Shown piece by piece: positions 1 through 64,000 of a stretch of DNA of 64,000 nt (the first letter of the stretch is position 1; the number at the start of each line of letters is the position of its first letter). The translations under genes were made by a program, and so were the position numbers. The DNA comes from Natrinema salinisoli (lineage in GTDB: Archaea; Halobacteriota; Halobacteria; Halobacteriales; Natrialbaceae), in contig NZ_CP084469.1 in NCBI RefSeq assembly GCF_020405205.1, forward strand, positions 3,906,001-3,970,000. The letters run 5' to 3'. The notes beneath the pieces were generated by a model, which had not been told where the DNA came from, ran no database searches, and saw only the letters and a program-made list of their open reading frames with translations.

Positions 1-944
1 AGCCTATACGTTCCGTTTTCGTATTCTACGACACCTTCATGACGAAGGTGATCGAGGTGGGCGAACGCCTCGCCGGGCCCGTGAACGATGTGAATCCCCT
101 CGAGGTCGCCGAACAGTTCCGCACTGACCGTCCAGGCGTCGGCCGGCCCGCGCTCGTTCAGGATCTCGAGGATCGTTTCCGTCCGCTCGCGGTGGTGTTC
201 GAGGATCGTTTCGATCCGCTCGGTCGGCTCCTCGATGGGATCGCGGTGCCCGGGCCAGACGCGGTCGTAGTCGCGATCGACGAGCCGTTCCAACGTGGCG
301 ACGTACTTCTCCAGGGGGTGCTCGACGCGGACGTCGGCACCGCCGACGTTCGGCGTGTACACCGGAAGGACGGCGTCACCGACGAACGCCTCGTCGCCCC
401 GTTCGATTTCGAAACAGCACAGCCCCGCCGCGTGCCCCGGTGCGTGAACCGTCTCGAGGGTTCGACCCCCGACGTCGAGCCGGTCCCCGTCTTGGATCGG
501 CGTCGGATCGGCCGGGCGCCCTTCGATATCCGCCGACTCGAGGAATTCGAGGAGTTCGGTTCGAGCCTCGTCGGGAACGCCCCACTGCTCGAGGAGTTCC
601 CGGCGGCGGTCCTCGACGGTGGCGACGGCGTCGGGGTCTTGCGCGACCAGTGGCGCGTCGGCCTCGTGGACGTAGACCGTCGCGTCGCTTTCGGCCTGAA
701 TCTCGCCGGCCAACCCGGCGTGATCGACGTGGAAATGCGTGAGGACGATGTCGTCGACGTCGGCGAACTCGTAGCCCCGTTCGGCGAGCCCGTCGCGGAG
801 GTCCCGGCGAACGGACTCGAGCGCGATGCCGGTATCGACCAGCGCGAGTTCGTCTTCGGCGTCGTCGGCGAGGACGTAGGCGTTGTTCCGGCCCTCGAAT
901 TCGTCGTTGCCGAGCGAAATGCGGTCCATGTCCGCTACCGACAT
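1..944 (-). CDS. MBL-fold metallohydrolase (3' end outside window)
   Basis: Read on the minus strand from the ATG at 944, the frame stays open to the window edge (about 314 codons visible). Around residue 60 it carries the metallo-beta-lactamase signature THFHVDHAG, preceded by a LVDTGIALES strand, and later HAPGHAAGLCCF and GDAVLP, which supply further metal ligands of the fold. This is the architecture of glyoxalase II/beta-lactamase-like zinc hydrolases. A C-terminal segment after the metal sites (EHHRERTETILEIL, then GEAFAHLDHL) resembles the winged-helix-like tail of LACTB2-type members. A second in-frame ATG lies at 929. Substrate unknown; the family call is firm, the specific role is not. 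Confidence 0.85.
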   Translation of the reverse strand, partial: MSVADMDRISLGNDEFEGRNNAYVLADDAEDELALVDTGIALESVRRDLRDGLAERGYEFADVDDIVLTHFHVDHAGLAGEIQAESDATVYVHEADAPLVAQDPDAVATVEDRRRELLEQWGVPDEARTELLEFLESADIEGRPADPTPIQDGDRLDVGGRTLETVHAPGHAAGLCCFEIERGDEAFVGDAVLPVYTPNVGGADVRVEHPLEKYVATLERLVDRDYDRVWPGHRDPIEEPTERIETILEHHRERTETILEILNERGPADAWTVSAELFGDLEGIHIVHGPGEAFAHLDHLRHEGVVEYENGTYR

Positions 945-1219
945 GTTTCGCGTTAATAATTCGCGCGGTATCGGAACGAGGGGCCGGATCGACGGGAGCG
1001 GGCGGTGGCCATTCGACGCAATCGAATAGCGATGGGGCTCACGACAGGCGGGAAAATACGGTTTCGAAACCGGGGACGATCCGTTCAGGTCTCGGACATC
1101 GGTGATACCCTTCGCTACGATTACGGATTCGGGTCGTAGATGTCGGTATTCTCCCCCTCACTCGACGTAATCAACGAGTTGCCAACCGTGATCAACGAGG
1201 AACTGCTGGAGAGTCCGAA

Positions 1220-2716
1220 TTAGCCCTCGAGTTCGGCGCGCAGTAGCTGATTCACGTCGCCGGGGTCCGCACTGCCGTCGGTCTTTTGCATGACCTGGCC
1301 CACGAGGAAGTTGATCGCGCCGTCGTCGCCGGACTCGTAGTCGTCGACGGCGTCGGGGTTCTCGTCGATCGCTTCGACGACGGCCTGCTGGACTTCGTCC
1401 TCGCCGGTTTTGCCCAGTCCCTCCTCCGCGACGATCTCGTCGGGAGTCCGACCGTCGTCGAGCATCGAACGCAATACCGTCTCGCGGGCGTTTTTCGCCG
1501 TGATCTCGTCGTCGGCGACGAGTTCGACGAGCCGTTTGATCTCCTCGAGCCGTCCCTCGATCCCGGTGATTTCGATGTCGCGGTAGTTGAGTTCGCCCAG
1601 CAGGTTGTCCGCGACCCAGGTCGCCGCGAGGTCGGGGTCGTACTCGCCGGCGACGTCCTCGTAGAAGTCCGCGACCTGTTTCGTCGAGGTGAGTTTCGAG
1701 GCTGCCTCCTCGCTCAGTCCGTACTCCGCCTGGAACCGCTCGCGGCGGGCCGAGGGCAGTTCCGGAATCGCGATCTCGTCTTTCCAGTTCGAGACGCGCA
1801 GCGGCGGCAGGTCGGCCTCCTCGAAGTACCGGTAGTCCTTCTCCTCTTCCTTCGAGCGCATCGAGACCGTGATTCCCCGACTTTCGTCCCAGTGGCGGGT
1901 CTCCTGCTCGACCGCCCGCCCGCGCTGGATGGCGTTCTTCTGGCGAGTCTCCTCGTAGGCCAGGGCCTTCTCAGCCCCCTTGTGACTCGAGATGTTCTTG
2001 ACCTCGGTCCGATTCGCGGCCTCGAGCGCGTCCATTCCGATCTCGTCGGTGTCGTCGCCGTCGATATCTTCTTCGGGGATGATCGAGAGGTTGGCGTCGA
2101 TCCGCAGGCTGCCGTCGCGTTCGGCGTCGAAGACGCCAAGGTACTCGAGCACTTCCTCGAGTTCGGCGAGGAACGCCCGCACTTCGCTCGGACTGCGGAA
2201 GTCCGGTGCGGTGACGATCTCCATCAGGGGCGTGCCGGCGCGGTCGTAGTCGACGAGGGTGTACTCCGCCGAATCGATGCCGCCACCGCCGCCCACGTGC
2301 TGGAGGCTGCCCGGGTCCTCCTCGAGGTGGGCGCGTTCGATCGCGACGGTCCGGCGCTGCCCCTCGACGGCGATCTCGAGCTCGCCCTCTTGACAGATCG
2401 GCTCGTCGTACTGGGTGATCTGGAAGTTCTTGGGCAGGTCGGGGTAGTAGTAGTTCTTCCGGTGGAAGCGGGTCTCCTCTGGAATGTCGGCGTCGATCGC
2501 CTTGCCGATCTTGACCGCGGCCTCGACGGCGGCCTCGTTGAGTACCGGTAGGGCCCCCGGGAGCCCGAGACAGACGGGGCAGACGTTGTCGTTCGGCTCG
2601 TCGCTCGGCTCGGTCGAACAGCCACAGAAGATCTTCGTGTCGGTCTCCAGCTGGACGTGGACCTCGAGCCCGATGACGGTCACGAGGTCGCCCTGCTGGA
2701 CGGTCTGGGCAGTCAT
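1220..2716 (-). CDS. gatB: Aspartyl/glutamyl-tRNA amidotransferase subunit B
   Basis: GatB of the GatCAB amidotransferase, which converts misacylated Glu-tRNA(Gln) or Asp-tRNA(Asn) to the amide form; needed where GlnRS or AsnRS is missing. The N-terminus has the hallmark IGLEVHVQL followed by CGCSTEP and NVCPVCLGLPGALPVLN, supplying the Cys zinc ligands, then FHRKNYYYPDLPKNFQITQYD. The C-terminal YqeY-like tail ends with NFLVGQVMQKT. The start is put at ATG 2716 (MTAQTV), giving 498 residues, because an upstream GTG at 2737 would sit too close to the TATA-like ttttacc near 2750. gatA and gatC are not adjacent. Normal length for the family. Confidence 0.95.
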   Translation of the reverse strand: MTAQTVQQGDLVTVIGLEVHVQLETDTKIFCGCSTEPSDEPNDNVCPVCLGLPGALPVLNEAAVEAAVKIGKAIDADIPEETRFHRKNYYYPDLPKNFQITQYDEPICQEGELEIAVEGQRRTVAIERAHLEEDPGSLQHVGGGGGIDSAEYTLVDYDRAGTPLMEIVTAPDFRSPSEVRAFLAELEEVLEYLGVFDAERDGSLRIDANLSIIPEEDIDGDDTDEIGMDALEAANRTEVKNISSHKGAEKALAYEETRQKNAIQRGRAVEQETRHWDESRGITVSMRSKEEEKDYRYFEEADLPPLRVSNWKDEIAIPELPSARRERFQAEYGLSEEAASKLTSTKQVADFYEDVAGEYDPDLAATWVADNLLGELNYRDIEITGIEGRLEEIKRLVELVADDEITAKNARETVLRSMLDDGRTPDEIVAEEGLGKTGEDEVQQAVVEAIDENPDAVDDYESGDDGAINFLVGQVMQKTDGSADPGDVNQLLRAELEG

Positions 2717-2861
2717 TGAAAACCGGTTCGGCCCCACGGGGGTAAAACGTAACGGGACGGGCTCGCGAGCGTTCGATGCTGGTCGCGAAATTCGCTCGTC
2801 TAGTGGCGCCGTCCCCGAGTGGATCCGTACTCCGTAGCCTCGAACCGCTCATCTCGGGAAT

Positions 2862-5800
2862 TTACGCGTCAGTAGACGGAAGCGTGAACGAAAACGTCGA
2901 TCCCTCGCCGGGTTCCGACTCGACCCAGATGTCGCCACCGTGTCGTTCGACGATCCGCTCGCACAGGGCCAGCCCGATCCCCGTGCCGGAATACTCCTCG
3001 CGGCTGTGCAAGCGCTGGAACACGTCGAAGATGCGGTTCGCGTCCTCGGTGTCGATGCCGATTCCCTCGTCGCGTACCGACACGACCCAGTCCGGCCCAT
3101 CGCGTTCGGCTGAAACGTGAATCCGCGGAGCGGCGTCGCCGCTGTACTCGATGGCGTTCTCCAACAGGTTCTGAAACACCTGTCGGAGTTGACTGGCGTC
3201 GCCTTCGACGGGGGGAAGCTCTTCAGCGGTGATCTCGGCGCCGCTTCTTTCGATCGTTAGCTGCAAGTCGTCGCGGACCTCATCGAGGACGTCTCCCAGT
3301 TCGACCGGCTCTAACGGTTCGCCTTGCGTCTCGACGCGGGAGTATTTGAGCAACCCGTCGATCATCGCACGCATCCGTTCAGCCCCGTCGACGGCGAACT
3401 CGACGAACTCCTGTGCATCCTCCTCAAGGTCGTCGGCGTAGCGGCTCTCGAGCAGCTGCAGGTAGCTCGACACCATCCGGAGGGGCTCTTGGAGGTCGTG
3501 GGAGGCGGCGTAGGCGAACTGCTCGAGGCGTTCGTTCGATTCCTCGAGCCGCTCGATCACCTTTTCTAGCCGTCGTTCGCGTTTTTTGTGCTCGGTAATG
3601 TCGTGGGCCGCCCCGCGGAGCGAAACGACGTGGCCGTCGTCGGTCTCCGGAACCCCCTGCAGCCGAAGCCACCGCATCTCGCCGCTTTCCGTGTGGACCC
3701 GCACCTCGACGTCGAAAGACTCCCCGGACGCGAGCGCTTCCTCGACGGCGGCCTCGACGATCGGTTGGTCCTTCTCGTGATACATATCGATCGCCTCCTC
3801 GAGTGGCGGTTCCTCGTCGCCGTCTACCGCCAGGAGCTCGAAGATGTGGTCGGTCCAGAACACGTCCCTCGTCTCCGTGTCGATCTCCCAGCCGCCGACG
3901 TCTGCGATGCGCTCGGTCTTCTCGAGCAGATCGAGCGCCCGCTCGAGTTCGCGTTTGCGCGCTTTGCGCTCGGTGATATCCTGAGCGAAGCTCAGTCCGG
4001 CGAAGATCTCGCCGTCGGCGTCTCGCAGCGGCGTCGCCCACACCTGCCAGTGGCGACCGACGACCTCGGTCTGAACGCTGCCGGTCTCTCCGTCCTCGAT
4101 AGCGGCCCGGAACAGCGGCTCGAGGTCCGCCACGGCGTCGTCCGGATAGAGCTCCGGCATCCGCGCCCCCTCGACTTCTTCTTTGCTCGGCGCCGGGTCG
4201 CCGATTTTCTCGCCCGCCGCCAGCGTGTATCGGAGATCGCGGTCGTAGACGCCGACCACGCCGTTCGGGAAGTGTTCGGCTAACGTTCGGTAGCGCCGCT
4301 CCGATTCCGCGAGCCGTCGCTGGGCCGTCCTGCGCTCGGTGATATCGCTCAAGGTGACGACCCCGCGTGTCACCTCGCCGGCCTCGTCTCGGATCGGCAT
4401 GCCCTCCAGCTCGACGATCAGGCGCTCGCCGTCGACGGCGTCGATCTCGAAGATGTCGGAGTCGGTGACCGCTTCCCCGTTAACGACCCGCGCCAACGTC
4501 ATTTCCTCGGGTTCGACTCGCTCGCCCGAATCGGCCCACCGTACTGGGTATCGTTCGTACTCGTCGACGGAACTGGCGTCGAACACGTCCCCTCCCCAGA
4601 TCGCACGCGCGGTATCGTTGGCTTCGACGATCTCGCCGTCCGCTTCCGCGACCACGACGCCGACCGGGAGTACCTCGAACAGGGTCTCGAGCTCGCGTTC
4701 GCGCTCCTTGCGCTCGGTGACGTCCTCGGCGATGCCGACGATCCGGGTCACCTCGCGACTCTCGTCGTTAGCTTCGGCCGTCCGCGCGTTGACCCACCGG
4801 ACCTCGCCGTCGGGCCGGACGATCCGGAACTCTTCCTCGTACTCTTCCTCCGGAAGTTTCGCCCACGCGTCGAGGACGCGGTCACGGTCCTCGGGATGGA
4901 GCGCCTCCGCGAACGCGTACGGGTCCTCGTAGAGCGCTTCGCGGTCGCGCCCGTAGACCTCCTCGTAGGCCGGATTGACGTACAGGAACTCCTCGGTGTC
5001 CGGAGTCATCATCCAGACGATCTCGTCCAAGTTCTCCGTGACCGTCCGGAATTTGGCCTCGCTCTCGCGGAGGTCCCGTTCCGCCTCCTTTCGATCCGTG
5101 ATATCCTGGACCATCACCATCCCCCCGGAAACGTCGCCCTCGTCGTCTTCGACGGGGACGGTGTGTGCGTACCAGTGACGGTCGCGGAACTCGAACTCGA
5201 AGGTGGAGCGCTCGCCGGCGAGCGCGGCTCGGTACTTCGGCTCGAGCCTGTCGGCCAATTCCTCGGGATACCGCTCCAGAATGTCCTGCCCGACGATTTC
5301 GTCAGCAGAGTCCTCCAGGTCTTCGATTATCTCACCGCCGACGGTCGTGTACTGCAGCTTCTCGTCGAACAGTGCGACCGCTCCGTTCGGGAAATGCTCG
5401 ACGAGCGTCCGAGAGCGGCGTTCGGATTCCCTGAGTTTGCGTTCGCGCTCCTTGCGCTCGGTGATGTCGCGGAAGTACACCGACAGCCCCGTTTCGGAGG
5501 GGTACGCGTTCACCTCCGCCCAGATTCCGAAGGGCTCGGAATACCGTTCGAACGAGACGGGTTCCTGGCTCTCCATCGCGTCGCGGAATCGGTCGGAGAG
5601 GGGAGAATCGGCGGCTTCCGGAAACACGTCCCACACGTTCCGTCCGAGTAACTCGTCCCGCGTTCGCCCCATGAACTCCGCGGCCCGCTCGTTGACGTGG
5701 GTAAACCGGAACTGGTCGTCGACCGCGTAGAACGCATCGGAGATCCGACCGAAAATCTCGTCCAGTTCGGTCTCGAGTTCCCGTTCGCGCTCTTTCAGTG

Positions 5801-6626
5801 CGGTGATGTCCTCGCCGGTCGTGACGACGCGATCGATCTCGCCGGCGTCGTTGAAGACGGGTGCCGCATTGACCGACAGCCAGCGCGAGTCGCCGCTCGG
5901 TAGTTCGACCCGGAGTATCTCCTCGTACACCGGATCACCAGTTTCGAGCGTTCGAGTGAAGGGGTGTTCGTCGACCGTGACCTCGCGACCGTTCTCGTCG
6001 TAGACCGTCCGATCCGACGGATCGTACTCCCCGGTTTCGTCTTCGGGAATCTCCAGAATTTCTCTGATCCGCTCGTTCATTCGCGTGACCCGTCCGTCGG
6101 TATCGAGCACCTGAACGCCGACGGGACTGGTCTCGAGAATTCGGTCGATCAGGTCGCGCTCGCGCTCGAGTTGTCGCTCGTGTTCGTCGAGCGTTTCCTC
6201 CGTTCGCTTTCTGTCGGTGACGTCGCGGACGATCCCGACCGATCCCTGAAAGTCACTGTCCTCGACGAGCAGACTCACCCGCAGCTCACAGTACCGCGTC
6301 TCGTCGGCGGCAGTTCGCGCTGCGATCTCGAATGTTTCGGTCAGCCGGTCGTCGTTCGCCACGCTCCGCTCGATTTCGCGCGCAATTCGTTCGACGTCGT
6401 CGTCCGCGAGCAGAATCGATACGTGTTCGCCGAGGAGTTCGTCGCGCGCGTAGCCGCTCATCTCGACGATGATATCGTTGACCGCGACGAACCGGCCGTC
6501 GGTATCGAGCTGGTAGATTCCGTCGTCGACCGTGTTCACGAGCGTCTGGTAGCGCTGAATCGCCACAGAATCGTCGACCTCGTCCGCCCAGAAGATCGCC
6601 TCTGCGGCATCCGCTCGTTTACTCAT
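2862..6626 (-). CDS. Multi-PAS sensor histidine kinase
   Basis: A 1254-residue soluble histidine kinase with no membrane segments. I count eight consecutive PAS/PAC units (about residues 25-135, 150-280, 285-400, 405-525, 527-650, 652-775, 778-900, 905-1030), each closed by a DITERK-like linker. Then follow a HisKA domain with H-box ASHDLQEPLRMV (phospho-acceptor His near 1042) and a HATPase_c domain with N-box NLLENAIEYSG, G1 DEGIGID and G2 GTGIGLALCERIVERHGG. PAS units 4 and 7 share HFPNG-V and look like an internal duplication. It presumably senses cytosolic or redox signals; no receiver domain or response regulator is nearby. A TATA-like box 27 bases upstream supports a leaderless start. 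Confidence 0.93.
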   Translation of the reverse strand: MSKRADAAEAIFWADEVDDSVAIQRYQTLVNTVDDGIYQLDTDGRFVAVNDIIVEMSGYARDELLGEHVSILLADDDVERIAREIERSVANDDRLTETFEIAARTAADETRYCELRVSLLVEDSDFQGSVGIVRDVTDRKRTEETLDEHERQLERERDLIDRILETSPVGVQVLDTDGRVTRMNERIREILEIPEDETGEYDPSDRTVYDENGREVTVDEHPFTRTLETGDPVYEEILRVELPSGDSRWLSVNAAPVFNDAGEIDRVVTTGEDITALKERERELETELDEIFGRISDAFYAVDDQFRFTHVNERAAEFMGRTRDELLGRNVWDVFPEAADSPLSDRFRDAMESQEPVSFERYSEPFGIWAEVNAYPSETGLSVYFRDITERKERERKLRESERRSRTLVEHFPNGAVALFDEKLQYTTVGGEIIEDLEDSADEIVGQDILERYPEELADRLEPKYRAALAGERSTFEFEFRDRHWYAHTVPVEDDEGDVSGGMVMVQDITDRKEAERDLRESEAKFRTVTENLDEIVWMMTPDTEEFLYVNPAYEEVYGRDREALYEDPYAFAEALHPEDRDRVLDAWAKLPEEEYEEEFRIVRPDGEVRWVNARTAEANDESREVTRIVGIAEDVTERKERERELETLFEVLPVGVVVAEADGEIVEANDTARAIWGGDVFDASSVDEYERYPVRWADSGERVEPEEMTLARVVNGEAVTDSDIFEIDAVDGERLIVELEGMPIRDEAGEVTRGVVTLSDITERRTAQRRLAESERRYRTLAEHFPNGVVGVYDRDLRYTLAAGEKIGDPAPSKEEVEGARMPELYPDDAVADLEPLFRAAIEDGETGSVQTEVVGRHWQVWATPLRDADGEIFAGLSFAQDITERKARKRELERALDLLEKTERIADVGGWEIDTETRDVFWTDHIFELLAVDGDEEPPLEEAIDMYHEKDQPIVEAAVEEALASGESFDVEVRVHTESGEMRWLRLQGVPETDDGHVVSLRGAAHDITEHKKRERRLEKVIERLEESNERLEQFAYAASHDLQEPLRMVSSYLQLLESRYADDLEEDAQEFVEFAVDGAERMRAMIDGLLKYSRVETQGEPLEPVELGDVLDEVRDDLQLTIERSGAEITAEELPPVEGDASQLRQVFQNLLENAIEYSGDAAPRIHVSAERDGPDWVVSVRDEGIGIDTEDANRIFDVFQRLHSREEYSGTGIGLALCERIVERHGGDIWVESEPGEGSTFSFTLPSTDA

Positions 6627-6649
6627 GCCCGTTGAGTAGCGGCATCGAG

Positions 6650-6656
6650 GATAAAA
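6650..6656 (-). promoter_or_regulatory. TATA-like box for the PAS kinase
   Basis: Minus-strand TTTTATC centred 27 bases before the ATG at 6626, the spacing expected for a leaderless archaeal transcript. The 247-base gap 6627-6873 also holds two copies of the 13-mer gactcgagatcgg (near 6789 and 6852), of unknown meaning. Confidence 0.55.
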
Positions 6657-6873
6657 CCCTGATGGTCACGGCTCTGCAGCGAATACCGCGCTCGTTCGTG
6701 GAGTGCGCCAAGGTACTGCGGATCGGAGATGCAAGCCACCCAGCAACAAAGAGAACGTCGGCGAACGAGATCGGTACGTGCGCCGGCGACTCGAGATCGG
6801 AGACCGAGACCGTGGTATCTCGGTGTCGGGACGATACGAAAACGGTCGCGCGGACTCGAGATCGGTCAGCTCC

Positions 6874-7857
6874 TCAGTACCGCCGCTCGAATATCGTTCC
6901 CGACTGGCCGACGACGAGCTGTGGCGATCGGGCGGTTTCGAGCGCGACCGCGAGCAGTTCGTTACCAGGTTGGAGGTCGACGAGCGTCGTCCAGTCGCCG
7001 TAGCGGCGTTCGAAGAGCGTACCGGTCGAAGAGACCGCCAGCGCGGTGTCGCGGTCGCGGGCGAGCGCGGCGATCGGCTGTTCGCCGAGGGTCGTCCGTG
7101 ACCAGTCGAGCCCGTCGTAGGTGTAGACGATGCCGTTGCCGCCCGCGACCGAGACGTGGCCGCTGTCTGTCGCCGCGACCGCCGCGAAATCGACGCCCGC
7201 GCCGCCGATCCCGATGCGGCTCCACGAGACCCCGGCGTCCCGGGACTCGAAGACGCCGCTGTCGGTGTCGACGACGTAGCCGTAGCCCAGCGGCGTGAGG
7301 TCGATGTCCGTCACGCTCGAGCCCGAGCCCGGTTCGATCACCTCGCTCCACTCGATGGTCGGGCCGTCGCGGCGACCGCGCAGGAGTTCGCCGGAGCTGT
7401 TGATGGCGGTGAGCCGTTCGTCGCCGGCCAGCCCGGCGACTGCGATCGCCGTCCAAGAGGTCGTCTTCCCCTTCGGCGCCGAGAAGTCTATCGTGCGGTC
7501 GGCGAGGACGTCGTAGAGCCCGAGCGCACCGCTGTCGCCGGCGACCCACATCGCGCGCCCGTTGCTCGTGACTGCCGCGGAGCGCAGGCCGTCGCCCCGA
7601 CCGCCGAGGCCGCCCTCGAGTTCGACGGTCCACTCGTCGCGATCGTCATCGCGTGCGAGGACGGTCCCGTTCTCGCCGACGGCGTACGCGCCGACGGCGG
7701 TCGGGACGACGTCGTACAGCGTCGCGTCGGTGGGAACGTCGGCGGCGACCCACTCGCTGTCGGCGTCGATACAGCCCGCGAGTGACAGCGACCCGGCCGC
7801 AGTGCCGATCGCTGCGAGGAGGGCGCGGCGGGACGTGTGGTAGCCGTGACTCGTCAT
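6874..7857 (-). CDS. Tat-exported propeller-like (YCF48-type) lipoprotein
   Basis: 327 residues. The N-terminus has a twin-arginine signal (SRRALLAAIGTAAGSLSL) ending in the lipobox LAGC, so it should be a folded lipoprotein on the outer face of the membrane. The rest is a series of short repeats of the type G-GYAVGENGTVLARDD / WVAGDSGALGLYDV / VVGQSGTIFERRY, typical of YCF48/BNR-like beta-propellers. It overlaps the upstream membrane-protein gene by ATGA (start 7857, previous stop 7854-7856), so the two are probably translationally coupled. A clear paralogue lies at 18906-20147 (same GDSGALG-YDV block). Function unknown; a scaffold or ligand-binding role is inference. Confidence 0.8.
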   Translation of the reverse strand: MTSHGYHTSRRALLAAIGTAAGSLSLAGCIDADSEWVAADVPTDATLYDVVPTAVGAYAVGENGTVLARDDDRDEWTVELEGGLGGRGDGLRSAAVTSNGRAMWVAGDSGALGLYDVLADRTIDFSAPKGKTTSWTAIAVAGLAGDERLTAINSSGELLRGRRDGPTIEWSEVIEPGSGSSVTDIDLTPLGYGYVVDTDSGVFESRDAGVSWSRIGIGGAGVDFAAVAATDSGHVSVAGGNGIVYTYDGLDWSRTTLGEQPIAALARDRDTALAVSSTGTLFERRYGDWTTLVDLQPGNELLAVALETARSPQLVVGQSGTIFERRY

Positions 7858-9341
7858 TCGTCGTCACGCATCGCGGAGTCCGCGTCGGTCGGCTGGCTCC
7901 GCGGGCCGTCCGATACTCGGGCGGCGCTGCGAGTATCGTACGACTGGTGGAACTCACCCGGCGGGGTGAACGCGCCCGGTGCGGAGGTCCGCTTGAGAAC
8001 CGCCGAGATGCGGACGACGTACGCGAACAGCACCGCGAGCGGGCTGAACGCGATCGCGAGCGCGACGCTCACGAGCACGAGCAGCCACCCCTCGAAGGCG
8101 ACCGGGGGGTAGCCGCTGGCGTAGATCATGATGACCAGCGTCGAGAGCAGGATCGCGCCCGTGCCGCTGTAGGTGATCAGCCGCGACAGCCGCGCGAGCT
8201 CCCGCTGGAGGTAGATCGTCGTGAAGTACTGTCGCGTCGCGTCCGCGGTGACGAACAGTTCGCGGAGCTCCGAGAGCAGCGACGCCGCTCGGTCCGACAG
8301 TTCCTCGTCGAACCGGCGCTCGAGTCGCCGCGCCTCGTTCGCAGCGCCGGCGTAGTCGTGGTCGATGGTCGGCAACACGACGGCGAACACCGACGTCGTC
8401 TCGCCGGTGAGCTGCGAGGAGAGCGCGCCCGTGTGCTCGCGGGTTCGTTCGGCGAAGCGGCAGACCGACTCGAGGGCGGAGATCGGCGTTCCGTCGGACC
8501 AGTTGGTATCTACTCGGCTGCGCTCGCTCCCGCCGTCGGAGTTCCGATCCGTGCAGCCGGCCTCGGTGGCGAGTTCGTCCGCGCGGCTGCCGAGCGTGCC
8601 GGCCAGCCGGGCGAGGAACGGGGCCGGATCGGTCGGACTGATACCGTCGCCCTCGGTCTGGGCCTCGACGCGGGTGCGGAACGCCTGGACGCCGTCGATG
8701 CGTTCGGTGAGTCGATCGGGCGTTCCGAACAGTCGCGAAATGATCAACTGGTTGACCGCGACGACGATCGGGATGAAGGAGAACAGACCCGCGATCATCG
8801 TACTGAACATCGTCGTGACGAACCGGCTCTCGCGGACGCCGATGACGTCGTTGATGCCCAGGAGGAGCGCGAGGGCGAAGACGCCGGCGACGAACCCGCC
8901 GACGATAACCCGGCGATCGCCCTCGAGCGAGAGCCACCGCTGTGCTCGGCGACGCGACTGGGTGTCGGTGAGGTACCGCGATGCGATTCGGACGCCGCTC
9001 CAGAGGAGGCGGCCGCCGACCACCAGTGCGGTGACCAGCAGTCGGAGGACGGAACTGACGAGAGAGAGCCCGAGCGATGCGGGATCCTTCTCATGGGCTT
9101 CGGTATCGTGATCCTCGCCGTCGACGTCGTCGTCAGTGTCGTCGGCACCTGTCTCGTCGCTGCCAGTGGCGGTGTCGTCGCTGTCAGTGACAGTGTCATC
9201 GCTGCTGGTATCGGTGCTCGCAGCGGCGTTCGAGCGGTCCGTGTCGGAGTCGGCTCCGGAATCAGACGTGGTACGTGCCTCGGAGGGCAGGGGCGAGTCG
9301 GAGTCGCGTTCGGAATCTGGCGGTGATGGATCGTCAGTCAT
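7854..9341 (-). CDS. Membrane protein with acidic Ser/Thr/Asp-rich N-terminus
   Basis: 495 residues, family not recognised. Residues 1-85 are almost only D, S, T, E and G (disordered). Hydrophobic segments then occur near 93-115 (SLVSSVLRLLVTALVVGG), 147-168, 180-205 (TMIAGLFSFIPIVVAVNQL) and as a pair near 390-450 (ILLSTLVIMIYASGY, WLLVLVSVALAIAFSPLAVLFAYVV). A large soluble segment of about 180 residues separates the second and third groups. It is the first gene of a coupled pair with the propeller-like lipoprotein (ATGA overlap at 7854-7857), so a membrane complex of the two is plausible inference. Confidence 0.75.
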   Translation of the reverse strand: MTDDPSPPDSERDSDSPLPSEARTTSDSGADSDTDRSNAAASTDTSSDDTVTDSDDTATGSDETGADDTDDDVDGEDHDTEAHEKDPASLGLSLVSSVLRLLVTALVVGGRLLWSGVRIASRYLTDTQSRRRAQRWLSLEGDRRVIVGGFVAGVFALALLLGINDVIGVRESRFVTTMFSTMIAGLFSFIPIVVAVNQLIISRLFGTPDRLTERIDGVQAFRTRVEAQTEGDGISPTDPAPFLARLAGTLGSRADELATEAGCTDRNSDGGSERSRVDTNWSDGTPISALESVCRFAERTREHTGALSSQLTGETTSVFAVVLPTIDHDYAGAANEARRLERRFDEELSDRAASLLSELRELFVTADATRQYFTTIYLQRELARLSRLITYSGTGAILLSTLVIMIYASGYPPVAFEGWLLVLVSVALAIAFSPLAVLFAYVVRISAVLKRTSAPGAFTPPGEFHQSYDTRSAARVSDGPRSQPTDADSAMRDDE

Positions 9342-9371
9342 GGGATACTGAGCGCGGTATCGGCGAGTGAC

Positions 9372-10436
9372 TCAGAGACCGTCGGAGACGATCTCGAGGA
9401 GACGCGTTGCGACCAGCAATAGTCCGGTCAGGAGGACGACCCGTCTGAGGATCGCGCCTCTGGTGGTTCTGATCCGGGAGCGATCGGTCGGGTGAAAGCC
9501 GACGGTCCACAGCGTCGCGATCGCGCCGACGTTGATCGCGATGACGTTGACCGCGACGACGACGAACGAGCCGATGACGGCTTCGGGGGCGTTCCAGGCG
9601 ATGCCGACGCCGATGACGCCGATCGGTGGCATGATCGCGGCGGCGATCATCACGCCGATGAGATCCGTGATCCCGGTCGTCGCCATCCCGAGGCCGCCGG
9701 CGATACCCGAACAGACCGCGACGGTCACGAGCAGGGATGGGGGCAGGCCGTGGCTGCCGAGTCCGAGACTCGCCTCGAGATCGACCGCGGTCGTGATGAC
9801 CCGCGACGTTCGCGCGAAGAGTGCGAACGCGAGGGCACTCGACATCGCGACGCCGATCCCGACGAGCTGGAGCTTGACGCCGCGAACGAACAGCTGGCGC
9901 TCGTCGAGGACGGTCGCGACGCTCGAGGCCATCGCCGGGCCGAGCAGGGGGGCGATCACCATCGCACCGACCAGGACCGCAAGCGAATCGAGGAGGACGC
10001 CGGTCGTGGCGACGATCCCGCTGATCGCGGTCATCGCGGCGAAGATGACCAGGGAGGGCAGCTGTGACTGGGCTTTCGACCGCAGCTCGCTCCGGGAAAT
10101 TCGTTCGAAGGACAGCCACTCGCGGCGGCCGTCGGCCGGGGACTCGTCCCAGTCGCTCCCGATGATCGCCATCGGTTCTTCGACGATGATGGTGACGTTG
10201 CCGACCGACGCGAGGTCGTCCTCGAGCGGTTCGATCGCGTGTTCGGGGGCGGGAACCGTGATCGTCCGTTTCTCGCCGTTGGTGTGGTCGGTGAGACTGT
10301 ACTCGAGGTTGTGGCGCTCGAGGATGGCCGTCACCTCGTCGGCGTTCGACTGTGAGGAGGCAAGCACCGTCAGGAGGCGCATATTCGACGTTTCCGTGGG
10401 AGAGTCCGACCGGCGATATCCGTCGCTGTCGGTCAC
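9372..10436 (-). CDS. DUF389 (TIGR00341-type) membrane protein
   Basis: 354 residues from the GTG at 10436, or 336 from ATG 10382 (MRLLTVLAS), which fits the usual start of the family. An N-terminal ferredoxin-like region precedes the hallmark membrane block SGIVATTGVLLDSLAVLVGAMVIAPLLGP and the later GIAGGLGMATTGITDLIGVMIAAAIMPPIGVIGVG, together about six or seven helices. This matches DUF389 hydrophobic proteins found in many archaea and actinobacteria; their function is unknown. The GTG start overlaps the upstream zinc-ribbon gene stop (GTGA at 10433-10436), indicating coupling. Confidence 0.88.
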   Translation of the reverse strand: MTDSDGYRRSDSPTETSNMRLLTVLASSQSNADEVTAILERHNLEYSLTDHTNGEKRTITVPAPEHAIEPLEDDLASVGNVTIIVEEPMAIIGSDWDESPADGRREWLSFERISRSELRSKAQSQLPSLVIFAAMTAISGIVATTGVLLDSLAVLVGAMVIAPLLGPAMASSVATVLDERQLFVRGVKLQLVGIGVAMSSALAFALFARTSRVITTAVDLEASLGLGSHGLPPSLLVTVAVCSGIAGGLGMATTGITDLIGVMIAAAIMPPIGVIGVGIAWNAPEAVIGSFVVVAVNVIAINVGAIATLWTVGFHPTDRSRIRTTRGAILRRVVLLTGLLLVATRLLEIVSDGL

Positions 10437-10999
10437 AGTAGCGCGAGTGCATCGGTATCGAGGGTGGGTTCGTCGGGGAATGCTCGAGCGAGCAGCGTAC
10501 AGACGGTTTCCCGGATCGTGACGAGCCGGTCGTCACGGGTGCCGGTACACGATCCGCCACAGCGGCCGATCGGGCCGTCCGGCCCGTCGACGTAGGTCAG
10601 GCGTCCGCCACAGTCCGGACACCGGGGCTCGGCGTGGATGCTCATCCAGTCGACGTCGAACCCGTCGCGGGCGAGTCGGTCGCCCAGCGCGTACCAGAGG
10701 ATATGGTCGCGCTCCTGATCGCCCGTCGCCACTCGTTTGAGCCGGCGGAGGACGAGCGCGGCGCGACAGTAGAGGTCGTCGTTCGCGTCACCGTGTCGCC
10801 GATGACACCGCCGGAAGTACGTTGCGAGCGCACGCCTCGAGGACCGACGTTTCCCCGTCGTCAGTGGTTCCTCGAGGGCCGCGTTCGGCGAGAGGTCGTC
10901 TGATTGTGGAACGCGCTCCGGACGGCCGCGTTCGTCGTAGTGGACCTCCCGCGAGAGAGATGCACCGCTGGTCGGACAGAAGGCATGTTTACCGATCAT
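10433..10999 (-). CDS. Zinc-ribbon hypothetical protein
   Basis: 188 residues from ATG 10999 (MIGKHAFCPTSGASLS); a longer frame reaches 11077 but that part is low in homology-like character. Two Cys motif groups are visible: CPTSG near the N-terminus and CPDCGGRLTYVDGPDGPIGRCGGSC near the C-terminus, the latter a credible zinc ribbon. The middle is rich in Arg (FRRCHRRHGDANDDLYCRAALVLRRLKRV). I do not recognise the family. It is coupled to the DUF389 gene by a 4-base overlap, which hints at a shared role. Confidence 0.7.
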   Translation of the reverse strand: MIGKHAFCPTSGASLSREVHYDERGRPERVPQSDDLSPNAALEEPLTTGKRRSSRRALATYFRRCHRRHGDANDDLYCRAALVLRRLKRVATGDQERDHILWYALGDRLARDGFDVDWMSIHAEPRCPDCGGRLTYVDGPDGPIGRCGGSCTGTRDDRLVTIRETVCTLLARAFPDEPTLDTDALALL

Positions 11000-11121
11000 T
11001 TGTCTATGTGCGATCGAACCGTCAGTTCGGTCCGACCGTGCATCCCGGCTAGCGGTGCCAGCGGGATAAGGTGACATAATACTGAGAGTATTTAGAATAA
11101 AGAAACGGACTCGTCGGGGGC

Positions 11122-11139
11122 TCTAGACGTATGTCTAGA
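11122..11139. promoter_or_regulatory. Palindrome TCTAGAC-GTAT-GTCTAGA, candidate operator
   Basis: Perfect 7-base inverted repeat around a 4-base centre, in the AT-rich gap between the zinc-ribbon gene and the small membrane protein at 11208. A second shorter palindrome, tatctagata, sits at 11163-11172 and shares the tctaga core, 32 bases away. The arrangement is typical of a dimeric repressor site, but no regulator is assigned. Confidence 0.4.
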
Positions 11140-11207
11140 TTATTTTGTGGAATTTTCTTACGTATCTAGATAGCTTATCAGTAGCCGGTTCATACGGCGG
11201 ATGCGTC

Positions 11208-11651
11208 ATGGCACGTGGTTCACTCACAGCCGTCGATTCGACTGATCGTGCGCCGTGGTACTGGTACGTTCTGATCGGCTATCCCGTCTTGAGTCTGTTC
11301 GGGATCGTTTCGCTCGCCCGCCTCACCCGAGGCGGGTCGGTTCTGGCCTCGAGTCTGGGGAGCATCGGTCTCTTGATTCTCGTCGCCGCTGCGGGCGCGC
11401 TCGTGCTCCCTGCCATCTGGCGCGACGGCGAGTTCGTCGCGACCGAGAGCGACACCTGGAGACCCGACAGGCAGGTCTACGTCGGTGCGGCGATCGCAGC
11501 GCCGCTGGCTCTCGGCGTTCTCGCCGGGCTGGTAGGCGGCTTCGGTATCGCGATCGCGACCGCGGTCTTCACGTTTCTCCTGTCGTCGGTAACGGTTTGC
11601 GTAACGTACCTCTACAATCGCCATCGGGAGATCGGGTTGTTGTACCGCTGA
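11208..11651 (+). CDS. Small four-helix membrane protein
   Basis: 147 residues from ATG 11208 (MARGSLTAVD); the frame extends upstream to 11145 but would run into the palindromic control region. Four hydrophobic stretches are seen: WYWYVLIGYPVLSLFGIVSLA, LGSIGLLILVAAAGALVLPAI, VYVGAAIAAPLALGVLAGLVGG and IAIATAVFTFLLSSVTVCVTYLY. It ends with a basic tail (NRHREIGLLYR). Family not recognised; such short membrane proteins are common in haloarchaea. The two tctaga palindromes just upstream suggest regulated expression. Confidence 0.7.
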   Translation: MARGSLTAVDSTDRAPWYWYVLIGYPVLSLFGIVSLARLTRGGSVLASSLGSIGLLILVAAAGALVLPAIWRDGEFVATESDTWRPDRQVYVGAAIAAPLALGVLAGLVGGFGIAIATAVFTFLLSSVTVCVTYLYNRHREIGLLYR

Positions 11652-11909
11652 GACTGACCGGGTAAGCGAAGCGTTTCCGAGCCCGATCGAACCGTAGGTC
11701 GATCACCCGTTCTCGGTGTACATTCTCTAGGTTTCGTCCGTATTTATAGGTCACAAGCCATTGGTTATTGCTGTCGGTTGGCCCGGACGACGCGCACCCG
11801 GCGCGGATGACATCCCGGCCCGATAGCACAGCCGCTACTGTCCGCTCGCCGACTTTCCGGGCAGTACACGTCTACTCGTCGACACGCTGCGATTACGCCG
11901 ACACCCATT

Positions 11910-13418
11910 ATGCTCTCAGTACTACACGCCATCACCGACGCGTCCAGCCCCGCGCTCGCAGGTGGACGTCCGCTCGCATCGCTGGCGCTGACGGCGATCG
12001 ATCACGGACCGTTCCTCGGCGGTCGGATTCCGGTAGCACAGTCGGTCGATCCGGGGATCGCTCCCCCGGACGGCGGCGGTCTCGATCTCGCGGCCCGGCT
12101 CGTCGGCCTGCTCGGAGCCGTCATTCTGGGCGTCGTCGAGGGCGTGGTCATCGCGTTCGAGATGGCCTGGGACACCTGGTGGGCGCTCGTGCTCGGCTTC
12201 ACGATCACCGGCGCAGTACAGGAGTTCGTCGACGAGGACCAGTTAACTGACTACCTCGGCGACGACGGCTGGCGGGAGGTCGGCTACGGTGCCCTGTTCG
12301 GGGCGTCCTCCTCGAGTTGTTCGTTCTCGGCGGTCGCGACGACGCGAACGCTGTTCACGAAAGGCGCTTCGGCCGCGTCCAGTCTCGGCGCGTTCCAGTT
12401 CGCGAGCACGGATCTCGTGCTCGAGCTCGCCCTCGTCGTCACGCTCCTGTTGGGCTGGCAGTTCGCCGCCGCGGAGATCGTCGGCGGACTCGTCGCCATC
12501 CTCGTCGTCGCCGTGATCTACCGCCGGTTCGTCCCCGAGGCGTGGGTCGAGCGAGCCAGAACCCACGCGCGGGCGCTCGAAGAAAACGAGTGTGGGATGT
12601 GCGGGATGGCCGCGGAGCCGACCGACGAGGAAACGCTCGAGGCAACCATCGACGGTGAACGACAGTACTTCTGCTGTGGAGGGTGTCGGAACGCGTACGA
12701 TCCGGAAACCGACCGGGAGGCGGTCACCGCCGGCCCGGAACTCCTCAGGGGCGATCGCTGGCAGTCGGCGACCACGAACGCGATCCGGGAGTGGGACATG
12801 CTCTGGCGGGACATCCTGCTGGGGTTCCTCATCGCCGGATTGCTGGCCGCGCTCGTTCCCACCTCGTGGTGGACCGCGCTCTTCGGCGTCGGTGCCGAGG
12901 GGAGCGTCACGCGACTCACCTCGAACGTCTTCCTCGGCGCTATCGTCGGGGTGTTGACGTTCCTCTGTTCCGTCGGCAACGTCCCGTTCGCGCTCGTCCT
13001 CTGGCAGAACGGCGTCTCTTTCGGGGGCGTCCTGGCGTTCATCTTCGCGGACCTGCTCATCTTGCCGCTGGTCCGCACCTACCGCCGATACTACGGCACC
13101 CGGATGGCCGGCGTCATCTTCGTCACGTTCTTCCTCGCGGCGGTCGTCGCCGGCCTCGTCGTCGAGCTCCTCTTCGGCGGGCTCGGCCTCGTCCCGCCGC
13201 CCGGCGAGGCCGGCGGCACGATCTCCGGGACGTTCACGGCCCTCTTCAACGCGATCGCAATTCCGTTCCTCGCGATTCAGGTTTACGTCGCCCTCGAGCG
13301 CGACCAGCGCGTTCGAATCGGGAATCGACTCGCGCCCCACGTCGCGGGCGTCGTCTATCACGTCCACAAGGCCCTCGAGCGGATCGCCTACGCGCTCGAG
13401 GATCGCGGGCTGAAATGA
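11910..13418 (+). CDS. DUF318/ArsP-type metal permease with internal YHS/TRASH-like motif
   Basis: 502 residues. Two homologous membrane halves (about 60-210 and 290-470) resemble the DUF318 / SO_0444-type permeases proposed to export metals or metalloids: FGASSSSCSFSAVATTRTLF in the first half and FLCSVGNVPFALVLW-NGVSFGGVLAFIFADLLILPLVRTY in the second. Between them, near residues 228-258, lies CGMCGM...YFCCGGC, the Cys pattern of YHS/TRASH metal-binding domains seen in copper ATPases. A TATA-like tatttatagg at about 11738-11747 implies a leader of about 140 bases. Located upstream of an MFS-like protein and a heme-copper oxidase subunit, so a copper role is possible but inferred. Confidence 0.8.
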   Translation: MLSVLHAITDASSPALAGGRPLASLALTAIDHGPFLGGRIPVAQSVDPGIAPPDGGGLDLAARLVGLLGAVILGVVEGVVIAFEMAWDTWWALVLGFTITGAVQEFVDEDQLTDYLGDDGWREVGYGALFGASSSSCSFSAVATTRTLFTKGASAASSLGAFQFASTDLVLELALVVTLLLGWQFAAAEIVGGLVAILVVAVIYRRFVPEAWVERARTHARALEENECGMCGMAAEPTDEETLEATIDGERQYFCCGGCRNAYDPETDREAVTAGPELLRGDRWQSATTNAIREWDMLWRDILLGFLIAGLLAALVPTSWWTALFGVGAEGSVTRLTSNVFLGAIVGVLTFLCSVGNVPFALVLWQNGVSFGGVLAFIFADLLILPLVRTYRRYYGTRMAGVIFVTFFLAAVVAGLVVELLFGGLGLVPPPGEAGGTISGTFTALFNAIAIPFLAIQVYVALERDQRVRIGNRLAPHVAGVVYHVHKALERIAYALEDRGLK

Positions 13419-13575
13419 GGGCCGCGTGATCCGGTCCCCGCTATCCATCGAGGTCCGTCAGTGACGGGCTGAGACGACCGTCACCGCAGTCTCGGCGACT
13501 CGAGATGCCACCCACCGAAGTTCCGATCGACCGCTCGAAACGCCCACTTCCCCGCTGATTCCCACTCCAGTACTC

Positions 13576-14946
13576 ATGACACCACACCCGAGAGACGCCG
13601 TCGAACGGAGCGATCCGGTCAGACTCATCTGCCTCGCAACGATCGTGTCGACCCACGGGCTGGTTCGCCTGGCCGAACGCTACCTCCCCGAGTTCCTGTC
13701 GGCGCTCGGCTACGGGCCGATCGTCGTCGGCCTGCTGGTGAGCCTCGGCCTCGGACTCGCCGTCGCCGCGTCAGAGTTTTCGGGCGGCGATCTCGGCGGC
13801 GACGCGACGCCGGCCCTCGAGTCGACGACGGTCGCGGTACTGGCGGCACTGCTCGCCGCGGTCGGCCTGCTCGCCTGGGCCGGCGCGCCGACGCTCGATA
13901 CGCTGCTGGGTACCCCCCTGACGGCGCTGGGCTGGCTGGTTGTCGGCGTCGTCCTCCTCCAGGCGTGGCACGTTCGCGGCCCGACCCAGCGCCTGTGGCC
14001 GACGGACACCCGCGCCGGGCCGCTCCCCTCGAGTTCGGCCGACGACGAACGCGCCCGATCGAACCGAACGGGACTCGTACCCGACCAGCGGACGCACATC
14101 GTGCTCGGCGCGCTCGGTATCGTCGCCGCAGCGGTGTTCGCGACGATTGCCGTCGCGAGCGCCGACAGCATCCGCGGCGGGTTCGCGCTCGTCGCCGCGA
14201 CCGGCGCTGCGGTCGCGATCGTCGGGGCGGTCGCACTCGGGACGGTCGGCGTTCTCCCATCGCTCTTCGGCGACCGATCGGAGCGGGAGGATCGACCGAG
14301 TACTGCGTCGATCGACGTCGATCCATCGCTCAGGGTCGTCCGGCGTGCCGTTTCCCGGCTCCCCGACCGCCGGCGCTGGGCCGTCATCGGCGACGCGCTC
14401 GTCCGGGTCGCGATCGCGGGGACCGTCCCGTTTCTGGTCCTCCTGATCGTCGACTACCGAGCGATCGCGCTCTCGATCGGCGGCCTGTCGCTCGCGCCCG
14501 CCGCCGTCTTCGGACTGTTCGTCCTCGCCGAGGGCGCGGGTGCCATCGTCGGTGCCATCGCGTCCCCGGCACTCGCCTCGCGCGTCGATCGGCGGATACT
14601 CCTCGCGGTCGGCCTCACCGGCATCTCGCTGCTCCCGATGGCACTCGTGGCCGCACCGGCCAGCGCCGCCGTCGTCGCCGTCCTCTTCGGACTCCTCGGC
14701 TTTCGCACCGTGATCGAGCCGCTCCGGCCCACCGTCGGCGCGAGCGCTCGAGCGGCCCCGGTCCCCGGCCCGCGGCTCCCCGAGGAGATCCGAACGGCGG
14801 TTCGAGTCGCCGTCGTTCCCGCGCCGCTGCTCGGCGGGATCCTCTACGCCGTCAACCCTCTGGTGGCATTCACCGTCGCGACGACGGTCGGCCTGCTCGG
14901 CGTCCGCGAACTGGGTCGCGCGTTCCCGTTCGGACGGGACGCATGA
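13576..14946 (+). CDS. MFS-like multi-pass membrane protein
   Basis: 456 residues with about 11-12 hydrophobic segments. The C-terminal half (WAVIGDALVRVAIAG onward, with GAIVGAIASPALASRVDRRILLAVGLTGI) has the feel of a major-facilitator carrier, including a polar loop SRVDRR in the expected place of the conserved MFS loop. The middle loop (about 145-170) is hydrophilic. Its stop overlaps the start of the oxidase subunit I gene (ATGA at 14943-14946), so both are likely made together. In some bacteria the MFS protein CcoA supplies copper to a heme-copper oxidase; a like role here is only suggested by the arrangement. Confidence 0.7.
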   Translation: MTPHPRDAVERSDPVRLICLATIVSTHGLVRLAERYLPEFLSALGYGPIVVGLLVSLGLGLAVAASEFSGGDLGGDATPALESTTVAVLAALLAAVGLLAWAGAPTLDTLLGTPLTALGWLVVGVVLLQAWHVRGPTQRLWPTDTRAGPLPSSSADDERARSNRTGLVPDQRTHIVLGALGIVAAAVFATIAVASADSIRGGFALVAATGAAVAIVGAVALGTVGVLPSLFGDRSEREDRPSTASIDVDPSLRVVRRAVSRLPDRRRWAVIGDALVRVAIAGTVPFLVLLIVDYRAIALSIGGLSLAPAAVFGLFVLAEGAGAIVGAIASPALASRVDRRILLAVGLTGISLLPMALVAAPASAAVVAVLFGLLGFRTVIEPLRPTVGASARAAPVPGPRLPEEIRTAVRVAVVPAPLLGGILYAVNPLVAFTVATTVGLLGVRELGRAFPFGRDA

Positions 14947-16484
14947 CCCGATCGTCGACCCCGCGGCGGACGCTCGAGGGAGCGGGGGATTCGCTCGCGG
15001 AACTCTCGAGCGTCGATCACCGGCGACTCGCTCGCTGGCACCTCGCGCTCGCGCTGGTGATGGGGCTGTGGGGCGGGCTCGACGCCCTGTTCCTCCGAAC
15101 CGCGCTCGTCACGCCGGGGCTCGAGCAGTGGCCGGCCGAGACCTACAACGCCTTCTTCACGACCCACGGGCTGACGATGCTGTTCCTGTTCGTGCTGCCG
15201 GCGATCTGGGGCTTCGCGTACGCCGCGGTGCCCCCGCTGATCGGGGCCGACGACCTCGCCTACCCCAACCTCGGCGTCTGGGCCTTCTGGCTGCAGGTGC
15301 CGGCCGCGCTGGCGGTTCGGTCGGGAACGATCGGCGGTATTCTCGGCGTCGCCGGACTCGAGCCGATCGCGAGCGGCTGGACGCTCTACCCGCCGCTGAG
15401 CGTTCTGTCACCGAATCCGGCGGTCGACGCCGTTCTCGTCGGCCTGCTGTTGGTCGCTGTCGGCACTACGGCGACGGCGTGGAACCTCGTCGTCACGATC
15501 CAGCGGCGTCGCGAGATCCGGTGGCTCGACGTCGACACGTTCACCTGGACGGTGCTGACGGCCGGCTGGATGGCGATCGTCGCCTTCCCGGTGCTGGCGG
15601 TCGCGATCGCACTGTTGCTCGCCGACCGAACGCTCGGCACCGCGTTCCTCCTCGGCGGCGGCGGGCCGTTGGTCTGGCAGCACCTGTTCTGGTTCTTCGC
15701 CCATCCGCTGGTGTACGTGCTGGTGTTGCCGCCGATGGGAATCGTCGGGCACGTCCTCCCGCGCTTCGCCGGTCGGCGACTGTTCGGCCGCCGGTCGTCC
15801 GTGTACTCGACGCTCGCGATCGGCGTCGTCTCCTTCACCGTCTGGGCGCACCACATGTTCGTGACCGGCGTCGGCCCGTCGGTTCGGACCGTCTTCATGT
15901 TCACCACGCTGGCGGTGGCCGTGCCTAGCTCCGCGAAGCTGTGTACGTGGCTCGTGACGCTGTGGGGCGGTGCAGTTCGGTACAGCGCGCCGATGATCGC
16001 GGTGCTGGCCGCCGTCGGCTTCTTCGTCGTCGGCGGCGTCACCGGCGTCTTCCTCGCCGTCGTCCCGATCAACGTCCGCTACACCGGGACCTACTACGTC
16101 GTCGCGCACTTCCACTTCCTGCTCGCGGGCTTCGTCGGCCTCTCGCTCGTCGCCGGCGCCTACTACTGGTACCCCCTGCTTACCGGTCGGCGGCTCGAGC
16201 CCGGCCTCGCCCGCCTGCACGGCTGGCTCACGATCGTCGGCGTCGCAGTGACCTTCGGTGCTCTCCTGCTCCTCGGGCTCGCACAGCTTCCCCGGCGGGT
16301 CGCGACCTATCCGGCGGTCTACGCGCCGCTCCAGCAGCTCGCGACCGTCGGCGCGTACGTCATCGCGGCCGGACAGCTCGCGTTCCTCCTGAACCTCGGA
16401 CGGTCGCTGTGGATCGGCGACCCCGCTCCCGAGGATCCGTGGGACCTCGAGGACGGCCCCTCCCACGCGCGCGAATGGCGGTAG
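14943..16484 (+). CDS. Heme-copper oxidase subunit I (orphan)
   Basis: 513 residues with about 12 helices. All metal ligands are present: low-spin heme His75 (TTHGLTML) and His391, high-spin heme His389 (VVAHFHFLLAG), CuB ligands His254, His303 and His304 (WAHHMF), and the cross-linkable Tyr258 in AHPLVY. The Tyr argues for oxygen reduction, against NO reductase. The Glu of the A1-type HPEVY motif is Leu256, more like B-type enzymes. The start is ATG 14943, overlapping the MFS-like gene. No subunit II (CuA domain) or subunit III is next to it. A longer upstream frame exists but only in the shadow of the preceding gene. Confidence 0.9.
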   Translation: MTRSSTPRRTLEGAGDSLAELSSVDHRRLARWHLALALVMGLWGGLDALFLRTALVTPGLEQWPAETYNAFFTTHGLTMLFLFVLPAIWGFAYAAVPPLIGADDLAYPNLGVWAFWLQVPAALAVRSGTIGGILGVAGLEPIASGWTLYPPLSVLSPNPAVDAVLVGLLLVAVGTTATAWNLVVTIQRRREIRWLDVDTFTWTVLTAGWMAIVAFPVLAVAIALLLADRTLGTAFLLGGGGPLVWQHLFWFFAHPLVYVLVLPPMGIVGHVLPRFAGRRLFGRRSSVYSTLAIGVVSFTVWAHHMFVTGVGPSVRTVFMFTTLAVAVPSSAKLCTWLVTLWGGAVRYSAPMIAVLAAVGFFVVGGVTGVFLAVVPINVRYTGTYYVVAHFHFLLAGFVGLSLVAGAYYWYPLLTGRRLEPGLARLHGWLTIVGVAVTFGALLLLGLAQLPRRVATYPAVYAPLQQLATVGAYVIAAGQLAFLLNLGRSLWIGDPAPEDPWDLEDGPSHAREWR

Positions 16485-16672
16485 AGTTCGGCCCGTGAGA
16501 GGGCCGGGCTCGCCGCCCGCGCGGTCGGCGGATGCCAACCCGATCATCCCCCGATCGAACCGACGACTGACGGGTATCAGTCGTCCCGCGAGCCGACCGG
16601 ACGGACGCATCGATTCCGACCACCGCAGTTGCGTGCAGTCCGACCACCTTCGTGACACTCTAGATTACCACC

Positions 16673-16999
16673 ATGTCAACAACGCCAAGTACTGACGTCG
16701 CACTGATGCTGATCCAACTGATCGCGATTACGATCCCGTCGACCGTCGTCCTGGTCAAACAGTTGCGCCAATCGGACAACCTCCAGTGGCGATTCCGGCA
16801 GTTGAGCTTCGGGCTCGTGGGCTCGTGTATCACGCTGTTGATCACGGGCGCTATCACCGTCCTGTCGTATTTCATCATTCAACTGCAACTTCCCAACACC
16901 ATCTACGCCGGACTCTTGCTCGTGATCCTCGGCCTGCTCCCGCTGGGAGCGTTCATCGCCGTTCTCTATCGAGAACATCGGAAAGAGTTCGGTCCCTGA
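16673..16999 (+). CDS. Small three-helix membrane protein
   Basis: 108 residues. Three hydrophobic segments: VALMLIQLIAITIPSTVVLV, FGLVGSCITLLITGAITVLSYFIIQL and IYAGLLLVILGLLPLGAFIAVLY, followed by a charged tail REHRKEFGP. No family recognised. It follows the oxidase subunit I gene after 188 bases in the same direction, so it might be an accessory subunit, but with its own upstream region it may equally be separate. Confidence 0.65.
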   Translation: MSTTPSTDVALMLIQLIAITIPSTVVLVKQLRQSDNLQWRFRQLSFGLVGSCITLLITGAITVLSYFIIQLQLPNTIYAGLLLVILGLLPLGAFIAVLYREHRKEFGP

Positions 17000-17007
17000 A
17001 GCCGCTC

Positions 17008-17054
17008 GCTACGCCCGGATCCGGCCGGCTGCGGGTTCGATCCCCGCGCGTAGC
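17008..17054 (+). other. tRNA-like minihelix (acceptor plus T-arm only)
   Basis: gctacgc (17008-17014) pairs perfectly with gcgtagc (17048-17054), the 7 base pairs of an acceptor stem. Directly inside the 3' strand is a perfect T-arm: gcggg (17031-17035), loop ttcgatc, cccgc (17043-17047). The intervening 16 bases (ccggatccggccggct) replace the D and anticodon arms and are themselves partly palindromic. This looks like a tRNA that has lost its lower half, or a tRNA mimic in the leader of the PadR gene at 17085. It is too short to be a working tRNA. Confidence 0.45.
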
Positions 17055-17055
17055 T

Positions 17056-17074
17056 TCGGCGGCTTCGCCGCCGA
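17056..17074 (+). terminator. 8-bp hairpin after the tRNA-like element
   Basis: tcggcggc (17056-17063), loop ttc, gccgccga (17067-17074): a perfect stem directly after the minihelix and 10 bases before the PadR ATG. No T-run follows, so termination is doubtful; it could instead be a leader structure or protein-binding site. Confidence 0.35.
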
Positions 17075-17084
17075 TACCGAACCG

Positions 17085-17474
17085 ATGTCCAATCACACGT
17101 CACAGAATACCGACGACGGTGGCGAATCGAACTCCGATGACCGGACCGAACGGCGTACCCACGAGATCACGGATCCTCGTCCGCTGACGAATCTGACCGG
17201 CTTCAAACGCGACCAACTGTTCGTCATTCGGATGCTCGCGGACCGCAATCCGCACGGCCTCGTTATCAAGGACAAACTCGACTGCTACTACGACGAGGAG
17301 ATCACGCAAGGGCGACTCTACCAGAACCTGGCGGAGCTCGTCGACGAAGGCTACGTCGAGAAACTCCCGGTCGACGGCCGAACGAACGCCTATCGACCGA
17401 GTGAGCGCGCGAACGAGCGGCTCGAGGAACACTACGAGTGGGAGCGGCGCTGTCTCTTTTGTGAGCTCCCATGA
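17085..17474 (+). CDS. PadR-type HTH transcriptional regulator
   Basis: 129 residues. After a hydrophilic N-terminal 35 residues, the segment LTGFKRDQLFVIRMLADRNPHGLVIKDKL-DCYYDEEITQGRLYQNLAELVDEGYVEKL is a PadR-like winged helix (short N-terminal helix, recognition helix with GRLYQNL, then a beta wing VDGRTNAYRPSE). Such haloarchaeal proteins act as small dimeric repressors. Two strong RNA/DNA hairpins lie within 77 bases upstream, which may be its own control element. After the stop a T-rich stretch (gtcgttttctttcg, near 17513-17526) may end transcription. Confidence 0.85.
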   Translation: MSNHTSQNTDDGGESNSDDRTERRTHEITDPRPLTNLTGFKRDQLFVIRMLADRNPHGLVIKDKLDCYYDEEITQGRLYQNLAELVDEGYVEKLPVDGRTNAYRPSERANERLEEHYEWERRCLFCELP

Positions 17475-17631
17475 GGGAGCCGTCCGCGGTTGCAGCCGGC
17501 GACTGTCGCGGACGGTCGTTTTCTTTCGATCACGGGCGGGTCGGTCGCGTCGACTGATCCGACTACTGCAACGTCGGCAGTCCCGATCGATCGCCCCGCT
17601 CAGTCGACCTGACGTGCGTACTCGATCCACA

Positions 17632-18909
17632 ATGACTAGAAACACCACCAGCGACGAACTCAGTCGAACAGATCCCGATCTCGATGCCCCGTGGACGTAC
17701 GCGACGACCGCCGCGGATCGGCTCGCACTACCCGACGAGATCGAGCAGCGAATCCTGTATCCCGACCACCGTCAGCGGATCACGGTTCAGTTCGAACGCG
17801 ACGACGGCACGCTCGGCGTCTGCGACGGCTACCGCGTCCGCCACGACGACGTTCGCGGCCCGTATCTCGGCCCGCATCGGTACGCCTCCGAACTGACCGG
17901 CAACGATTGTGCCGGACTCGCGGCTGCGACGACCGTCAGCGCCGCGCTCGCCGGCATCCAATTCGGTGGTGCGGCGGGCGGAATCGCCGTCGATCCGACG
18001 ACGCTCTCGCGGGACGAACGCGTCCGACTCACTCGGTCCTACGCGGGCAGCGTGACCGGCGTCGGACCCGACAGCGACGTCCTGGTCCCGGACGTCGGGA
18101 CCGACGAGCGGACGATGGCACGGTTCGTCGATGCCGTCGCCGACCGAGTCGACGGGCCCCGTAATGCGGCAGTCGCCGGCAAACCGCCTGCCATCGGCGG
18201 CTTCCGGGAGATGCCCAGGGCGAGCGGCGACAGTATCGCGCACGTGACCCAGGACGTCCTCGAGACCGACCACGACTGCCCGCTGTCGGACGCGACGATC
18301 GCCGTCTACGGGGCCGGAACCCTCGGCGCGACGGCCGCGCGGCTGCTCGAGTTCCAGGGCGGCACCGTCGTCGCGATGTGCAGCGATCAGGCCGGGCTTA
18401 CCGCTTCCGGCGACGGGAACGGACTCGACACGGACCTCGTCCCGAGCTATCTCGAGCGACCGAGTGCCCTCGCCGAGTACGACGACGGAACGATGATCGG
18501 CACCCAGGACGTCCTCCAGCAGGATGTCGACGTGTTGCTTCTCGCGGCACCCGCGACCGCGGTGACCGCTCAGAACGCGGACGCCATTCGCGCTGATATC
18601 GTCGTCGAAGGCGCGACCGGTGCCGTTACTCCCGGCGGTCAGCGCGTCCTCGAGGATCGCGGAATCACCGTCGTCCCGGATGTCCTGGCGACGGCCGGAA
18701 CGATGGTCGCGGCCCACCTCGAGTGGGTCCAGAGCGTCGGTCGCGACCGGCTGGGTGACGCCCGCGTGAGCAACGAGTTCGGCTACGCGCTCACCGAGGC
18801 GGTCGACGACGTCCGAGACCGCCGCGAGCGGTGTAACCTGAGCTGGCGCGAGGCCGCCTACAGCGTCGGTATCTCCCGCGTCGCGGCCGCCCACGAGGTG
18901 GTTCGATGA
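17632..18909 (+). CDS. Glutamate-dehydrogenase-like protein lacking substrate lysines
   Basis: 425 residues from ATG 17632, close to the Glu/Leu/Phe/Val dehydrogenase length. Recognisable landmarks: LSRDERVRLTRSYAGSV, DVLVPDVGTDERTMARFVD (catalytic Asp region kept), the coenzyme fold VYGAGTLGATAARLLE, and the C-terminal VVPDVLATAGTMVAAHLEWVQ. However the usual GGGKGG loop reads GGAAGG (residues 112-117, Lys replaced by Ala115) and the substrate Lys about 12 residues earlier is Ser103. The enzyme is therefore unlikely to bind glutamate normally. It overlaps the next gene by ATGA. A regulatory or altered-substrate role is inference. Confidence 0.82.
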   Translation: MTRNTTSDELSRTDPDLDAPWTYATTAADRLALPDEIEQRILYPDHRQRITVQFERDDGTLGVCDGYRVRHDDVRGPYLGPHRYASELTGNDCAGLAAATTVSAALAGIQFGGAAGGIAVDPTTLSRDERVRLTRSYAGSVTGVGPDSDVLVPDVGTDERTMARFVDAVADRVDGPRNAAVAGKPPAIGGFREMPRASGDSIAHVTQDVLETDHDCPLSDATIAVYGAGTLGATAARLLEFQGGTVVAMCSDQAGLTASGDGNGLDTDLVPSYLERPSALAEYDDGTMIGTQDVLQQDVDVLLLAAPATAVTAQNADAIRADIVVEGATGAVTPGGQRVLEDRGITVVPDVLATAGTMVAAHLEWVQSVGRDRLGDARVSNEFGYALTEAVDDVRDRRERCNLSWREAAYSVGISRVAAAHEVVR

Positions 18910-20147
18910 TCGGTCCGCTAGAGGAATCCAAAACGAATGCGCTCGACTGGCTCACGCAACTCAATCCGATGAACCCGAACGAAGACGGTACGACGAGCGG
19001 AACGCACAGCGACGACCCCCCATCCGACGGGGGAGAGAACACCGACGAAGAGCGGGCTCGTGGCGAGGGCAGCGACGGAGACGGGAGTCGGGGCGATTGG
19101 ATAGCAGCCGAGTCCTCGACCTCACGAACCCTGCACGGCGTCGCTCACGGACAGGACGGGCCGTACGCGTGCGGCGAGGGCGGCATCTTCCTCCACCGGA
19201 CGCCCGACGGGTGGCGGACGCTCCTCGAACGTGGGCCGGGCGTGTCGGACAACACGCTACGGTCGATCGCCACGACCGACGACGGCTGTCGGCTCTGGTT
19301 CGCCGGCGACAGCGGTGCGCTCGGGTTCTACGACGTAGCTGACGGCCATCTCAGCGATCATTCCGCACCCATGGAGAAGACGAGCACCTGGGAAGCGATC
19401 GCCGTCACCGGAAAGACGGGCGAGGAGCGGGTCCGCATCGCGAACGGATCCGGGGAGGTCCTCGACTGCACCGTCGAGGACGGCTGTCCCGTCTGGGGCG
19501 ACGTGGTCAAACCCGGCGGCGGATCGACGATACCCGGCGTAACCGCCGGGCCGGACGGGTTCTACGCCGTCGACACCAGCGGCGGCGCGTACGTCGAACC
19601 ACCGGAGGGCGGGTCGACGGATAGCGCATCGACGAACGCCGATTCGACGGACGGCTCGACGACCGACGAATCCGCCGACGACGACGCGGCGGATACCGAA
19701 CCCAGCGGCGACGACGCTGCGAACGCGTGGGAACGGATCGGCGTCCGCAACGCACAGGTCGACTTCCAGGACATCTGGGCGGGCGAGGAGTCCGTCTTCA
19801 TCGCCGGTGCAGACGGCATCGCCTACCGGTACAGCCCCGACTGCGAGAACTGGACCCCGCTCTACGTCGGCCAGGGGGCACTCCAGACGATTCGATCCGT
19901 CGGAGCCGACGCGGTCGCCGTCGCGACCGGCGGGAGAATCTACGAACGCAACGAGAGCGTCCGCTGGGCCGAACTCGAGACCCCCACCGAGAAATCGCTC
20001 CTGGACCTCGCGCTCGCCCGCTCGAGTGCCGACGTCGACAGCGGACTCGGGACCGTCCCCGTCGACGTCGCCGTCGGTGCCGGGGGAACGATCCTCGAGC
20101 GCGATCGGCGGGATCGTTCGAACACTGACGCCCAACGCACTGACTGA
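18906..20147 (+). CDS. Propeller-like (YCF48-type) protein with acidic insertion
   Basis: 413 residues, starting at the ATG inside the ATGA overlap with the GDH-like gene. It repeats blocks such as GPYACGEGGIFLHRTPDG, WFAGDSGALGFYDVADG, VFIAGADGIAYRYSP and VAVGAGGTILERD, and aligns by eye through most of its length with the lipoprotein at 6874-7857. Unlike that paralogue it has no export signal; the N-terminus is a hydrophilic 65-residue stretch. A Ser/Thr/Asp-rich insert (about residues 233-273) splits two repeats. It is likely a cytosolic version, perhaps a partner of the degenerate dehydrogenase; that link is inference. Confidence 0.78.
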   Translation: MIGPLEESKTNALDWLTQLNPMNPNEDGTTSGTHSDDPPSDGGENTDEERARGEGSDGDGSRGDWIAAESSTSRTLHGVAHGQDGPYACGEGGIFLHRTPDGWRTLLERGPGVSDNTLRSIATTDDGCRLWFAGDSGALGFYDVADGHLSDHSAPMEKTSTWEAIAVTGKTGEERVRIANGSGEVLDCTVEDGCPVWGDVVKPGGGSTIPGVTAGPDGFYAVDTSGGAYVEPPEGGSTDSASTNADSTDGSTTDESADDDAADTEPSGDDAANAWERIGVRNAQVDFQDIWAGEESVFIAGADGIAYRYSPDCENWTPLYVGQGALQTIRSVGADAVAVATGGRIYERNESVRWAELETPTEKSLLDLALARSSADVDSGLGTVPVDVAVGAGGTILERDRRDRSNTDAQRTD

Positions 20148-20216
20148 GTGCGATCGCTACGACGGAACCCTCTCGGGGGCGATCGGCGCAGCGTTCGCAT
20201 CTGACCGCCGACCGAA

Positions 20217-21374
20217 TCAGTCCGCGTTTTCGAGCAGATCGATCACGTTTTCGCGCCCGATCCGGAGTTTTTCGACCGCGTCGTCTTCGGCCATTCCCGA
20301 GAGGACCCGCGAGGTCTTCGACGCCGACCAGTCGAGTTCGTCGGCGATCGCGGCCTGGCGCATGCGACCGTCGTTTCGCTCGAGGAGCGTCCGAACGCGA
20401 TCCTCGTCGGTCGCGAGGTCGGACGCCGGCGATGCGGGACTGCTCGCTGGCGTCCCCGCCGACTCGTCGCCGTCACGTTCCGCTCCGAGGCCGTCGTCAG
20501 TCCCGGTCGCGGCGGGGTCGGTCGCCCCGTCGGTCAGTACGGGGAGGCTCGAGCGCAACCGCCGACGGAAACCGCGTTGCGACGTGACGGACACGGCGAT
20601 CGCGGCGATCGCAACGAGCAGGATACTGCCGCCGACCACGAGCGGCATCCGACCCCACGAGTTCGTTCCCTCGCGGTCGCTGTCGACGGCCGAGTCGGCC
20701 GGCTCGAAGCGGACCGTGGGACGGTGATCGGCGAAGCTTTCGGGCCCGGCCCAGACGACGGTCGTGCCGTCCCGCTCGTCCGGTGGCGGTGCCGTCGCCG
20801 TCGGCGTGTACCCGTTCGGCGGGGCGATCTGCAATCGGTCGTCGTCGTCGAGATAGAACCCACCCTCGAACACGTCACCAACGGCGACTTCGTCGCCGTC
20901 GACCGCCCCGAAGTTCGTCCACGTGAACGAGTACGTGACTCTTCCCCACTGTCTCGGCACCTCCTGAATGGACGTCTCCGCCCGAAACGACGACGCCGTC
21001 ATGTTTCGATCGGTCGACTCCGCCGCGTTCGAGACGACGCCGGTCATCCGCCGTTCGAACTGCTCGACGTAGGTCTCTCGGTCGGCACGGAACTGCTCCT
21101 GGAAGGCCTCGTAGTCGTCCACTTCGGAGTCGTTGGCGAGGCGCGTCCGGACGGTCACCGACCAGTGAGCGGTGCCGTTCTCGTCCAGTGCGATTCGCGT
21201 CACCGTCGTATCGGCAGCTGGTGTCTCGGCTGCTGTGATCGCGGCCCCTTCGTCGATACCTGTCGGTTCAGATTGCCCGGTCGACGCCGTCGTCCCGAGC
21301 GGAACCGCCCCCAGCGTGAGTATCACTGCGAGGATCACGGCGGTGCGATCGAATGCTGTACTCACGGTTACCAC
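20217..21374 (-). CDS. Membrane-anchored regulator: extracellular domain, one TM, cytosolic HTH
   Basis: 385 residues. N-terminal hydrophobic signal (FDRTAVILAVILTLGAVPLG), an extracellular domain of about 200 residues rich in beta (YEAFQEQFRADRETYVEQFERRM, VTYSFTWTNFG, GGFYLDDDDRLQIAPPNGY), one transmembrane helix (MPLVVGGSILLVAIAAIAVSV), a disordered linker and a C-terminal winged helix (RVRTLLERNDGRMRQAAIADELDWSASKTSRVLSGMAEDDAVEKLRIGRENVI). This is a one-component sensor that could read the outside and bind DNA. The outer domain resembles the protein at 23115-23864. Start is GTG 21374 or GTG 21365; a TATA-like ttatacaa at about 21392-21399 fits the latter. Confidence 0.82.
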   Translation of the reverse strand: MVTVSTAFDRTAVILAVILTLGAVPLGTTASTGQSEPTGIDEGAAITAAETPAADTTVTRIALDENGTAHWSVTVRTRLANDSEVDDYEAFQEQFRADRETYVEQFERRMTGVVSNAAESTDRNMTASSFRAETSIQEVPRQWGRVTYSFTWTNFGAVDGDEVAVGDVFEGGFYLDDDDRLQIAPPNGYTPTATAPPPDERDGTTVVWAGPESFADHRPTVRFEPADSAVDSDREGTNSWGRMPLVVGGSILLVAIAAIAVSVTSQRGFRRRLRSSLPVLTDGATDPAATGTDDGLGAERDGDESAGTPASSPASPASDLATDEDRVRTLLERNDGRMRQAAIADELDWSASKTSRVLSGMAEDDAVEKLRIGRENVIDLLENAD

Positions 21375-21417
21375 TTATTTTCGAGAGGGGTTGTATAAGG
21401 ATACTGTCTTGAACGTT

Positions 21418-21442
21418 GCAAACCGCCGCAAATCGCTGCAAA
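21418..21442. repeat. Three GCAAA motifs at exact 10-base spacing
   Basis: GCAAA begins at 21418, 21428 and 21438 (gcaaaccgcc, gcaaatcgct, gcaaacgacc), one helical turn apart, in the 163-base gap between the divergent membrane regulator and secreted-protein genes. Face-aligned spacing is typical of cooperative protein binding, so it is a candidate operator for the HTH of the regulator. Confidence 0.4.
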
Positions 21443-21505
21443 CGACCGCGCGAACTGGATCCAACTCGCGCAATTCGGTAGGAGCCGATGCCACGATCGG
21501 TCCGG

Positions 21506-21511
21506 TTTATG
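21506..21511 (+). promoter_or_regulatory. TATA-like box for the secreted coiled-coil protein
   Basis: tttatg centred about 29 bases before ATG 21538, consistent with leaderless initiation of the two-gene operon 21538-23864. Confidence 0.5.
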
Positions 21512-21537
21512 TCTGATACGTTCCGAGGCGTGATCGG

Positions 21538-23118
21538 ATGATACCCCGACGACTACTGATCGCCTTGCTGGCGATCGCGCTTTGTACGAGCGTCCTCGGC
21601 CCGGCGGTCGCCGCCGGGACGGTGGCGCAGGACGAGACGAACAGCGACGACACTACCGAAGACACCGTGACCGTGACGACCGGCGCACAGCTGTCGACGG
21701 TCGTCACCGCGACGAGCGACGAAGTTCGGACCGACTTCGAGAACACGGTGTTCGAGGAACGCATGGAGCAAGGTAACGATAGCGATCGCGCAACGGCGAT
21801 CGCGGACCGTGCGGCGGTCCTCGAGAACCGGTCTGAAACTCTCCAGGCGGAGTACGAGGAAGCCACCGCGGCCTACGAGGCCGGCGACATCGACGAGTCG
21901 ACGTACGCCCAGCGACTCGCGTCGCTGAACGCGCGTGCCCAGAGCGTCGTCTCGAGTTACGACGCGCTCGAGGACCGCCTCGAGTCGATCGACGAGGTCG
22001 ACCGTCGCGCTGCTGGCGTGACGCCGTCCGAGCTCGCAGACGAGCGAGCGGCGGTGGCCGAGCTCACGAGCTCCGGAACCGACGCGCTGCTCCAGCAGTT
22101 CACGGGTGAAGCGCGCGGAAACGCGGAGGTCGAGGTCGATGGCGGCCTGTCGATCGAAGTCGAGAACGAGGACGGCGAACGGAGCCGTGAGTACGAGCGG
22201 CCCCGCGACGGGAACGGATCGCTGGTGCTCTCCCAGACGGAGGCGCTCACCGCAGCGACCGACGCCCTCTCCGACGTCGACGGAAACAGTAGCTGGAGCC
22301 TCGTCGAGGCCGAAACCGACGACGACGGCGTCTACGAGTTCGAGTTCGTTCTGACGGGAACCGAAACCGGCGAGGCCGAGGTCAGCGTCGACGGCGAAAC
22401 GGGAACCGTCTTCGAACTCGAGGAAGAAATCGAGGCCCGAGGGGCGGAAGAAGACGAGGACGATGACGACGATGGTGACGAGCGGGAGGACGAAGAGGAC
22501 GATAACGACGATAGTGACGAGCGGGAAGACGAAGAGGACGATGACGACGAGCGGTTGGTTATTCTGGTCGCGTCCGGATCGCCAGGACCCGGCGAAGAAG
22601 TGACGCTGCGGGTGCTCGCGGACGGACAGCCGGCAGCTAACGTGACGGTCACCGTCAACGACCAGACCGTCGGCGAGACGGACGGCGACGGCGAACTCAC
22701 CGTCACCCTGCCACGCGAGGAGGCCGATATCAAGGCTGAACACGGTGAGGCGGAGGGCGAACGAGAGTTCGAATTCGACGACGATTCGGACGAGATGGAC
22801 GACGACGCCGAATCGCAGTTCGACGCCGAGGCGACGATCGACAACGGAACCGTGACCGTCTCCGCGACGTTCAACGGGAGCTCAGTGTCGGGCGCAAACG
22901 TCATCGCAAACGACGAGTCGGTCGGTACGACCGGGGACGACGGCACGGTTTCGTTCGCCCTCCCCGCTGATGCGGACGAACTCGACATCGACGTGGTTCG
23001 GGGGGAACTCGAGACCGAGCTCGAGTTCGAGTTCGAAGCTGAAGACGAAGACGAGGACGAAACTGAAGACGAGGACGAAACTGAAGACGAGGACGAAACG
23101 GAAGACGACGATCGATGA
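21538..23118 (+). CDS. Secreted coiled-coil surface protein with acidic repeats
   Basis: 526 residues with a Sec-type signal (RRLLIALLAIALCTSVLGPAVAAG). Residues about 40-190 are a helical, coiled-coil-rich region (RAAVLENRSETLQAEYEEATAAYEAGDIDESTYAQRLASL in part) that matches the protein at 51046-51810. Then come a PepSY-like part (ALTAATDALSDVDGNSSWSLVEAETDDDGVYEFEFVLTG), an acidic tract made of two 39-base repeats, and two Ig-like domains (GEEVTLRVLADGQPAANVTVTVN; NGTVTVSATFNGSSVSGANVIAN). It ends in three EDEDET repeats with no C-terminal anchor. Its stop overlaps the next ATG (ATGA, 23115-23118). Confidence 0.8.
   Translation: MIPRRLLIALLAIALCTSVLGPAVAAGTVAQDETNSDDTTEDTVTVTTGAQLSTVVTATSDEVRTDFENTVFEERMEQGNDSDRATAIADRAAVLENRSETLQAEYEEATAAYEAGDIDESTYAQRLASLNARAQSVVSSYDALEDRLESIDEVDRRAAGVTPSELADERAAVAELTSSGTDALLQQFTGEARGNAEVEVDGGLSIEVENEDGERSREYERPRDGNGSLVLSQTEALTAATDALSDVDGNSSWSLVEAETDDDGVYEFEFVLTGTETGEAEVSVDGETGTVFELEEEIEARGAEEDEDDDDDGDEREDEEDDNDDSDEREDEEDDDDERLVILVASGSPGPGEEVTLRVLADGQPAANVTVTVNDQTVGETDGDGELTVTLPREEADIKAEHGEAEGEREFEFDDDSDEMDDDAESQFDAEATIDNGTVTVSATFNGSSVSGANVIANDESVGTTGDDGTVSFALPADADELDIDVVRGELETELEFEFEAEDEDEDETEDEDETEDEDETEDDDR
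22471..22548 (+). repeat. Two tandem 39-base acidic-coding repeats
   Basis: Units 22471-22509 and 22510-22548 are nearly identical and each encodes a D/G/E/R block with DEREDEEDD. They form a flexible charged linker and could vary in copy number. Confidence 0.7.
23047..23100 (+). repeat. Three tandem 18-base repeats (EDEDET)
   Basis: gaagacgaggacgaaact at 23047-23064 and 23065-23082, with a last copy differing in the final base at 23083-23100. In frame at the very C-terminus of the secreted protein; copy changes would keep the frame. Confidence 0.75.
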
Positions 23119-23864
23119 ATCGAGGATCGAACCGACCCCGACTCCGGCGGCTGGGTGCATACACGTCGCGGCTCTTCGCCGTCGTGCTGGTCGCGCTCCT
23201 CCTGACCGGAAGCGTCGTCGCAACGGCCGATAGCGCGAGTGCGATCGACGCTCACTCACAGGAGACGGACTCGGACTCGGCGTTCGTGGTCGCCCTCGAG
23301 GACGACGGCGACGCGACGGTGACCGTGGCCGTCACCTTCGACCTGACCGACGAGGCGGATCGAGCGGCCTTCCGGTCGCTCGAGGAGAACGAAACGGAAC
23401 GACGGGAACTCGAGTCCCGCACTGAACGGCGATTGCAGACGGTCGTGGCCGATGTAGCCAACGAAACCGACCGCGAGATGGCGATCGAGAACACTGGCGT
23501 CTCCTTCGAGACGGACGAGGCGGCCGATCGCGGTGTCGTCTCCGTCTCGGCGACCTGGCGCGGGTTCGCAGCCACCGAAGACGGGCGGCTGACCGTCGCG
23601 GAACCGTTCACAAGCGGGTTCACGGCGGATCAGGCGGTCGTCCTCGAGCTGCCCGACGGATACGCGCTCGCGGAGTCGACGCCGGAGCCGTCGGAGCGTG
23701 TTGATGGGCACATCAGCTGGGATGCGACCACCTCTCTCGACGGGTTCGAGGCAGTCATCGCCCCGTCGGGTGGGGCGAACGACGGTGACTCTCAGCCCGG
23801 GTTCGGACTCGGTGCGGCAGTGATCGCGATCGCTGGCGGTGCGTGGTTACACTGCCGTCGGTGA
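23115..23864 (+). CDS. Secreted single-domain protein related to the membrane regulator ectodomain
   Basis: 249 residues, coupled to the preceding gene by ATGA. The N-terminus is a basic stretch plus signal helix (LFAVVLVALLLTGSVVATA) and the C-terminus ends with a hydrophobic segment (FGLGAAVIAIAGGAWLHC) and a short basic tail, so it may be anchored at both ends or processed. The core (VALEDDGDATVTVAVTFDLTDEADRAAFRSL, VVSVSATWRGFAATEDGRLTVAEPF, LELPDGYALAESTPEP) follows the same order of elements as the outer domain of the HTH regulator at 20217-21374. Likely a surface partner of that system; exact function unknown. Confidence 0.78.
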   Translation: MNRGSNRPRLRRLGAYTSRLFAVVLVALLLTGSVVATADSASAIDAHSQETDSDSAFVVALEDDGDATVTVAVTFDLTDEADRAAFRSLEENETERRELESRTERRLQTVVADVANETDREMAIENTGVSFETDEAADRGVVSVSATWRGFAATEDGRLTVAEPFTSGFTADQAVVLELPDGYALAESTPEPSERVDGHISWDATTSLDGFEAVIAPSGGANDGDSQPGFGLGAAVIAIAGGAWLHCRR

Positions 23865-23940
23865 AGGCGGTGCCCCGCACGGAAACCGAACCGTAGTAGC
23901 CCTGTTCGGTCCCCGCTGAACACGGCCCCCGATTTTCCGT

Positions 23941-25971
23941 TTATCGAGCGTCCTCGAGGTCCTCTAACGCGCCCGGATTTTCGATGCTGCTCATGTCGCC
24001 GAGATCCTCGCCGGTGTAGGTCGCCTGAATGGCCCGGCGGATGATCTTGCCCGACTGGGTCTTGGGGAACTCGTCGACGAACAGCACCTCGCGCGGGCGG
24101 AACGGTTTCCCGAGTTCCTCACCGACCTGTGCGCGCAGTTCCTCCCGGAGGTCGTCCGTTTCCTCGACCCCGTCCTCGAGGACGACGTAGGCGACGACGG
24201 CGGTCCCGGTGGTGTCGTCGGGCGCGCCGATGGCGGCGGCCTGGTTGACGGCCGCGTGGTCGATGAGCGCGCCTTCGACCTCCGCCGGCCCGACCTTGCG
24301 CCCGGCGACGTTGAGGGTGTCGTCGGCCCGCCCGTGGAGGAACCAGAAGCCGTCGTCGTCCTTCTGGGCCCAGTCGCCGTGATCCCACATGTCCTCGAAC
24401 GTCGACCAGTACTCGTTCAGGTAGCGCTCGTCGCCCGACCAGAGGGATTTGGTCATCGAGGGACAGGAGTCGCGAGCGACGAGGTAGCCCCGTTCGTTGT
24501 CCTCTCTGACCGAGTTCCCCTCGCGGTCGACGACGTCGATGTCCATCCCGAGACCGGGGCCGCCGAGCGTGCAGGGCTTGAGCGGCTCGGTCGGCATCGG
24601 CATCAGGAAGCAGCCGCAGATCTCGGTGCCGCCGGAGATGTTGATGATGGGGGCGTCGCCGCCGCCGACGTTCTCGTGGAACCAGTGCCAGGACTCGGGG
24701 TCCCAGGGTTCGCCCGTGGAGCCGAGGATCCGCAGACTCGAGAGGTCGTGGCCCTCGAGCCAGTCGTCCCCGTGCTTCCGAAGGGCGCGGATCGCGGTCG
24801 GCGAGATGCCGAACTGCGTGAGCTTGTGGCGGTCGATCATCTCCCAGAAGCGGTCCGGGTCGGGGTGGTCGGGGGCGCCCTCGTACATGAAGACGGTGCC
24901 GCCGAAGGTGTGCGTGCCGATCAGGGACCACGGCCCCATCATCCAGCCGATGTCCGAGACCCAGAAGAACCGGTCGGCGGGTTTGAGGTCCATGCCGAAG
25001 TAGACCTCTTTCGGACACTGGACCTGGACGCCCGCGTGGGTGTGGACGATCCCCTTCGGCTTGCCCGTCGTCCCCGAGGAGTAGAGGAGCATCGACTCCT
25101 GACTCGAGTCGAGCGACTTCGTCTCGTAGTCGTCGTCCGCCTCCGCGACGGCGTCGTCCCACCACTCGTCGCGGGCGTCGGTCCACGGGATTTCGCGTTC
25201 GCTGGTTTTACTGCTCGAGCCCAGTCGGTCGAAGACGATCGTGTGTTCGACGTGGCCGGCCTCCGCGATCGCCTCGTCGGCCGCCGATTTGAGGAAGACC
25301 GGATCGCCGCGGCGATAGAAGCCGTCGCCCGTGAACAATACGGAACACTCCGAGTCCGCGATCCGAGTCGCGGCCGCGTCCACGCCGAAGCCGGAGAAGA
25401 TCGGGACCGCGATCGCGCCCACTTTGAAACAGCCGTAGAGGATCGAGACGACCTCCGGCACCATCGGCATGTAGAGCCCGACCGTGTCACCGGTCTCGAC
25501 GCCGCGCTCCTCGAGCGCGTTCGCGACCTGATTCGCCTGCCGGTGGAGTTCGTGGTAGGTCACCTCCCGGACGTCGCCGTCCTCGCCCTCCCAGATGGTC
25601 GCGACTTTGTTCCGGCGCTCCTCGTCGACTTCGGCGTGGCGATCGACGACGTTGTGAGCGATGTTGAGTTCGCCGCCGGGGTACCAGTCGGAGAACTGCG
25701 GCCCGTCGCTGTCGTCCCGGATCTCGTCGTACTCCTCGTAGAACTCGATCCCGAGGTAGTCGACGAGTTCGTCCCAGAACCAGTCGACGCCGCTGTCGGG
25801 CTCGCCCTCGAGGTCCGTCGTCGTCCGCTCGATCAGTTCCTCGTAATCGTCGATCCCGTACGTCTGCATGAAGTCGTAGACGTTCGTCGACTCGACGAAC
25901 TCCTGACTGGGCTCGTGGACGATCTCGTCGATGTCCTCGAGACTGGGGCTTGTGTTTCCGGGCATAGTCAC
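23941..25971 (-). CDS. AMP-forming acyl-CoA synthetase (probably acetoacetyl-CoA type)
   Basis: 676 residues of the ANL superfamily. P-loop LYSSGTTGKPKGIVHTH, then WVSDIGWMMGPW, ILGSTGEPWDPESW, the A5-type motif ISGGTEICGCF, HGRADDTLNVAGRKVGPAEVE and the C-terminal catalytic Lys in KTQSGKIIRR. The acetate-specific WWQTETG motif is absent; SGGTE-ICGCF is closer to the SGGTDI-type motif of acetoacetyl-CoA synthetases. It is coupled to an SDR of 3-hydroxybutyrate dehydrogenase type, which would supply acetoacetate. Start is GTG 25971 (GTGA overlap) or ATG 25965 (MPGNTS). The substrate assignment is inference from motif and context. Confidence 0.85.
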   Translation of the reverse strand: MTMPGNTSPSLEDIDEIVHEPSQEFVESTNVYDFMQTYGIDDYEELIERTTTDLEGEPDSGVDWFWDELVDYLGIEFYEEYDEIRDDSDGPQFSDWYPGGELNIAHNVVDRHAEVDEERRNKVATIWEGEDGDVREVTYHELHRQANQVANALEERGVETGDTVGLYMPMVPEVVSILYGCFKVGAIAVPIFSGFGVDAAATRIADSECSVLFTGDGFYRRGDPVFLKSAADEAIAEAGHVEHTIVFDRLGSSSKTSEREIPWTDARDEWWDDAVAEADDDYETKSLDSSQESMLLYSSGTTGKPKGIVHTHAGVQVQCPKEVYFGMDLKPADRFFWVSDIGWMMGPWSLIGTHTFGGTVFMYEGAPDHPDPDRFWEMIDRHKLTQFGISPTAIRALRKHGDDWLEGHDLSSLRILGSTGEPWDPESWHWFHENVGGGDAPIINISGGTEICGCFLMPMPTEPLKPCTLGGPGLGMDIDVVDREGNSVREDNERGYLVARDSCPSMTKSLWSGDERYLNEYWSTFEDMWDHGDWAQKDDDGFWFLHGRADDTLNVAGRKVGPAEVEGALIDHAAVNQAAAIGAPDDTTGTAVVAYVVLEDGVEETDDLREELRAQVGEELGKPFRPREVLFVDEFPKTQSGKIIRRAIQATYTGEDLGDMSSIENPGALEDLEDAR

Positions 25972-26825
25972 TCGTAGGTTAGACTCATGCCCCCATCAAA
26001 CAACAGGTCGCCGCCGTCGAGGTGTCGGCCCAGATCCGAGAAGCCGAGCAGGAAGAGGTTGGCGACGTCGATCGGTTCCATCATCTCCGTGACGCGGGAC
26101 TGGCCGAGCATGACGTCCTCGATCACCTCGTCGACGCTGATCCCGCGCTGTTCGGCGGTGTCCTCGAGTTGAGCCGTCACCAGCGGCGTCTTTACGTAGC
26201 CGGTACTGACCGAGAAGGCGCGGATCTTCCCCTCGCCTTCGGCGGCGATCGACTGCGTGAGACCGCGCAGGCCGAACTTCGAGACGTTGTACGCGACCTT
26301 GTCGCTGGTGACGTAGTGGCCGTGAACCGAGCACATGTTGCCGACGCAGCCCTCGCCGTCCTTAGTCTCCCGAAAGTGGGGAATACAGAGCTTCGAGAGA
26401 TAGAGCGGCGCACGGAGCATGACGTCGTGCATTCGATCGTAGGCCTCCATCGGAAACTCGTCGATCGGATCGATGTGTTGCATCCCCGCGACGTTCGCGA
26501 GATACGCGAGGTCGCCGAGCCGAGCGGCATCGTCGACGATCCGCTCGAGGTCTTCGTCGTCTGTGAGATCGCCGGGAATCGATTCGATCGTCCCCTCGAG
26601 GTCGAGCTCTTCGCGGCGGTCGATCGTTCCCTCGAGGCCCTCGTCGTCGATATCGGTCGCCGCGACGGTAAGCCCGTTTCCGGCGGCGGCCAGCGCGGTC
26701 GCCCGACCGATACCCGAGGCCGCACCCGTTACGAGACAGACGTTCCGGCCCGTAAACCCCTCGTCGGGTATCGTGTGTATATTTTCGCGGGTCACCGTCG
26801 GTGGCGTCACTTGATTCTGAGACAT
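25968..26825 (-). CDS. SDR dehydrogenase, 3-hydroxybutyrate dehydrogenase type
   Basis: 285 residues. Classical short-chain dehydrogenase: coenzyme motif TGAASGIGRA, an Asp-containing second strand (AATDID) favouring NAD, the NVAGMQ loop, catalytic Ser in SVHGHYVTSDKVAYNVSK and the YxxxK pair, and a C-terminal GGDLLFDGGMSLTYE typical of D-beta-hydroxybutyrate dehydrogenases. It precedes and overlaps an acyl-CoA synthetase gene, so the pair could take 3-hydroxybutyrate to acetoacetate and then to acetoacetyl-CoA. A Bat-type regulator is transcribed divergently. SDR family is certain, substrate moderately so. Confidence 0.85.
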   Translation of the reverse strand: MSQNQVTPPTVTRENIHTIPDEGFTGRNVCLVTGAASGIGRATALAAAGNGLTVAATDIDDEGLEGTIDRREELDLEGTIESIPGDLTDDEDLERIVDDAARLGDLAYLANVAGMQHIDPIDEFPMEAYDRMHDVMLRAPLYLSKLCIPHFRETKDGEGCVGNMCSVHGHYVTSDKVAYNVSKFGLRGLTQSIAAEGEGKIRAFSVSTGYVKTPLVTAQLEDTAEQRGISVDEVIEDVMLGQSRVTEMMEPIDVANLFLLGFSDLGRHLDGGDLLFDGGMSLTYE

Positions 26826-27049
26826 TCTACACGGCTAGTAGGTAGCAATGCACGTGCTAAAACGTCGCCATTAACATATCAACGGCGTCGTATCGGGCGG
26901 TTGTCAGCGGGAATGTCGTCGACGACTGTCGATGATGTCGTATCGAACGAACGTTCGCAAGTCGAGTTCTAGAGTGCTTAATTGACTATTTATTTAACGT
27001 TTGGACTAGGATATAATCAATGGCTTCCGCATTCTAACGTGAATTCCAG

Positions 27050-27057
27050 TTTATAAT
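27050..27057 (+). promoter_or_regulatory. TATA box for the Bat-type regulator
   Basis: tttataat centred about 25 bases before ATG 27078, so transcription should begin at or near that ATG. The whole stretch 26950-27075 is unusually AT-rich for the window and separates two divergent genes. Confidence 0.6.
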
Positions 27058-27077
27058 AGCAACTATTAAGACCTTGT

Positions 27078-27815
27078 ATGTCAGTCTCTCTCTCCCTAGC
27101 GATGATCGACCTCGATATCGACATGCGGCAGTACGATTGTCCGTTCATCGATACGACCGACGACGTCGACATCGCGTTCTCGGCCGTCCAGTGGCAACTC
27201 GACACCGACGCGGAGAAACTCGAGACGCGTCTCATCGCCAAGACGGAGTCGAGGGGCGCACTCGAGGACGGCCTTCGAGCGCTTCGGGAGCACCCGAACA
27301 TGACGAACTGTTATATCCTCTCGAAGCGGGATACCACGGCGGAGATCGGCACGAAGATCGAGCAGACGAACGCTATGCGGACGATTCAGAACAACGGCGG
27401 CTACATCACCGGCCCCTTCCAGATCGAGAACGGACGAGAACGGTGGCACGTCGGCTTCGACGCGGACGAAGACGAGGATCGAGCGCTCGCGGCGCTCGAG
27501 CGACACAACGATTTCAGCGTCCAGGACCGCGACCAGTTCGGCCCGTCGACGCTGTTCGACCTGCTCGAGAATTCCGAGAGCGCGATGCAGTTGCTCGAGG
27601 GCTGTCGAGCGCTGACCGACACCGAACGCGAAACGTTCAAAGTCGCGTCTCGGAACGGCTATTACGAGACGCCGCGGGAGACGACGCTCGACGAACTCGC
27701 GGACCACTTCGATATCTCGAAGACGGCCGTCTCGATGAATCTCCGCCGGAGCGAGCGAAAGGTGCTCGAGGGAGTACTCGGCGCGATCGAGCGGATGGAC
27801 GACGACCAGCTCTGA
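27078..27815 (+). CDS. Bat-type HTH transcriptional regulator
   Basis: 245 residues. The C-terminal 65 residues (LTDTERETFKVASRNGYYETPRETTLDELADHFDISKTAVSMNLRRSERKVLEGVL) are a bacterio-opsin-activator HTH (HTH_10). The N-terminal part is the mixed alpha/beta domain that usually accompanies it (ALEDGLRALREHPNMTNCYILSKRD). The start at 27078 is chosen because of the TATA box 25 bases upstream; ATG 27102 is the alternative. Divergent from the SDR/acyl-CoA synthetase operon and upstream of the convergent liv operon, so it may control one of them. Confidence 0.88.
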   Translation: MSVSLSLAMIDLDIDMRQYDCPFIDTTDDVDIAFSAVQWQLDTDAEKLETRLIAKTESRGALEDGLRALREHPNMTNCYILSKRDTTAEIGTKIEQTNAMRTIQNNGGYITGPFQIENGRERWHVGFDADEDEDRALAALERHNDFSVQDRDQFGPSTLFDLLENSESAMQLLEGCRALTDTERETFKVASRNGYYETPRETTLDELADHFDISKTAVSMNLRRSERKVLEGVLGAIERMDDDQL

Positions 27816-28157
27816 GAACTGCGGTCGGAACGACTGGTCGACGTACTTGGCTTCGAATCGTTGTACGATAGCGGCGCGTGTAGTTGGCGAGCGGTGTGAA
27901 GCCACTGCCCTCGCGGGGCGGCCACCGAACAGCGGCGATACGTGCCCCTGTGCGATCGATATATCGGCGGACAGGAACTGCGAGTACCCCTACCCGCTGT
28001 CCGCCTTCCTACCGAATCGGTTGGGTGTCGGGATAATACGCTTTGTGGATCAGTTCGATTTATCGACACGACTGCTGTGGTGTCGGACCGAGCACCCGAG
28101 CGGCGATACCGTCGGATACGGAATGCATCGCCGGAGAAAATCGCGACGACGACCGGA
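27816..28157. other. 342-base gap without a confident gene
   Basis: Lies between the convergent ends of the Bat-type regulator and livF. Several frames are open for 160-190 codons here, but none has a recognisable domain, good start signal or the acidic composition of real genes nearby. AT-rich patches (gtcgggataatacgc, tcgatttatcgac near 28040-28070) are present. It could hold a decayed gene or an RNA; nothing definite is seen. Confidence 0.4.
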
Positions 28158-28922
28158 TTACTCGCCGCCGCCCTGCATGAGCATCTGGATCTCCTCGTCC
28201 GAGGAGAGCGCCTTGGGATCGCCGCTTTCAACGATCTCGCCGCGTTCGATCACGTACATTCGGTCGACGATCTCCGGAACGTGGCTCGCGTTCGACTCGG
28301 CGATCAGCACCGAGATATCTCGGTCGATGATCTCGTGAATGTAGGACTTGACGTTCTCGACGACGACTGGGGCCAGTCCCTCGAGCGGTTCGTCGAGGAT
28401 AAGCAAATCGGGCTGGAGCGCGAGCGCCCGCCCGATCGCGGTCATCTTCCCCTGCCCGCCGCTCAGGTTCTGTACTTCGGCGTCGCGTCGATCCTCGAGC
28501 TCGTCGAAGAGGTCGAAGATGTCCTCGACGAGGGCGTCCTCGTCCTCGACGCCGCGTGCCTCGCCGGCGGTCCAGATCGGGAGCCGGAAGTTCTCCTCGA
28601 CGGTCATTCCGGTGAAGAGGTCGCGACTCTCCGGCTGGTACCCGATCCCCCGCTTGGGGATCAGTTCGGGCCGCATGTCGAGCAACTCCTCGCCGCGCAG
28701 CCGGATCGAGCCGTTCGCGACCGGCGTGAGCCCCATGATCGATCGGAACGTCGAGGTCTTGCCGGCACCGTTGCGACCGACGAGCGCGACGGCCTCGCCC
28801 TCCTTGACCTCGAGGTCGAGGCCGTGCGTAACCTCGAACCCCTCGACGGTCGCCGAGAGGTTCGATACCTCGAGTAGCGGGCTCGACGGATCGTACCCGT
28901 CGTTAGAACCGGGAGCGCTCAT
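28158..28922 (-). CDS. livF: Branched-chain amino-acid-type ABC transporter ATPase
   Basis: 254 residues. Walker A GRNGAGKTS, Q-loop region GIGYQPESRDLFTGMTVEEN, signature LSGGQGK, Walker B LLILDEPLEGLAP and switch region SVLIAESNASHV. The PIGYQPE-like segment and the EGLAP Walker B are characteristic of LivF rather than LivG. Last gene of the livKHMGF order on the minus strand; the start overlaps the livG stop by ATGA. Partners form the ATPase of an importer for branched-chain amino acids or related small acids and amides. Confidence 0.92.
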   Translation of the reverse strand: MSAPGSNDGYDPSSPLLEVSNLSATVEGFEVTHGLDLEVKEGEAVALVGRNGAGKTSTFRSIMGLTPVANGSIRLRGEELLDMRPELIPKRGIGYQPESRDLFTGMTVEENFRLPIWTAGEARGVEDEDALVEDIFDLFDELEDRRDAEVQNLSGGQGKMTAIGRALALQPDLLILDEPLEGLAPVVVENVKSYIHEIIDRDISVLIAESNASHVPEIVDRMYVIERGEIVESGDPKALSSDEEIQMLMQGGGE

Positions 28923-29692
28923 TCGTCCACCCCCAGCAGCACCCGCCGGAGTTCCGAGTCGGTCTCGAGTAGGGAGGGATCGCCCTCCCGGAAGACGCGC
29001 CCCTCGTGGAGGACCACGAGGCGGTCCGCGTACTCCTTGACGAGGTCCATGTCGTGTTCGATCGTCACCGTCGTCACGCCGTCGGCCTCGCTGGCCTCGA
29101 CGACCGTCTCGATGACGTACTCCTTCTCTCGCGTCGCGACGCCGGCAGTGGGTTCGTCGAGCAACAGATAGGTCGGGTCGAGGCCGAACGACATGGCCAC
29201 GTCGAGCAGTTTCCGATCGCCGTGGGGCAGCGTCTCGGCCACCTCGTGTTGCACGTCCTCGAGACGGAACTGCGCGAGCAGCTCGTCGATTTCGCGCTCG
29301 ACGTCCTCGTGGCCGTCGTCGACCGAGCCCATGCTCAGCGTCTTGCCGTGTTTCGAGAGAACGGCGATGCGAACGTTCTCGCGAACGGTCATCTCTTCGA
29401 AGACGTGGACGATCTGGAAGCTCCGAACGAGCCCTTCTCCGACCCGGTCCTCGGGAGCCATCTCCGTGATGTCTTCCTCGACAGTGTCGCCGTTTTCCTC
29501 CCTGTGAACGACGACCGACCCCTGATCGGGCTCGAGCAGCCCGGTCAGCAGGTTGATCAGCGTCGTCTTGCCGGCCCCGTTCGGGCCGACGATGAACACC
29601 ATCTCGCCGTCTGTCTCGCCGAAGGTCAGCGAGACGTCGTCCGTGGCGCGCAGTTCTCCGAACTCCTTGCGAAGATCTCGTGCTTCGAGCAT
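28919..29692 (-). CDS. livG: Branched-chain amino-acid-type ABC transporter ATPase
   Basis: 257 residues. Walker A GPNGAGKTTLINLLTG, the LivG-type GLVRSFQIVHVFEEMTVRENV, a degenerate signature LPHGDRKLLDVA, Walker B LLLDEPTAGV and the switch His in TIEHDMDLV. The long loop after Walker A carries an acidic halophile insertion (HREENGDTVEED). One base separates it from livM; it overlaps livF. Second ATPase of the importer. Confidence 0.92.
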   Translation of the reverse strand: MLEARDLRKEFGELRATDDVSLTFGETDGEMVFIVGPNGAGKTTLINLLTGLLEPDQGSVVVHREENGDTVEEDITEMAPEDRVGEGLVRSFQIVHVFEEMTVRENVRIAVLSKHGKTLSMGSVDDGHEDVEREIDELLAQFRLEDVQHEVAETLPHGDRKLLDVAMSFGLDPTYLLLDEPTAGVATREKEYVIETVVEASEADGVTTVTIEHDMDLVKEYADRLVVLHEGRVFREGDPSLLETDSELRRVLLGVDE

Positions 29693-29693
29693 A

Positions 29694-30836
29694 TCAGTTG
29701 ACCCCGAATACGATGATTCGGACGGTAGTTACGGCGCGAGACACGCCCCGACGGAGCGACGAACCGATCGTCGCGAGGTCCTCCCGAAGCAGGCCGGGGT
29801 CGCGACGGCGTCGCGACAGTCCCGTGCCGATCTTCGGGATCGATCCCAGGATTCCTTCCGGCAGGAAGAGCACCACTGCGAGCAGCGTCAGGCCGGTCAA
29901 GGCGTTGTAATACTCGATGTAGAACGGTGCCTGGACCAGCAGGTAGACGAGTACGACGCCGCCGATTACGGGGCCGACGAGCGTGCCGAACCCGCCGAGG
30001 ATCGCCATGAAGAGGATCTCGCCCGACACGAACGCGTACAGGGTCGCCTCTGGGCTGACGTGCAACTGCAGGAGGGCGAAGAGCCCCCCGGCGAGTCCGC
30101 CGTAGATACCCGAGATCACGAACGCGACCCAGACGTACTTTTCGACCGGGATGCCGACGAACCTCGCTCGCGTCCGGTTCTGCCCGATGGCGTCTAACGC
30201 CCTGCCGAACGGCGAGTTGACGAGTTTCCACATCACCAGCAGCGAGACGATGAGCACGACGACCGTAAAGTAATACAGGACCAGCTCGTACCCCGTCGAG
30301 CTCAGTTGAAGGCCGAACAGCGCGGGCGGGTTCAGCCCGTCGGGGCGGACGTTGAGCCCGTCACTGTAGTTGAAGTAGCCGCTCTGCAGGACGAACGCGT
30401 ACAGCACCTGGTTGAACGCGAGCGTCAGCAGTGCGAAGTAGATGTCGAGGTAGCTGGCGACGAAGTAGCCGATCAGCACCGAAATCGTCGTCGCCGCGAG
30501 GACGCCTCCCAGCAGCAAGAGGAGGCCGCTCGAGACGTCGAACTGAGACGCTAATACGGCGGCGGCGTAGGCCCCGACGCCGAAGAACGCCGCGTGACCG
30601 AACGAGACGAGTTCGGTGTGGCGCAAGAGGAGGTTCAACCCGACCGCCGCGAGCCCGAACAGGATCCCGCGGTGGATCGCGGTGAACGAGAGCGGGGTGA
30701 ACCGCGTGATGTCGGGGACGATCAAGAGGGCGACGAATCCGACGGCAGCGAGGACCGCCTGGCTCTTCGTCAGTTCCATCCCCTCCGCGAGACGAACGTG
30801 CGTTTCGCCGTCGCGGTCGACGAGGAAGCGACTCAT
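29694..30836 (-). CDS. livM: Branched-chain amino-acid-type ABC permease
   Basis: 380 residues, about nine or ten helices. The LivM pattern GLAAVGLNLLLRHTELVSFGHAAFFGVGAYAAAVL is clear, as is the coupling region RALDAIGQNRTRARFVGIPVEKYVWVAFVISGIYGGLAGGLFAL and GGFGTLVGPVIGGVVLVYL. It overlaps livH by four bases and is followed by livG. The C-terminal 50 residues are basic and cytosolic. Confidence 0.93.
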   Translation of the reverse strand: MSRFLVDRDGETHVRLAEGMELTKSQAVLAAVGFVALLIVPDITRFTPLSFTAIHRGILFGLAAVGLNLLLRHTELVSFGHAAFFGVGAYAAAVLASQFDVSSGLLLLLGGVLAATTISVLIGYFVASYLDIYFALLTLAFNQVLYAFVLQSGYFNYSDGLNVRPDGLNPPALFGLQLSSTGYELVLYYFTVVVLIVSLLVMWKLVNSPFGRALDAIGQNRTRARFVGIPVEKYVWVAFVISGIYGGLAGGLFALLQLHVSPEATLYAFVSGEILFMAILGGFGTLVGPVIGGVVLVYLLVQAPFYIEYYNALTGLTLLAVVLFLPEGILGSIPKIGTGLSRRRRDPGLLREDLATIGSSLRRGVSRAVTTVRIIVFGVN

Positions 30837-31753
30837 TGGATCTCACCCCACGCCCCGTAGAGCCCCTCCGGTTTGAGCAGCAAGACGAGCACCATCAGGA
30901 GGAACGGAACGGCCAGCTCGAGCTGCGGATAGTACGGCGTCACGACGCGACTGGAGACGCCGACCAGAATCGAGCCGACGAACGCACCGTTCAGGCTGCC
31001 GAGCCCGCCGATGACGATCACGACGAACGAAAGCACCAGCCAGTCGAGTCCCATTCCGAGGGAGGCCGAGCCGGGTCCGATGCTGACCATCGCACCGCCG
31101 AAGCCGGCGAAGAACGCGCCGATGGCGAACACGAGGGTGAACATGCGGTCCGTACTGATGCCGATCGCGGTCGACATCTCCCGGTTGATCGCCGTCGCTC
31201 GCACGATTCGACCGGTCTTCGTCCGATCGAAGAACCAGACGAGCCAGGCGAACACTGCGACGCCGATCAAAATGACGAAGACGTTGTACGAGGGATAGTT
31301 GATGCCGACGAGCTCCGTCGTCGGAATCTCGTTGATGCCGCCGAAGACCCCCAGGTCGACCGGCGACGGCCCCCAGACGAACTTCATGACGTCGGTGAGG
31401 ACCAGCAGCAGTCCGTACGTCAGCAGGAGCTGATAGACCTCGTCCCGGTCGTAGATCGGCCTGATGAACGCCGCCTCGAGCGCGCCGCCGACCGGCAGCA
31501 ACACGGCGGCGGTCGCGAGCGAGCCGGCGAGGACGACGAGGCCGAAGACGATCGCCGTCACTGGGCCGGTCGGCGCCGCGACTTGTCCCGCGATGAAGCC
31601 GATGACGCTGAACGCGCTGAACGCGCCCAGCGCGTACAACTCGCCGTGGGCGAGGTTAAGGATCCCGAGCACGCCGAAGATGATCGTCATCCCCGACGCG
31701 ATCATGAACAGGATCGAGCCGTAGTACAGCCCGTTGAGTACGTGTTCGAGCAT
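30833..31753 (-). CDS. livH: Branched-chain amino-acid-type ABC permease
   Basis: 306 residues, about eight helices. LivH hallmarks GLYYGSILFMIASGMTIIFGVLGILNLAHGELYALGAF at the N-terminus, the cytosolic coupling helix (RIVRATAINREMSTAIGISTDRMFTLVFAIGAFFAGFGGAM) and VIVIGGLGSLNGAFVGSILVGV. Lies 28 bases after the binding-protein gene in the same direction. Confidence 0.93.
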   Translation of the reverse strand: MLEHVLNGLYYGSILFMIASGMTIIFGVLGILNLAHGELYALGAFSAFSVIGFIAGQVAAPTGPVTAIVFGLVVLAGSLATAAVLLPVGGALEAAFIRPIYDRDEVYQLLLTYGLLLVLTDVMKFVWGPSPVDLGVFGGINEIPTTELVGINYPSYNVFVILIGVAVFAWLVWFFDRTKTGRIVRATAINREMSTAIGISTDRMFTLVFAIGAFFAGFGGAMVSIGPGSASLGMGLDWLVLSFVVIVIGGLGSLNGAFVGSILVGVSSRVVTPYYPQLELAVPFLLMVLVLLLKPEGLYGAWGEIQ

Positions 31754-31781
31754 AATTATTGAATACCGTCTCGCACGTCAC

Positions 31782-33110
31782 TCACCAGCTTCCGATCCAA
31801 TCGCTCGAGATCTCGCCCGGCGGCGGCGACACGTTCTTGGCGGCGAAGACGTTCACGTCCTGAAGCGCTGCGGCATCGTGCTCGTCCGACCAGGTCAGTT
31901 CACCGAAGTGAGCGTTGGAGTAGCCCTGGTGGTCCGACCCCATCGTGTGGTAGCCGGCCGGCGTGAAGAAGCCGTGATTCTCGAGGACCATTGCGAGTTC
32001 CTCCTGCTCGGGCCAGCGACCGAGGAGGCTGACTGCTTTCTCGGCTGCCGTCGCCCACGCCGTCACCGCGCCGTAGCCGCTCATGAAGTGGGCCGTCGGC
32101 ACGACCCCGTACTCGCTCTGTACCTCGTCGACCAAGTCGGCGGCCGGGCTCCATCGGTCGGTCGAGGGCTCGCCCCAGTAGAAGTTCCGCGATCCCGAGT
32201 AGATCGGACCGTCGACGAGATCCTCCTCCATATCGTTGGCCGAGCCGTACAGGACCGTCCCGACCAGTAGTTCGGTGTTGTCGAACATGTCGTTGGCGTG
32301 GCCCTGCTCGAGCAACAGCGTCGCGTCACCGCCCCAGCAACTCGAGAAGACGACGTCGGGCTCCTCCCCGTTGATCTCGGTGATGTGGGTGGACATGTCG
32401 CTGGTACCCAGGTCCGGGAACCCGCTATACACCTGCTCTGCCCCCGTGAGCTTCTCGATCCCTTGCGAGAACAGATTCATCTCGTCCTGTCCGAACGCGT
32501 AGTTGGGGTTGATTCCCGCGTACGTGTCGATGGAATCCGCGCCGAGAACCTCGACCGCCTGATTGACGGCCGCGAGCGCCTCCATCACGTCGTGGTTCTG
32601 GAACCGGAACGAGTAGGTCACGTCCGGGAAGTCTTCCTCGTACAGCGTCGTTACCGTCCCGTCGGTCGAGACGTTGATTACCTCCTGGGCCTCGATCTCC
32701 GGGACCATCTCCGCGTGGCCGCTGCTCGAGATCGGACCGAAGGTGACGTCTTTCCCCTCGTCGACGAACTGCTGGTAGTTGGTGAGATACGCACCGCCCT
32801 CCTCGACGACGTCGAGGTCCATCTCCCGGCCCGCGATCCCGCCGTTCTCGTTGATCCGACGGACCGCGGTTTCCGCTCCGTATTCGGCCTGAATACCGAG
32901 TACTGACGGCGCCCCTTCGGTGAACGTTTGCAGTCCCGACTCGATCGGCTCGTCCGGTACGTCGGCGTCCGCCGCCGACTCCTGTTCGCCCTCGAGTAGT
33001 TCCGTACAGCCGGCCAGCGCGACCGCGAGCGCCGAGCCGCCGACCGTCTTCAGGAGCGTTCGCCTGTCGATGCCGCTCGATTCCGTTCCCGCAAGTGGTT
33101 CAGTTGTCAT
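31782..33110 (-). CDS. livK: Tat-exported lipoprotein substrate-binding protein (LivK/Peripla_BP_6 type)
   Basis: 442 residues from ATG 33110. Signal with twin arginine (DRRTLLKTVGGSALAVALAGC) ending in a lipobox. The mature part is a type-I periplasmic-binding fold: GLQTFTEGAPSVLGIQAEYGAETAVRRINENGGIAGREMDLDVVEEGG and ENHGFFTPAGYHTMGSDHQGYSNAHFGELTW near the end. The ligand cannot be told: this family binds branched-chain amino acids, amides, urea or aromatic acids. A longer upstream frame to 33659 is a shadow of the divergent gene. First gene of the liv operon. Confidence 0.9.
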   Translation of the reverse strand: MTTEPLAGTESSGIDRRTLLKTVGGSALAVALAGCTELLEGEQESAADADVPDEPIESGLQTFTEGAPSVLGIQAEYGAETAVRRINENGGIAGREMDLDVVEEGGAYLTNYQQFVDEGKDVTFGPISSSGHAEMVPEIEAQEVINVSTDGTVTTLYEEDFPDVTYSFRFQNHDVMEALAAVNQAVEVLGADSIDTYAGINPNYAFGQDEMNLFSQGIEKLTGAEQVYSGFPDLGTSDMSTHITEINGEEPDVVFSSCWGGDATLLLEQGHANDMFDNTELLVGTVLYGSANDMEEDLVDGPIYSGSRNFYWGEPSTDRWSPAADLVDEVQSEYGVVPTAHFMSGYGAVTAWATAAEKAVSLLGRWPEQEELAMVLENHGFFTPAGYHTMGSDHQGYSNAHFGELTWSDEHDAAALQDVNVFAAKNVSPPPGEISSDWIGSW

Positions 33111-33354
33111 AGCTAGTATGCACCGTCCAGTTGGTGTCGCACCATACACATGAGACTCACTACCACTGCAAATAGGCGAATGTGTACATGTTAACCGTCC
33201 GCAGAGATCGCGGAATGCGATCGACCGAAGCGGGGGACGACGGCGGTTCGAATCGTCATGTACCTCCGTCGATCGACCGCCCGTCCCGAAAGTTGCCAGA
33301 ATAACTAGCTGTGTCTGACGTACGTTTATGTGGCCGGACGGATCCCTAGTTGAT

Positions 33355-33669
33355 ATGTCGAACAACCGTGTCGAGAAGCTCGAATCGACGGTTGCGGAAC
33401 TCGAGTCGACGGTCCAAGGGCTGACGGACGAACTCATCGAGGCGAAAGAACGGATCCGCGTGCTCGAGGCCGAGCTCGACGCGGACACGCCGACGCGCGT
33501 TCCCGAGCGACGCAACGAAGAGACGGGGACGTCCGCAGTCGACGGGAGCGAAACGCCCGAAGCCGAACCGGACGACGTCGCCGAAGCGGCGGCCGACGCC
33601 GACGGAGAGACGGAAACCACCGGCGACGAAACGGAAGACTCAGGTAGCGACGACATCATCGTTGCATAA
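33355..33669 (+). CDS. Small coiled-coil acidic protein upstream of smc
   Basis: 104 residues from ATG 33355 (MSNNRVEKLES). Residues 4-45 form a clear heptad coiled coil (VEKLESTVAELESTVQGLTD and on), the rest is an acidic disordered tail. The frame could start at 33328 but the later ATG gives the coiled coil at the very start. Placed 85 bases before smc in the same direction; an accessory role in chromosome structure is suggested by position only. Confidence 0.72.
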   Translation: MSNNRVEKLESTVAELESTVQGLTDELIEAKERIRVLEAELDADTPTRVPERRNEETGTSAVDGSETPEAEPDDVAEAAADADGETETTGDETEDSGSDDIIVA

Positions 33670-33754
33670 CTGCGACACCGCCGTCGTTCGGGAGCCGGAG
33701 AGACGGTACCGGCCGTCCAGCGGCTGACGGCGATACGGAGGCTTCGTCCAAAGA

Positions 33755-36700
33755 ATGTACATTAAGGCGATCGTTCTCGACGATTTCAAGAGCTTCGGGC
33801 GAAAGACGAAGATCCCGTTCTACGAGGACTTCACCGTCGTGACGGGCCCGAACGGGTCCGGCAAGTCGAACATCATCGACGCCGTCCTCTTCGCGCTCGG
33901 CCTGGCACGGACCCGCGGAATCCGCGCCGAGAAACTGACCGATCTCATCTATAACCCCGGCCACGAGGGCGACGACACCTCGAGCGGCCCCCGCGAGGCG
34001 ACCGTCGAGGTGATCCTCGACAACTCCGAGGGCACGCTCGAGCGATCGCAGGTCGTCAACGCCGCGGGCAGCGAGGACGTCGGCGACGTCGACGAGATCC
34101 GCATCCGTCGCCGCGTCAAGGAGACCGAGGACAACTACTACTCCTACTACTATCTGAACGACCGCTCGGTCAACCTCTCGGACATTCAGGACCTGCTCGC
34201 GCAGGCGGGCATCACACCCGAGGGGTACAACGTCGTCATGCAGGGCGACGTCACCGAGATCATCAACATGACGCCCCACGCCCGCCGGGAGATCATCGAC
34301 GAGATCGCGGGCGTCGCGGAGTTCGACGCGAAGAAGGAGGACGCCTTCGGCGAACTCGAGACGGTCCAGGAACGGATCGACGAGGCCGAACTCCGCATCG
34401 AGGAGAAACGCGACCGGCTCGACCAGCTTGCCGACGAGCGGCGGGAGGCCATGCGCTACCGCCGGCTCCGCCGCGAGAAGGAGGAGTACGAAGGCTACAA
34501 GAAAGCCAGCGAGCTCGAGGAGAAACGCGCCGAACTCGAGTCCGTCGAGACCGAGGTCGACGACCTCAACGACGAACTCGCGGATCTCCGGCGCGAACTC
34601 GACGAACGCGAGGGGAAAGTCGTCCGCCTGCAGGAGGACCTCGAGGATCTCAACGCCGAGATCGAGCGCAAGGGCGAGGACGAACAGCTCCGGATCAAAA
34701 GCGAGATCGAGGAGATCAAAGGCGATATCTCGCGGCTCGAGGACAAGATCGAGGCCAGCGAGGACCAGATCGAGGACGCCGAGTCCGAGCGCCGCGAGGC
34801 GTTCGTCCAGATCGACCGCAAACAGGAGACGATCGACGACCTCGCGGACGAAATGCGCGAGCACAAACTCGAGAAGGCCTCGATCAAGAGCGAGATTCAG
34901 GAACGCGAGGCCGAACGCGACGAGCTCGAGGCCGAAATCGAGGCCGTCGACACCGAGTTCGACGAGCTCAAGGCCGACCTCGCGGAGCGCAAGGAGGAGT
35001 TAGAGGAGGCCAAGACCGAGCGCAACGACCTCCAGCGCGAGCAGGATCGCCTGCTCGACGAGGCTCGCCGACGCTCGAACGCCATCGAGGAGAAGGAGTC
35101 GACGATCGAGGAGAGACGCGAGAAAATCCCCGAGATCGAGAGCCAGCGAAGCGATCTCGAGCGGGAACTCGAGAAAGCGGAACGGAACCGCGAGAACATC
35201 GCCGAGGTCGTCGACGACCTGAAAAGCGAGAAGCGCCGGCTCCAGTCGGATATCGACGAGTTGGACGACGACATTCAGGCGAAACAGCAGGAGTACGCGG
35301 AACTCGAGGCCAACGCGGGCGAGAGCGGCGACTCCTCGTTCGGTCGCGCGGTGACGACGATCCTCAACTCGGGGATCGACGGCGTCCACGGCGCGGTCGC
35401 GCAGTTGGGGACCGTCGCCGGCGAGTACGCGGTCGCCTGCGAAACCGCCGCGGGCGGCCGGCTGGCGAACGTCGTCGTCGACGACGACGTCATCGGCCAG
35501 CAGTGTATCGAGCACCTCAAGTCCCGTAACGCGGGTCGGGCGACCTTCCTGCCGATGACGGACATGAGCCAGCGCCGGCTCCCGTCGGCCCCCAGCGATC
35601 CGGGCGTCGTCGACTTCGCGTACAACCTCGTCGACTTCGACGACCAGTACGAGGGGATCTTCTCGTACGTCCTCGGCGACACGCTGGTCGTCGAGGACAT
35701 CGAGACCGCCCGCTCGTACATGGGCGACTACCGGATGGTCACCCTCGACGGCGACCTGGTCGAGAAGAGCGGCGCGATGACCGGCGGGTCGGGCGGCGGC
35801 TCGCGCTACTCCTTCACCGGCGGCGGCGAGGGGCAACTCGAGCGCGTCGCCAAACAGATCACGGAGTTCCAAGAGGAACGCGAGGCGCTTCGTGAGGACC
35901 TCCGCGGCGTCGAGGAGCGCCTCGACGACGCCCGCGATCGCAAGAGCGACGCGGCCGACGAGGTCCGCTCGATCGAGTCCGAACTCGAGGGGCTCGACGA
36001 CGACCGCGAGTCGATCGAGGCGGAGATCGAGCGTCTCGAGGACGATCTCGAGGACCTCCGCGAGGAACGGGAATCCGTCGACGAGCGGATGAACGAGATC
36101 TCCGCGGAGATCGACGCCAAGACCGCAACGGTCGAGAAACTCGAGGCCGAGATCGACGACCTCGAGACCGAACTCGCGGACTCGAAGATCCCCGAGCTGA
36201 CCGACCAGATCGAGGAACTCGAGGCCGAAATCGACGAGCGCGAGGATCGGATTCAGGAACTCGACAACGAACTCAACGAGTTGAGCCTCGAGAAGGAGTA
36301 CGCCGAGGACGCCATCGAGGACCTCCACGACGACATCGAGGCGGCCCAGAACCGCAAAGCGGAGCACGAGGATCGGATCGAGGAGTACGAAGCGGAGATC
36401 GAGACGAAACGCGAGGGGCTCGAGGAGAAACGCGAGGCCGTCGCGGAACTCGAGGAAGAGCTCACCGAACTGAAAGGCGAGCGTAGCGATCTGAAGGAGG
36501 AACTCTCCGAGGCCCGGACGGAGCGCGACAAACAACAGGATCGGGTCAACACCGTCGAAAGCAAGCTCGAGGATGCACGGGAACGCGCGAGCAGCCTCGA
36601 GTGGGAGATCGAGTCGCTGGAGTCCGAAGTCGGCAACTACGATCCCGAGGACGTGCCCGACCACGAGACGGTCCTCGAGATGATCGACATCCTCCAGTCG

Positions 36701-37327
36701 GACATGGAGGCGATGGAGCCGGTGAACATGCTCGCGATCGACGAGTACGACGAGGTCCGCAGCGACCTCGACGACCTCGAGGAGGGGAAGGCGACCCTCG
36801 TCGAGGAAGCCGACGGGATCCGCGACCGGATCGAGCAGTACGAGACCCAGAAGAAGCAGACGTTCATGGACGCCTACGATGCGATCGCCACCCACTTCAC
36901 CGAGATCTTCGAGAAACTCTCGGAGGGGACCGGGTCGCTGCACCTCGAGGACGAGGAGGATCCGTTCGACGGCGGGCTGACGATGAAGGCCCAGCCGGGC
37001 GACAAGCCGATTCAGCGCCTCGACGCGATGTCGGGCGGCGAGAAGTCACTGACCGCACTGGCATTCATTTTCGCGATTCAGCGGCACAATCCGGCCCCGT
37101 TCTACGCGCTCGACGAGATCGACGCCTTTCTCGACGCCGTCAACGCCGAGCGGGTCGGCGAGATGGTCGAGGAACTCGCGGGCGACGCCCAGTTCGTCGT
37201 CGTCTCCCACCGCTCGGCCATGCTCGATCGCTCCGAACGGGCGATCGGCGTGACGATGCAACAGGACAACGTGAGTGCGGTGACCGGGATCGACCTGAGT
37301 AGTGGAGAGGTTCCTGCTGATGACTAG
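33755..37327 (+). CDS. smc: Chromosome segregation ATPase SMC
   Basis: 1190 residues. N-terminal head with Walker A GPNGSGKSNIIDAVLFALG and RITPEGYNVVMQGD-like strand (AGITPEGYNVVMQGDVTEI), long antiparallel coiled coils (about 170-500 and 680-1010), a hinge near 510-640 (GVHGAVAQLGTVAGEYAVACETAAGGRLANVVV), and the C-terminal head with signature MSGGEKSLTALAFIFAIQ, Walker B YALDEIDAFLDAVN and D-loop. Full length for archaeal SMC. Its last codons overlap the scpA start, so SMC and its kleisin are made together. Confidence 0.97.
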   Translation: MYIKAIVLDDFKSFGRKTKIPFYEDFTVVTGPNGSGKSNIIDAVLFALGLARTRGIRAEKLTDLIYNPGHEGDDTSSGPREATVEVILDNSEGTLERSQVVNAAGSEDVGDVDEIRIRRRVKETEDNYYSYYYLNDRSVNLSDIQDLLAQAGITPEGYNVVMQGDVTEIINMTPHARREIIDEIAGVAEFDAKKEDAFGELETVQERIDEAELRIEEKRDRLDQLADERREAMRYRRLRREKEEYEGYKKASELEEKRAELESVETEVDDLNDELADLRRELDEREGKVVRLQEDLEDLNAEIERKGEDEQLRIKSEIEEIKGDISRLEDKIEASEDQIEDAESERREAFVQIDRKQETIDDLADEMREHKLEKASIKSEIQEREAERDELEAEIEAVDTEFDELKADLAERKEELEEAKTERNDLQREQDRLLDEARRRSNAIEEKESTIEERREKIPEIESQRSDLERELEKAERNRENIAEVVDDLKSEKRRLQSDIDELDDDIQAKQQEYAELEANAGESGDSSFGRAVTTILNSGIDGVHGAVAQLGTVAGEYAVACETAAGGRLANVVVDDDVIGQQCIEHLKSRNAGRATFLPMTDMSQRRLPSAPSDPGVVDFAYNLVDFDDQYEGIFSYVLGDTLVVEDIETARSYMGDYRMVTLDGDLVEKSGAMTGGSGGGSRYSFTGGGEGQLERVAKQITEFQEEREALREDLRGVEERLDDARDRKSDAADEVRSIESELEGLDDDRESIEAEIERLEDDLEDLREERESVDERMNEISAEIDAKTATVEKLEAEIDDLETELADSKIPELTDQIEELEAEIDEREDRIQELDNELNELSLEKEYAEDAIEDLHDDIEAAQNRKAEHEDRIEEYEAEIETKREGLEEKREAVAELEEELTELKGERSDLKEELSEARTERDKQQDRVNTVESKLEDARERASSLEWEIESLESEVGNYDPEDVPDHETVLEMIDILQSDMEAMEPVNMLAIDEYDEVRSDLDDLEEGKATLVEEADGIRDRIEQYETQKKQTFMDAYDAIATHFTEIFEKLSEGTGSLHLEDEEDPFDGGLTMKAQPGDKPIQRLDAMSGGEKSLTALAFIFAIQRHNPAPFYALDEIDAFLDAVNAERVGEMVEELAGDAQFVVVSHRSAMLDRSERAIGVTMQQDNVSAVTGIDLSSGEVPADD

Positions 37328-38486
37328 CGAGGAGCCTGAGGAGCCGGAGGCGACGCAAGGCTCCTCGGAAACGCGAACGGGGAACGAAGTGACCCGTGAG
37401 CGGCGGGAGTCGCGAAGCGACTCCACAAAGCCGAGCGGGGAGCGAAGCGACCCGCGAGCCCCCGAGCGGACCCTCCGAACCGACGGCGGTGACGAGATTC
37501 CGCTGAACATCGCCGGCCACGAGGACCGCGAGCGGCCGGGCGACTCGAGCCCGGACGCCGAATCGAACGACGGCGACGATAGGGATCGCGAACTCGGGGA
37601 CGAGTCCGGTGAATCGGTCCTCGAGTTCACGGACGTCGAGACGGCCGATGGTGACGATTCCGACGAGGACGAGGAGGAAGTCGAACCGGTCGAGCTGCTC
37701 GTTCAGCTCGCGAAAGACGGCGAGATCGACCCGTGGGACATCGACATCGTCGCGGTGACCGACAAATTCCTCGACGCGCTGGACGATGTCGACCTGCGGA
37801 CCTCCGGACGGGCGCTGTTCTACGCGAGCGTTCTCCTGCGGATGAAAAGCGACGAGCTGTTCGCGGTCGACGAGCCCGAGGAGGAGGACCTCCCGCCGTG
37901 GGAAGCGCCCTTCGCCGACGACGGGGCGATGGACGCGGACGGCGACGACGAGCGGGAGTACCCGCCGGGGTTCGATCCCGTCGAGAATCTCGAGGCGGAG
38001 ATGGAGCGCCGCCTCGAGCGGAAACACGCCCGGGGGAAGCCGGAGACGCTGGACGAACTCGTTCGCGAGCTTCGGACCGCCGAGCGCGACAGCTGGTGGA
38101 AGGAGTCGCGCAGTTACGACACGAGCGACTCGCCGAAGGGGTACGACCGCGGCGTTCAGGAGCTGAACTACCACTCCGGCGACGACTTCCGGGTCGACGA
38201 CGAGCCGACCAGCGACGACGTCACCCACACGACTCACGAGGAAGACATCGAGGCGGTCATCGAGGACGTGGAAGGCGAACTCGAACACCAGTACGAGAAG
38301 GGGCGCGACGAGGTGCTGTACGCCGAGATCGACGAGGTCGGCGGGTCACGCGTGATGACGTATCTCGCATTGCTCTTTCTGGCCCATCGGGGCCGAGTGA
38401 CCCTCGAACAGGACGAACTGTTCGGCGACCTCTGGGTCAGAGACGCGACGGTGGAGTCGGAGGCGAGCGAAGCGATCGCCGGTTGA
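37320..38486 (+). CDS. scpA: Segregation and condensation protein A (kleisin)
   Basis: 388 residues from ATG 37320, which overlaps the smc stop. The conserved kleisin N-domain begins at about residue 118 (EPVELLVQLAKDGEIDPWDIDIVAVTDKFLDALD), followed by LRTSGRALFYASVLLRMKSDELF and a C-terminal winged helix (MTYLALLFLAHRGRVTLEQDELFGDLWV). The first 110 residues are poorly conserved, acidic and encoded by repetitive DNA (gggagcgaagcgaccc and relatives). Bridges the SMC heads to form the condensin-like complex. scpB is not in the window. Confidence 0.92.
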   Translation: MTSEEPEEPEATQGSSETRTGNEVTRERRESRSDSTKPSGERSDPRAPERTLRTDGGDEIPLNIAGHEDRERPGDSSPDAESNDGDDRDRELGDESGESVLEFTDVETADGDDSDEDEEEVEPVELLVQLAKDGEIDPWDIDIVAVTDKFLDALDDVDLRTSGRALFYASVLLRMKSDELFAVDEPEEEDLPPWEAPFADDGAMDADGDDEREYPPGFDPVENLEAEMERRLERKHARGKPETLDELVRELRTAERDSWWKESRSYDTSDSPKGYDRGVQELNYHSGDDFRVDDEPTSDDVTHTTHEEDIEAVIEDVEGELEHQYEKGRDEVLYAEIDEVGGSRVMTYLALLFLAHRGRVTLEQDELFGDLWVRDATVESEASEAIAG

Positions 38487-38652
38487 GGATTCCAAACCAG
38501 CGTCGATATCCTGACCCGGGACGGGTCGATCGCTCGAGGCGGGCACTATCGTCGACGGCTGCTGTCCGGTAGTCCGTGCCCGAGAGCGGGCCGGGTGGCA
38601 TCGACTCGAGCGCCCACAAGCATTTAGCCCGCACCGGCGAAACGTCGGGTCG

Positions 38653-39303
38653 ATGACGAGGCCGGACGATGTCCTCTTTCGGAGCCGGGTCGAGACGTTC
38701 GCGGTGATCCGCAAGCTCGTCCCGATCGCCCTGCTGGTGGCGGCGTTAGTCGGGCCGATAGTCGTCGTCGACCCGGCGATCGGGATGTGGCTCTCGGCGC
38801 TGTCTTTCCTGGTCGTGCTGGTCGGGCTCCATCTCGTGAGTCGGCTGCCGCTGTATCCGGCCCACACGTTCGGGATCGAGTATCGGTTCGAGGACGAGCG
38901 ATTCGAGACCGACCGCCGCTGCGTTCGCTGTGACGAACGGACGGACTCGGGGACCCATCGCCGCTACGCCAGACAGATCGTGGTCCTCGGCGTGCCGTTG
39001 CACACCCTCGAGTGGGGAGAGAACGATTTCTGCGGCGACTGTGTCGCCCACGCGGACCGCGTCGACTCGAGTCCGAACGCCGAGCGAACGGCGGACCCGG
39101 ACCCGACGCCGAGCGGGCCGGCGACAGCGGAACCGAACCGGCACCGAGATCGCGATCGAAATCAACACTCGCACGAGGAGACCGAATCGTCCGCAACTGT
39201 CACGACCCACGTCGACGACGAGATCCCCCGCCTCGAGCGGGCCCGTCGAATCGACCCGAGTGACGAAGAGACCGCGCTGGAACTCAGACGCGCGTTCGAG
39301 TGA
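38653..39303 (+). CDS. Two-helix membrane protein with CxxC pairs
   Basis: 216 residues. Two helices near the N-terminus (KLVPIALLVAALVGPIVVV; MWLSALSFLVVLVGLHLVSRL), then a cytosolic part with two Cys pairs (CVRCDERTDSG and FCGDCVAHADR) that may bind zinc, followed by a hydrophilic tail rich in D, R, H, T. No family recognised. Sits between scpA and the convergent mtnP gene. Confidence 0.72.
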   Translation: MTRPDDVLFRSRVETFAVIRKLVPIALLVAALVGPIVVVDPAIGMWLSALSFLVVLVGLHLVSRLPLYPAHTFGIEYRFEDERFETDRRCVRCDERTDSGTHRRYARQIVVLGVPLHTLEWGENDFCGDCVAHADRVDSSPNAERTADPDPTPSGPATAEPNRHRDRDRNQHSHEETESSATVTTHVDDEIPRLERARRIDPSDEETALELRRAFE

Positions 39304-40164
39304 TCAGTCCAGATACTCACCGGCGAGCAGGTCGACGCGCTCGAGCGTTTCCTCGGGGATCGCCTCCTGTGGGGTATTGATCGTCCCCTCGAGCGCGCTC
39401 CAGGCGTCGCTCTCGAAGTCGTCGGGCATCGTTCGGATGGCGCGTTCGACGACCGCGTTGATCGCGTCCTGGTTGGCCGCGGCGTTCTCGAGGACCTCGT
39501 CCAGCGTGACTTCGTTGTCGTCCTTCCAGACGTCGTAGTCGGTGACGCCGGCGACGGTGGCGTAGCTCAGCTCGGCTTCGCGGGCGAGTTTCGCCTCCGG
39601 AATGGCGGTCATGCCGACGATGTCCCAGCCCTGATCGCGGTAGAACTCGCTCTCGGCTCGCGTGGAGTACTGCGGACCCTCGATGCAGACGTAGGTGCCG
39701 TCCTCCTGCGTTTTCGTCCCGTCGTCCGTCGCCTCCTCTGCCGCCGTCGCGAGATGAGAAACCATCTCGGGACAGTAGGGATCGGCGAAGCCCATGTGGA
39801 CGACCATGCCGTCGCCGAAGAAGGTCGGCGTGCGGTGTTTGGTCCGGTCGAAGATCTGGTCGGGGACGACCAGCGTCCGCGGCGGCAGGTCCTCGCGCAG
39901 GCTCCCGACCGCGTTCGTGGCGATCACCCGGTCGACGCCGACCGACTTGAGCGCGTAGATGTTGGCCCGATACGCCGCGTCGGTCGGCGGATGCTGGTGG
40001 TCCGACCCGTGACGCGGGAGAAAGGCGACCTCCCGCCCGCCGAGTTCGCCGAGGGTAACCGCCTCGCTCGGCTCGCCGTACGGTGTCAAAATCTCCTCTT
40101 TGCGCGTGTTCTCGAGTGGCAGTGCCTCGTAGATACCGCTACCGCCGATAACGCCGATGGTCAT
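39304..40164 (-). CDS. mtnP: S-methyl-5'-thioadenosine phosphorylase
   Basis: 286 residues from ATG 40164 (MTIGVIGGSGIYEA). Purine nucleoside phosphorylase-type fold with phosphate/ribose motifs GGSGIY, FLPRHGSDHQHPP, IATNAVGSL, the base-binding region EGPQYSTRAES and GMTAIPEAKLAREAEL, and VTDYDVW. Cleaves methylthioadenosine to adenine and methylthioribose-1-phosphate in methionine salvage. Standard length. A longer frame (to 40182) adds only six residues. Confidence 0.93.
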   Translation of the reverse strand: MTIGVIGGSGIYEALPLENTRKEEILTPYGEPSEAVTLGELGGREVAFLPRHGSDHQHPPTDAAYRANIYALKSVGVDRVIATNAVGSLREDLPPRTLVVPDQIFDRTKHRTPTFFGDGMVVHMGFADPYCPEMVSHLATAAEEATDDGTKTQEDGTYVCIEGPQYSTRAESEFYRDQGWDIVGMTAIPEAKLAREAELSYATVAGVTDYDVWKDDNEVTLDEVLENAAANQDAINAVVERAIRTMPDDFESDAWSALEGTINTPQEAIPEETLERVDLLAGEYLD

Positions 40165-40312
40165 GGAAGCACTTCGGCGCACCAGTACCGTAAACGGACT
40201 GGTTCCCGTTCTCGAGACCGATTCGAAATCGCCGCCGTCAGCTCTGGTGGGCAGTGGTTGTCGATATCACACTTCACGAGAACCCAAATAGAGTCGCCAA
40301 CACTGGTCGAAT

Positions 40313-41773
40313 ATGTCGTTCGACGAGGAATCGACGGGCGGGCTCACTGACGGCCCCCTCGTTCGGCCGATGATCCGGCTGGCGTGGCCGCTGGTGGTCA
40401 TCCAACTGTTGCAAGTCGCCTACAACGTTGGCGATACCTTCTGGCTGGGCGCGCTCTCCCCGGACGCCGTCGGGGCGGTGAGCCTCGCCTTTCCGCTCCT
40501 CTTCCTCCTGATCTCGATCGGCGCCGGCTTCACGTCGGCTGGCGCGATCTTGATCGCCCAGCACACCGGTGCGAAGAGCGGCGATGCGGGCCTCATAGCG
40601 GGCCAGACGCTGTCGTTCGTCTCGCTCGTCGCCATCGGCCTGAGCGCGCTCGGGTTCGTGGCGACCGAGCCGATGCTCGCCGCGTTGCCGGCCGACGCCG
40701 AAACCGAGGATGCGATCATCCCGCTGGCCGCCGAGTACCTGCAAGTGTTCTTCCTCGGGCTCCCCCTCCTCTTTGGCTTCTTCGTCTTCGTCGCGCTCAT
40801 GCGCGGCTACGGCAGCACGCGCGCCCCGATGCGGGTGATGCTCGTCAGCGTCGTCATCAACCTCGTGATCGACCCGCTGCTCATCTTCGGCGTCGGCCCG
40901 CTTCCGCGCCTCGAGGTACAGGGAGCGGCCGTCGCGACCCTCATTTCGCGGGGAATCGCGACGGTGATCGGGTTCTACCTGCTGTACTACACCGACGTCG
41001 GCCCCGACATTCGGGCAGCCCACCTTCGGCCGCGACGCGAGTACGTCGCGAAGATCACGCGATTGGGGGTTCCGACGGCGCTCGAGCAGTCGATGACGGC
41101 ACTGGCGCTGGTCGCGATGACGGCGATGGTCGTGACCTTCCCGCCGGCGGTTGTCGCCGCCTATGGGCTGGGCAACCGGCTGGTTTCGCTCGCTTTTCTC
41201 CCGGCGATGGGCCTAGGACAGGCCACTGATACGATCGTCGGCCAGAACCTGGGTGCGGGCGAGCCCGACCGGGCGGCGAGGGCGGTCCGGATCGCCGCGG
41301 TGGTGATCGCGGGCGTCATGCTCGTGGCCGGTCTCCTCGCCGTCCTCTTCCCGGAGCCGTTCGTTTCGGTATTCGTTACGGCCGATGCGGCGGGGAAAGC
41401 GGCGACGATCGACTACGGCGTGACCTACCTCCGGTTCGCCGCGGTGGGCTTCGCCTTCATGGGCGTGCTTCAGGTGATTCAGGGCGGGTTCCGGGGGGCC
41501 GGCAACACGAAGACGGCGCTCGCGTTTGCGGTGTTCGGGCTCTGGGTCGTGCGCGTTCCCGTCACGTACTACCTGCTCTTCGTCGCCGAGTGGGGGCCGA
41601 CGGGCATCTGGACGGGGGTCGTAGTCGGTGATATCGTCGGCGCGGTCGCAGCCGTCGCGTGGTTCACGCGGGGCACGTGGAAAGAGTCGATCGTCGAGGC
41701 GGACGACGACGGCGAGCAGACGACGACTGACGGGCCAGCGGAGACGACCGAAGTCGAACCAACTGCCGAGTAA
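40313..41773 (+). CDS. MATE-family exporter
   Basis: 486 residues with twelve predicted helices in two homologous halves: MIRLAWPLVVIQLLQVAYNVGDTFWLGAL at the start of the first and LGVPTALEQSMTALALVAMTAMVV at the second, with GLGQATDTIVGQNLGAGEPDRAARAV, a characteristic MATE loop. Sodium- or proton-driven export of cationic drugs or metabolites. The C-terminal 30 residues are acidic and disordered. TATA-like sequence (ccaaatagag) lies about 28 bases upstream. Confidence 0.9.
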   Translation: MSFDEESTGGLTDGPLVRPMIRLAWPLVVIQLLQVAYNVGDTFWLGALSPDAVGAVSLAFPLLFLLISIGAGFTSAGAILIAQHTGAKSGDAGLIAGQTLSFVSLVAIGLSALGFVATEPMLAALPADAETEDAIIPLAAEYLQVFFLGLPLLFGFFVFVALMRGYGSTRAPMRVMLVSVVINLVIDPLLIFGVGPLPRLEVQGAAVATLISRGIATVIGFYLLYYTDVGPDIRAAHLRPRREYVAKITRLGVPTALEQSMTALALVAMTAMVVTFPPAVVAAYGLGNRLVSLAFLPAMGLGQATDTIVGQNLGAGEPDRAARAVRIAAVVIAGVMLVAGLLAVLFPEPFVSVFVTADAAGKAATIDYGVTYLRFAAVGFAFMGVLQVIQGGFRGAGNTKTALAFAVFGLWVVRVPVTYYLLFVAEWGPTGIWTGVVVGDIVGAVAAVAWFTRGTWKESIVEADDDGEQTTTDGPAETTEVEPTAE

Positions 41774-41855
41774 TTGCCCGAACGGGCGCTGACGCGAATA
41801 GTTTGCCGTCGCTGTCTCTCATGTCGATCGAACGAAAACAGCCTGCAGAAACGGA

Positions 41856-42554
41856 TTATTCGTCGACGAGCGCCCACTGGTCGGTATCAACCGACTCGAG
41901 CACCTCGCGTCGTTCCATCTCGGCGAGCACTTCGGAGAGGCGGTCGGGCTGGGCGATCTCCATCTCGATGCGCTCGATGCCGTGGTGTTCCGTGAGGTAG
42001 TGGCGGATCTCCTCGTTCGTGAAGGTCTTCTGGTCGGCTGTCTCCATCGCACCGGAGATCAGGTCGACCATGTCCTCGATGAAGTTCCACGGGTAGACGA
42101 TCCAGGTCCACTCCTCGAGTCGTTCGCCGACGTAGTCGGGCTGGAACTCGCTGGTTCCGAGGAGCTGCAGGGTTGCAGTCCGGACCTCGCCGGCGTCGCG
42201 ATCGTCGACGTACTCGTAGGCACGCTTGATCGAGCCGCCTGTGTCGGCGATGTCGTCGATGATGAGCACGTCCTTGTCTTCGACGCTGCCCTCGGGCATC
42301 GGATAGCGGACGGTCGGCTCGCCGGACTTCTCGGCGGTGCCGACGTAGTGTTCCATCTTCAGGCTCGTCAGGTCGTCAAGCCCGAGGAAGTCACAGAGAC
42401 ACCGACCGGCGAACCAGCCACCTCGAGCCAGGGCGACGACGACGTCCGGTTCGAACTCGTCGTCGCGAACGTCGTCGCTGACGTCCCGACACAGGCTGTA
42501 GATGTAGTCCCAGTTAGTGATCGTACAGTCGAAATCGTCCGGTAGATCGGACAT
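41856..42554 (-). CDS. Purine-type phosphoribosyltransferase with C-terminal extension
   Basis: 232 residues from ATG 42554 (MSDLPDDFDC). The PRPP-binding motif VLIIDDIADTGGS is canonical; DVVVALARGGWFAGRCLCDFLG and LKMEHYVGTAEKSG match xanthine/hypoxanthine phosphoribosyltransferase-like enzymes of archaea. The last 80 residues after the catalytic domain (EEIRHYLTEHHGIERIEMEIAQPDRLSEVLAEMERREVLESV) look like a winged-helix module not present in minimal enzymes. Probably purine salvage. Confidence 0.88.
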   Translation of the reverse strand: MSDLPDDFDCTITNWDYIYSLCRDVSDDVRDDEFEPDVVVALARGGWFAGRCLCDFLGLDDLTSLKMEHYVGTAEKSGEPTVRYPMPEGSVEDKDVLIIDDIADTGGSIKRAYEYVDDRDAGEVRTATLQLLGTSEFQPDYVGERLEEWTWIVYPWNFIEDMVDLISGAMETADQKTFTNEEIRHYLTEHHGIERIEMEIAQPDRLSEVLAEMERREVLESVDTDQWALVDE

Positions 42555-42659
42555 CTGATGGCCACCTACCCGATGTCTTGAGCGCGGTCCCCTTAAGTTG
42601 GCTGAAACGGGTCGCGCCGCTCGAGCGGTCGTCACCGTTCGGAACGAAACCGGCGAGGG

Positions 42660-42667
42660 TTTATGAT
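42660..42667 (+). promoter_or_regulatory. TATA-like box for thiC
   Basis: tttatgat centred 27-28 bases before ATG 42691. With such a short leader there is no room for a TPP riboswitch, so thiC is probably controlled at the DNA level. Confidence 0.55.
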
Positions 42668-42690
42668 TCAGTAATACAACCTAGTTATAC

Positions 42691-44136
42691 ATGGTGGAGA
42701 CACAGATCCAGGCCGCCCGCGAGGGAACGGTGACAGCCGAGATGGAGCGAGTTGCCGAGCGAGAGACCCGTGATCCGGAGTTCGTCCGCGAGCAGGTCGC
42801 CGATGGACAAGCCGTGATCCCGGCCAACCGACACCACGACGCGCTGGACGCGATGATCATCGGCCGCGAGTTCGCGACGAAAGTCAACGCCAACATCGGC
42901 AACAGCGAGACGACCAGCGACCTCGAGACGGAACTAGAGAAGCTCCACACCGCCGTCCACTACGGCGCGGACACGGTGATGGATCTCGGCACCGGGAGCG
43001 ATCTCGACGAGATTCGGGAGGCCCACGTGGAGCACTCGCCGGTGCCGCTCGGAACGGTGCCCCTGTACGAGGCCGTTAAGCAGGCGGGGAGTCCCGAAGA
43101 TATCACGAAAGACCTGCTGCTCGAGATCATCGAGAAACAGGCCGAGCAGGGCGTCGATTACATGACGATTCACGCCGGCATCCTCGCCGAACACCTTCCG
43201 CTGACGGACGGCCGGAAAACCGGGATCGTCTCGCGAGGTGGGTCGATCATGGCCAGGTGGATGGAGGAGAACGGCGAGCAGAACCCGCTCTATCAGGTCT
43301 TCCCCGAAATCTGTGAGATTTTTGCCGAGCATGATGTCACCTTCAGCCTCGGGGACAGCCTGCGACCCGGCTGTCTGGCCGACGCCTGCGACGAGGCCCA
43401 GTACGCCGAACTCGACACGCTGGGCGAACTGACTCGCGTCGGCTGGGACCACGGCGTCCAGGTGATGGTCGAAGGGCCGGGCCACGTCCCCATGCACAAG
43501 GTCGCGGAGAACGTCGAGCGCCAGCAGGAAGTCTGCGACGGCGCGCCCTTCTACGTGCTCGGCCCGCTCGTGACCGACATCGCGCCGGGCTACGACCACA
43601 TCACGAGCGCGATCGGCGCGGCGATGGCGGCACAGGCTGGTGCCGCGATGCTCTGTTACGTCACCCCGAAGGAACACCTCGGCCTCCCCGAGGAGGAAGA
43701 CGTTCGCGACGGGCTCGCTGCCTATCGAATCGCCGCCCACGCCGGCGACGTCGGCAACGAACGTCCCGGCGCGCGCGACTGGGACGACGCCCTCTCGGAA
43801 GCCCGCTACGAGTTCGAGTGGCGCGAACAGTTCGAACTCGCGCTCGACCCCGACCGCGCCCGGTCGTTCCACGACCAGACCCTGCCCGGTGACAACTACA
43901 AGGAAGCTCGCTTCTGCTCGATGTGCGGCGTCGAGTTCTGCTCGATGCGGATCGATCAAGACGCGAGAGAAGACGGCGAGATGGAGGCGATCGAGGGCAA
44001 CGTGCGAACCGACCTCGAGTCGTCCCCCGCTGCGGAAGTCAATCGACCTCCAGTCGGAACGCACGAGTCGGGCGAACTTCCACCGATGGCGGATCACGAT
44101 CACGCCGACCCGCTCGAGGAGCCGGGAGACGACTGA
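42691..44136 (+). CDS. thiC: Phosphomethylpyrimidine synthase
   Basis: 481 residues. ThiC converts aminoimidazole ribotide to hydroxymethylpyrimidine phosphate for thiamine, using a radical SAM mechanism. The characteristic cluster motif is near the C-terminus: [11 protein letters not shown]. Other ThiC blocks: [69 protein letters not shown] and [30 protein letters not shown]. Full length for the archaeal form, with a short acidic His-containing tail. No other thiamine gene lies near. Confidence 0.95.
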
Positions 44137-44227
44137 GCCGCGAGTTCGACCGCCGCGTATCACGATCGAATACAGTCACAGAGAAACGACCTCGTCTTTA
44201 TCTGACAGACTGTGGTCGGTCCGGTAG

Positions 44228-45574
44228 ATGACTCCCCGACGGCGAACTCTACTAGCGGCGGTGTCGGCGGCGACGGCGTCGACAGTGGCCGGCTGTACCG
44301 ATCTGCTCGCCCAGGAAACGAACGACGAATCGGGACCAGACAGTCCCGAGGACGCAGCGACGGCGTTGGTCGAGGACCTCGCGAACGAGCGGTTCGAACG
44401 AGCCAGTGAGCGATTCGCCTCGGACGGTCGGAATCGGTACGGCGATCCCGGTCGACTCGAGCGGATCTGGCTGGGGTACGGAGCGGTCGGCGGCGACTTC
44501 GAGGAGATCGCGGAGACGGCCGTGACCGAGGGGGGCAGTCGCACGGCGGTCGACCTGATGCTGGCGTTCGCCCGCGGCGACCACGCCTGTCGCGTCATCG
44601 TCGACGGCGACTCGCAAGTCCGCAACGTCGGGATCGCCGACGAGTACGAACGTCCGTCGTACGTCGACTCGAACGCGGTCGTCAGCGAGGACGTGACCCT
44701 CGCGGTCGACGGGTGTTCGCTGTCCGGGACCGTCACGACGCCTGCGGACGGCGAGGGCGAGGGCGATGCCCCCGGAGTCGTTCTGGTGCACGATTCCGGC
44801 CCCGTCACCCAAAATGCCGCCCGAGGCGGGACGCAGGCGTTTACCGATCTGGCGGAGGGGCTCGCCACGCAGGGGATCGCGACGTTTCGGTACGACAAGC
44901 GCGTTCCTGCGTGCGAGGTTGAGCCCGCCGAGTATACGCTCGATCGCGTCACCGTCGACGACGCACTGGTCGCGATCGAGCGGCTCCGGGGGACCGACGG
45001 CGTCGACTCGGATCGGATCGCCGTCGTCGGCCACGGCTTCGGTGGCCGGGCCGCGCCCCGAATCGCGGCTCGAGACGGGGACCTCGCCGGCATCGTCGGG
45101 CTGGCCGCGCCGGCGCGTCCGTACCACGAACTGACGCTCGAGCAACTCGAGCACAAGGTGTCGGTCGGCTCCCACGAGTGGGACGACCTGTCGGCGGTGT
45201 ACGAGCAGTGGACGGACGAAATCGAATCGATCCGGTCCGGCGAGTACGGTTCGGACGAAACGCTGCTCGGGAAGCCCGGGGCGTTCTGGAAGAGCCTCGA
45301 GGCTTACGACCACCTCGGCACCGCGGCGGAGATCGACGTTCCGCTCTCCTTCCTCCAGGGGAAGCGCGACTTCCAGGTCAGCGTTGCGGACGATCTCGAG
45401 CGGTGGCAGGCGAAACTCGGTGACGGATCGGACGCGACCGTCGAGACGTACGACGGGCTCGATCACCTGTTCATGCCGGGGGAGCGGCCGGTGGTGGAGT
45501 TCGCGTACCTCGTCCGGAACAACGTCGCGGAGGACGTCGTCGTCGATCTCGCAGATTGGATCGGGGGACTGTAA
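44228..45574 (+). CDS. Tat lipoprotein, alpha/beta-hydrolase fold without nucleophile Ser
   Basis: 448 residues. Twin-arginine signal RRRTLLAAVSAATASTVAGC with lipobox. Residues 40-140 are a small DUF3887-like helical/beta domain (VEDLANERFERASERFASD). Then the hydrolase fold: GVVLVHDSGPVTQNAARGG, TFRYDKRV, the nucleophile elbow GHGFGG (residues 268-273), LQGKRDFQV with an acid residue and GLDHLFMPG with the late His. In active members the elbow reads GHSxGG; here Gly270 replaces Ser, so ordinary esterase activity is not expected. A TATA-like tttatc lies about 28 bases upstream. Confidence 0.85.
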   Translation: MTPRRRTLLAAVSAATASTVAGCTDLLAQETNDESGPDSPEDAATALVEDLANERFERASERFASDGRNRYGDPGRLERIWLGYGAVGGDFEEIAETAVTEGGSRTAVDLMLAFARGDHACRVIVDGDSQVRNVGIADEYERPSYVDSNAVVSEDVTLAVDGCSLSGTVTTPADGEGEGDAPGVVLVHDSGPVTQNAARGGTQAFTDLAEGLATQGIATFRYDKRVPACEVEPAEYTLDRVTVDDALVAIERLRGTDGVDSDRIAVVGHGFGGRAAPRIAARDGDLAGIVGLAAPARPYHELTLEQLEHKVSVGSHEWDDLSAVYEQWTDEIESIRSGEYGSDETLLGKPGAFWKSLEAYDHLGTAAEIDVPLSFLQGKRDFQVSVADDLERWQAKLGDGSDATVETYDGLDHLFMPGERPVVEFAYLVRNNVAEDVVVDLADWIGGL

Positions 45575-45624
45575 CGCCATCGGACGACCGAGGTTTCATA
45601 CGCCGGTCGCCCGATCCACGTCGT

Positions 45625-46524
45625 ATGGAGACGACTCGGATCCTGCAGGTCGATGCCTTCACCGACGAACCCCTCACCGGAAACCCGGCGGGCGTCGTCC
45701 CGGACGCGGACGGGCTCTCGAGCGAGCAGATGCAGGCGATCGCCGCCGAGATGGCCGTCAGCGAGACGGCGTTCCTCCGCTCGAGCGAGACGGCCGACCG
45801 TCGAATCCGCTACTTCACTCCCACGCAGGAGGTCGACCTCTGCGGTCACGCGACGATCGGGAGCTTCGCTCACCTTTCCGACGAGGGTCTCGAGCCGGGG
45901 ATGACGACCCTCGAGACGAACGTCGGGACGCTCGATATCGAGGTCGAGGAAGACGGAACGGTCTGGATGACGCAGGACGAGCCGACCGTTCGCGAGGTCG
46001 AGGTCGGCTACGACCGCGTCGCCGACGCGCTCGGCGTCGACGCGGCCGCGCTCAAGGGCGCGAGCGACGATATCCCGCTTGCGGTGTCTTCGACCGGCCT
46101 TCCCTTCCTGATCGTCCCGATAACCTACCTCTCGGACGTCGGCAACGCCGAGCCCGATATGGCCGCGATCGAGGCGCTCACCGACGCGGTCGATGCGACT
46201 GGCGTGTATCTCTTTACGTTCGACGCCCTCGAGCCCGAATCGACTCTCCACGGTCGAATGTTCGCGCCGGGAGCGGGCGTTCCGGAGGACCCCGTCACCG
46301 GCACCGCGAGCGGAGCCGTGAGCGCGTACCTCGACCGCTTCGGCGCGTTCGACGACGACATGCCCGAGGAACTCCTGCTCGAGCAGGGGCACTACGTCGA
46401 CCGCCCCGGCCAGGTTCGCGTGCGCCTCGACGATGCGGTACGGGTGGGCGGTCGGGGTGTAACCGTCCTCGAGGGCTCGATCGTCGTCCCCGAAGACGAC
46501 GACGAGGAGATCCTCGAGGCGTGA
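45625..46524 (+). CDS. PhzF-family isomerase
   Basis: 299 residues from ATG 45625 (METTRILQVDAF). PhzF hallmarks: QVDAFTDEPLTGNPAGVV, EMAVSETAFL with the catalytic Glu, RYFTPTQEVDLCGHATIGSF, and EDPVTGTASGAVSAYL near the C-terminus. The fold is the diaminopimelate-epimerase type with internal symmetry. Most family members have unknown substrates. The gene lies 50 bases after the lipoprotein hydrolase; a joint role is possible but not shown. Confidence 0.92.
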   Translation: METTRILQVDAFTDEPLTGNPAGVVPDADGLSSEQMQAIAAEMAVSETAFLRSSETADRRIRYFTPTQEVDLCGHATIGSFAHLSDEGLEPGMTTLETNVGTLDIEVEEDGTVWMTQDEPTVREVEVGYDRVADALGVDAAALKGASDDIPLAVSSTGLPFLIVPITYLSDVGNAEPDMAAIEALTDAVDATGVYLFTFDALEPESTLHGRMFAPGAGVPEDPVTGTASGAVSAYLDRFGAFDDDMPEELLLEQGHYVDRPGQVRVRLDDAVRVGGRGVTVLEGSIVVPEDDDEEILEA

Positions 46525-46780
46525 GTCAGGGTACGTTCTCGGGGAGCGGATCCGGCGGGTCGTGACCGCCGGTCGGTCGCATCGCCGCGGCGTTCGACGG
46601 GGTCGATTTCTGTGGCCGCCTCGTTCGGTCGCCTCGAGTCGCGGGCCGATTGTCGCGTATCGGAGCCGGTAAGCCCCGATTCGTCCGGGCCCGTCAGCTC
46701 CGGAAGCGCCCCGCAGACGCCGCAAAATACAGGGATTAATTCGCTTTCGAGTTGCGATTGGGCGCCGCTGTTCGCAACCT

Positions 46781-46787
46781 TCTTTAT
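46781..46787 (+). promoter_or_regulatory. TATA-like box for ppsA
   Basis: ctttatt centred about 30 bases before ATG 46814. The rest of the 289-base gap from 46525 holds no gene that I can support. Confidence 0.55.
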
Positions 46788-46813
46788 TCGCTCCGGTGAC
46801 CATCTCAGTAGAG

Positions 46814-49162
46814 ATGGCTGTACTCTGGCTGGACGAGATCAGTTCCGGCGACCTCGAGAAGGTCGGCGGTAAAGGTGCCTCCCTGGGCGAACTTACGGGT
46901 GCGGGGCTGCCCGTTCCGCCGGGATTCGTCGTGACTGCCGGGACCTATCGATCGTTTATCGAAGAAGCGGAAATCGACGAGGAGCTGTTCGCGGCCGTCG
47001 ACGTCGACGTCGACGACTCGGCGGCGCTGGCCGATGCCGCGGATCGCGCACAGGAACTCATCATCGAGACGCCGTTCCCCGACGAACTGCGCGAGGAAAT
47101 CCTCGAGAGTTACCGCGAGGTCGGCGACGGGGAGGCGTTTGTCGCCGTTCGATCCTCGGCGACGGCCGAGGACCTGCCCGACGCCTCGTTCGCGGGCCAA
47201 CAGGAGACCTTCCTCAACGTCACCGAGGAAGACCTGTTGAACCGCGTCCGGGAGTGTTGGGCGTCGCTGTTCACCCAGCGAGCGATCTACTACCGCCAGG
47301 AGCAGGGCTTCGATCACTCGGCGGTGAACATCGCCGTCGTCGTCCAGCAGATGGTCGACGCCGAGAAGTCGGGCGTGATGTTCACGAGCCACCCCTCGAC
47401 GGGTGACAAGACGATGATCATCGAGGCGGCGTGGGGACTGGGCGAGGCCGTCGTCTCCGGCGCCGTCTCGCCGGACAACTACGTCATCGACCGCGAGGAT
47501 CGGTCGATGGACGTCACCGTCGCCGAAAAGAAGGTGATGCACGAGAAAGACGAGGCGACCGGCCAGACCGTCGAACGGGAGGTCCCCGAGGACAAGCGCA
47601 CCGCGCGAGTCGTCTCCGACGACGAGATCGACGATCTGATGGACCTCGGCGAACGCGTCGAGGACCACTACGGCGACCCGCAGGACGTCGAGTGGGCGAT
47701 CGTCGGCGGTGACGTCTACATGCTCCAGTCCCGCCCGATCACGACGATCGACGAGGACGAAAGCGACGCCGCGGACCCCACCGGCAGCGTCGACACTGCG
47801 ACGGGCCTGACCGACGGCAGCGGCGGCGTTCAGTCGGCCGACACCGACAGCGCCGGTGCCGGCTCGGACGCAGGTGCGACTGGTACCGGCGACGTCATCG
47901 TCGACGGACTCGGCTCGAGTCCGGGGACGGTCAGCGGCCCCGCGAAGATCGTCACCAAACTCGACGACCTGGCGAAGGTCAGCGAGGGCGACATCATCGT
48001 CACCGAGATGACGATGCCCGACATGGTGCCCGCGATGAAGCGAGCCTCGGGCATCATCACGGACGAGGGCGGCATGACCAGCCACGCCGCCATCGTCTCC
48101 CGGGAACTCGGCGTCCCCGCCATCGTCGGCACGACCAACGCGACGACCGTCCTCGAGGACGGGCAGGTCGTCACGCTCGACGGCGACAAGGGCGCGGTGC
48201 TCGAGGGGAAGACGGTCGACCCCGACGAGGAGACCGAGCCGGTCGAGGAAGTCCGGCCGCAGTCGCCGGTCAAACCGATGACCGCGACGGAAGTCAAGGT
48301 CAACGTCTCCATTCCGGAGGCCGCCGAGCGCGCGGCCGCGACGGGTGCGGACGGCGTCGGCCTGCTGCGGACGGAACACATGATCCTCTCGCTGAATCAG
48401 ACGCCCGAGAAGTTCATCGAGGAAAACGGCACGGACGCCTACACCACCGAACTCGTGGAGGGTATCCGCGGCGTCGCCGACGCGTTCTACCCGCGTCCGG
48501 TCCGCGTGCGCACGCTCGACGCCCCGACCGACGAGTTCCGGCAGCTCGAGGGCGGCGACGACGAGCCCGCAGAGCACAACCCGATGCTCGGCTACCGGGG
48601 CATCCGGCGCTCGCTCGATCGGCAGGACGTCTTCGCCCACGAACTCGAGGCGTTCCGCCGGCTCTACGAGCTGGGGTACGACAACGTCGAGATCATGTTC
48701 CCGCTGGTCAACGACGCGGAGGACATCTACCGGGCCAAGGAGTGCATGAAACAGGCGGGAATCGATCCCGAGAAGCGAAAGTGGGGTGCGATGATCGAGA
48801 CGCCGGCGTCCGCGCTGTCCGTCGAGGGGATGGCCGAAGCGGGCATCGACTTCGCTTCCTTCGGGACCAACGACCTGACCCAGTACACGCTCGCGGTCGA
48901 CCGGAACAACGAACACGTCGCCGATCGCTTCGACGAACTCCACCCCGCCGTGTTGCGCCTGATCGGCGACGTCATCGAGACCTGCCGAGAACACGACGTC
49001 GACACGAGCATCTGCGGGCAGGCCGGCTCGAAACCCGAGATGGTCCAGTTCCTCGCAAACGAGGGAATCACGTCGATCTCCGCGAACATCGACGCCGTTC
49101 GCGACGTCCAACACGAGGTCAAACGGGTCGAGCAGAAGCTGTTGCTCGACTCAGTTCGCTAA
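46814..49162 (+). CDS. ppsA: Phosphoenolpyruvate synthase
   Basis: 782 residues from ATG 46814 (MAVLWLDEISS). The ATP-grasp domain (VGGKGASLGELTGAGLPVPPGFVV, VRSSATAEDLPDASFAGQQET) is followed by the phosphohistidine domain with GGMTSHAAIVSRELGVPAIVG and the C-terminal TIM barrel (GADGVGLLRTEHMIL, MIETPASAL, SFGTNDLTQYTLAVDRN, CGQAGS with the catalytic Cys). Converts pyruvate and ATP to PEP in gluconeogenesis. A linker of about 45 residues rich in D, S, T, G between the first two domains is a halophile insertion. Confidence 0.95.
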   Translation: MAVLWLDEISSGDLEKVGGKGASLGELTGAGLPVPPGFVVTAGTYRSFIEEAEIDEELFAAVDVDVDDSAALADAADRAQELIIETPFPDELREEILESYREVGDGEAFVAVRSSATAEDLPDASFAGQQETFLNVTEEDLLNRVRECWASLFTQRAIYYRQEQGFDHSAVNIAVVVQQMVDAEKSGVMFTSHPSTGDKTMIIEAAWGLGEAVVSGAVSPDNYVIDREDRSMDVTVAEKKVMHEKDEATGQTVEREVPEDKRTARVVSDDEIDDLMDLGERVEDHYGDPQDVEWAIVGGDVYMLQSRPITTIDEDESDAADPTGSVDTATGLTDGSGGVQSADTDSAGAGSDAGATGTGDVIVDGLGSSPGTVSGPAKIVTKLDDLAKVSEGDIIVTEMTMPDMVPAMKRASGIITDEGGMTSHAAIVSRELGVPAIVGTTNATTVLEDGQVVTLDGDKGAVLEGKTVDPDEETEPVEEVRPQSPVKPMTATEVKVNVSIPEAAERAAATGADGVGLLRTEHMILSLNQTPEKFIEENGTDAYTTELVEGIRGVADAFYPRPVRVRTLDAPTDEFRQLEGGDDEPAEHNPMLGYRGIRRSLDRQDVFAHELEAFRRLYELGYDNVEIMFPLVNDAEDIYRAKECMKQAGIDPEKRKWGAMIETPASALSVEGMAEAGIDFASFGTNDLTQYTLAVDRNNEHVADRFDELHPAVLRLIGDVIETCREHDVDTSICGQAGSKPEMVQFLANEGITSISANIDAVRDVQHEVKRVEQKLLLDSVR

Positions 49163-49175
49163 CGGGTCGACGGCG

Positions 49176-49182
49176 TTTTTTT
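49176..49182 (+). terminator. Oligo-T terminator after ppsA
   Basis: Seven T's 14 bases after the ppsA stop, the archaeal-type termination signal, with a GC-rich stretch before it. Confidence 0.5.
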
Positions 49183-49276
49183 ACCGGGGAGAAGTGGCAC
49201 TCCGTTCGATTGATCCAGTTTCTACGACTGCCCTCGAGTCGCCGTTCCGGATCGAACCCCTCGCCGAGCGATGTCG

Positions 49277-49492
49277 TCACCACGGGTACGCGTGTCCGGC
49301 GGCGACGAGAAAGACGACCCCGATCGCGACGGCACAGACCGCGATCGCGAGCCCGAGCACTCGCAGCAGGTCAGTCATCAATTCCGGATACTCGGGCTGG
49401 GGCTCGAGGTTCGCCACGAGCACGTAGATGAACAGGCCGGTCGCGACGGAACACAGCCCGAACACGGCCGTCGCGGCCCAGGTCATGGTCAC
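49277..49492 (-). CDS. Small two-helix membrane protein
   Basis: 71 residues. Two hydrophobic helices (WAATAVFGLCSVATGLFIYVLVA and LGLAIAVCAVAIGVVFLVAAG) with a short acidic loop (NLEPQPEYPELMTDLLRV). ATG 49492 or 49486 can start it. Coding character is good, but the family is unknown. Confidence 0.6.
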   Translation of the reverse strand: MTMTWAATAVFGLCSVATGLFIYVLVANLEPQPEYPELMTDLLRVLGLAIAVCAVAIGVVFLVAAGHAYPW

Positions 49493-49568
49493 AGTGGGAT
49501 TGCGATTCCCCTATACCCTCCGGCCGCGTGGGGAAAGGCCCATGACGGAGGCTGACCTCAGTTGACAT

Positions 49569-50213
49569 ATGAGCGACCGCTCGGACGAGGTGACCGAGAC
49601 CCGGGACCGAGACGCTCCTGCTACCGACGACCTCCTCGAGGAGACGGAGCGGCTGCTCTCGGACTCGGACGTCGACGCCGGGAACCGATCGCCCGAGTCC
49701 GTGGACGGGTCGACGGATCGGGACGGCGATAGCGACCTCCGTGATTCGTCCGTCGGCGTCGATCACCGACCGGCCGACGGTCCCGAACCCGTCGCCGACT
49801 CCGACGGCGAGACCGAGACGGGGTCGTCGCGCTCGTGGCTCTCCCCGCTTACGTCGCGACTCTCGTTCGGACGGTACTTTTCGCCGAAGGCGTTCCTCGC
49901 ACTCGTGGGTGTCCTCAGTGCCAGCCTGCTGGCCGGTGACACCGTGTTGCCGATCGCCGGTCGCATGATCGGCATGTTCGCCGCCGCCTTCACCGTCGGC
50001 CTGCTCGCCTCGAAGCGGCGCTACCTCGAGGTCGGCGCAGCCGGGGTCTCGGTCGGCGGCGTTGCAGCAGTGCTCAATCACGTGTTCATCGCCGCCGCCG
50101 GCTCCGGCCAGCGGGTCGTCGCGGTGGGCGCGACTGTCGGACTCCTCGCGTCCCTCGTGGGCTACTACTTCGGCCGGGATCTCCGCGACGGACTCTCGAA
50201 GGATATCGAGTGA
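49569..50213 (+). CDS. Membrane protein with long acidic N-terminus
   Basis: 214 residues. The first 90 are D/S/E/T-rich and disordered; then about four helices follow (FLALVGVLSASLLAGDTVLPIAG, MIGMFAAAFTVGLLA, VGAAGVSVGGVAAVLNHVFIAAAG, VVAVGATVGLLASLVGYYFG). Ends in a charged tail. Function unknown. Convergent with the ArsR-like regulator, 17 bases apart. Confidence 0.72.
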   Translation: MSDRSDEVTETRDRDAPATDDLLEETERLLSDSDVDAGNRSPESVDGSTDRDGDSDLRDSSVGVDHRPADGPEPVADSDGETETGSSRSWLSPLTSRLSFGRYFSPKAFLALVGVLSASLLAGDTVLPIAGRMIGMFAAAFTVGLLASKRRYLEVGAAGVSVGGVAAVLNHVFIAAAGSGQRVVAVGATVGLLASLVGYYFGRDLRDGLSKDIE

Positions 50214-50230
50214 TTCGCGTTACGGCTCTC

Positions 50231-50890
50231 CTACCCGCTCGTCGTCAACTCCCAGCCGCGCTCCGTTCGGCGAACGACGCCGTTGTCGGCCATCACCTCG
50301 AGCAGTTCCGCGACGACCTCGCGGGGCGCGTCGATGTCCTCGCTGAGTTCGCCGACGGATTTCGGCTTCGTACGAACGCTCGCGAGGAGATCGGCGTAGA
50401 TCCGGCTCTCCGGGCCGGCGCCGACGGTCTCGGAAATACTATCGAGCACGTCGTGAAGCCGGCCCTGCACCCATCGCTGAGCGAGTGAGAGTTCGTTCTC
50501 GAGTTGTTCGAGGTCCTCCAGCGCGGCGAGGAGTTCGTCGAGATCGTCGGTTTCGTCCCAGGAGTCGTCGAAGGAGAGGTGTCGACACGTCGTGATGTCG
50601 AAGCTGCTGTTCGCCGGATAGGCGCTCTTGCTCGCGAATCCGTACGGCGAGACGTTCACCTCGAGCCGGACGTTTCGAGCGATGTGGAAGTACTTCCGCC
50701 GCTGGTCGTCGACGCGGCTCTCGATCAGTCCGGCCTCCTCGAGTTTCCGGAGGTGTTCGATCACCGCCTTGGGACTCACGCCGAGGTATTCCGAGATTTC
50801 GGTGACATAACAGGGTTTGCGGGCGAGCAGCCGAAGGATCCGTCTTCGGTTTTCGTTCCCAAGTAAATCCAACAACGCGGCGGAGTCCAT
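50231..50890 (-). CDS. ArsR-like winged-helix regulator with second HTH-like domain
   Basis: 219 residues. N-terminal winged helix MDSAALLDLLGNENRRRILRLLARKPCYVTEISEYLGVSPKAVIEHLRKLEEAGLIESRVD, with the HTH YVTEISEYLGVSPKAVIEHL. A helical middle part (DELLAALEDLEQLENELSLAQRWVQGRLHDVLDSI) may dimerise, and the C-terminus (KPKSVGELSEDIDAPREVVAELLEVMADNGVVRRTERGWEL) looks like a second winged helix. A TATA-like cttttc lies about 30 bases upstream. It is followed upstream on the same strand by a secreted coiled-coil gene, which it may regulate. Confidence 0.88.
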   Translation of the reverse strand: MDSAALLDLLGNENRRRILRLLARKPCYVTEISEYLGVSPKAVIEHLRKLEEAGLIESRVDDQRRKYFHIARNVRLEVNVSPYGFASKSAYPANSSFDITTCRHLSFDDSWDETDDLDELLAALEDLEQLENELSLAQRWVQGRLHDVLDSISETVGAGPESRIYADLLASVRTKPKSVGELSEDIDAPREVVAELLEVMADNGVVRRTERGWELTTSG

Positions 50891-51045
50891 CGAACGCTGG
50901 TAAGTGATCGCCGCTGAAAAGCGTGTCTGCTCGCCGGGCGCGAGCTATCGACTCCGTTCCGTGGCCGTCGGATGAAAAATCGCTGCCACCACCGGTCGGA
51001 TCAGACGCGTCCAGTACCGTCCTCGCGGGACGTCCGACGTTCGAT

Positions 51046-51810
51046 TTACTTGTCGGGAGGGCCGCCGTTCGACGAACCGGACGACGTTCCTGTCGATCCT
51101 TTCTCAGGGCCGTTTCCCGTTCCCTCGCTGTCAGGGCCGTTTCCCGTTGCCCCGTTGTTTCCACGGGTGTCGTCCTTTTTGGATGCCCCCTCGCCGGCAG
51201 ATGGACCGCGGTCGTCCGGCGGTCCGGCGCCGACGCCGGGTGACTTGTTAGACTTCGACAGTCCTCGAGCGACCGCTGCGGTTCCGGGGCCGGCGTCCGC
51301 CGAGGCGTTCTGTCGAATGGACTGTGCGTCTCCTCGAAGCTCTTCGAGCTCGGTTTCGTTGACGCCAGCCTCGCTGGCCCGATGCGCGGTTCTATCGATC
51401 GACCGCTCGAGGCTCGCGATTTCGACCGTCAGCTTCGCCATTCGGGATCGGTACTCGCCACGGGAGAGGTTCTCTCGCTCGTCCCGGAGCGTTTCGCGTT
51501 CGGCCTCGAGCTCGGACAATCGATCGTCCAGTTCGGCGGTTCGATCACTGACGACGGCGGCTCGACTATCGTTGTCCGCAGTTTCGTACGCTGCGTCGAA
51601 CATCTCGGACTCGACCGTGTTCTCGGTGTCGGCCGCGTTCGCCTGCATCAACGTCCCGACGGACGCGTTCGTCGTTGTCGTCTCGGATTGGTCGGATTGG
51701 GTTGGTTCGGCCACTAACGAACCCACGACGGCACCGCTCGCGAGCGGTGCGATCGTCAGCCCGACGACGGTGAGGGTTACGAGGAGGGCGACCGACCGAG
51801 TGGTTGTCAT
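51046..51810 (-). CDS. Secreted coiled-coil protein, paralogue of 21538-23118
   Basis: 254 residues from ATG 51810 (MTTTRSVALL), supported by a TATA box taataaaaa (51834-51842, read on the other strand) 28 bases before. Sec-type signal (SVALLVTLTVVGLTIAPLASGA). Residues 45-165 are helical (SEMFDAAYETADNDSRAAVVSDRTAELDDRLSELEAERETLRDE in part) and align with the first domain of the protein at 21538 (NTVFEERMEQGNDSDRATAIADRA). The C-terminus is a disordered Gly/Pro/Ser tail with repeats GTGNGPE. No membrane anchor. Confidence 0.78.
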   Translation of the reverse strand: MTTTRSVALLVTLTVVGLTIAPLASGAVVGSLVAEPTQSDQSETTTTNASVGTLMQANAADTENTVESEMFDAAYETADNDSRAAVVSDRTAELDDRLSELEAERETLRDERENLSRGEYRSRMAKLTVEIASLERSIDRTAHRASEAGVNETELEELRGDAQSIRQNASADAGPGTAAVARGLSKSNKSPGVGAGPPDDRGPSAGEGASKKDDTRGNNGATGNGPDSEGTGNGPEKGSTGTSSGSSNGGPPDK

Positions 51811-52058
51811 CGAGTTCCTCGTTGTCCGGTACATAATAAAAAGGCGAACCTTCGTTCGAACCGTTTACTCGGTTCTGCTGGCGGTTGAAATCCGTTTTGA
51901 GCGTTCAAGAAGGCCACAATTTCCGTGATCGGATCGCGAAACCGATCGGCAACCGATCACCGATCGGCGCGGTGCGTTCGAGAGATCGGTCTGTTAGCGC
52001 GACGATTTAAACGTATCCGCAAACAGTTATACCTGTTCGGTCCATGATACCAAGTAGC

Positions 52059-52454
52059 ATGTTCGAGGTGTTCTCGCGAAGCTATTATCTCGGACGACTC
52101 TACGTGACGCCCACCCACGGGGATCACGCACTCATGGACAGCGAGCAACACGAGCGGATCAACGAGGCGGTGTACGCGACCGGTGACGGGCTCGAGCGCC
52201 TCGATACGCCGCTCGTGATGAAGCTCGAGTCGCGGCACTTCCCGGTTCACGGAGGGACGAACGTCCCGGCGAACACGCTCGCGCTCCCGGAATCGATGCT
52301 CGAGGGAACCGAGGTCAGGAACCCGCCCTCGCTTCGGGAGGTCTTCCTCGCCAGGCGAGAGCGCGCCCAGCAGTTGCTCGCGTTCACCGGCGCGTGGCGC
52401 GACGGCGGGAGCGTCGGACCGACCGACGACGACCTGCCCAACGCCGGAACCTAA
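52059..52454 (+). CDS. Small haloarchaeal protein of unknown function
   Basis: 131 residues from ATG 52059 (MFEVFSRSYYLGRLYV), chosen because a TATA-like ttatac at 52028-52033 lies 29 bases before it; ATG 52044 is the alternative. Mixed alpha/beta with a YVTPTHGDHALMDSEQHERIN segment and KLESRHFPVHGGTNVPANTLALP. I think this is a conserved haloarchaeal family but cannot name a function. The next gene begins 29 bases later. Confidence 0.72.
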   Translation: MFEVFSRSYYLGRLYVTPTHGDHALMDSEQHERINEAVYATGDGLERLDTPLVMKLESRHFPVHGGTNVPANTLALPESMLEGTEVRNPPSLREVFLARRERAQQLLAFTGAWRDGGSVGPTDDDLPNAGT

Positions 52455-52483
52455 AAGTACGCGCGCTGCGCGTGTTCGGCCGG

Positions 52484-53416
52484 ATGCTCGATGAGCTGCT
52501 CGGCCGCGCATCGCTCAAGGACCGAATCGACGAGCTCGAGGCGGAGAACGAGCGGTTACGAAACCGATACGAGGCGGAATCCGAACGGCGAGCCGACGCT
52601 GCGACCGCCAGACAGGATGCCGAAGAGCGGGTCAACCGGCTCGAGGACCGGATCGCCCAACTCGAGGGGGATCTCGAACGGGGTTCCGACGCCGAATCCG
52701 GAGTCTCCGTCCGTCGGCGCGATTTCCTGCGCGGTGCTCGCCTCGAGGCGGTGCTCGACCGACTCGCCTCGTTCCGAACGGGTCCCGAAGGGGCGTTGAC
52801 CGTCGGCGTGGGCGAGGACGGACTATCCGAGTCCGTTCGCGACGACCTGACGGACGTTCTCGGTGATCGGATCACGCTCGTCGACGACGCCGCGCCGTGT
52901 CTCTGCTGCGTCGACGACGCCGGCGTGCTCGCGGTGACCCTCGAGCCGCCGATCGCTCCCGACCGCGACGCGACCTGGAGCGACCGGTTCGAGCTCGAGC
53001 GCGAGCGGTTCCTGCCGACCGGGCGACACGCAGTCGCACTCGTCCGAACCGATCTGTTCGCCATCGGGGTCTACGAGGGCGACGAACGCGTCGACTACCG
53101 CGGCTTCGAGAGCGACGTGAAGGGAAGTCACTCGAAAGGCGGGTTCTCGCAGGCGCGGTTCGAGCGGATCCGCGACGGGCAGATAGACGACCACCTCGAG
53201 CGCTGTCGAGACGCCCTCGCCGCGTACGAACCCGGCGGCGAGTCCGCCGACACGCCGCTGTACCTCGTCGGACAGCGCGGCACCGTCGACGCGCTCGTCG
53301 AAGAATCAGCTCTCGAGCCGACCGCGACGGCCGCCGTCGACGCGACCGGCGACCCGAAACCCGCACTCGAGGATGCAGTCCGTTCGTTCTGGACGACCGA
53401 GTTACGGGTGGTCTGA
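52484..53416 (+). CDS. Vms1/baeRF-type (eRF1-like) protein
   Basis: 310 residues from ATG 52484, with a TATA-like ctaaaagt 28 bases upstream. Residues 8-68 are a coiled coil (RIDELEAENERLRNRYEAESERR). The second half has the eRF1-domain-like strand-loop VDYRGFESDVKGSHSKGGFSQARFERIRDGQ, the family's counterpart of the GGQ/GSQ loop, then LYLVGQRGTVDALVEES. Vms1/ANKZF1 proteins release nascent chains from stalled ribosomes by cleaving peptidyl-tRNA. Assignment rests on this motif and general layout. Confidence 0.75.
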   Translation: MLDELLGRASLKDRIDELEAENERLRNRYEAESERRADAATARQDAEERVNRLEDRIAQLEGDLERGSDAESGVSVRRRDFLRGARLEAVLDRLASFRTGPEGALTVGVGEDGLSESVRDDLTDVLGDRITLVDDAAPCLCCVDDAGVLAVTLEPPIAPDRDATWSDRFELERERFLPTGRHAVALVRTDLFAIGVYEGDERVDYRGFESDVKGSHSKGGFSQARFERIRDGQIDDHLERCRDALAAYEPGGESADTPLYLVGQRGTVDALVEESALEPTATAAVDATGDPKPALEDAVRSFWTTELRVV

Positions 53417-53437
53417 GCGCCGTGCCCTCGTCGCTCG

Positions 53438-53632
53438 CTAGTACCCGCCGCCGTCGTCGAAGCAACGGCCGCATCTGTTCACGTCATTATCGCCGGTCGC
53501 CTGCTCGACGGTGATCAGTCGCAGGTGCTCGTGTGCGACGTGGGAGGTCGCCCCACAGCTCGTCTGGAAGTCCGACTGGCCGGACTCGTACTTGTGGATC
53601 TTGTTTGTCGTTTCGTTCAGGACACCGTCCAT
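53438..53632 (-). CDS. Very small Cys/His protein, likely zinc-binding
   Basis: 64 residues from ATG 53632 (MDGVLNETTNK); a TATA box ttatata (53656-53662, other strand) lies 27 bases upstream of this ATG but only 12 from the alternative at 53647. Cys and His pairs: CGATSHVAHEH and CGRCFDDGGGY, a possible zinc finger. Function unknown. Its end is 22 bases from the Vms1-type gene stop. Confidence 0.65.
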   Translation of the reverse strand: MDGVLNETTNKIHKYESGQSDFQTSCGATSHVAHEHLRLITVEQATGDNDVNRCGRCFDDGGGY

Positions 53633-53841
53633 GTCCAATGTTGTCATTCGCCATCTATATAAGAACGTCGTCCGTTACTCGATGAGTATCGATCCGCTGG
53701 TGAGCCGTTCGGGGGTGGGGTGACGGTGCCGCGAACGAAAACGGGTTGCAGTGGGAAACCGGAACGATGCGGTCGATAAGCCGCGGAATTGAACCGATTC
53801 CGATACGTTTTCCGGTCCGAATCACCATACCTCGGCCGAGT

Positions 53842-53961
53842 ATGTCCGACTTCGAAACCGTCACGTGCGAACAGTGTGGTGACGATTTCACGACATATCC
53901 GGACTCCGAGGCGGCCGACCGCGGATTCGGTAGTCCCACGTGCGCCCTCGAGGCGACCTGA
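53842..53961 (+). CDS. 39-residue zinc-finger-like protein
   Basis: MSDFETVTCEQCGDDFTTYPDSEAADRGFGSPTCALEAT. CEQCG supplies one pair of ligands; a single later Cys (SPTC) could supply another. The longer frame upstream to 53746 is unlikely because it is basic and rich in proline and isoleucine, unlike coding DNA here. Micro zinc proteins of this kind are widespread in haloarchaea and some are regulators. Marginal size, so moderate confidence. Confidence 0.55.
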   Translation: MSDFETVTCEQCGDDFTTYPDSEAADRGFGSPTCALEAT

Positions 53962-54039
53962 TCGACGAGCAGCTGCCAGCTATCGTTTTCGAACGCGACG
54001 GGCGGGCCAGATCCGTCCAGACTGCATCGATTAGCCCGT

Positions 54040-56154
54040 CTATTCCGAGACGTCGATTCGGTTCCGACCGGCGGAAGAGAGCGGGTTCGACACGTCGCTC
54101 GTGACGTACTCGTGGCGCTTGCCCCCGAGTCGCATCGCGGTCAGTGCTTTGTGAATCGCTCGCTCACCGAACAGCGCCCGTTCGTCGCGGCGAACCCTCG
54201 ATTCGGGAACATCCGCTTCCGCGCGAATCCGTTCGAACGCGCGGTCGCACTGCTCGCGGATCAGCCGCCAGCAGGCCCGCTCGTCGACGCCCGACTCGTG
54301 GCCGATCGTTGCGACGAGTTCCGCGAGGTGGTTCTGGAAGAGTGCGTAGTACAGTTTCCGGTAGAGCGCTTCCGACCCGTCGGCGTCCAGATCCGACTCC
54401 GGATACGGCTCGAGCGAGAACCCGTGCTCCGCGAGTCGGTCGCGGTGAACGCGGATCCCGCCCAGATCGCGAACCAGCGTTGCGATCGGGCGTGCGTCGT
54501 CGACGTCGAAGACGACCAGGCTGTTCTGGAGGTGACTTTCGAGGGCGATCCCGTACACGCAGAGCAGTCGGAGCTGTTCGGGGACGACGACGCGGGCGTA
54601 GTCGGCGACGAACTCGAGTGCCACCTCTCCGGTGCCCGTCGCCGCGTTCGCCCCGTATCGATCGATCAGATCGCAGACGAGTGGCCGTCCGCTGGCGGGC
54701 GAGTCGGCGACGAGGCTCGAGGCCACGACCGGCATGGTGTCCTCCGTGACGAGCGGGTGCGTTCTGGGCGGCGTCCGCACCAGTCCGGAAAGGTGGCGGG
54801 CGTCGTCGAACGCCTCGCCGCTCGTGTGGGGGCCGCCGGACGGATAGTAACACGTCGCGGCGGGTTCGGCCAGCAGTCCCAGCCGCTCGAACGATTCCCG
54901 TCGCTCGATCGATCGCAGGACGGCGGTCACCCGCGGGCCGTTGGCCACGGCCTGCGGCGACAGCGTTCGGACGACGTTCGTCGTCTGGACGGGAATCGCG
55001 AGCTTGCAGTGAGGAAGCGGGCCGTCTCCGGTTCGGTCGGTTCCGTGTGGCACCACCGTTCGGAGGTTCAGCTGTGGCGTCGCGGGACGTGCGTACTCGG
55101 GGATCGGAACGACGCGGCCGTCGGCGCGCTGACCGGCGTAGCGATCCGGAACCGTGCGATGGTACTGGAGGGAATGGACGGGAACGACGGCGTACTCGCT
55201 CGGATCGCGCGTCGCGGGCGCGGCCCGCTCGAGCGCGCCCGCGAGCCCGTCGAACGTCTCGAGCAGCCGCCGCGTCATGCTATCGAACCCCGGCGTACGC
55301 GTTTCGAGGGCGTATGCACGGTCGATCGCGACGAACCGGAGATCGATCCGGTCGGTGAACTCGGGTGCGTACGCGAGTCCGTCACCGGGAGTCATCCCGC
55401 GCCGGATCTTGCCACTGGGATGGAACGGGTGCCCGTCGGTGACGATCCGTTCGAACGACGCGGCGGCCGTCGCGGCCGAAATATGGATTGGGATACCCTC
55501 GAGCGGCGATTTCGATTCGTCGTCCGGAACGCCACGCGCCTGAACGGCCGACCCGAGCCGTGCGAGCGCGAGATTGGCGACGCTCTCGGCGACTTCCGCC
55601 CGGATCCGCTCGGCCTGCTCCGCGTCGCTGAACGCACCCTCGCACTCGAGCGGTGGGACGAGATCGACCGGGTGCGAGACGCGCTCGAGAACAGTCCCGG
55701 TCGGCGACCAGCGATTGACCGGCCCCGTCAACCGAAACCGATCGTAGCCGTGCGTCGCCGCGATCCCGGCGCACAGCGCGCTCTCGCTCGCGGGCAGTGG
55801 GACGAACGCGACCTGCCGACACTCCTCGGGGAGCGACGCGACGACCGGTCCCAACCGGTCGCGATCGAGCGCAGAGAGCGGTTCGGGCCCGTCCGGAAGA
55901 GGCCGAGCTGCCGACGACTCGAGCGAGACGAACTGCACGTCGGGAAGCTCGGCCGGATCGCCGCGCAACAGCCCGCGAACGAATCGATGCAGGATCTCGC
56001 GGCGCGACTCCTCGAGCGCCTCGAAATAAGCCCGTTCGGCCGGCATCGCGAGATAGTTCGTCCGTACGTATCGCGTCGCGACGCCGAACGCGGCTCGTTC
56101 CGCGGCCGTGACGAGGGGACTGCGACCCGGATCCGATTGATTCGTCCCGTTCAT
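54040..56154 (-). CDS. IucA/IucC-type NIS siderophore synthetase
   Basis: 704 residues. NRPS-independent siderophore synthetases adenylate a carboxylate such as citrate and join it to an amine or alcohol. Motifs: GHPFHPSGKIRRGMTPGD (ATP/substrate site), LAIPVQTTNVVRTLSP (Lys-x-Thr-Thr-x-x-Arg-Thr-Leu), VYGIALESHLQNSLVVFD and VRDLGGIRVHRD. All four are in the normal order, so it should be active. Yet no other siderophore gene (hydroxylase, acetyltransferase, transporter) is adjacent. Terminal regions and length are typical for haloarchaeal members. Confidence 0.88.
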   Translation of the reverse strand: MNGTNQSDPGRSPLVTAAERAAFGVATRYVRTNYLAMPAERAYFEALEESRREILHRFVRGLLRGDPAELPDVQFVSLESSAARPLPDGPEPLSALDRDRLGPVVASLPEECRQVAFVPLPASESALCAGIAATHGYDRFRLTGPVNRWSPTGTVLERVSHPVDLVPPLECEGAFSDAEQAERIRAEVAESVANLALARLGSAVQARGVPDDESKSPLEGIPIHISAATAAASFERIVTDGHPFHPSGKIRRGMTPGDGLAYAPEFTDRIDLRFVAIDRAYALETRTPGFDSMTRRLLETFDGLAGALERAAPATRDPSEYAVVPVHSLQYHRTVPDRYAGQRADGRVVPIPEYARPATPQLNLRTVVPHGTDRTGDGPLPHCKLAIPVQTTNVVRTLSPQAVANGPRVTAVLRSIERRESFERLGLLAEPAATCYYPSGGPHTSGEAFDDARHLSGLVRTPPRTHPLVTEDTMPVVASSLVADSPASGRPLVCDLIDRYGANAATGTGEVALEFVADYARVVVPEQLRLLCVYGIALESHLQNSLVVFDVDDARPIATLVRDLGGIRVHRDRLAEHGFSLEPYPESDLDADGSEALYRKLYYALFQNHLAELVATIGHESGVDERACWRLIREQCDRAFERIRAEADVPESRVRRDERALFGERAIHKALTAMRLGGKRHEYVTSDVSNPLSSAGRNRIDVSE

Positions 56155-56251
56155 GGGTTCAAAACAGCCAGTACGGGCTTCGATACGAACCGTGTTAACT
56201 CACCGGGGGCGTCCGACCGCTGTGAACGCCTGCAAACGCGTCGGTCCCCAG

Positions 56252-56989
56252 TCAGTCCCGATCGACGCTCGGGTGCATGGTCGGCTCCTCCTCGAGCGGG
56301 GACGAAAACGCCTCGAGCATGCGTTCACGAGCACGTTCGTCCCGCTCCCGCCGTTCGGCCGCGTCGATCTCTTCACAGCCCGGTGGGACCTCGCGGTCGC
56401 GGCCGGTGAAGTACCCCTCGGGGACGACCCAGTCCTGATAGAAGGGAACGTCGGCATCGTAGAGGACTGCGAGTGCGACTTTCGCTCCGTGACCGGCCGC
56501 GATGATAGCCTGGTGGGGTTCGTCCGCGATTCGGCCCGCGGCGTAGACCCCGTCGACGGCCGTTCGCCCGCCCTCGTCGACGCTCACGAAGTGTTTGTTC
56601 CCCCGCTGCATGCGGCCGACGTCCAGCGGCTCGAGGTAGTCGCTGTTCGGCCACGAGGCGGCGACGACGCGACGCGCCTCGAGTGGCTCGCCCCCCGCCG
56701 TCTCGAGGACGAACCCGGCCTTCAGGTCGTCCTCGACGGCCGGTTCGGCGTGGGTCACGCGCCCGAGTTCGAAGTCGGCACCCGCGTTTCGCGCCTGTTC
56801 GCGCGTCAGTTGCAAATGGCGGCGCGCGTCGACGCCGTTCGGAAAGCCGGGGAAGTTCTCGAGGCTGGCGTTTCGCGCGAGGATGGACTCTCCGCCGTCG
56901 ACGACGAGCGTATCGAGTCCCGCGCGAGCAGTGAAAACCGAGGCGGTGAGGCCGGCGACGCCACCGCCGACGATACAGACGTCTCGCAT
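56252..56989 (-). CDS. Thioredoxin-reductase-like FAD protein, trimmed
   Basis: 245 residues. FAD-binding start VCIVGGGVAGLTASVFTARAGLDTLVVDGG, then ENFPGFPNGVDARRHLQLTREQARNAGADF and the C-terminal FAD strand TAVDGVYAAGRIADEPHQAIIAAGHGAKVAL. The NADPH domain of about 120 residues and the redox CxxC of thioredoxin reductase are absent, leaving little more than the FAD domain, followed by a charged tail. A reductase in the classic sense is unlikely. Next to the siderophore synthetase in the same direction (97 bases apart). Confidence 0.82.
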   Translation of the reverse strand: MRDVCIVGGGVAGLTASVFTARAGLDTLVVDGGESILARNASLENFPGFPNGVDARRHLQLTREQARNAGADFELGRVTHAEPAVEDDLKAGFVLETAGGEPLEARRVVAASWPNSDYLEPLDVGRMQRGNKHFVSVDEGGRTAVDGVYAAGRIADEPHQAIIAAGHGAKVALAVLYDADVPFYQDWVVPEGYFTGRDREVPPGCEEIDAAERRERDERARERMLEAFSSPLEEEPTMHPSVDRD

Positions 56990-57176
56990 GGCACCTCGTT
57001 GACCGTCGGGAGTATAGAAGGTTGCCGGTGTCCGTTGGGTCGGCGTACGCTCCGAGTACCGGAACGGACCGTGTTTTTACCCGGCGCGTCGAATCGATAG
57101 AAGAACGGATCGGCTCCGCGGCGATCGAGACGGATAGTATAGCAATCCTTACTTTCCGACCCGTTCTACCACCGGT

Positions 57177-57698
57177 GTGGACAGAATTCTCCTCAGTACG
57201 CTCGCCCATCGGTCGCCCGAGGAGGTCTTTCCGTACGTGCAGTCCTTCCGGGAGTATCCGCGGTACACGGATCACCTGAAGGACGTCCGGGTCAACGGGG
57301 ACGGTGGCGTCGGCTCCGTCTACGACCTGCGGCTGGTCTGGTGGAAGCTCAGTTACACCGCCCGCTCGCGAGTGACCGATATTTCTGCGCCCGAGTCGCT
57401 CACGTGGGAACTGGTCAACGATATCGACGCCCGCGGCGAGTGGCGCGTCGAACCGGAACCGGAGTCAGCGCCGGCGGACGCGGAGACGGCGAGTCGGATC
57501 TACTTCGAGGCCGTCTACGATCCTTACTCGGCGGACAAAAACGCCATCTCGCTCCCGCGGTTCGTCTCGCTGGACTGGGTCGTCGACAAGGTCCAGCCGA
57601 AACTGCTCGGAGAGGCCGAAACCGTCGTCGAGCGGCTGGTCGCGGACATCGAGGGCCGTCCTCGAGACGTCGAGTTGACGGTTCACGAGATGCCCTGA
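57177..57698 (+). CDS. SRPBCC / polyketide-cyclase-like protein
   Basis: 173 residues starting at GTG 57177. N-terminus LLSTLAHRSPEEVFPYVQSFREYPRYTDHLKDVRVNGDGGVGSVYDLRL is typical of START/SRPBCC ligand-binding folds (coenzyme Q-binding COQ10-like), followed by beta strands TARSRVTDISAPESLTWELVND and a C-terminal helix KLLGEAETVVERLVADIEG. Binds a hydrophobic ligand in other members; the ligand here is unknown. Confidence 0.82.
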   Translation: MDRILLSTLAHRSPEEVFPYVQSFREYPRYTDHLKDVRVNGDGGVGSVYDLRLVWWKLSYTARSRVTDISAPESLTWELVNDIDARGEWRVEPEPESAPADAETASRIYFEAVYDPYSADKNAISLPRFVSLDWVVDKVQPKLLGEAETVVERLVADIEGRPRDVELTVHEMP

Positions 57699-57880
57699 AC
57701 GTACCGTTTGAGTACAGTTTCTCGTCCGATCGGTCGCCGCCGGCTACGACGGATGCGGCCAGATCCGTCGGTTCCATATTCACCTGTACTCTCGAGTCCG
57801 AGGGGCCGCACGAGAACAACGAACTCCAGCCCCCTCGATCATGGCAAACCCACTTACTGTCCGACGGTGTCACTCGTGAT

Positions 57881-57934
57881 ATGACCGGGAGTGGCATCGG
57901 TTTCCGTCCGCGGTACTGGGGGGTGAGATCCTGA
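57881..57934 (+). CDS. Possible 17-residue leader peptide before trkA
   Basis: ATG 57881 opens a short frame (MTGSGIGFRPRYWGVRS) whose TGA (57932-57934) overlaps the trkA ATG as TGATG. A TATA-like cttact lies about 27 bases upstream, which would start the transcript at this ATG. Coupled reading through the mini-frame would then deliver ribosomes to trkA. Peptide length and arrangement suggest a leader, but coding status is unproven. Confidence 0.45.
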   Translation: MTGSGIGFRPRYWGVRS

Positions 57935-59271
57935 TGCGAGTGCTCGTCGTCGGAGCGGGCGAAGTCGGATCGAATATCGCCGAGAGTCTCGACGACGACC
58001 ACAACGTGGTCGTCATCGATACGGACCCCGACCGCGTCGAGTCGATCACGTACTCCGCTGACGTGTTGGCGATTCGCGGCGACGGGACCTCGATCGAGAC
58101 GCTCCTCGAGGCCGGCATCGAAGACGCGGATCTGGTCATCGCGAGCACCGACATCGACGAGACGAACATCGTCGTCTGCGGCGCGGCGAAAGCGGTCGGC
58201 GACCCGTTCACGATCGCTCGCGTCAAGAAGACGAACCTCCTCCGGACCTGGGAGCAGTCGAAAGGGGCATTCGGCGTCGATTTCATGGTCTGTACGGATC
58301 TGCAGACGGCCGAGACGATCGTCCGAATCGCCGGCCTCCCCGGTGCACACGACGTCGAAACGTTCGCGGACGGACTCGTTCAGATGGCCGAGTTCGAGAT
58401 CCAGGCGGACAGCCCGATCGCCGGCGAGACGGTCTCCGAAGCCGACCGATTCGAATCGCTCACGTTCGCCGCGTTGATGCGCGGTGAGGACGTCGTCATC
58501 CCGCAGGGAGACACGGTCATCAGGGAGGGCGACGGGGTCGTCGTCATCGGCTCGCGGGAGAGCGTCAGGGCGTTCGCGGGGTCGCTGACGACCGAGCCGA
58601 CGCTCGAGGACGCCCGCGAGGTCGTCATCGTGGGCGGCACCGAAATCGGGTATCAGGCGGCCCGACTCTTCGAGGCGGAGGGTCTCGAGCCGCGACTGGT
58701 CGAACAGGATCCGGAACGAGCCCGGGATCTGGCCGAACGGTTGCCGGGAACGCTGGTTCTGGAGAGCGACGCGACCGATATCGACTTCCTCGTTCGGGAG
58801 CACGTCGACGAGTCCGACATCGTCGTCGCCGCGCTCGAGGGCGACGAACGGAATCTATTGGTCTCGCTGCTGGCAAAGCGTCTCGGCGTCGAGCGCACGA
58901 TCGGGATCGTCGAGTCGGGCGAGTACGTCGACCTCTTCGAGACGGTCGGGATCGACGTCGGCGTCAACCCGCGGCTCGTCACCTCCGAGGAGATTACCCG
59001 ATTCACCCGCGACCAGCCGACGGAGAACGTCGCGATGCTCGAGTCCGATCGCGCGGAGGTCCTCGAGATCGAGGTCGACGCCGACAGCGTGCTCTTCGAG
59101 ACGCGGATCCGGGACGCGATGGCCGACCTGCCCGGCGGGGTCGTCGTCGGCGCGATCAGCCGCGACGGCGAACTGATCACGCCGCGGGGAGGAACGGTCG
59201 TCGAAGGCGGCGACCACGTCGTCGTCTTCGTCGATACCGCGGTCCTCGACGAGGTCACGTCGGTGGTGTGA
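57934..59271 (+). CDS. trkA: Potassium uptake regulator TrkA
   Basis: 445 residues: RCK_N domain with nucleotide motif VVGAGEVGSNIAESLDDDHNVVVID, RCK_C (about 140-215, MAEFEIQADSPIAGETVSEA), a second RCK_N (VIVGGTEIGYQAARLFEAEG) and a second RCK_C ending the protein. TrkA binds NAD(H) or ATP and gates the TrkH channel. trkH is not seen in the window. The ATG at 57934 shares its A with the stop of the leader frame. Confidence 0.93.
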   Translation: MRVLVVGAGEVGSNIAESLDDDHNVVVIDTDPDRVESITYSADVLAIRGDGTSIETLLEAGIEDADLVIASTDIDETNIVVCGAAKAVGDPFTIARVKKTNLLRTWEQSKGAFGVDFMVCTDLQTAETIVRIAGLPGAHDVETFADGLVQMAEFEIQADSPIAGETVSEADRFESLTFAALMRGEDVVIPQGDTVIREGDGVVVIGSRESVRAFAGSLTTEPTLEDAREVVIVGGTEIGYQAARLFEAEGLEPRLVEQDPERARDLAERLPGTLVLESDATDIDFLVREHVDESDIVVAALEGDERNLLVSLLAKRLGVERTIGIVESGEYVDLFETVGIDVGVNPRLVTSEEITRFTRDQPTENVAMLESDRAEVLEIEVDADSVLFETRIRDAMADLPGGVVVGAISRDGELITPRGGTVVEGGDHVVVFVDTAVLDEVTSVV

Positions 59272-59283
59272 GTCCCCGTCCAT

Positions 59284-60320
59284 TCAGTCGATGTTCGCAA
59301 CCCGGTCGGCGACCTCGAGACCGTTCCGAAGCGCCGCGTGGAGGCGGGCCTCGCCGGCGACCCAGTCCCCGAGACAGTACAGGTCGTCGGATTCGGCCAG
59401 CTGCAGGGGATCGCGGGCGACGCCGTCCTCGGGCAAGGCGTACCGCCATCCCTGGTCGTCGGTCCAGTCAGGGTCGCGCAGCCGGTCGTCGTCGAGGAGA
59501 TCGGCGGTCAAGGCCGCGAGGCGCTCGCAGTTCACGGCCGGCGGCTCGTCGTAGCGCTCGACCGACCACTCGTGGTTGGCCTGCACGATCAGCAGCGACT
59601 CGCTGTCGGGCACGTGGCCGGGTTTGCACTCCTCGCGGCCGACCCAGCCCACCTCGTGGTCCTTGTCAGTGTTGACGAGCGCGTAGTAGGGTCGCTCGAG
59701 TTCGAAGGGATAATGGAAGACTCCGGTCCAGATCGTTCGGAACGGGATCGCGTCGATCGCGTCGACGAGCGAGTCGCGGACGTCGGCCTCCCAGCGGGCC
59801 GATCGCAGTAGCTCGGCGGTCTGCGGGGCGGGCGGGTTCAACAGGAGCGCGTCGTACGGCCCCCAGCGGGCTCCGTCGGTATCCTCAAGGCGCCAGTTGC
59901 CGTCGTCGGTTTCGTCGGTCCGGATCACCGTCTCGACCCGCGTCTCCCGTTCGACGGTCGCGTCGGTGCGTGCGAACAGTCGCTTCGCGATCTGTGTCAG
60001 CCCCTGCCGGTAGGTCCATTTGTGCTCGTCTCGATCCTCCCCCTCGGAGACGTCGCCGTCGCTGTCGAAGGTCCAGACCGGATCCGTAATGTCGACCAGG
60101 CCCTCGGTATCCAGCGTCTCAGTCAGTAGTTCGACGACCCGCTCGTCGTCGGATTTGACGTAATTCGCGCCGTAGTCGTAGACGACGTCGTCGCGGCGCG
60201 GCCACAGACCCCGCGGGACTTCTCGAGGACGGTTATCGCTGGCTCCTCGAGCGTCTCCTCGAGGGCGTACGTTGCGGCAGCGGCGGCTGCGCCCGCACCG
60301 ACGATTCCGATTCGCGTCAT
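59284..60320 (-). pseudogene. FAD/NAD(P)-dependent amine-oxidase-like protein, frameshifted
   Basis: ATG 60320 begins MTRIGIVGAGAAAAAATYALEET...TVLEKSRGVCGRAAT with the expected FAD motif, but the frame then runs into nonsense (TTSSTTTARI) and ends near 60123. The continuation lies in a second frame: DVVYDYGANYVKSDDERVVELL, through to the C-terminal LGDWVAGEARLHAALRNGLEVADRVANID ending at 59284. The two join around 60189-60193, so one base is missing (or two are extra). Without it the gene would give about 345 residues. Either a real mutation, a sequencing error or phase variation. Confidence 0.82.
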
Positions 60321-60399
60321 GGTCGCAGTTCGGACTCGTGGCGTGAAGTAATCCGACCCAAACAGCGGAGGGGAGTAGTAGCCGACACCCTGTGGCGGA

Positions 60400-60413
60400 G
60401 GGGGGGGGGGGGG
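60400..60413. repeat. 14-base homopolymeric G tract
   Basis: Fourteen consecutive G's lie between the H-NOX stop (60462) and the frameshifted oxidoreductase start (60320). Around it are two imperfect copies of a motif, gtagccgacaccctgtggcgg (60378 on) and tagctgccgacgacgcgtggcgg (60414 on). Such tracts slip easily during replication and could alter the promoter spacing of the downstream gene. Confidence 0.8.
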
Positions 60414-60461
60414 TAGCTGCCGACGACGCGTGGCGGCGGGGGAGCCGTCTCGGTCCGTCGA

Positions 60462-61082
60462 CTAGCGTTTCGATCCGACCGAGGCTTCGTTTCGGTCCGT
60501 CTCCCTGTCGATCAGCCGGTTCGCCCGTCGTCGAGTCGTCGTGCTATCGACGGCGACGATCTCACACTGCGACGCACCGTGGTGCATGCAGCGACGCTCG
60601 TAGACCTCGAGCGATTCGTCGTAGTAGTCACCGATTCCTTCGACCAGTCCGATCGCCACGTCACACAGCTCCCTCGCGGAGCCGTAGGTGACCAGCGCCA
60701 CGCCGTCGTCGATCCGCGTCGCGGCGATGGCGGGCGGTTCGTACTCCAGCGAGTCACCGGTCCGGAGGGCCTGGTGGATGGTCTCTTCGACGTTCTCGAT
60801 CAGATCGAGCCACGTCCACGAGTCCTCGATGTAGACGCCGTACATGTCTACGAGCGTCGGCACGACGTATCGACCGAACGATCGGAGGAGTCGGGGTTCC
60901 TCGATGCCGGATATCTCGACGGCGGTCTCGACGAGTGCGAGGAGTTCCTCGTCCGGATACGAGGCGACGGGGGTGTATCGCTTCCCCTCGACGCCGGCTT
61001 CCTCTCGAATTCGGTCCCAGGTCGATTTGTCGTACGTGTCGACGACGAATTCCTTGAGCCCGACGAATATGATTCCGTGCAT
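60462..61082 (-). CDS. H-NOX heme nitric oxide/oxygen-binding protein
   Basis: 206 residues from ATG 61082 (MHGIIFVGLKEFVVDTYDKSTW), as usual for the family; a GTG at 61124 is the alternative. The proximal heme ligand His103 lies in EETIHQAL at the expected position, and the propionate-binding YxSxR motif is YGSAR (Tyr133, Ser135, Arg137). FVVDTYDKSTWDRI and GLVEGIGDYYDESLEV also fit H-NOX. After the domain comes a Cys/His-bearing end (CMHHGASQCEIVAVD) and a basic tail. H-NOX proteins sense NO or oxygen and usually control a nearby kinase or cyclase. Next to a seven-helix protein. Confidence 0.85.
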   Translation of the reverse strand: MHGIIFVGLKEFVVDTYDKSTWDRIREEAGVEGKRYTPVASYPDEELLALVETAVEISGIEEPRLLRSFGRYVVPTLVDMYGVYIEDSWTWLDLIENVEETIHQALRTGDSLEYEPPAIAATRIDDGVALVTYGSARELCDVAIGLVEGIGDYYDESLEVYERRCMHHGASQCEIVAVDSTTTRRRANRLIDRETDRNEASVGSKR

Positions 61083-61401
61083 GTATCGTGTCGAATCGGA
61101 TTCGAATCGTCCCGCTCGCGTCACCGATATCGATTCACACCGTGGCTGTTCGGTGAATACGGCGACTCCTAGTCAGATCCGCCTGCTGCCGTTCATGTCT
61201 CGAGAAAGTACGGAATTAGTATAATTCTACTCCCAAATCACGTTGGTCGGTCCGTTTCCGGCTCTGCGAGCGTTGTGGTCACGGCGGGTGCCTCCGCATC
61301 GACGATTTCGACTCGCGGCATGCCGACGGTGGGATTCGAGCGTTGAAATCACGTCGGCCGACCCCGTCGCTTGCTGCCAATCGAGAGCGGAGAACGGACC
61401 G
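61083..61401. other. 319-base gap upstream of the H-NOX gene
   Basis: Contains an AT-rich patch with a TATA-like gaattatac (read on the minus strand, about 61220-61228), which would start an RNA near 61198 and give a leader of about 115 bases, or a very short frame MNGSRRI (ATG 61196). No convincing gene is seen. Not enough for a terminator call. Confidence 0.4.
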
Positions 61402-62136
61402 TCAATGCAGCAAGTCCACGACCCAGCGGTACGGGCGCGGGAGCGTCAGGTACCGTTTCTGCTGGGCCTGTACCCAGCCGATCGTGGTGAGGCTGCCGGC
61501 GATCAGCGGGGCGATCGAGGCGGTCCCGGCGAGGAAGACGGCGCTCACGAGGATCGCGACGGCCGTCGCACTTCCGGCGACGGCGTAGCCGGCCGTGTAT
61601 CGAACGTCCGTCTCGTTTCGCCACGCGAGTCCGAAGAGCACTGCGCCGGCCACGAACAGTGCGACGAGAAACGTCGTGTGCACCCAGTAGCCGACGGCGG
61701 GTTCGATTACGGTAAAGGCCGACGAGACGGGCGAACTGTCGGGCACGGTCCAGTAGATCGCGTGTGCCGGGTTCGTGATCGCGAGGGCGATGTCGAGTCC
61801 GGCCACCAGCGCGACGACCCGGTAGACCGTTCGCCGGTAGGGGAGCAACGGCGTGCTGCTCGCCGTGCTGGCGAACAGCAACCAGCCGAGACCGGCCAGC
61901 ACGGCACCCAACGTCGCGATGCTGAAGAAGAACCCCTTCACCATCGGTCGCGGGTCCAGTACCTGTGCCGCGAACAGACCGTTCCAGACCGCGACTCCCA
62001 TGAGGAACACGATGTACGCGAGCCCGTTGTCCCGATCCCGGTAGGCGATGGCCGTCGCCAGATACGGATAGGACGTCAGGACGACGAGAAGAGCCCCAGC
62101 TGCGAGCGCGACGGGAACCAACTGGGAGACGTTCAT
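61402..62136 (-). CDS. Seven-helix membrane protein resembling kinase sensor domain (7TM), no kinase
   Basis: 244 residues from ATG 62136 (MNVSQLVPVALAAGALLVVL). Seven hydrophobic segments are seen, including YIVFLMGVAVWNGLFAAQVL, GFFFSIATLGAVLAGLGWLLFA, VALVAGLDIALAITNPAH, YWVHTTFLVALFVAGAVLFGLAW and IAPLIAGSLTTIGWVQAQQ. The pattern matches the histidine-kinase N-terminal 7TM domain found in haloarchaeal sensors. Nothing follows the membrane part, so it lacks HisKA and ATPase domains. A TATA box lies 29 bases upstream. The H-NOX gene follows on the same strand; partnership is a hypothesis. Confidence 0.75.
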   Translation of the reverse strand: MNVSQLVPVALAAGALLVVLTSYPYLATAIAYRDRDNGLAYIVFLMGVAVWNGLFAAQVLDPRPMVKGFFFSIATLGAVLAGLGWLLFASTASSTPLLPYRRTVYRVVALVAGLDIALAITNPAHAIYWTVPDSSPVSSAFTVIEPAVGYWVHTTFLVALFVAGAVLFGLAWRNETDVRYTAGYAVAGSATAVAILVSAVFLAGTASIAPLIAGSLTTIGWVQAQQKRYLTLPRPYRWVVDLLH

Positions 62137-62161
62137 ACGACAACACTCCGTGGAGGTAACT

Positions 62162-62169
62162 TGTATATT
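62162..62169 (-). promoter_or_regulatory. TATA box for the seven-helix protein
   Basis: aatataca on the minus strand, centred about 29 bases before the ATG at 62136. Confidence 0.6.
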
Positions 62170-62299
62170 CCGACGGTTCACCGGCACCCTCTCGAGCGGT
62201 CGGCGGGTGGTGGCGATCCCGTTCCGCTCGAGCGAGCTGACAGTCGTGCGAGTCGGTCGATCGAACGGCTTTTGCAACGCCGGCAGGTAGAAGCGGGCA

Positions 62300-63082
62300 A
62301 TGGACGTACTGATCGTCGGCGCGGGGTCGATGGGGACGTGGTTCGGGGAGGCCGTCGACGCCCGAGTTACGTTCGCCGACGTCGACCGGGAGGTGGCGGC
62401 AGCCGCGGCCGAACGGGTTGGGGGCGACGTGACCGACCTCGAGGCCGGGACGACGTACGATATCGTCTGCCTCGCGGTCCCGATGACCCACGTGACCGAC
62501 GCGATCGCCGAGCAAGCAGCGCGTGCCGAGCGGGCGGTCGTCGACGTCTCGGGCGTGATGGAACCCGCGATCGAGGCCATGCGGCGTCACGTCCCCGACC
62601 TGGAACGGGCGAGCCTGCACCCGCTCTTCGCACCCGAGCGCGCCCCCGGCTCGATCGCGGTCGTCCGGGATCGATCGGGGCCGGTAACGGACGAGCTCCT
62701 CGCGGCCCTCGAAGCGCGCGGAAACGAGTTACTCGAGACGACGGCCGTCGACCACGACGAGGCCATGGAATCGGTACAGGCGGCCGCCCACGCCGCCGTC
62801 CTCTCCTTCGCACTGGCTGCGGAGTCGGTTCCCGACGGGTTCGAGACGCCGATCTACGACGGGCTCCGACAACTCGTCAGACAGGTGACCGGCGGCACGC
62901 CGCGAGTCTACGCCGACATTCAGGAAACATACGACGGTGCGGAGGCGGTCGCCGACGCCGCTGCCGCGATCGCGGCCGCCGACGCCGACGAACTCGAGGC
63001 GCTATACCGGGAGGCGACGGCGGGCTGGCAGGAGCAACGGGACGATCGACGCGACGTCGAATCCGAGGAGGATTCCGAATGA
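62300..63082 (+). CDS. Prephenate-dehydrogenase-like protein (TyrA type)
   Basis: 260 residues. Coenzyme fold VLIVGAGSMGTWFGEAVD with a short dinucleotide loop, DVTDLEAGTTYDIVCLAVPMTHV, VVDVSGVMEPAIEAMRRHVP, and a helical second part (ASLHPLFAPERAPGSIAVVRDRSGPVTDELLAAL, AAAHAAVLSFALAAE). The order suits TyrA of haloarchaea: short, without an ACT domain. Would oxidise prephenate to hydroxyphenylpyruvate. The stop overlaps the next start (ATGA, 63079-63082). Confidence 0.85.
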   Translation: MDVLIVGAGSMGTWFGEAVDARVTFADVDREVAAAAAERVGGDVTDLEAGTTYDIVCLAVPMTHVTDAIAEQAARAERAVVDVSGVMEPAIEAMRRHVPDLERASLHPLFAPERAPGSIAVVRDRSGPVTDELLAALEARGNELLETTAVDHDEAMESVQAAAHAAVLSFALAAESVPDGFETPIYDGLRQLVRQVTGGTPRVYADIQETYDGAEAVADAAAAIAAADADELEALYREATAGWQEQRDDRRDVESEEDSE

Positions 63083-64000
63083 CCGATCAACGAGAATCGA
63101 TTCGATCGAACGCGAAGTACCTGCGCAACGTCCGCCCGGTCGACCCCGACGAGATCTGCGAGTACGTCGAGGGAACCCCCCATCCCGCAGTCGTTCGACA
63201 ACATCTCCGCGAGGACGCCGCCGATCTCGGCCTGATCGAGCGCGACGACGGTACCTTCGTCCCCGTCGACGACGACCCGGTCGGTCCGCGCCGGGGGCCA
63301 GTCGAGCGGTTTCCGACCGAATACGAACGTCGACTCGAGGACCTGCTGGTCGACCGCTACGGCCCGAACTGGGAAGACGGCGCGTCCGGCGACCTGCTCC
63401 GGTCGACGATCCGCCGGTTCAAAGCCGACTATCTCGACGGCCGAGCCGTGGAGTACGACGACGACGTCGCGGCGGGGTACGCGATCTACCACCTGCCGGG
63501 CTACTACGCGGCGATCCAGTACGCGCTCGACGACCTCGCGGATCGCGGACTGCTCGGCCGCAACCTGCGCGTCCTCGACGTCGGTGCGGGCGTGGGCGGC
63601 CCCGCCCTCGGGCTCTGTGACTACCTCCCCGACGACGCCCTGATCGAGTACCACGCGGTCGAGCCGAGCGCGGCCGCGGACGTGCTCGAGGAACTCCTCG
63701 CGGAGACGGGCCGGAACGTCCACCCGACGGTTCACAGGACGACCGCGGAGGAGTTCGACGCGAGTGACGCTCTCACCGGCGACGATGACGGATTCGATCC
63801 GACCACACCGGGCGACGGCTTCGACCTCGTCCTCGCCTGTAACGTCCTGAGCGAACTCGACGATCCGATCGCAGTCGCGCGATCGCTCCTCGAGACGCTC
63901 GCACCGGAGGGTACCTTCCTCGCGATGGCGCCCGCGGACAAGAACACGAGCGTGCAGTTGCGCGAGGTCGAACGGGAACTCGAGGGCGAGCGACTCTGGG
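63079..64000 (+). CDS. SAM-dependent methyltransferase (3' end outside window)
   Basis: About 307 residues visible. A hydrophilic N-terminal region of 150 residues (YDDDVAAGYAIYHLPGYYAAIQYAL) precedes the methyltransferase fold: VLDVGAGVGGPALGLCDYLP (motif I), EYHAVEPSAA (motif II), FDLVLACNVLSELDDP and LAPEGTFLAMAPADKNTS. The layout, with a helical part before the SAM domain, is like small-subunit rRNA methyltransferase Rsm22, but this is tentative. Coupled to the TyrA-like gene by ATGA, an odd partnership. Confidence 0.82.
   Translation, partial: MTDQRESIRSNAKYLRNVRPVDPDEICEYVEGTPHPAVVRQHLREDAADLGLIERDDGTFVPVDDDPVGPRRGPVERFPTEYERRLEDLLVDRYGPNWEDGASGDLLRSTIRRFKADYLDGRAVEYDDDVAAGYAIYHLPGYYAAIQYALDDLADRGLLGRNLRVLDVGAGVGGPALGLCDYLPDDALIEYHAVEPSAAADVLEELLAETGRNVHPTVHRTTAEEFDASDALTGDDDGFDPTTPGDGFDLVLACNVLSELDDPIAVARSLLETLAPEGTFLAMAPADKNTSVQLREVERELEGERLW

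Follow-up and report, generated by a model that had tools for sequence, protein, structure and literature searches.

How might an archaeon carry information from its surface to its DNA without a kinase? Little is known of archaeal surface-to-DNA signalling that dispenses with two-component kinases, and the transmembrane regulators common in archaea have seldom been tested. The question is raised by a locus of about 4 kb in Natrinema salinisoli (GCF_020405205.1, NZ_CP084469.1, forward strand, 3,906,001 to 3,970,000; this stretch of 64,000 nt is the window analysed here). A gene for a membrane regulator (R) on the minus strand is followed on the plus strand by genes for a secreted protein (M) and a sensor-only paralogue of the regulator (E); all three open reading frames reported in a preliminary description are present (Table 1). 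Together they look like a self-contained, kinase-free haloarchaeal signalling circuit, which seems to be undescribed so far. The literature that we searched contained no paper naming DUF7345, DUF7343 or DUF7096 and nothing relevant for COG2512; these Pfam families, matched above their curated cut-offs by R and E, by R and by M, respectively, are names without a function.

Table 1 Features of the R–M–E cassette (positions within the window)
Feature	Position	Strand	Description	Basis
R	20217..21374	-	385 aa transmembrane one-component regulator	Pfam, hydropathy, alignment A2 of 39 relatives
TATA-like box of R	21394..21399	-	CTTATA on the minus strand	Predicted; read from sequence
Operator-like array	21417..21446	+	Direct repeats, three units of exactly 10 bp each: TGCAAACCGC CGCAAATCGC TGCAAACGAC	
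TATA-like box of M–E operon	21506..21511	+	TTTATG	Predicted; read from sequence
M	21538..23118	+	Secreted DUF7096 protein, 526 aa	Pfam, hydropathy
E	23115..23864	+	249 aa, DUF7345 ectodomain, PGF-CTERM-like C terminus (PGFGLGAAVIAIAGGAWLHCRR), no wHTH	Pfam, profile comparison, tree

R comprises a signal-like N terminus, a DUF7345 (PF24036) ectodomain (residues 60–189, E = 2.8e-33, 115.3 bits against a cut-off of 27.5), a transmembrane helix (hydrophobic segment at residues about 240–266), a cytosolic linker and a DUF7343 winged helix (wHTH; residues 320–380, E = 6.6e-28). Pfam and hydropathy thus bear out the earlier proposal of a regulator with an ectodomain, a membrane-spanning segment and a winged helix. 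Its putative TATA-like box lies approximately 20 bp ahead of the start codon, which would be a leaderless arrangement. No solved structure in the PDB is related to R by sequence, and no relatives of R were found in viral contigs. CsmR of Haloferax volcanii was considered as a possible identity for R and ruled out because it is far smaller (the product of hvo_1209 is a 13-kDa winged-helix protein). Transmembrane transcription regulators (TTRs), which are widespread in archaea, have been defined in a recent survey by a predicted transmembrane region and a DNA-binding domain (Demey 2023, PMC10269533); by that definition, as worded in the portion of the survey drawn on here, R is a TTR, with segment 240–266 and the DUF7343 HTH in one chain. 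The same portion counts single genes and describes no sensor-only twin, M gene or operator array.

The ectodomain of R recurs in E (DUF7345 at residues 59–183, E = 1.2e-24, 87.4 bits, cut-off 27.5). That the two proteins share this domain had been suggested before, and the suggestion is upheld by both passing the Pfam cut-off and by their profile–profile alignment (probability 99.9, E = 3.4e-35), which spans 206 columns and runs colinearly from the ectodomain into the transmembrane segment. Structural comparison of the ectodomains, named beforehand as the test that could refute the claim, also found a relationship, and the claim stands: in predicted models, built for the window and L159 sequences on four-sequence alignments, the secondary-structure elements follow in identical order. 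The preliminary description called E secreted; the protein exists, but it is more than secreted, as it ends in a stretch similar to a PGF-CTERM anchor. The TIGR04126 profile, which denotes archaeosortase A substrates and combines a PGF motif, a transmembrane helix and a basic end, gives 19.6 bits on E itself, below the cut-off of 24.5 with the motif visible, and matches 20 of 29 relatives at E 0.01 or better; the relative in Halobaculum roseum is annotated as PGF-CTERM. Because E carries the ectodomain of R followed by a PGF-CTERM-like anchor, it is a paralogue of R truncated after the transmembrane helix. This relationship and the operator-like array described below are additions to the preliminary description.

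In the tree, the E and R sequences fall into sister clades (branch support 100/99) separated by a single, deep split. Judged from their sequences, E and R co-diverge: across 53 loci the mirror-tree correlation is r = 0.70, and the highest value in 2,000 permutations is 0.13, although the signal also includes species and cassette co-inheritance. Among PDB sequences, E retrieved only noise. The best matches in a fold search with the ectodomain were the FMO protein, ribophorin I/OST1, LppM, the N-domains of M1/M61 and PA4063/ZrgA, all of them weak (Foldseek TM-scores under 0.5; VIA Z no higher than 9.2 and rmsd above 4 Å in most cases). VtrC, ToxR and lipocalins were not among these weak matches as listed. 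With scores at this level, we set aside any assignment of function from fold.

M consists of a signal peptide, a helical DUF7096 (PF23379) region (E = 2.3e-8; 34.6 bits, over the curated cut-off of 27 bits), Ig/Fn3-like repeats and acidic runs, and hydropathy gives no C-terminal membrane anchor. The protein between R and E, previously proposed to be a surface coiled-coil protein, is this secreted DUF7096 protein with a helical stretch. Among 32 relatives of M, 24 have a match to DUF7096 with E 0.01 or better. A PepSY-like stretch (residues 231–293) is weak, at 19.3 bits under the PF03413 cut-off of 24, and only 3 of the 32 relatives match PepSY at E 0.01 or better. The stop codon of M overlaps the start of E by four bases (ATGA at 23115–23118), so the two genes look like one operon; its putative TATA-like box precedes the start codon of M by 32 bp.

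Across haloarchaea, M lies directly upstream of E on the same strand for 68 of 75 E genes, and in 58 of these 68 cases R is present as well, within 3.5 kb (on the opposite strand in 35 and on the same strand in 23). The co-occurrence that the preliminary description wished to see checked is thus real, and the domain content together with this linkage supports part of its interpretation, a kinase-free membrane regulator sharing an ectodomain within a conserved set; the ectodomain of R may, as it further proposed, read the state of M or E. Flanking genes vary by lineage, so the cassette itself is the conserved unit; no further conserved effector gene besides R, M and E was found in these lineage-specific flanks. 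Halobaculum roseum (NZ_CP082287.1) provides an independent case, with the trio on a plasmid. A single-protein scan of genome contigs for E returned a match only in Natrinema salsiterrestre.

The 10-bp array lies 17 bp upstream of the TATA-like box of R and about 60 bp upstream of that of M. Its strict pattern has a single site in the 4.70-Mb genome, at the R/M–E promoter region, and the three-unit form allowing up to three mismatches likewise has one. The periodicity, judged against shuffles and control intergenic regions, is general: autocorrelation in divergent R/M regions reaches z = 12.2 at lag 10 and 3.6 at lag 20, and in co-directional R–M gaps 8.2 and 8.1, versus −0.2 at lag 10 in control regions. 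A significant three-unit array occurs at 46 of 73 M promoters, versus 5% of 120 control regions; the other 27 are negative by the test used, in part owing to guessed start codons. Of 25 array matches in 12 other genomes that have a divergent cassette, 16 fall at the cassette (in 11 of the 12 genomes), whereas 12 congeneric genomes without a close E, selected for that reason, gave only 2 scattered matches. The array is therefore specific to the cassette and links the R locus to the M–E operon. A dedicated operator of this kind predicts a very small regulon and thus a clean test. The unit varies by clade (CGCTGCAAAC, GAAAC-type, CGGAAAACGG and GGCTTAATCC), a correlation with R clade that common descent confounds. 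Where the cassette is co-directional, the array is placed upstream of the TATA-like box of M, not over it, and the region upstream of R has no clear lag-10 signal (z = 1.6). Sites upstream of the TATA-like box are usual for archaeal activators.

We consider it probable that R regulates its own cassette from the membrane without a kinase, and that E is a co-sensor or decoy, under the control of R, that modulates R. R would sit in the membrane with DUF7345 outside and the winged helix inside, and would bind the array between the divergent promoters, thereby controlling its own gene and the M–E operon. It would most likely act as an activator, because the arrays sit directly upstream of the core promoter. 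M is secreted, and M or a partner of M may be the stimulus. E, as an old R paralogue that keeps only the ectodomain and a membrane anchor, would be exposed on the same side of the membrane and could modulate R through the shared domain, either by pairing with it or by competing for M or the stimulus, closing a feedback loop. More tentatively, R may drive, through the array, a ligand-like M and a surface-anchored decoy E that tunes R or switches it off. Truncated decoy receptors are receptor paralogues that have the outer domain and an anchor, lack the output domain and are controlled by the receptor they resemble; their likeness to E is one of analogy, without homology. The regulator, its probable operator, the secreted partner and the sensor-only paralogue all lie within about 4 kb in haloarchaea that can be cultivated, so the ligand, dimerization and feedback are directly testable.

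The cassette also recalls the co-component systems VtrA/VtrC, ToxR/ToxS and TcpP/TcpH, in which a membrane-tethered transcription factor works with a second outer component and no kinase (Kinch 2022, PMC9214523). R–M–E similarly has a membrane regulator and a second anchored outer protein in one locus without a kinase; the second component is present by linkage (R is no more than 3.5 kb away for 58 of 75 E genes) and by its PGF-CTERM-like anchor. Co-component systems are, however, two-gene cassettes in which the sensor gene adjoins or overlaps the transcription factor gene (PMC9214523), whereas here M, a third, secreted gene that is nearly always present, stands between R and E, and E overlaps M rather than R. 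Their outer domains form an obligate heterodimer (PMC9214523); an R–E pair would be its counterpart here. The VtrA/VtrC superfamily has a CadC-like N-terminal HTH and a lipocalin-like sensor (PMC9214523); R has a C-terminal HTH that belongs to DUF7343, and the Pfam table contains no CadC-type HTH. R is also archaeal, with an N-terminal ectodomain and DUF7345/DUF7343 families, and its ectodomain and that of E are paralogues. We describe R–M–E as working like ToxR/S and VtrA/C and do not class it as a member.

This likeness invites a different role for E, that of a ToxS-like co-activating or stabilizing partner of R (through folding, protection or ligand binding), with M merely a target gene. 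The two proteins share a locus, an ectodomain and a position at the membrane, and ToxS, TcpH and VtrC complete or protect their regulators (PMC9214523), making such a role possible, if doubtful: E is co-encoded with M rather than with R, and R–M pairs without any E are common (L097–L101, L127–L132, L134, L135 and L137), so the R family does not depend on E and its members can work without it. It is rather unlikely that R instead represses its own cassette, with release triggered by stress on M or E or by the absence of either from the surface, as an envelope homeostasis switch. The array between the divergent promoters could block either one, and M and E are envelope proteins, but in co-directional cassettes the arrays occupy the usual activator position.

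We also regard as unlikely that E is a non-signalling surface or structural protein with a borrowed old ectodomain, linked to R by shared regulation only. Contact between R and E is something we infer, and one deep split followed by divergence would fit such an origin; colinearity into the membrane segment, co-divergence with the local R and the conserved linkage argue against it. The improbable case that another factor reads the array, or that the repeats reflect DNA bending, with R acting elsewhere, draws on M–E pairs that have no nearby R (L085, L106, L107, L119, L120, L150 and L153), several of which retain array-like repeats. Against this, the array is cassette-specific and has a unit that changes from one R clade to another. 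All tested genomes with such M–E pairs carry R genes elsewhere, so these promoters may be served by R in trans, or their arrays may be read by a different factor.

The interval 20217-23864 of the window holds three open reading frames (ORFs): a DUF7345-TM-DUF7343 membrane regulator (R), a secreted DUF7096 protein (M) and a DUF7345 protein without the winged helix (E). On the best-supported reading, R is a one-component transmembrane regulator whose targets are the genes of its own cassette. Past its signal peptide, M is soluble sequence only, with a helical stretch, Ig/Fn3-like repeats and acidic runs; a PepSY-like stretch scores below threshold. The stop of M overlaps the start of E (ATGA, 23115-23118). 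E has a PGF-CTERM-like C terminus, PGFGLGAAVIAIAGGAWLHCRR, which at 19.6 bits stays below the cut-off of 24.5; PGF-CTERM was matched at an E value of 0.01 or better in 20 of 29 relatives, and the relative in Halobaculum roseum carries a PGF-CTERM annotation. Adjoining R is a 413-amino-acid ORF (18906-20147, +), conserved in Natrinema salsiterrestre (locus L159, 1729-2970), with no match in Pfam or NCBIfam.

Features of the cassette in the window and of related loci
Feature	Position	Strand	Details
R	20217-21374	-	GTG start, hydrophobic N terminus
R, DUF7345	residues 60-189		115.3 bits (Pfam cut-off 27.5)
R, hydrophobic segment	residues 240-266		hydropathy
R, DUF7343 winged helix	residues 320-380		96.8 bits
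M	21538-23118	+	DUF7096, 34.6 bits (cut-off 27)
E	23115-23864	+	DUF7345, 87.4 bits
Array	21417-21446		units TGCAAACCGC CGCAAATCGC TGCAAACGAC
TATA-like box of R	21394-21399	-	array 17 bp upstream
TATA-like box of M	21506-21511	+	array about 60 bp upstream
L100	own genome, contig C1, 2642000-2660000		R-M pair without E
L101	own genome, contig C1, 2820000-2838000		R-M pair without E
L163 cassette (H. roseum)	NZ_CP082287.1, 54416-58397		annotated DUF4897, DUF4198 and PGF-CTERM proteins

The outer domain that the preliminary description saw in both the regulator and the protein at 23115 is homologous in the two. Profiles of 29 E and 39 R proteins align over 206 columns (probability 99.9, E value 3.4e-35), colinearly from the ectodomain through to the membrane segment. 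The predicted structures agree with this relationship: the order of strands and helices is identical in AlphaFold2 models of E (pLDDT 81.7, pTM 0.75) and R (pLDDT 77.1, pTM 0.71), which are not fully independent because each was built on a four-sequence alignment (window and N. salsiterrestre) containing both ectodomains. A search by sequence found no solved relatives, and fold matches of the models were weak and mixed, which leaves the fold functionally unclassified. The most apt description of E is a version of R truncated after the membrane helix.

Such a protein could have arisen by repeated local truncation or once. In a tree of 144 ectodomains (75 E, 69 R), a branch with support of 100/99 parts E from R, each wholly on one side; the divergence is thus one old split. 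Distances among E proteins and those among R proteins of the same loci correlate (r = 0.70, 53 loci; largest value among 2000 permutations, 0.13), which shows joint inheritance, whether through interaction or shared descent. Five loci of family f3 (L124, L125, L126, L157 and L158) carry divergent E-like proteins of about 245-334 amino acids with no adjoining M, four of which form their own branch.

All 242 Halobacteria genomes searched encode DUF7345, in 1 to 7 copies (six in the genome of the window), and some members of the wider phylum have it as well. In 292 genomes surveyed with an E profile, strong matches (E value below about 1e-38) sit in short frames (about 235-345 amino acids) and weaker ones in regulator-length frames, so that E is separable from the regulators by score and frame length; 57 genomes carry it, as counted from the survey table. 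The survey and a family search yielded 74 loci with 75 E genes, in which all ORFs were classified with profiles made in this analysis. The set recurs across haloarchaea: R lies within 3.5 kb of E in 58 of 75 cases, all with M; 35 of these R genes are on the opposite strand and 23 on the same one. Given a handful of R genes per 3-5-Mb genome, an estimate from gene numbers puts chance proximity far below 1% for each E gene. In 68 of 75 cases the gene immediately upstream of E, in the same orientation, is M; the frames of M and E overlap in 29. Among the genomes tested, those whose M-E pair lacks an adjoining R have R genes elsewhere. Pairs of R and M without E are also frequent, and the genome of the window itself has two.

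One of these two pairs (L100, L101) is divergent; the other is co-directional and has a significant array of 10-bp repeats built from another unit. The same genome has DUF7345-DUF7343 regulators on long tree branches with no M or E nearby (L102, C1 1022000-1040000; L103, 3257000-3275000). In L115 (G335, 7600-10526), an M gene is flanked by two E-like genes, with no local R.

On reading, the R-M intergenic regions contain direct repeats of a GCAAA-type unit. The pair pattern YGCAAMYNNNYGCAAMY has two overlapping matches in the window array (0.04 expected in the window from shuffles) and none elsewhere in the 4.70-Mb genome, and a three-unit pattern allowing up to three mismatches matches only there. 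The pattern was written after the array had been seen and its presence there is by construction; what counts is absence elsewhere and recurrence at other cassettes. Of 12 further genomes with a divergent cassette, 11 have strict-pattern matches at it, which make up 16 of the 25 matches in the 12, whereas 12 congeneric genomes picked for having no close E gave two scattered matches, no more than reversed-pattern controls, which ties the array to the cassette.

Base-match autocorrelation in divergent regions with E peaks at lags 10 (z = 12.2) and 20 (z = 3.6). Co-directional cassettes show these peaks in the R-M gap (z = 8.2 and 8.1) and none upstream of R. A first control set included coding sequence and showed 3-base periodicity; a second, cleaner set drawn from the same loci (286 intergenic gaps) lacks the lag-10 excess (z = -0.2), and none of 1000 control subsamples reached the cassette value. 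Arrays are significant in 46 of 73 cassettes, against 5% of 120 control gaps. Clades differ in their unit. The Natrinema type has CGCTGCAAAC, a large group within f4 has a GAAAC form, co-directional cassettes in the family of the window have CGGAAAACGG, and families f3 and f7 have GGCTTAATCC.

From its position, specificity and clade-wise change of unit, we infer that the array is the operator of R. Where no R lies nearby, some M-E promoters still have array-like repeats; this is consistent with action of R in trans and also leaves room for another reader. Remnants of R persist at two loci without an intact copy, beside intact M-E pairs and retained array-like repeats (L079, G258, 11425-11901; L077, G223, near 10725-10862).

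We propose that the DUF7345 domain of R senses the outside and that R acts through the array on its own gene and on M-E. It is probably an activator, since arrays lie immediately upstream of core promoters. E would be produced under the control of R, would sit on the same face of the membrane and could pair or compete with the ectodomain of R; M would be a secreted candidate stimulus or monitored protein. The observed parts of this circuit are its domains, the linkage of its genes, the co-divergence of E and R, and the array.

R falls within the definition of transmembrane transcription regulators given in the literature (PMC10269533). In its presumed mode of action, the cassette resembles VtrA/VtrC, ToxR/ToxS and other co-component systems (PMC9214523). 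However, its gene order differs, the DNA-binding domain of R is from another family and at the opposite end, and its two outer domains (R, E) are paralogues. No homology to the VtrA/VtrC superfamily was seen, the fold matches listed being weak. We therefore do not class it as co-component. As the literature searched does not mention DUF7345, DUF7343 or DUF7096, the circuit appears, within that literature, to be undescribed.

Genes flanking the cassette vary by lineage. A full R-M-E set lies on a 240-kb plasmid of H. roseum; the cassette is thus able to travel as one block. An HVO_2525-type regulator with HTH_10 is encoded at 27078-27815 (+) of the window, and its relatives occur near the cassette in 11 loci.
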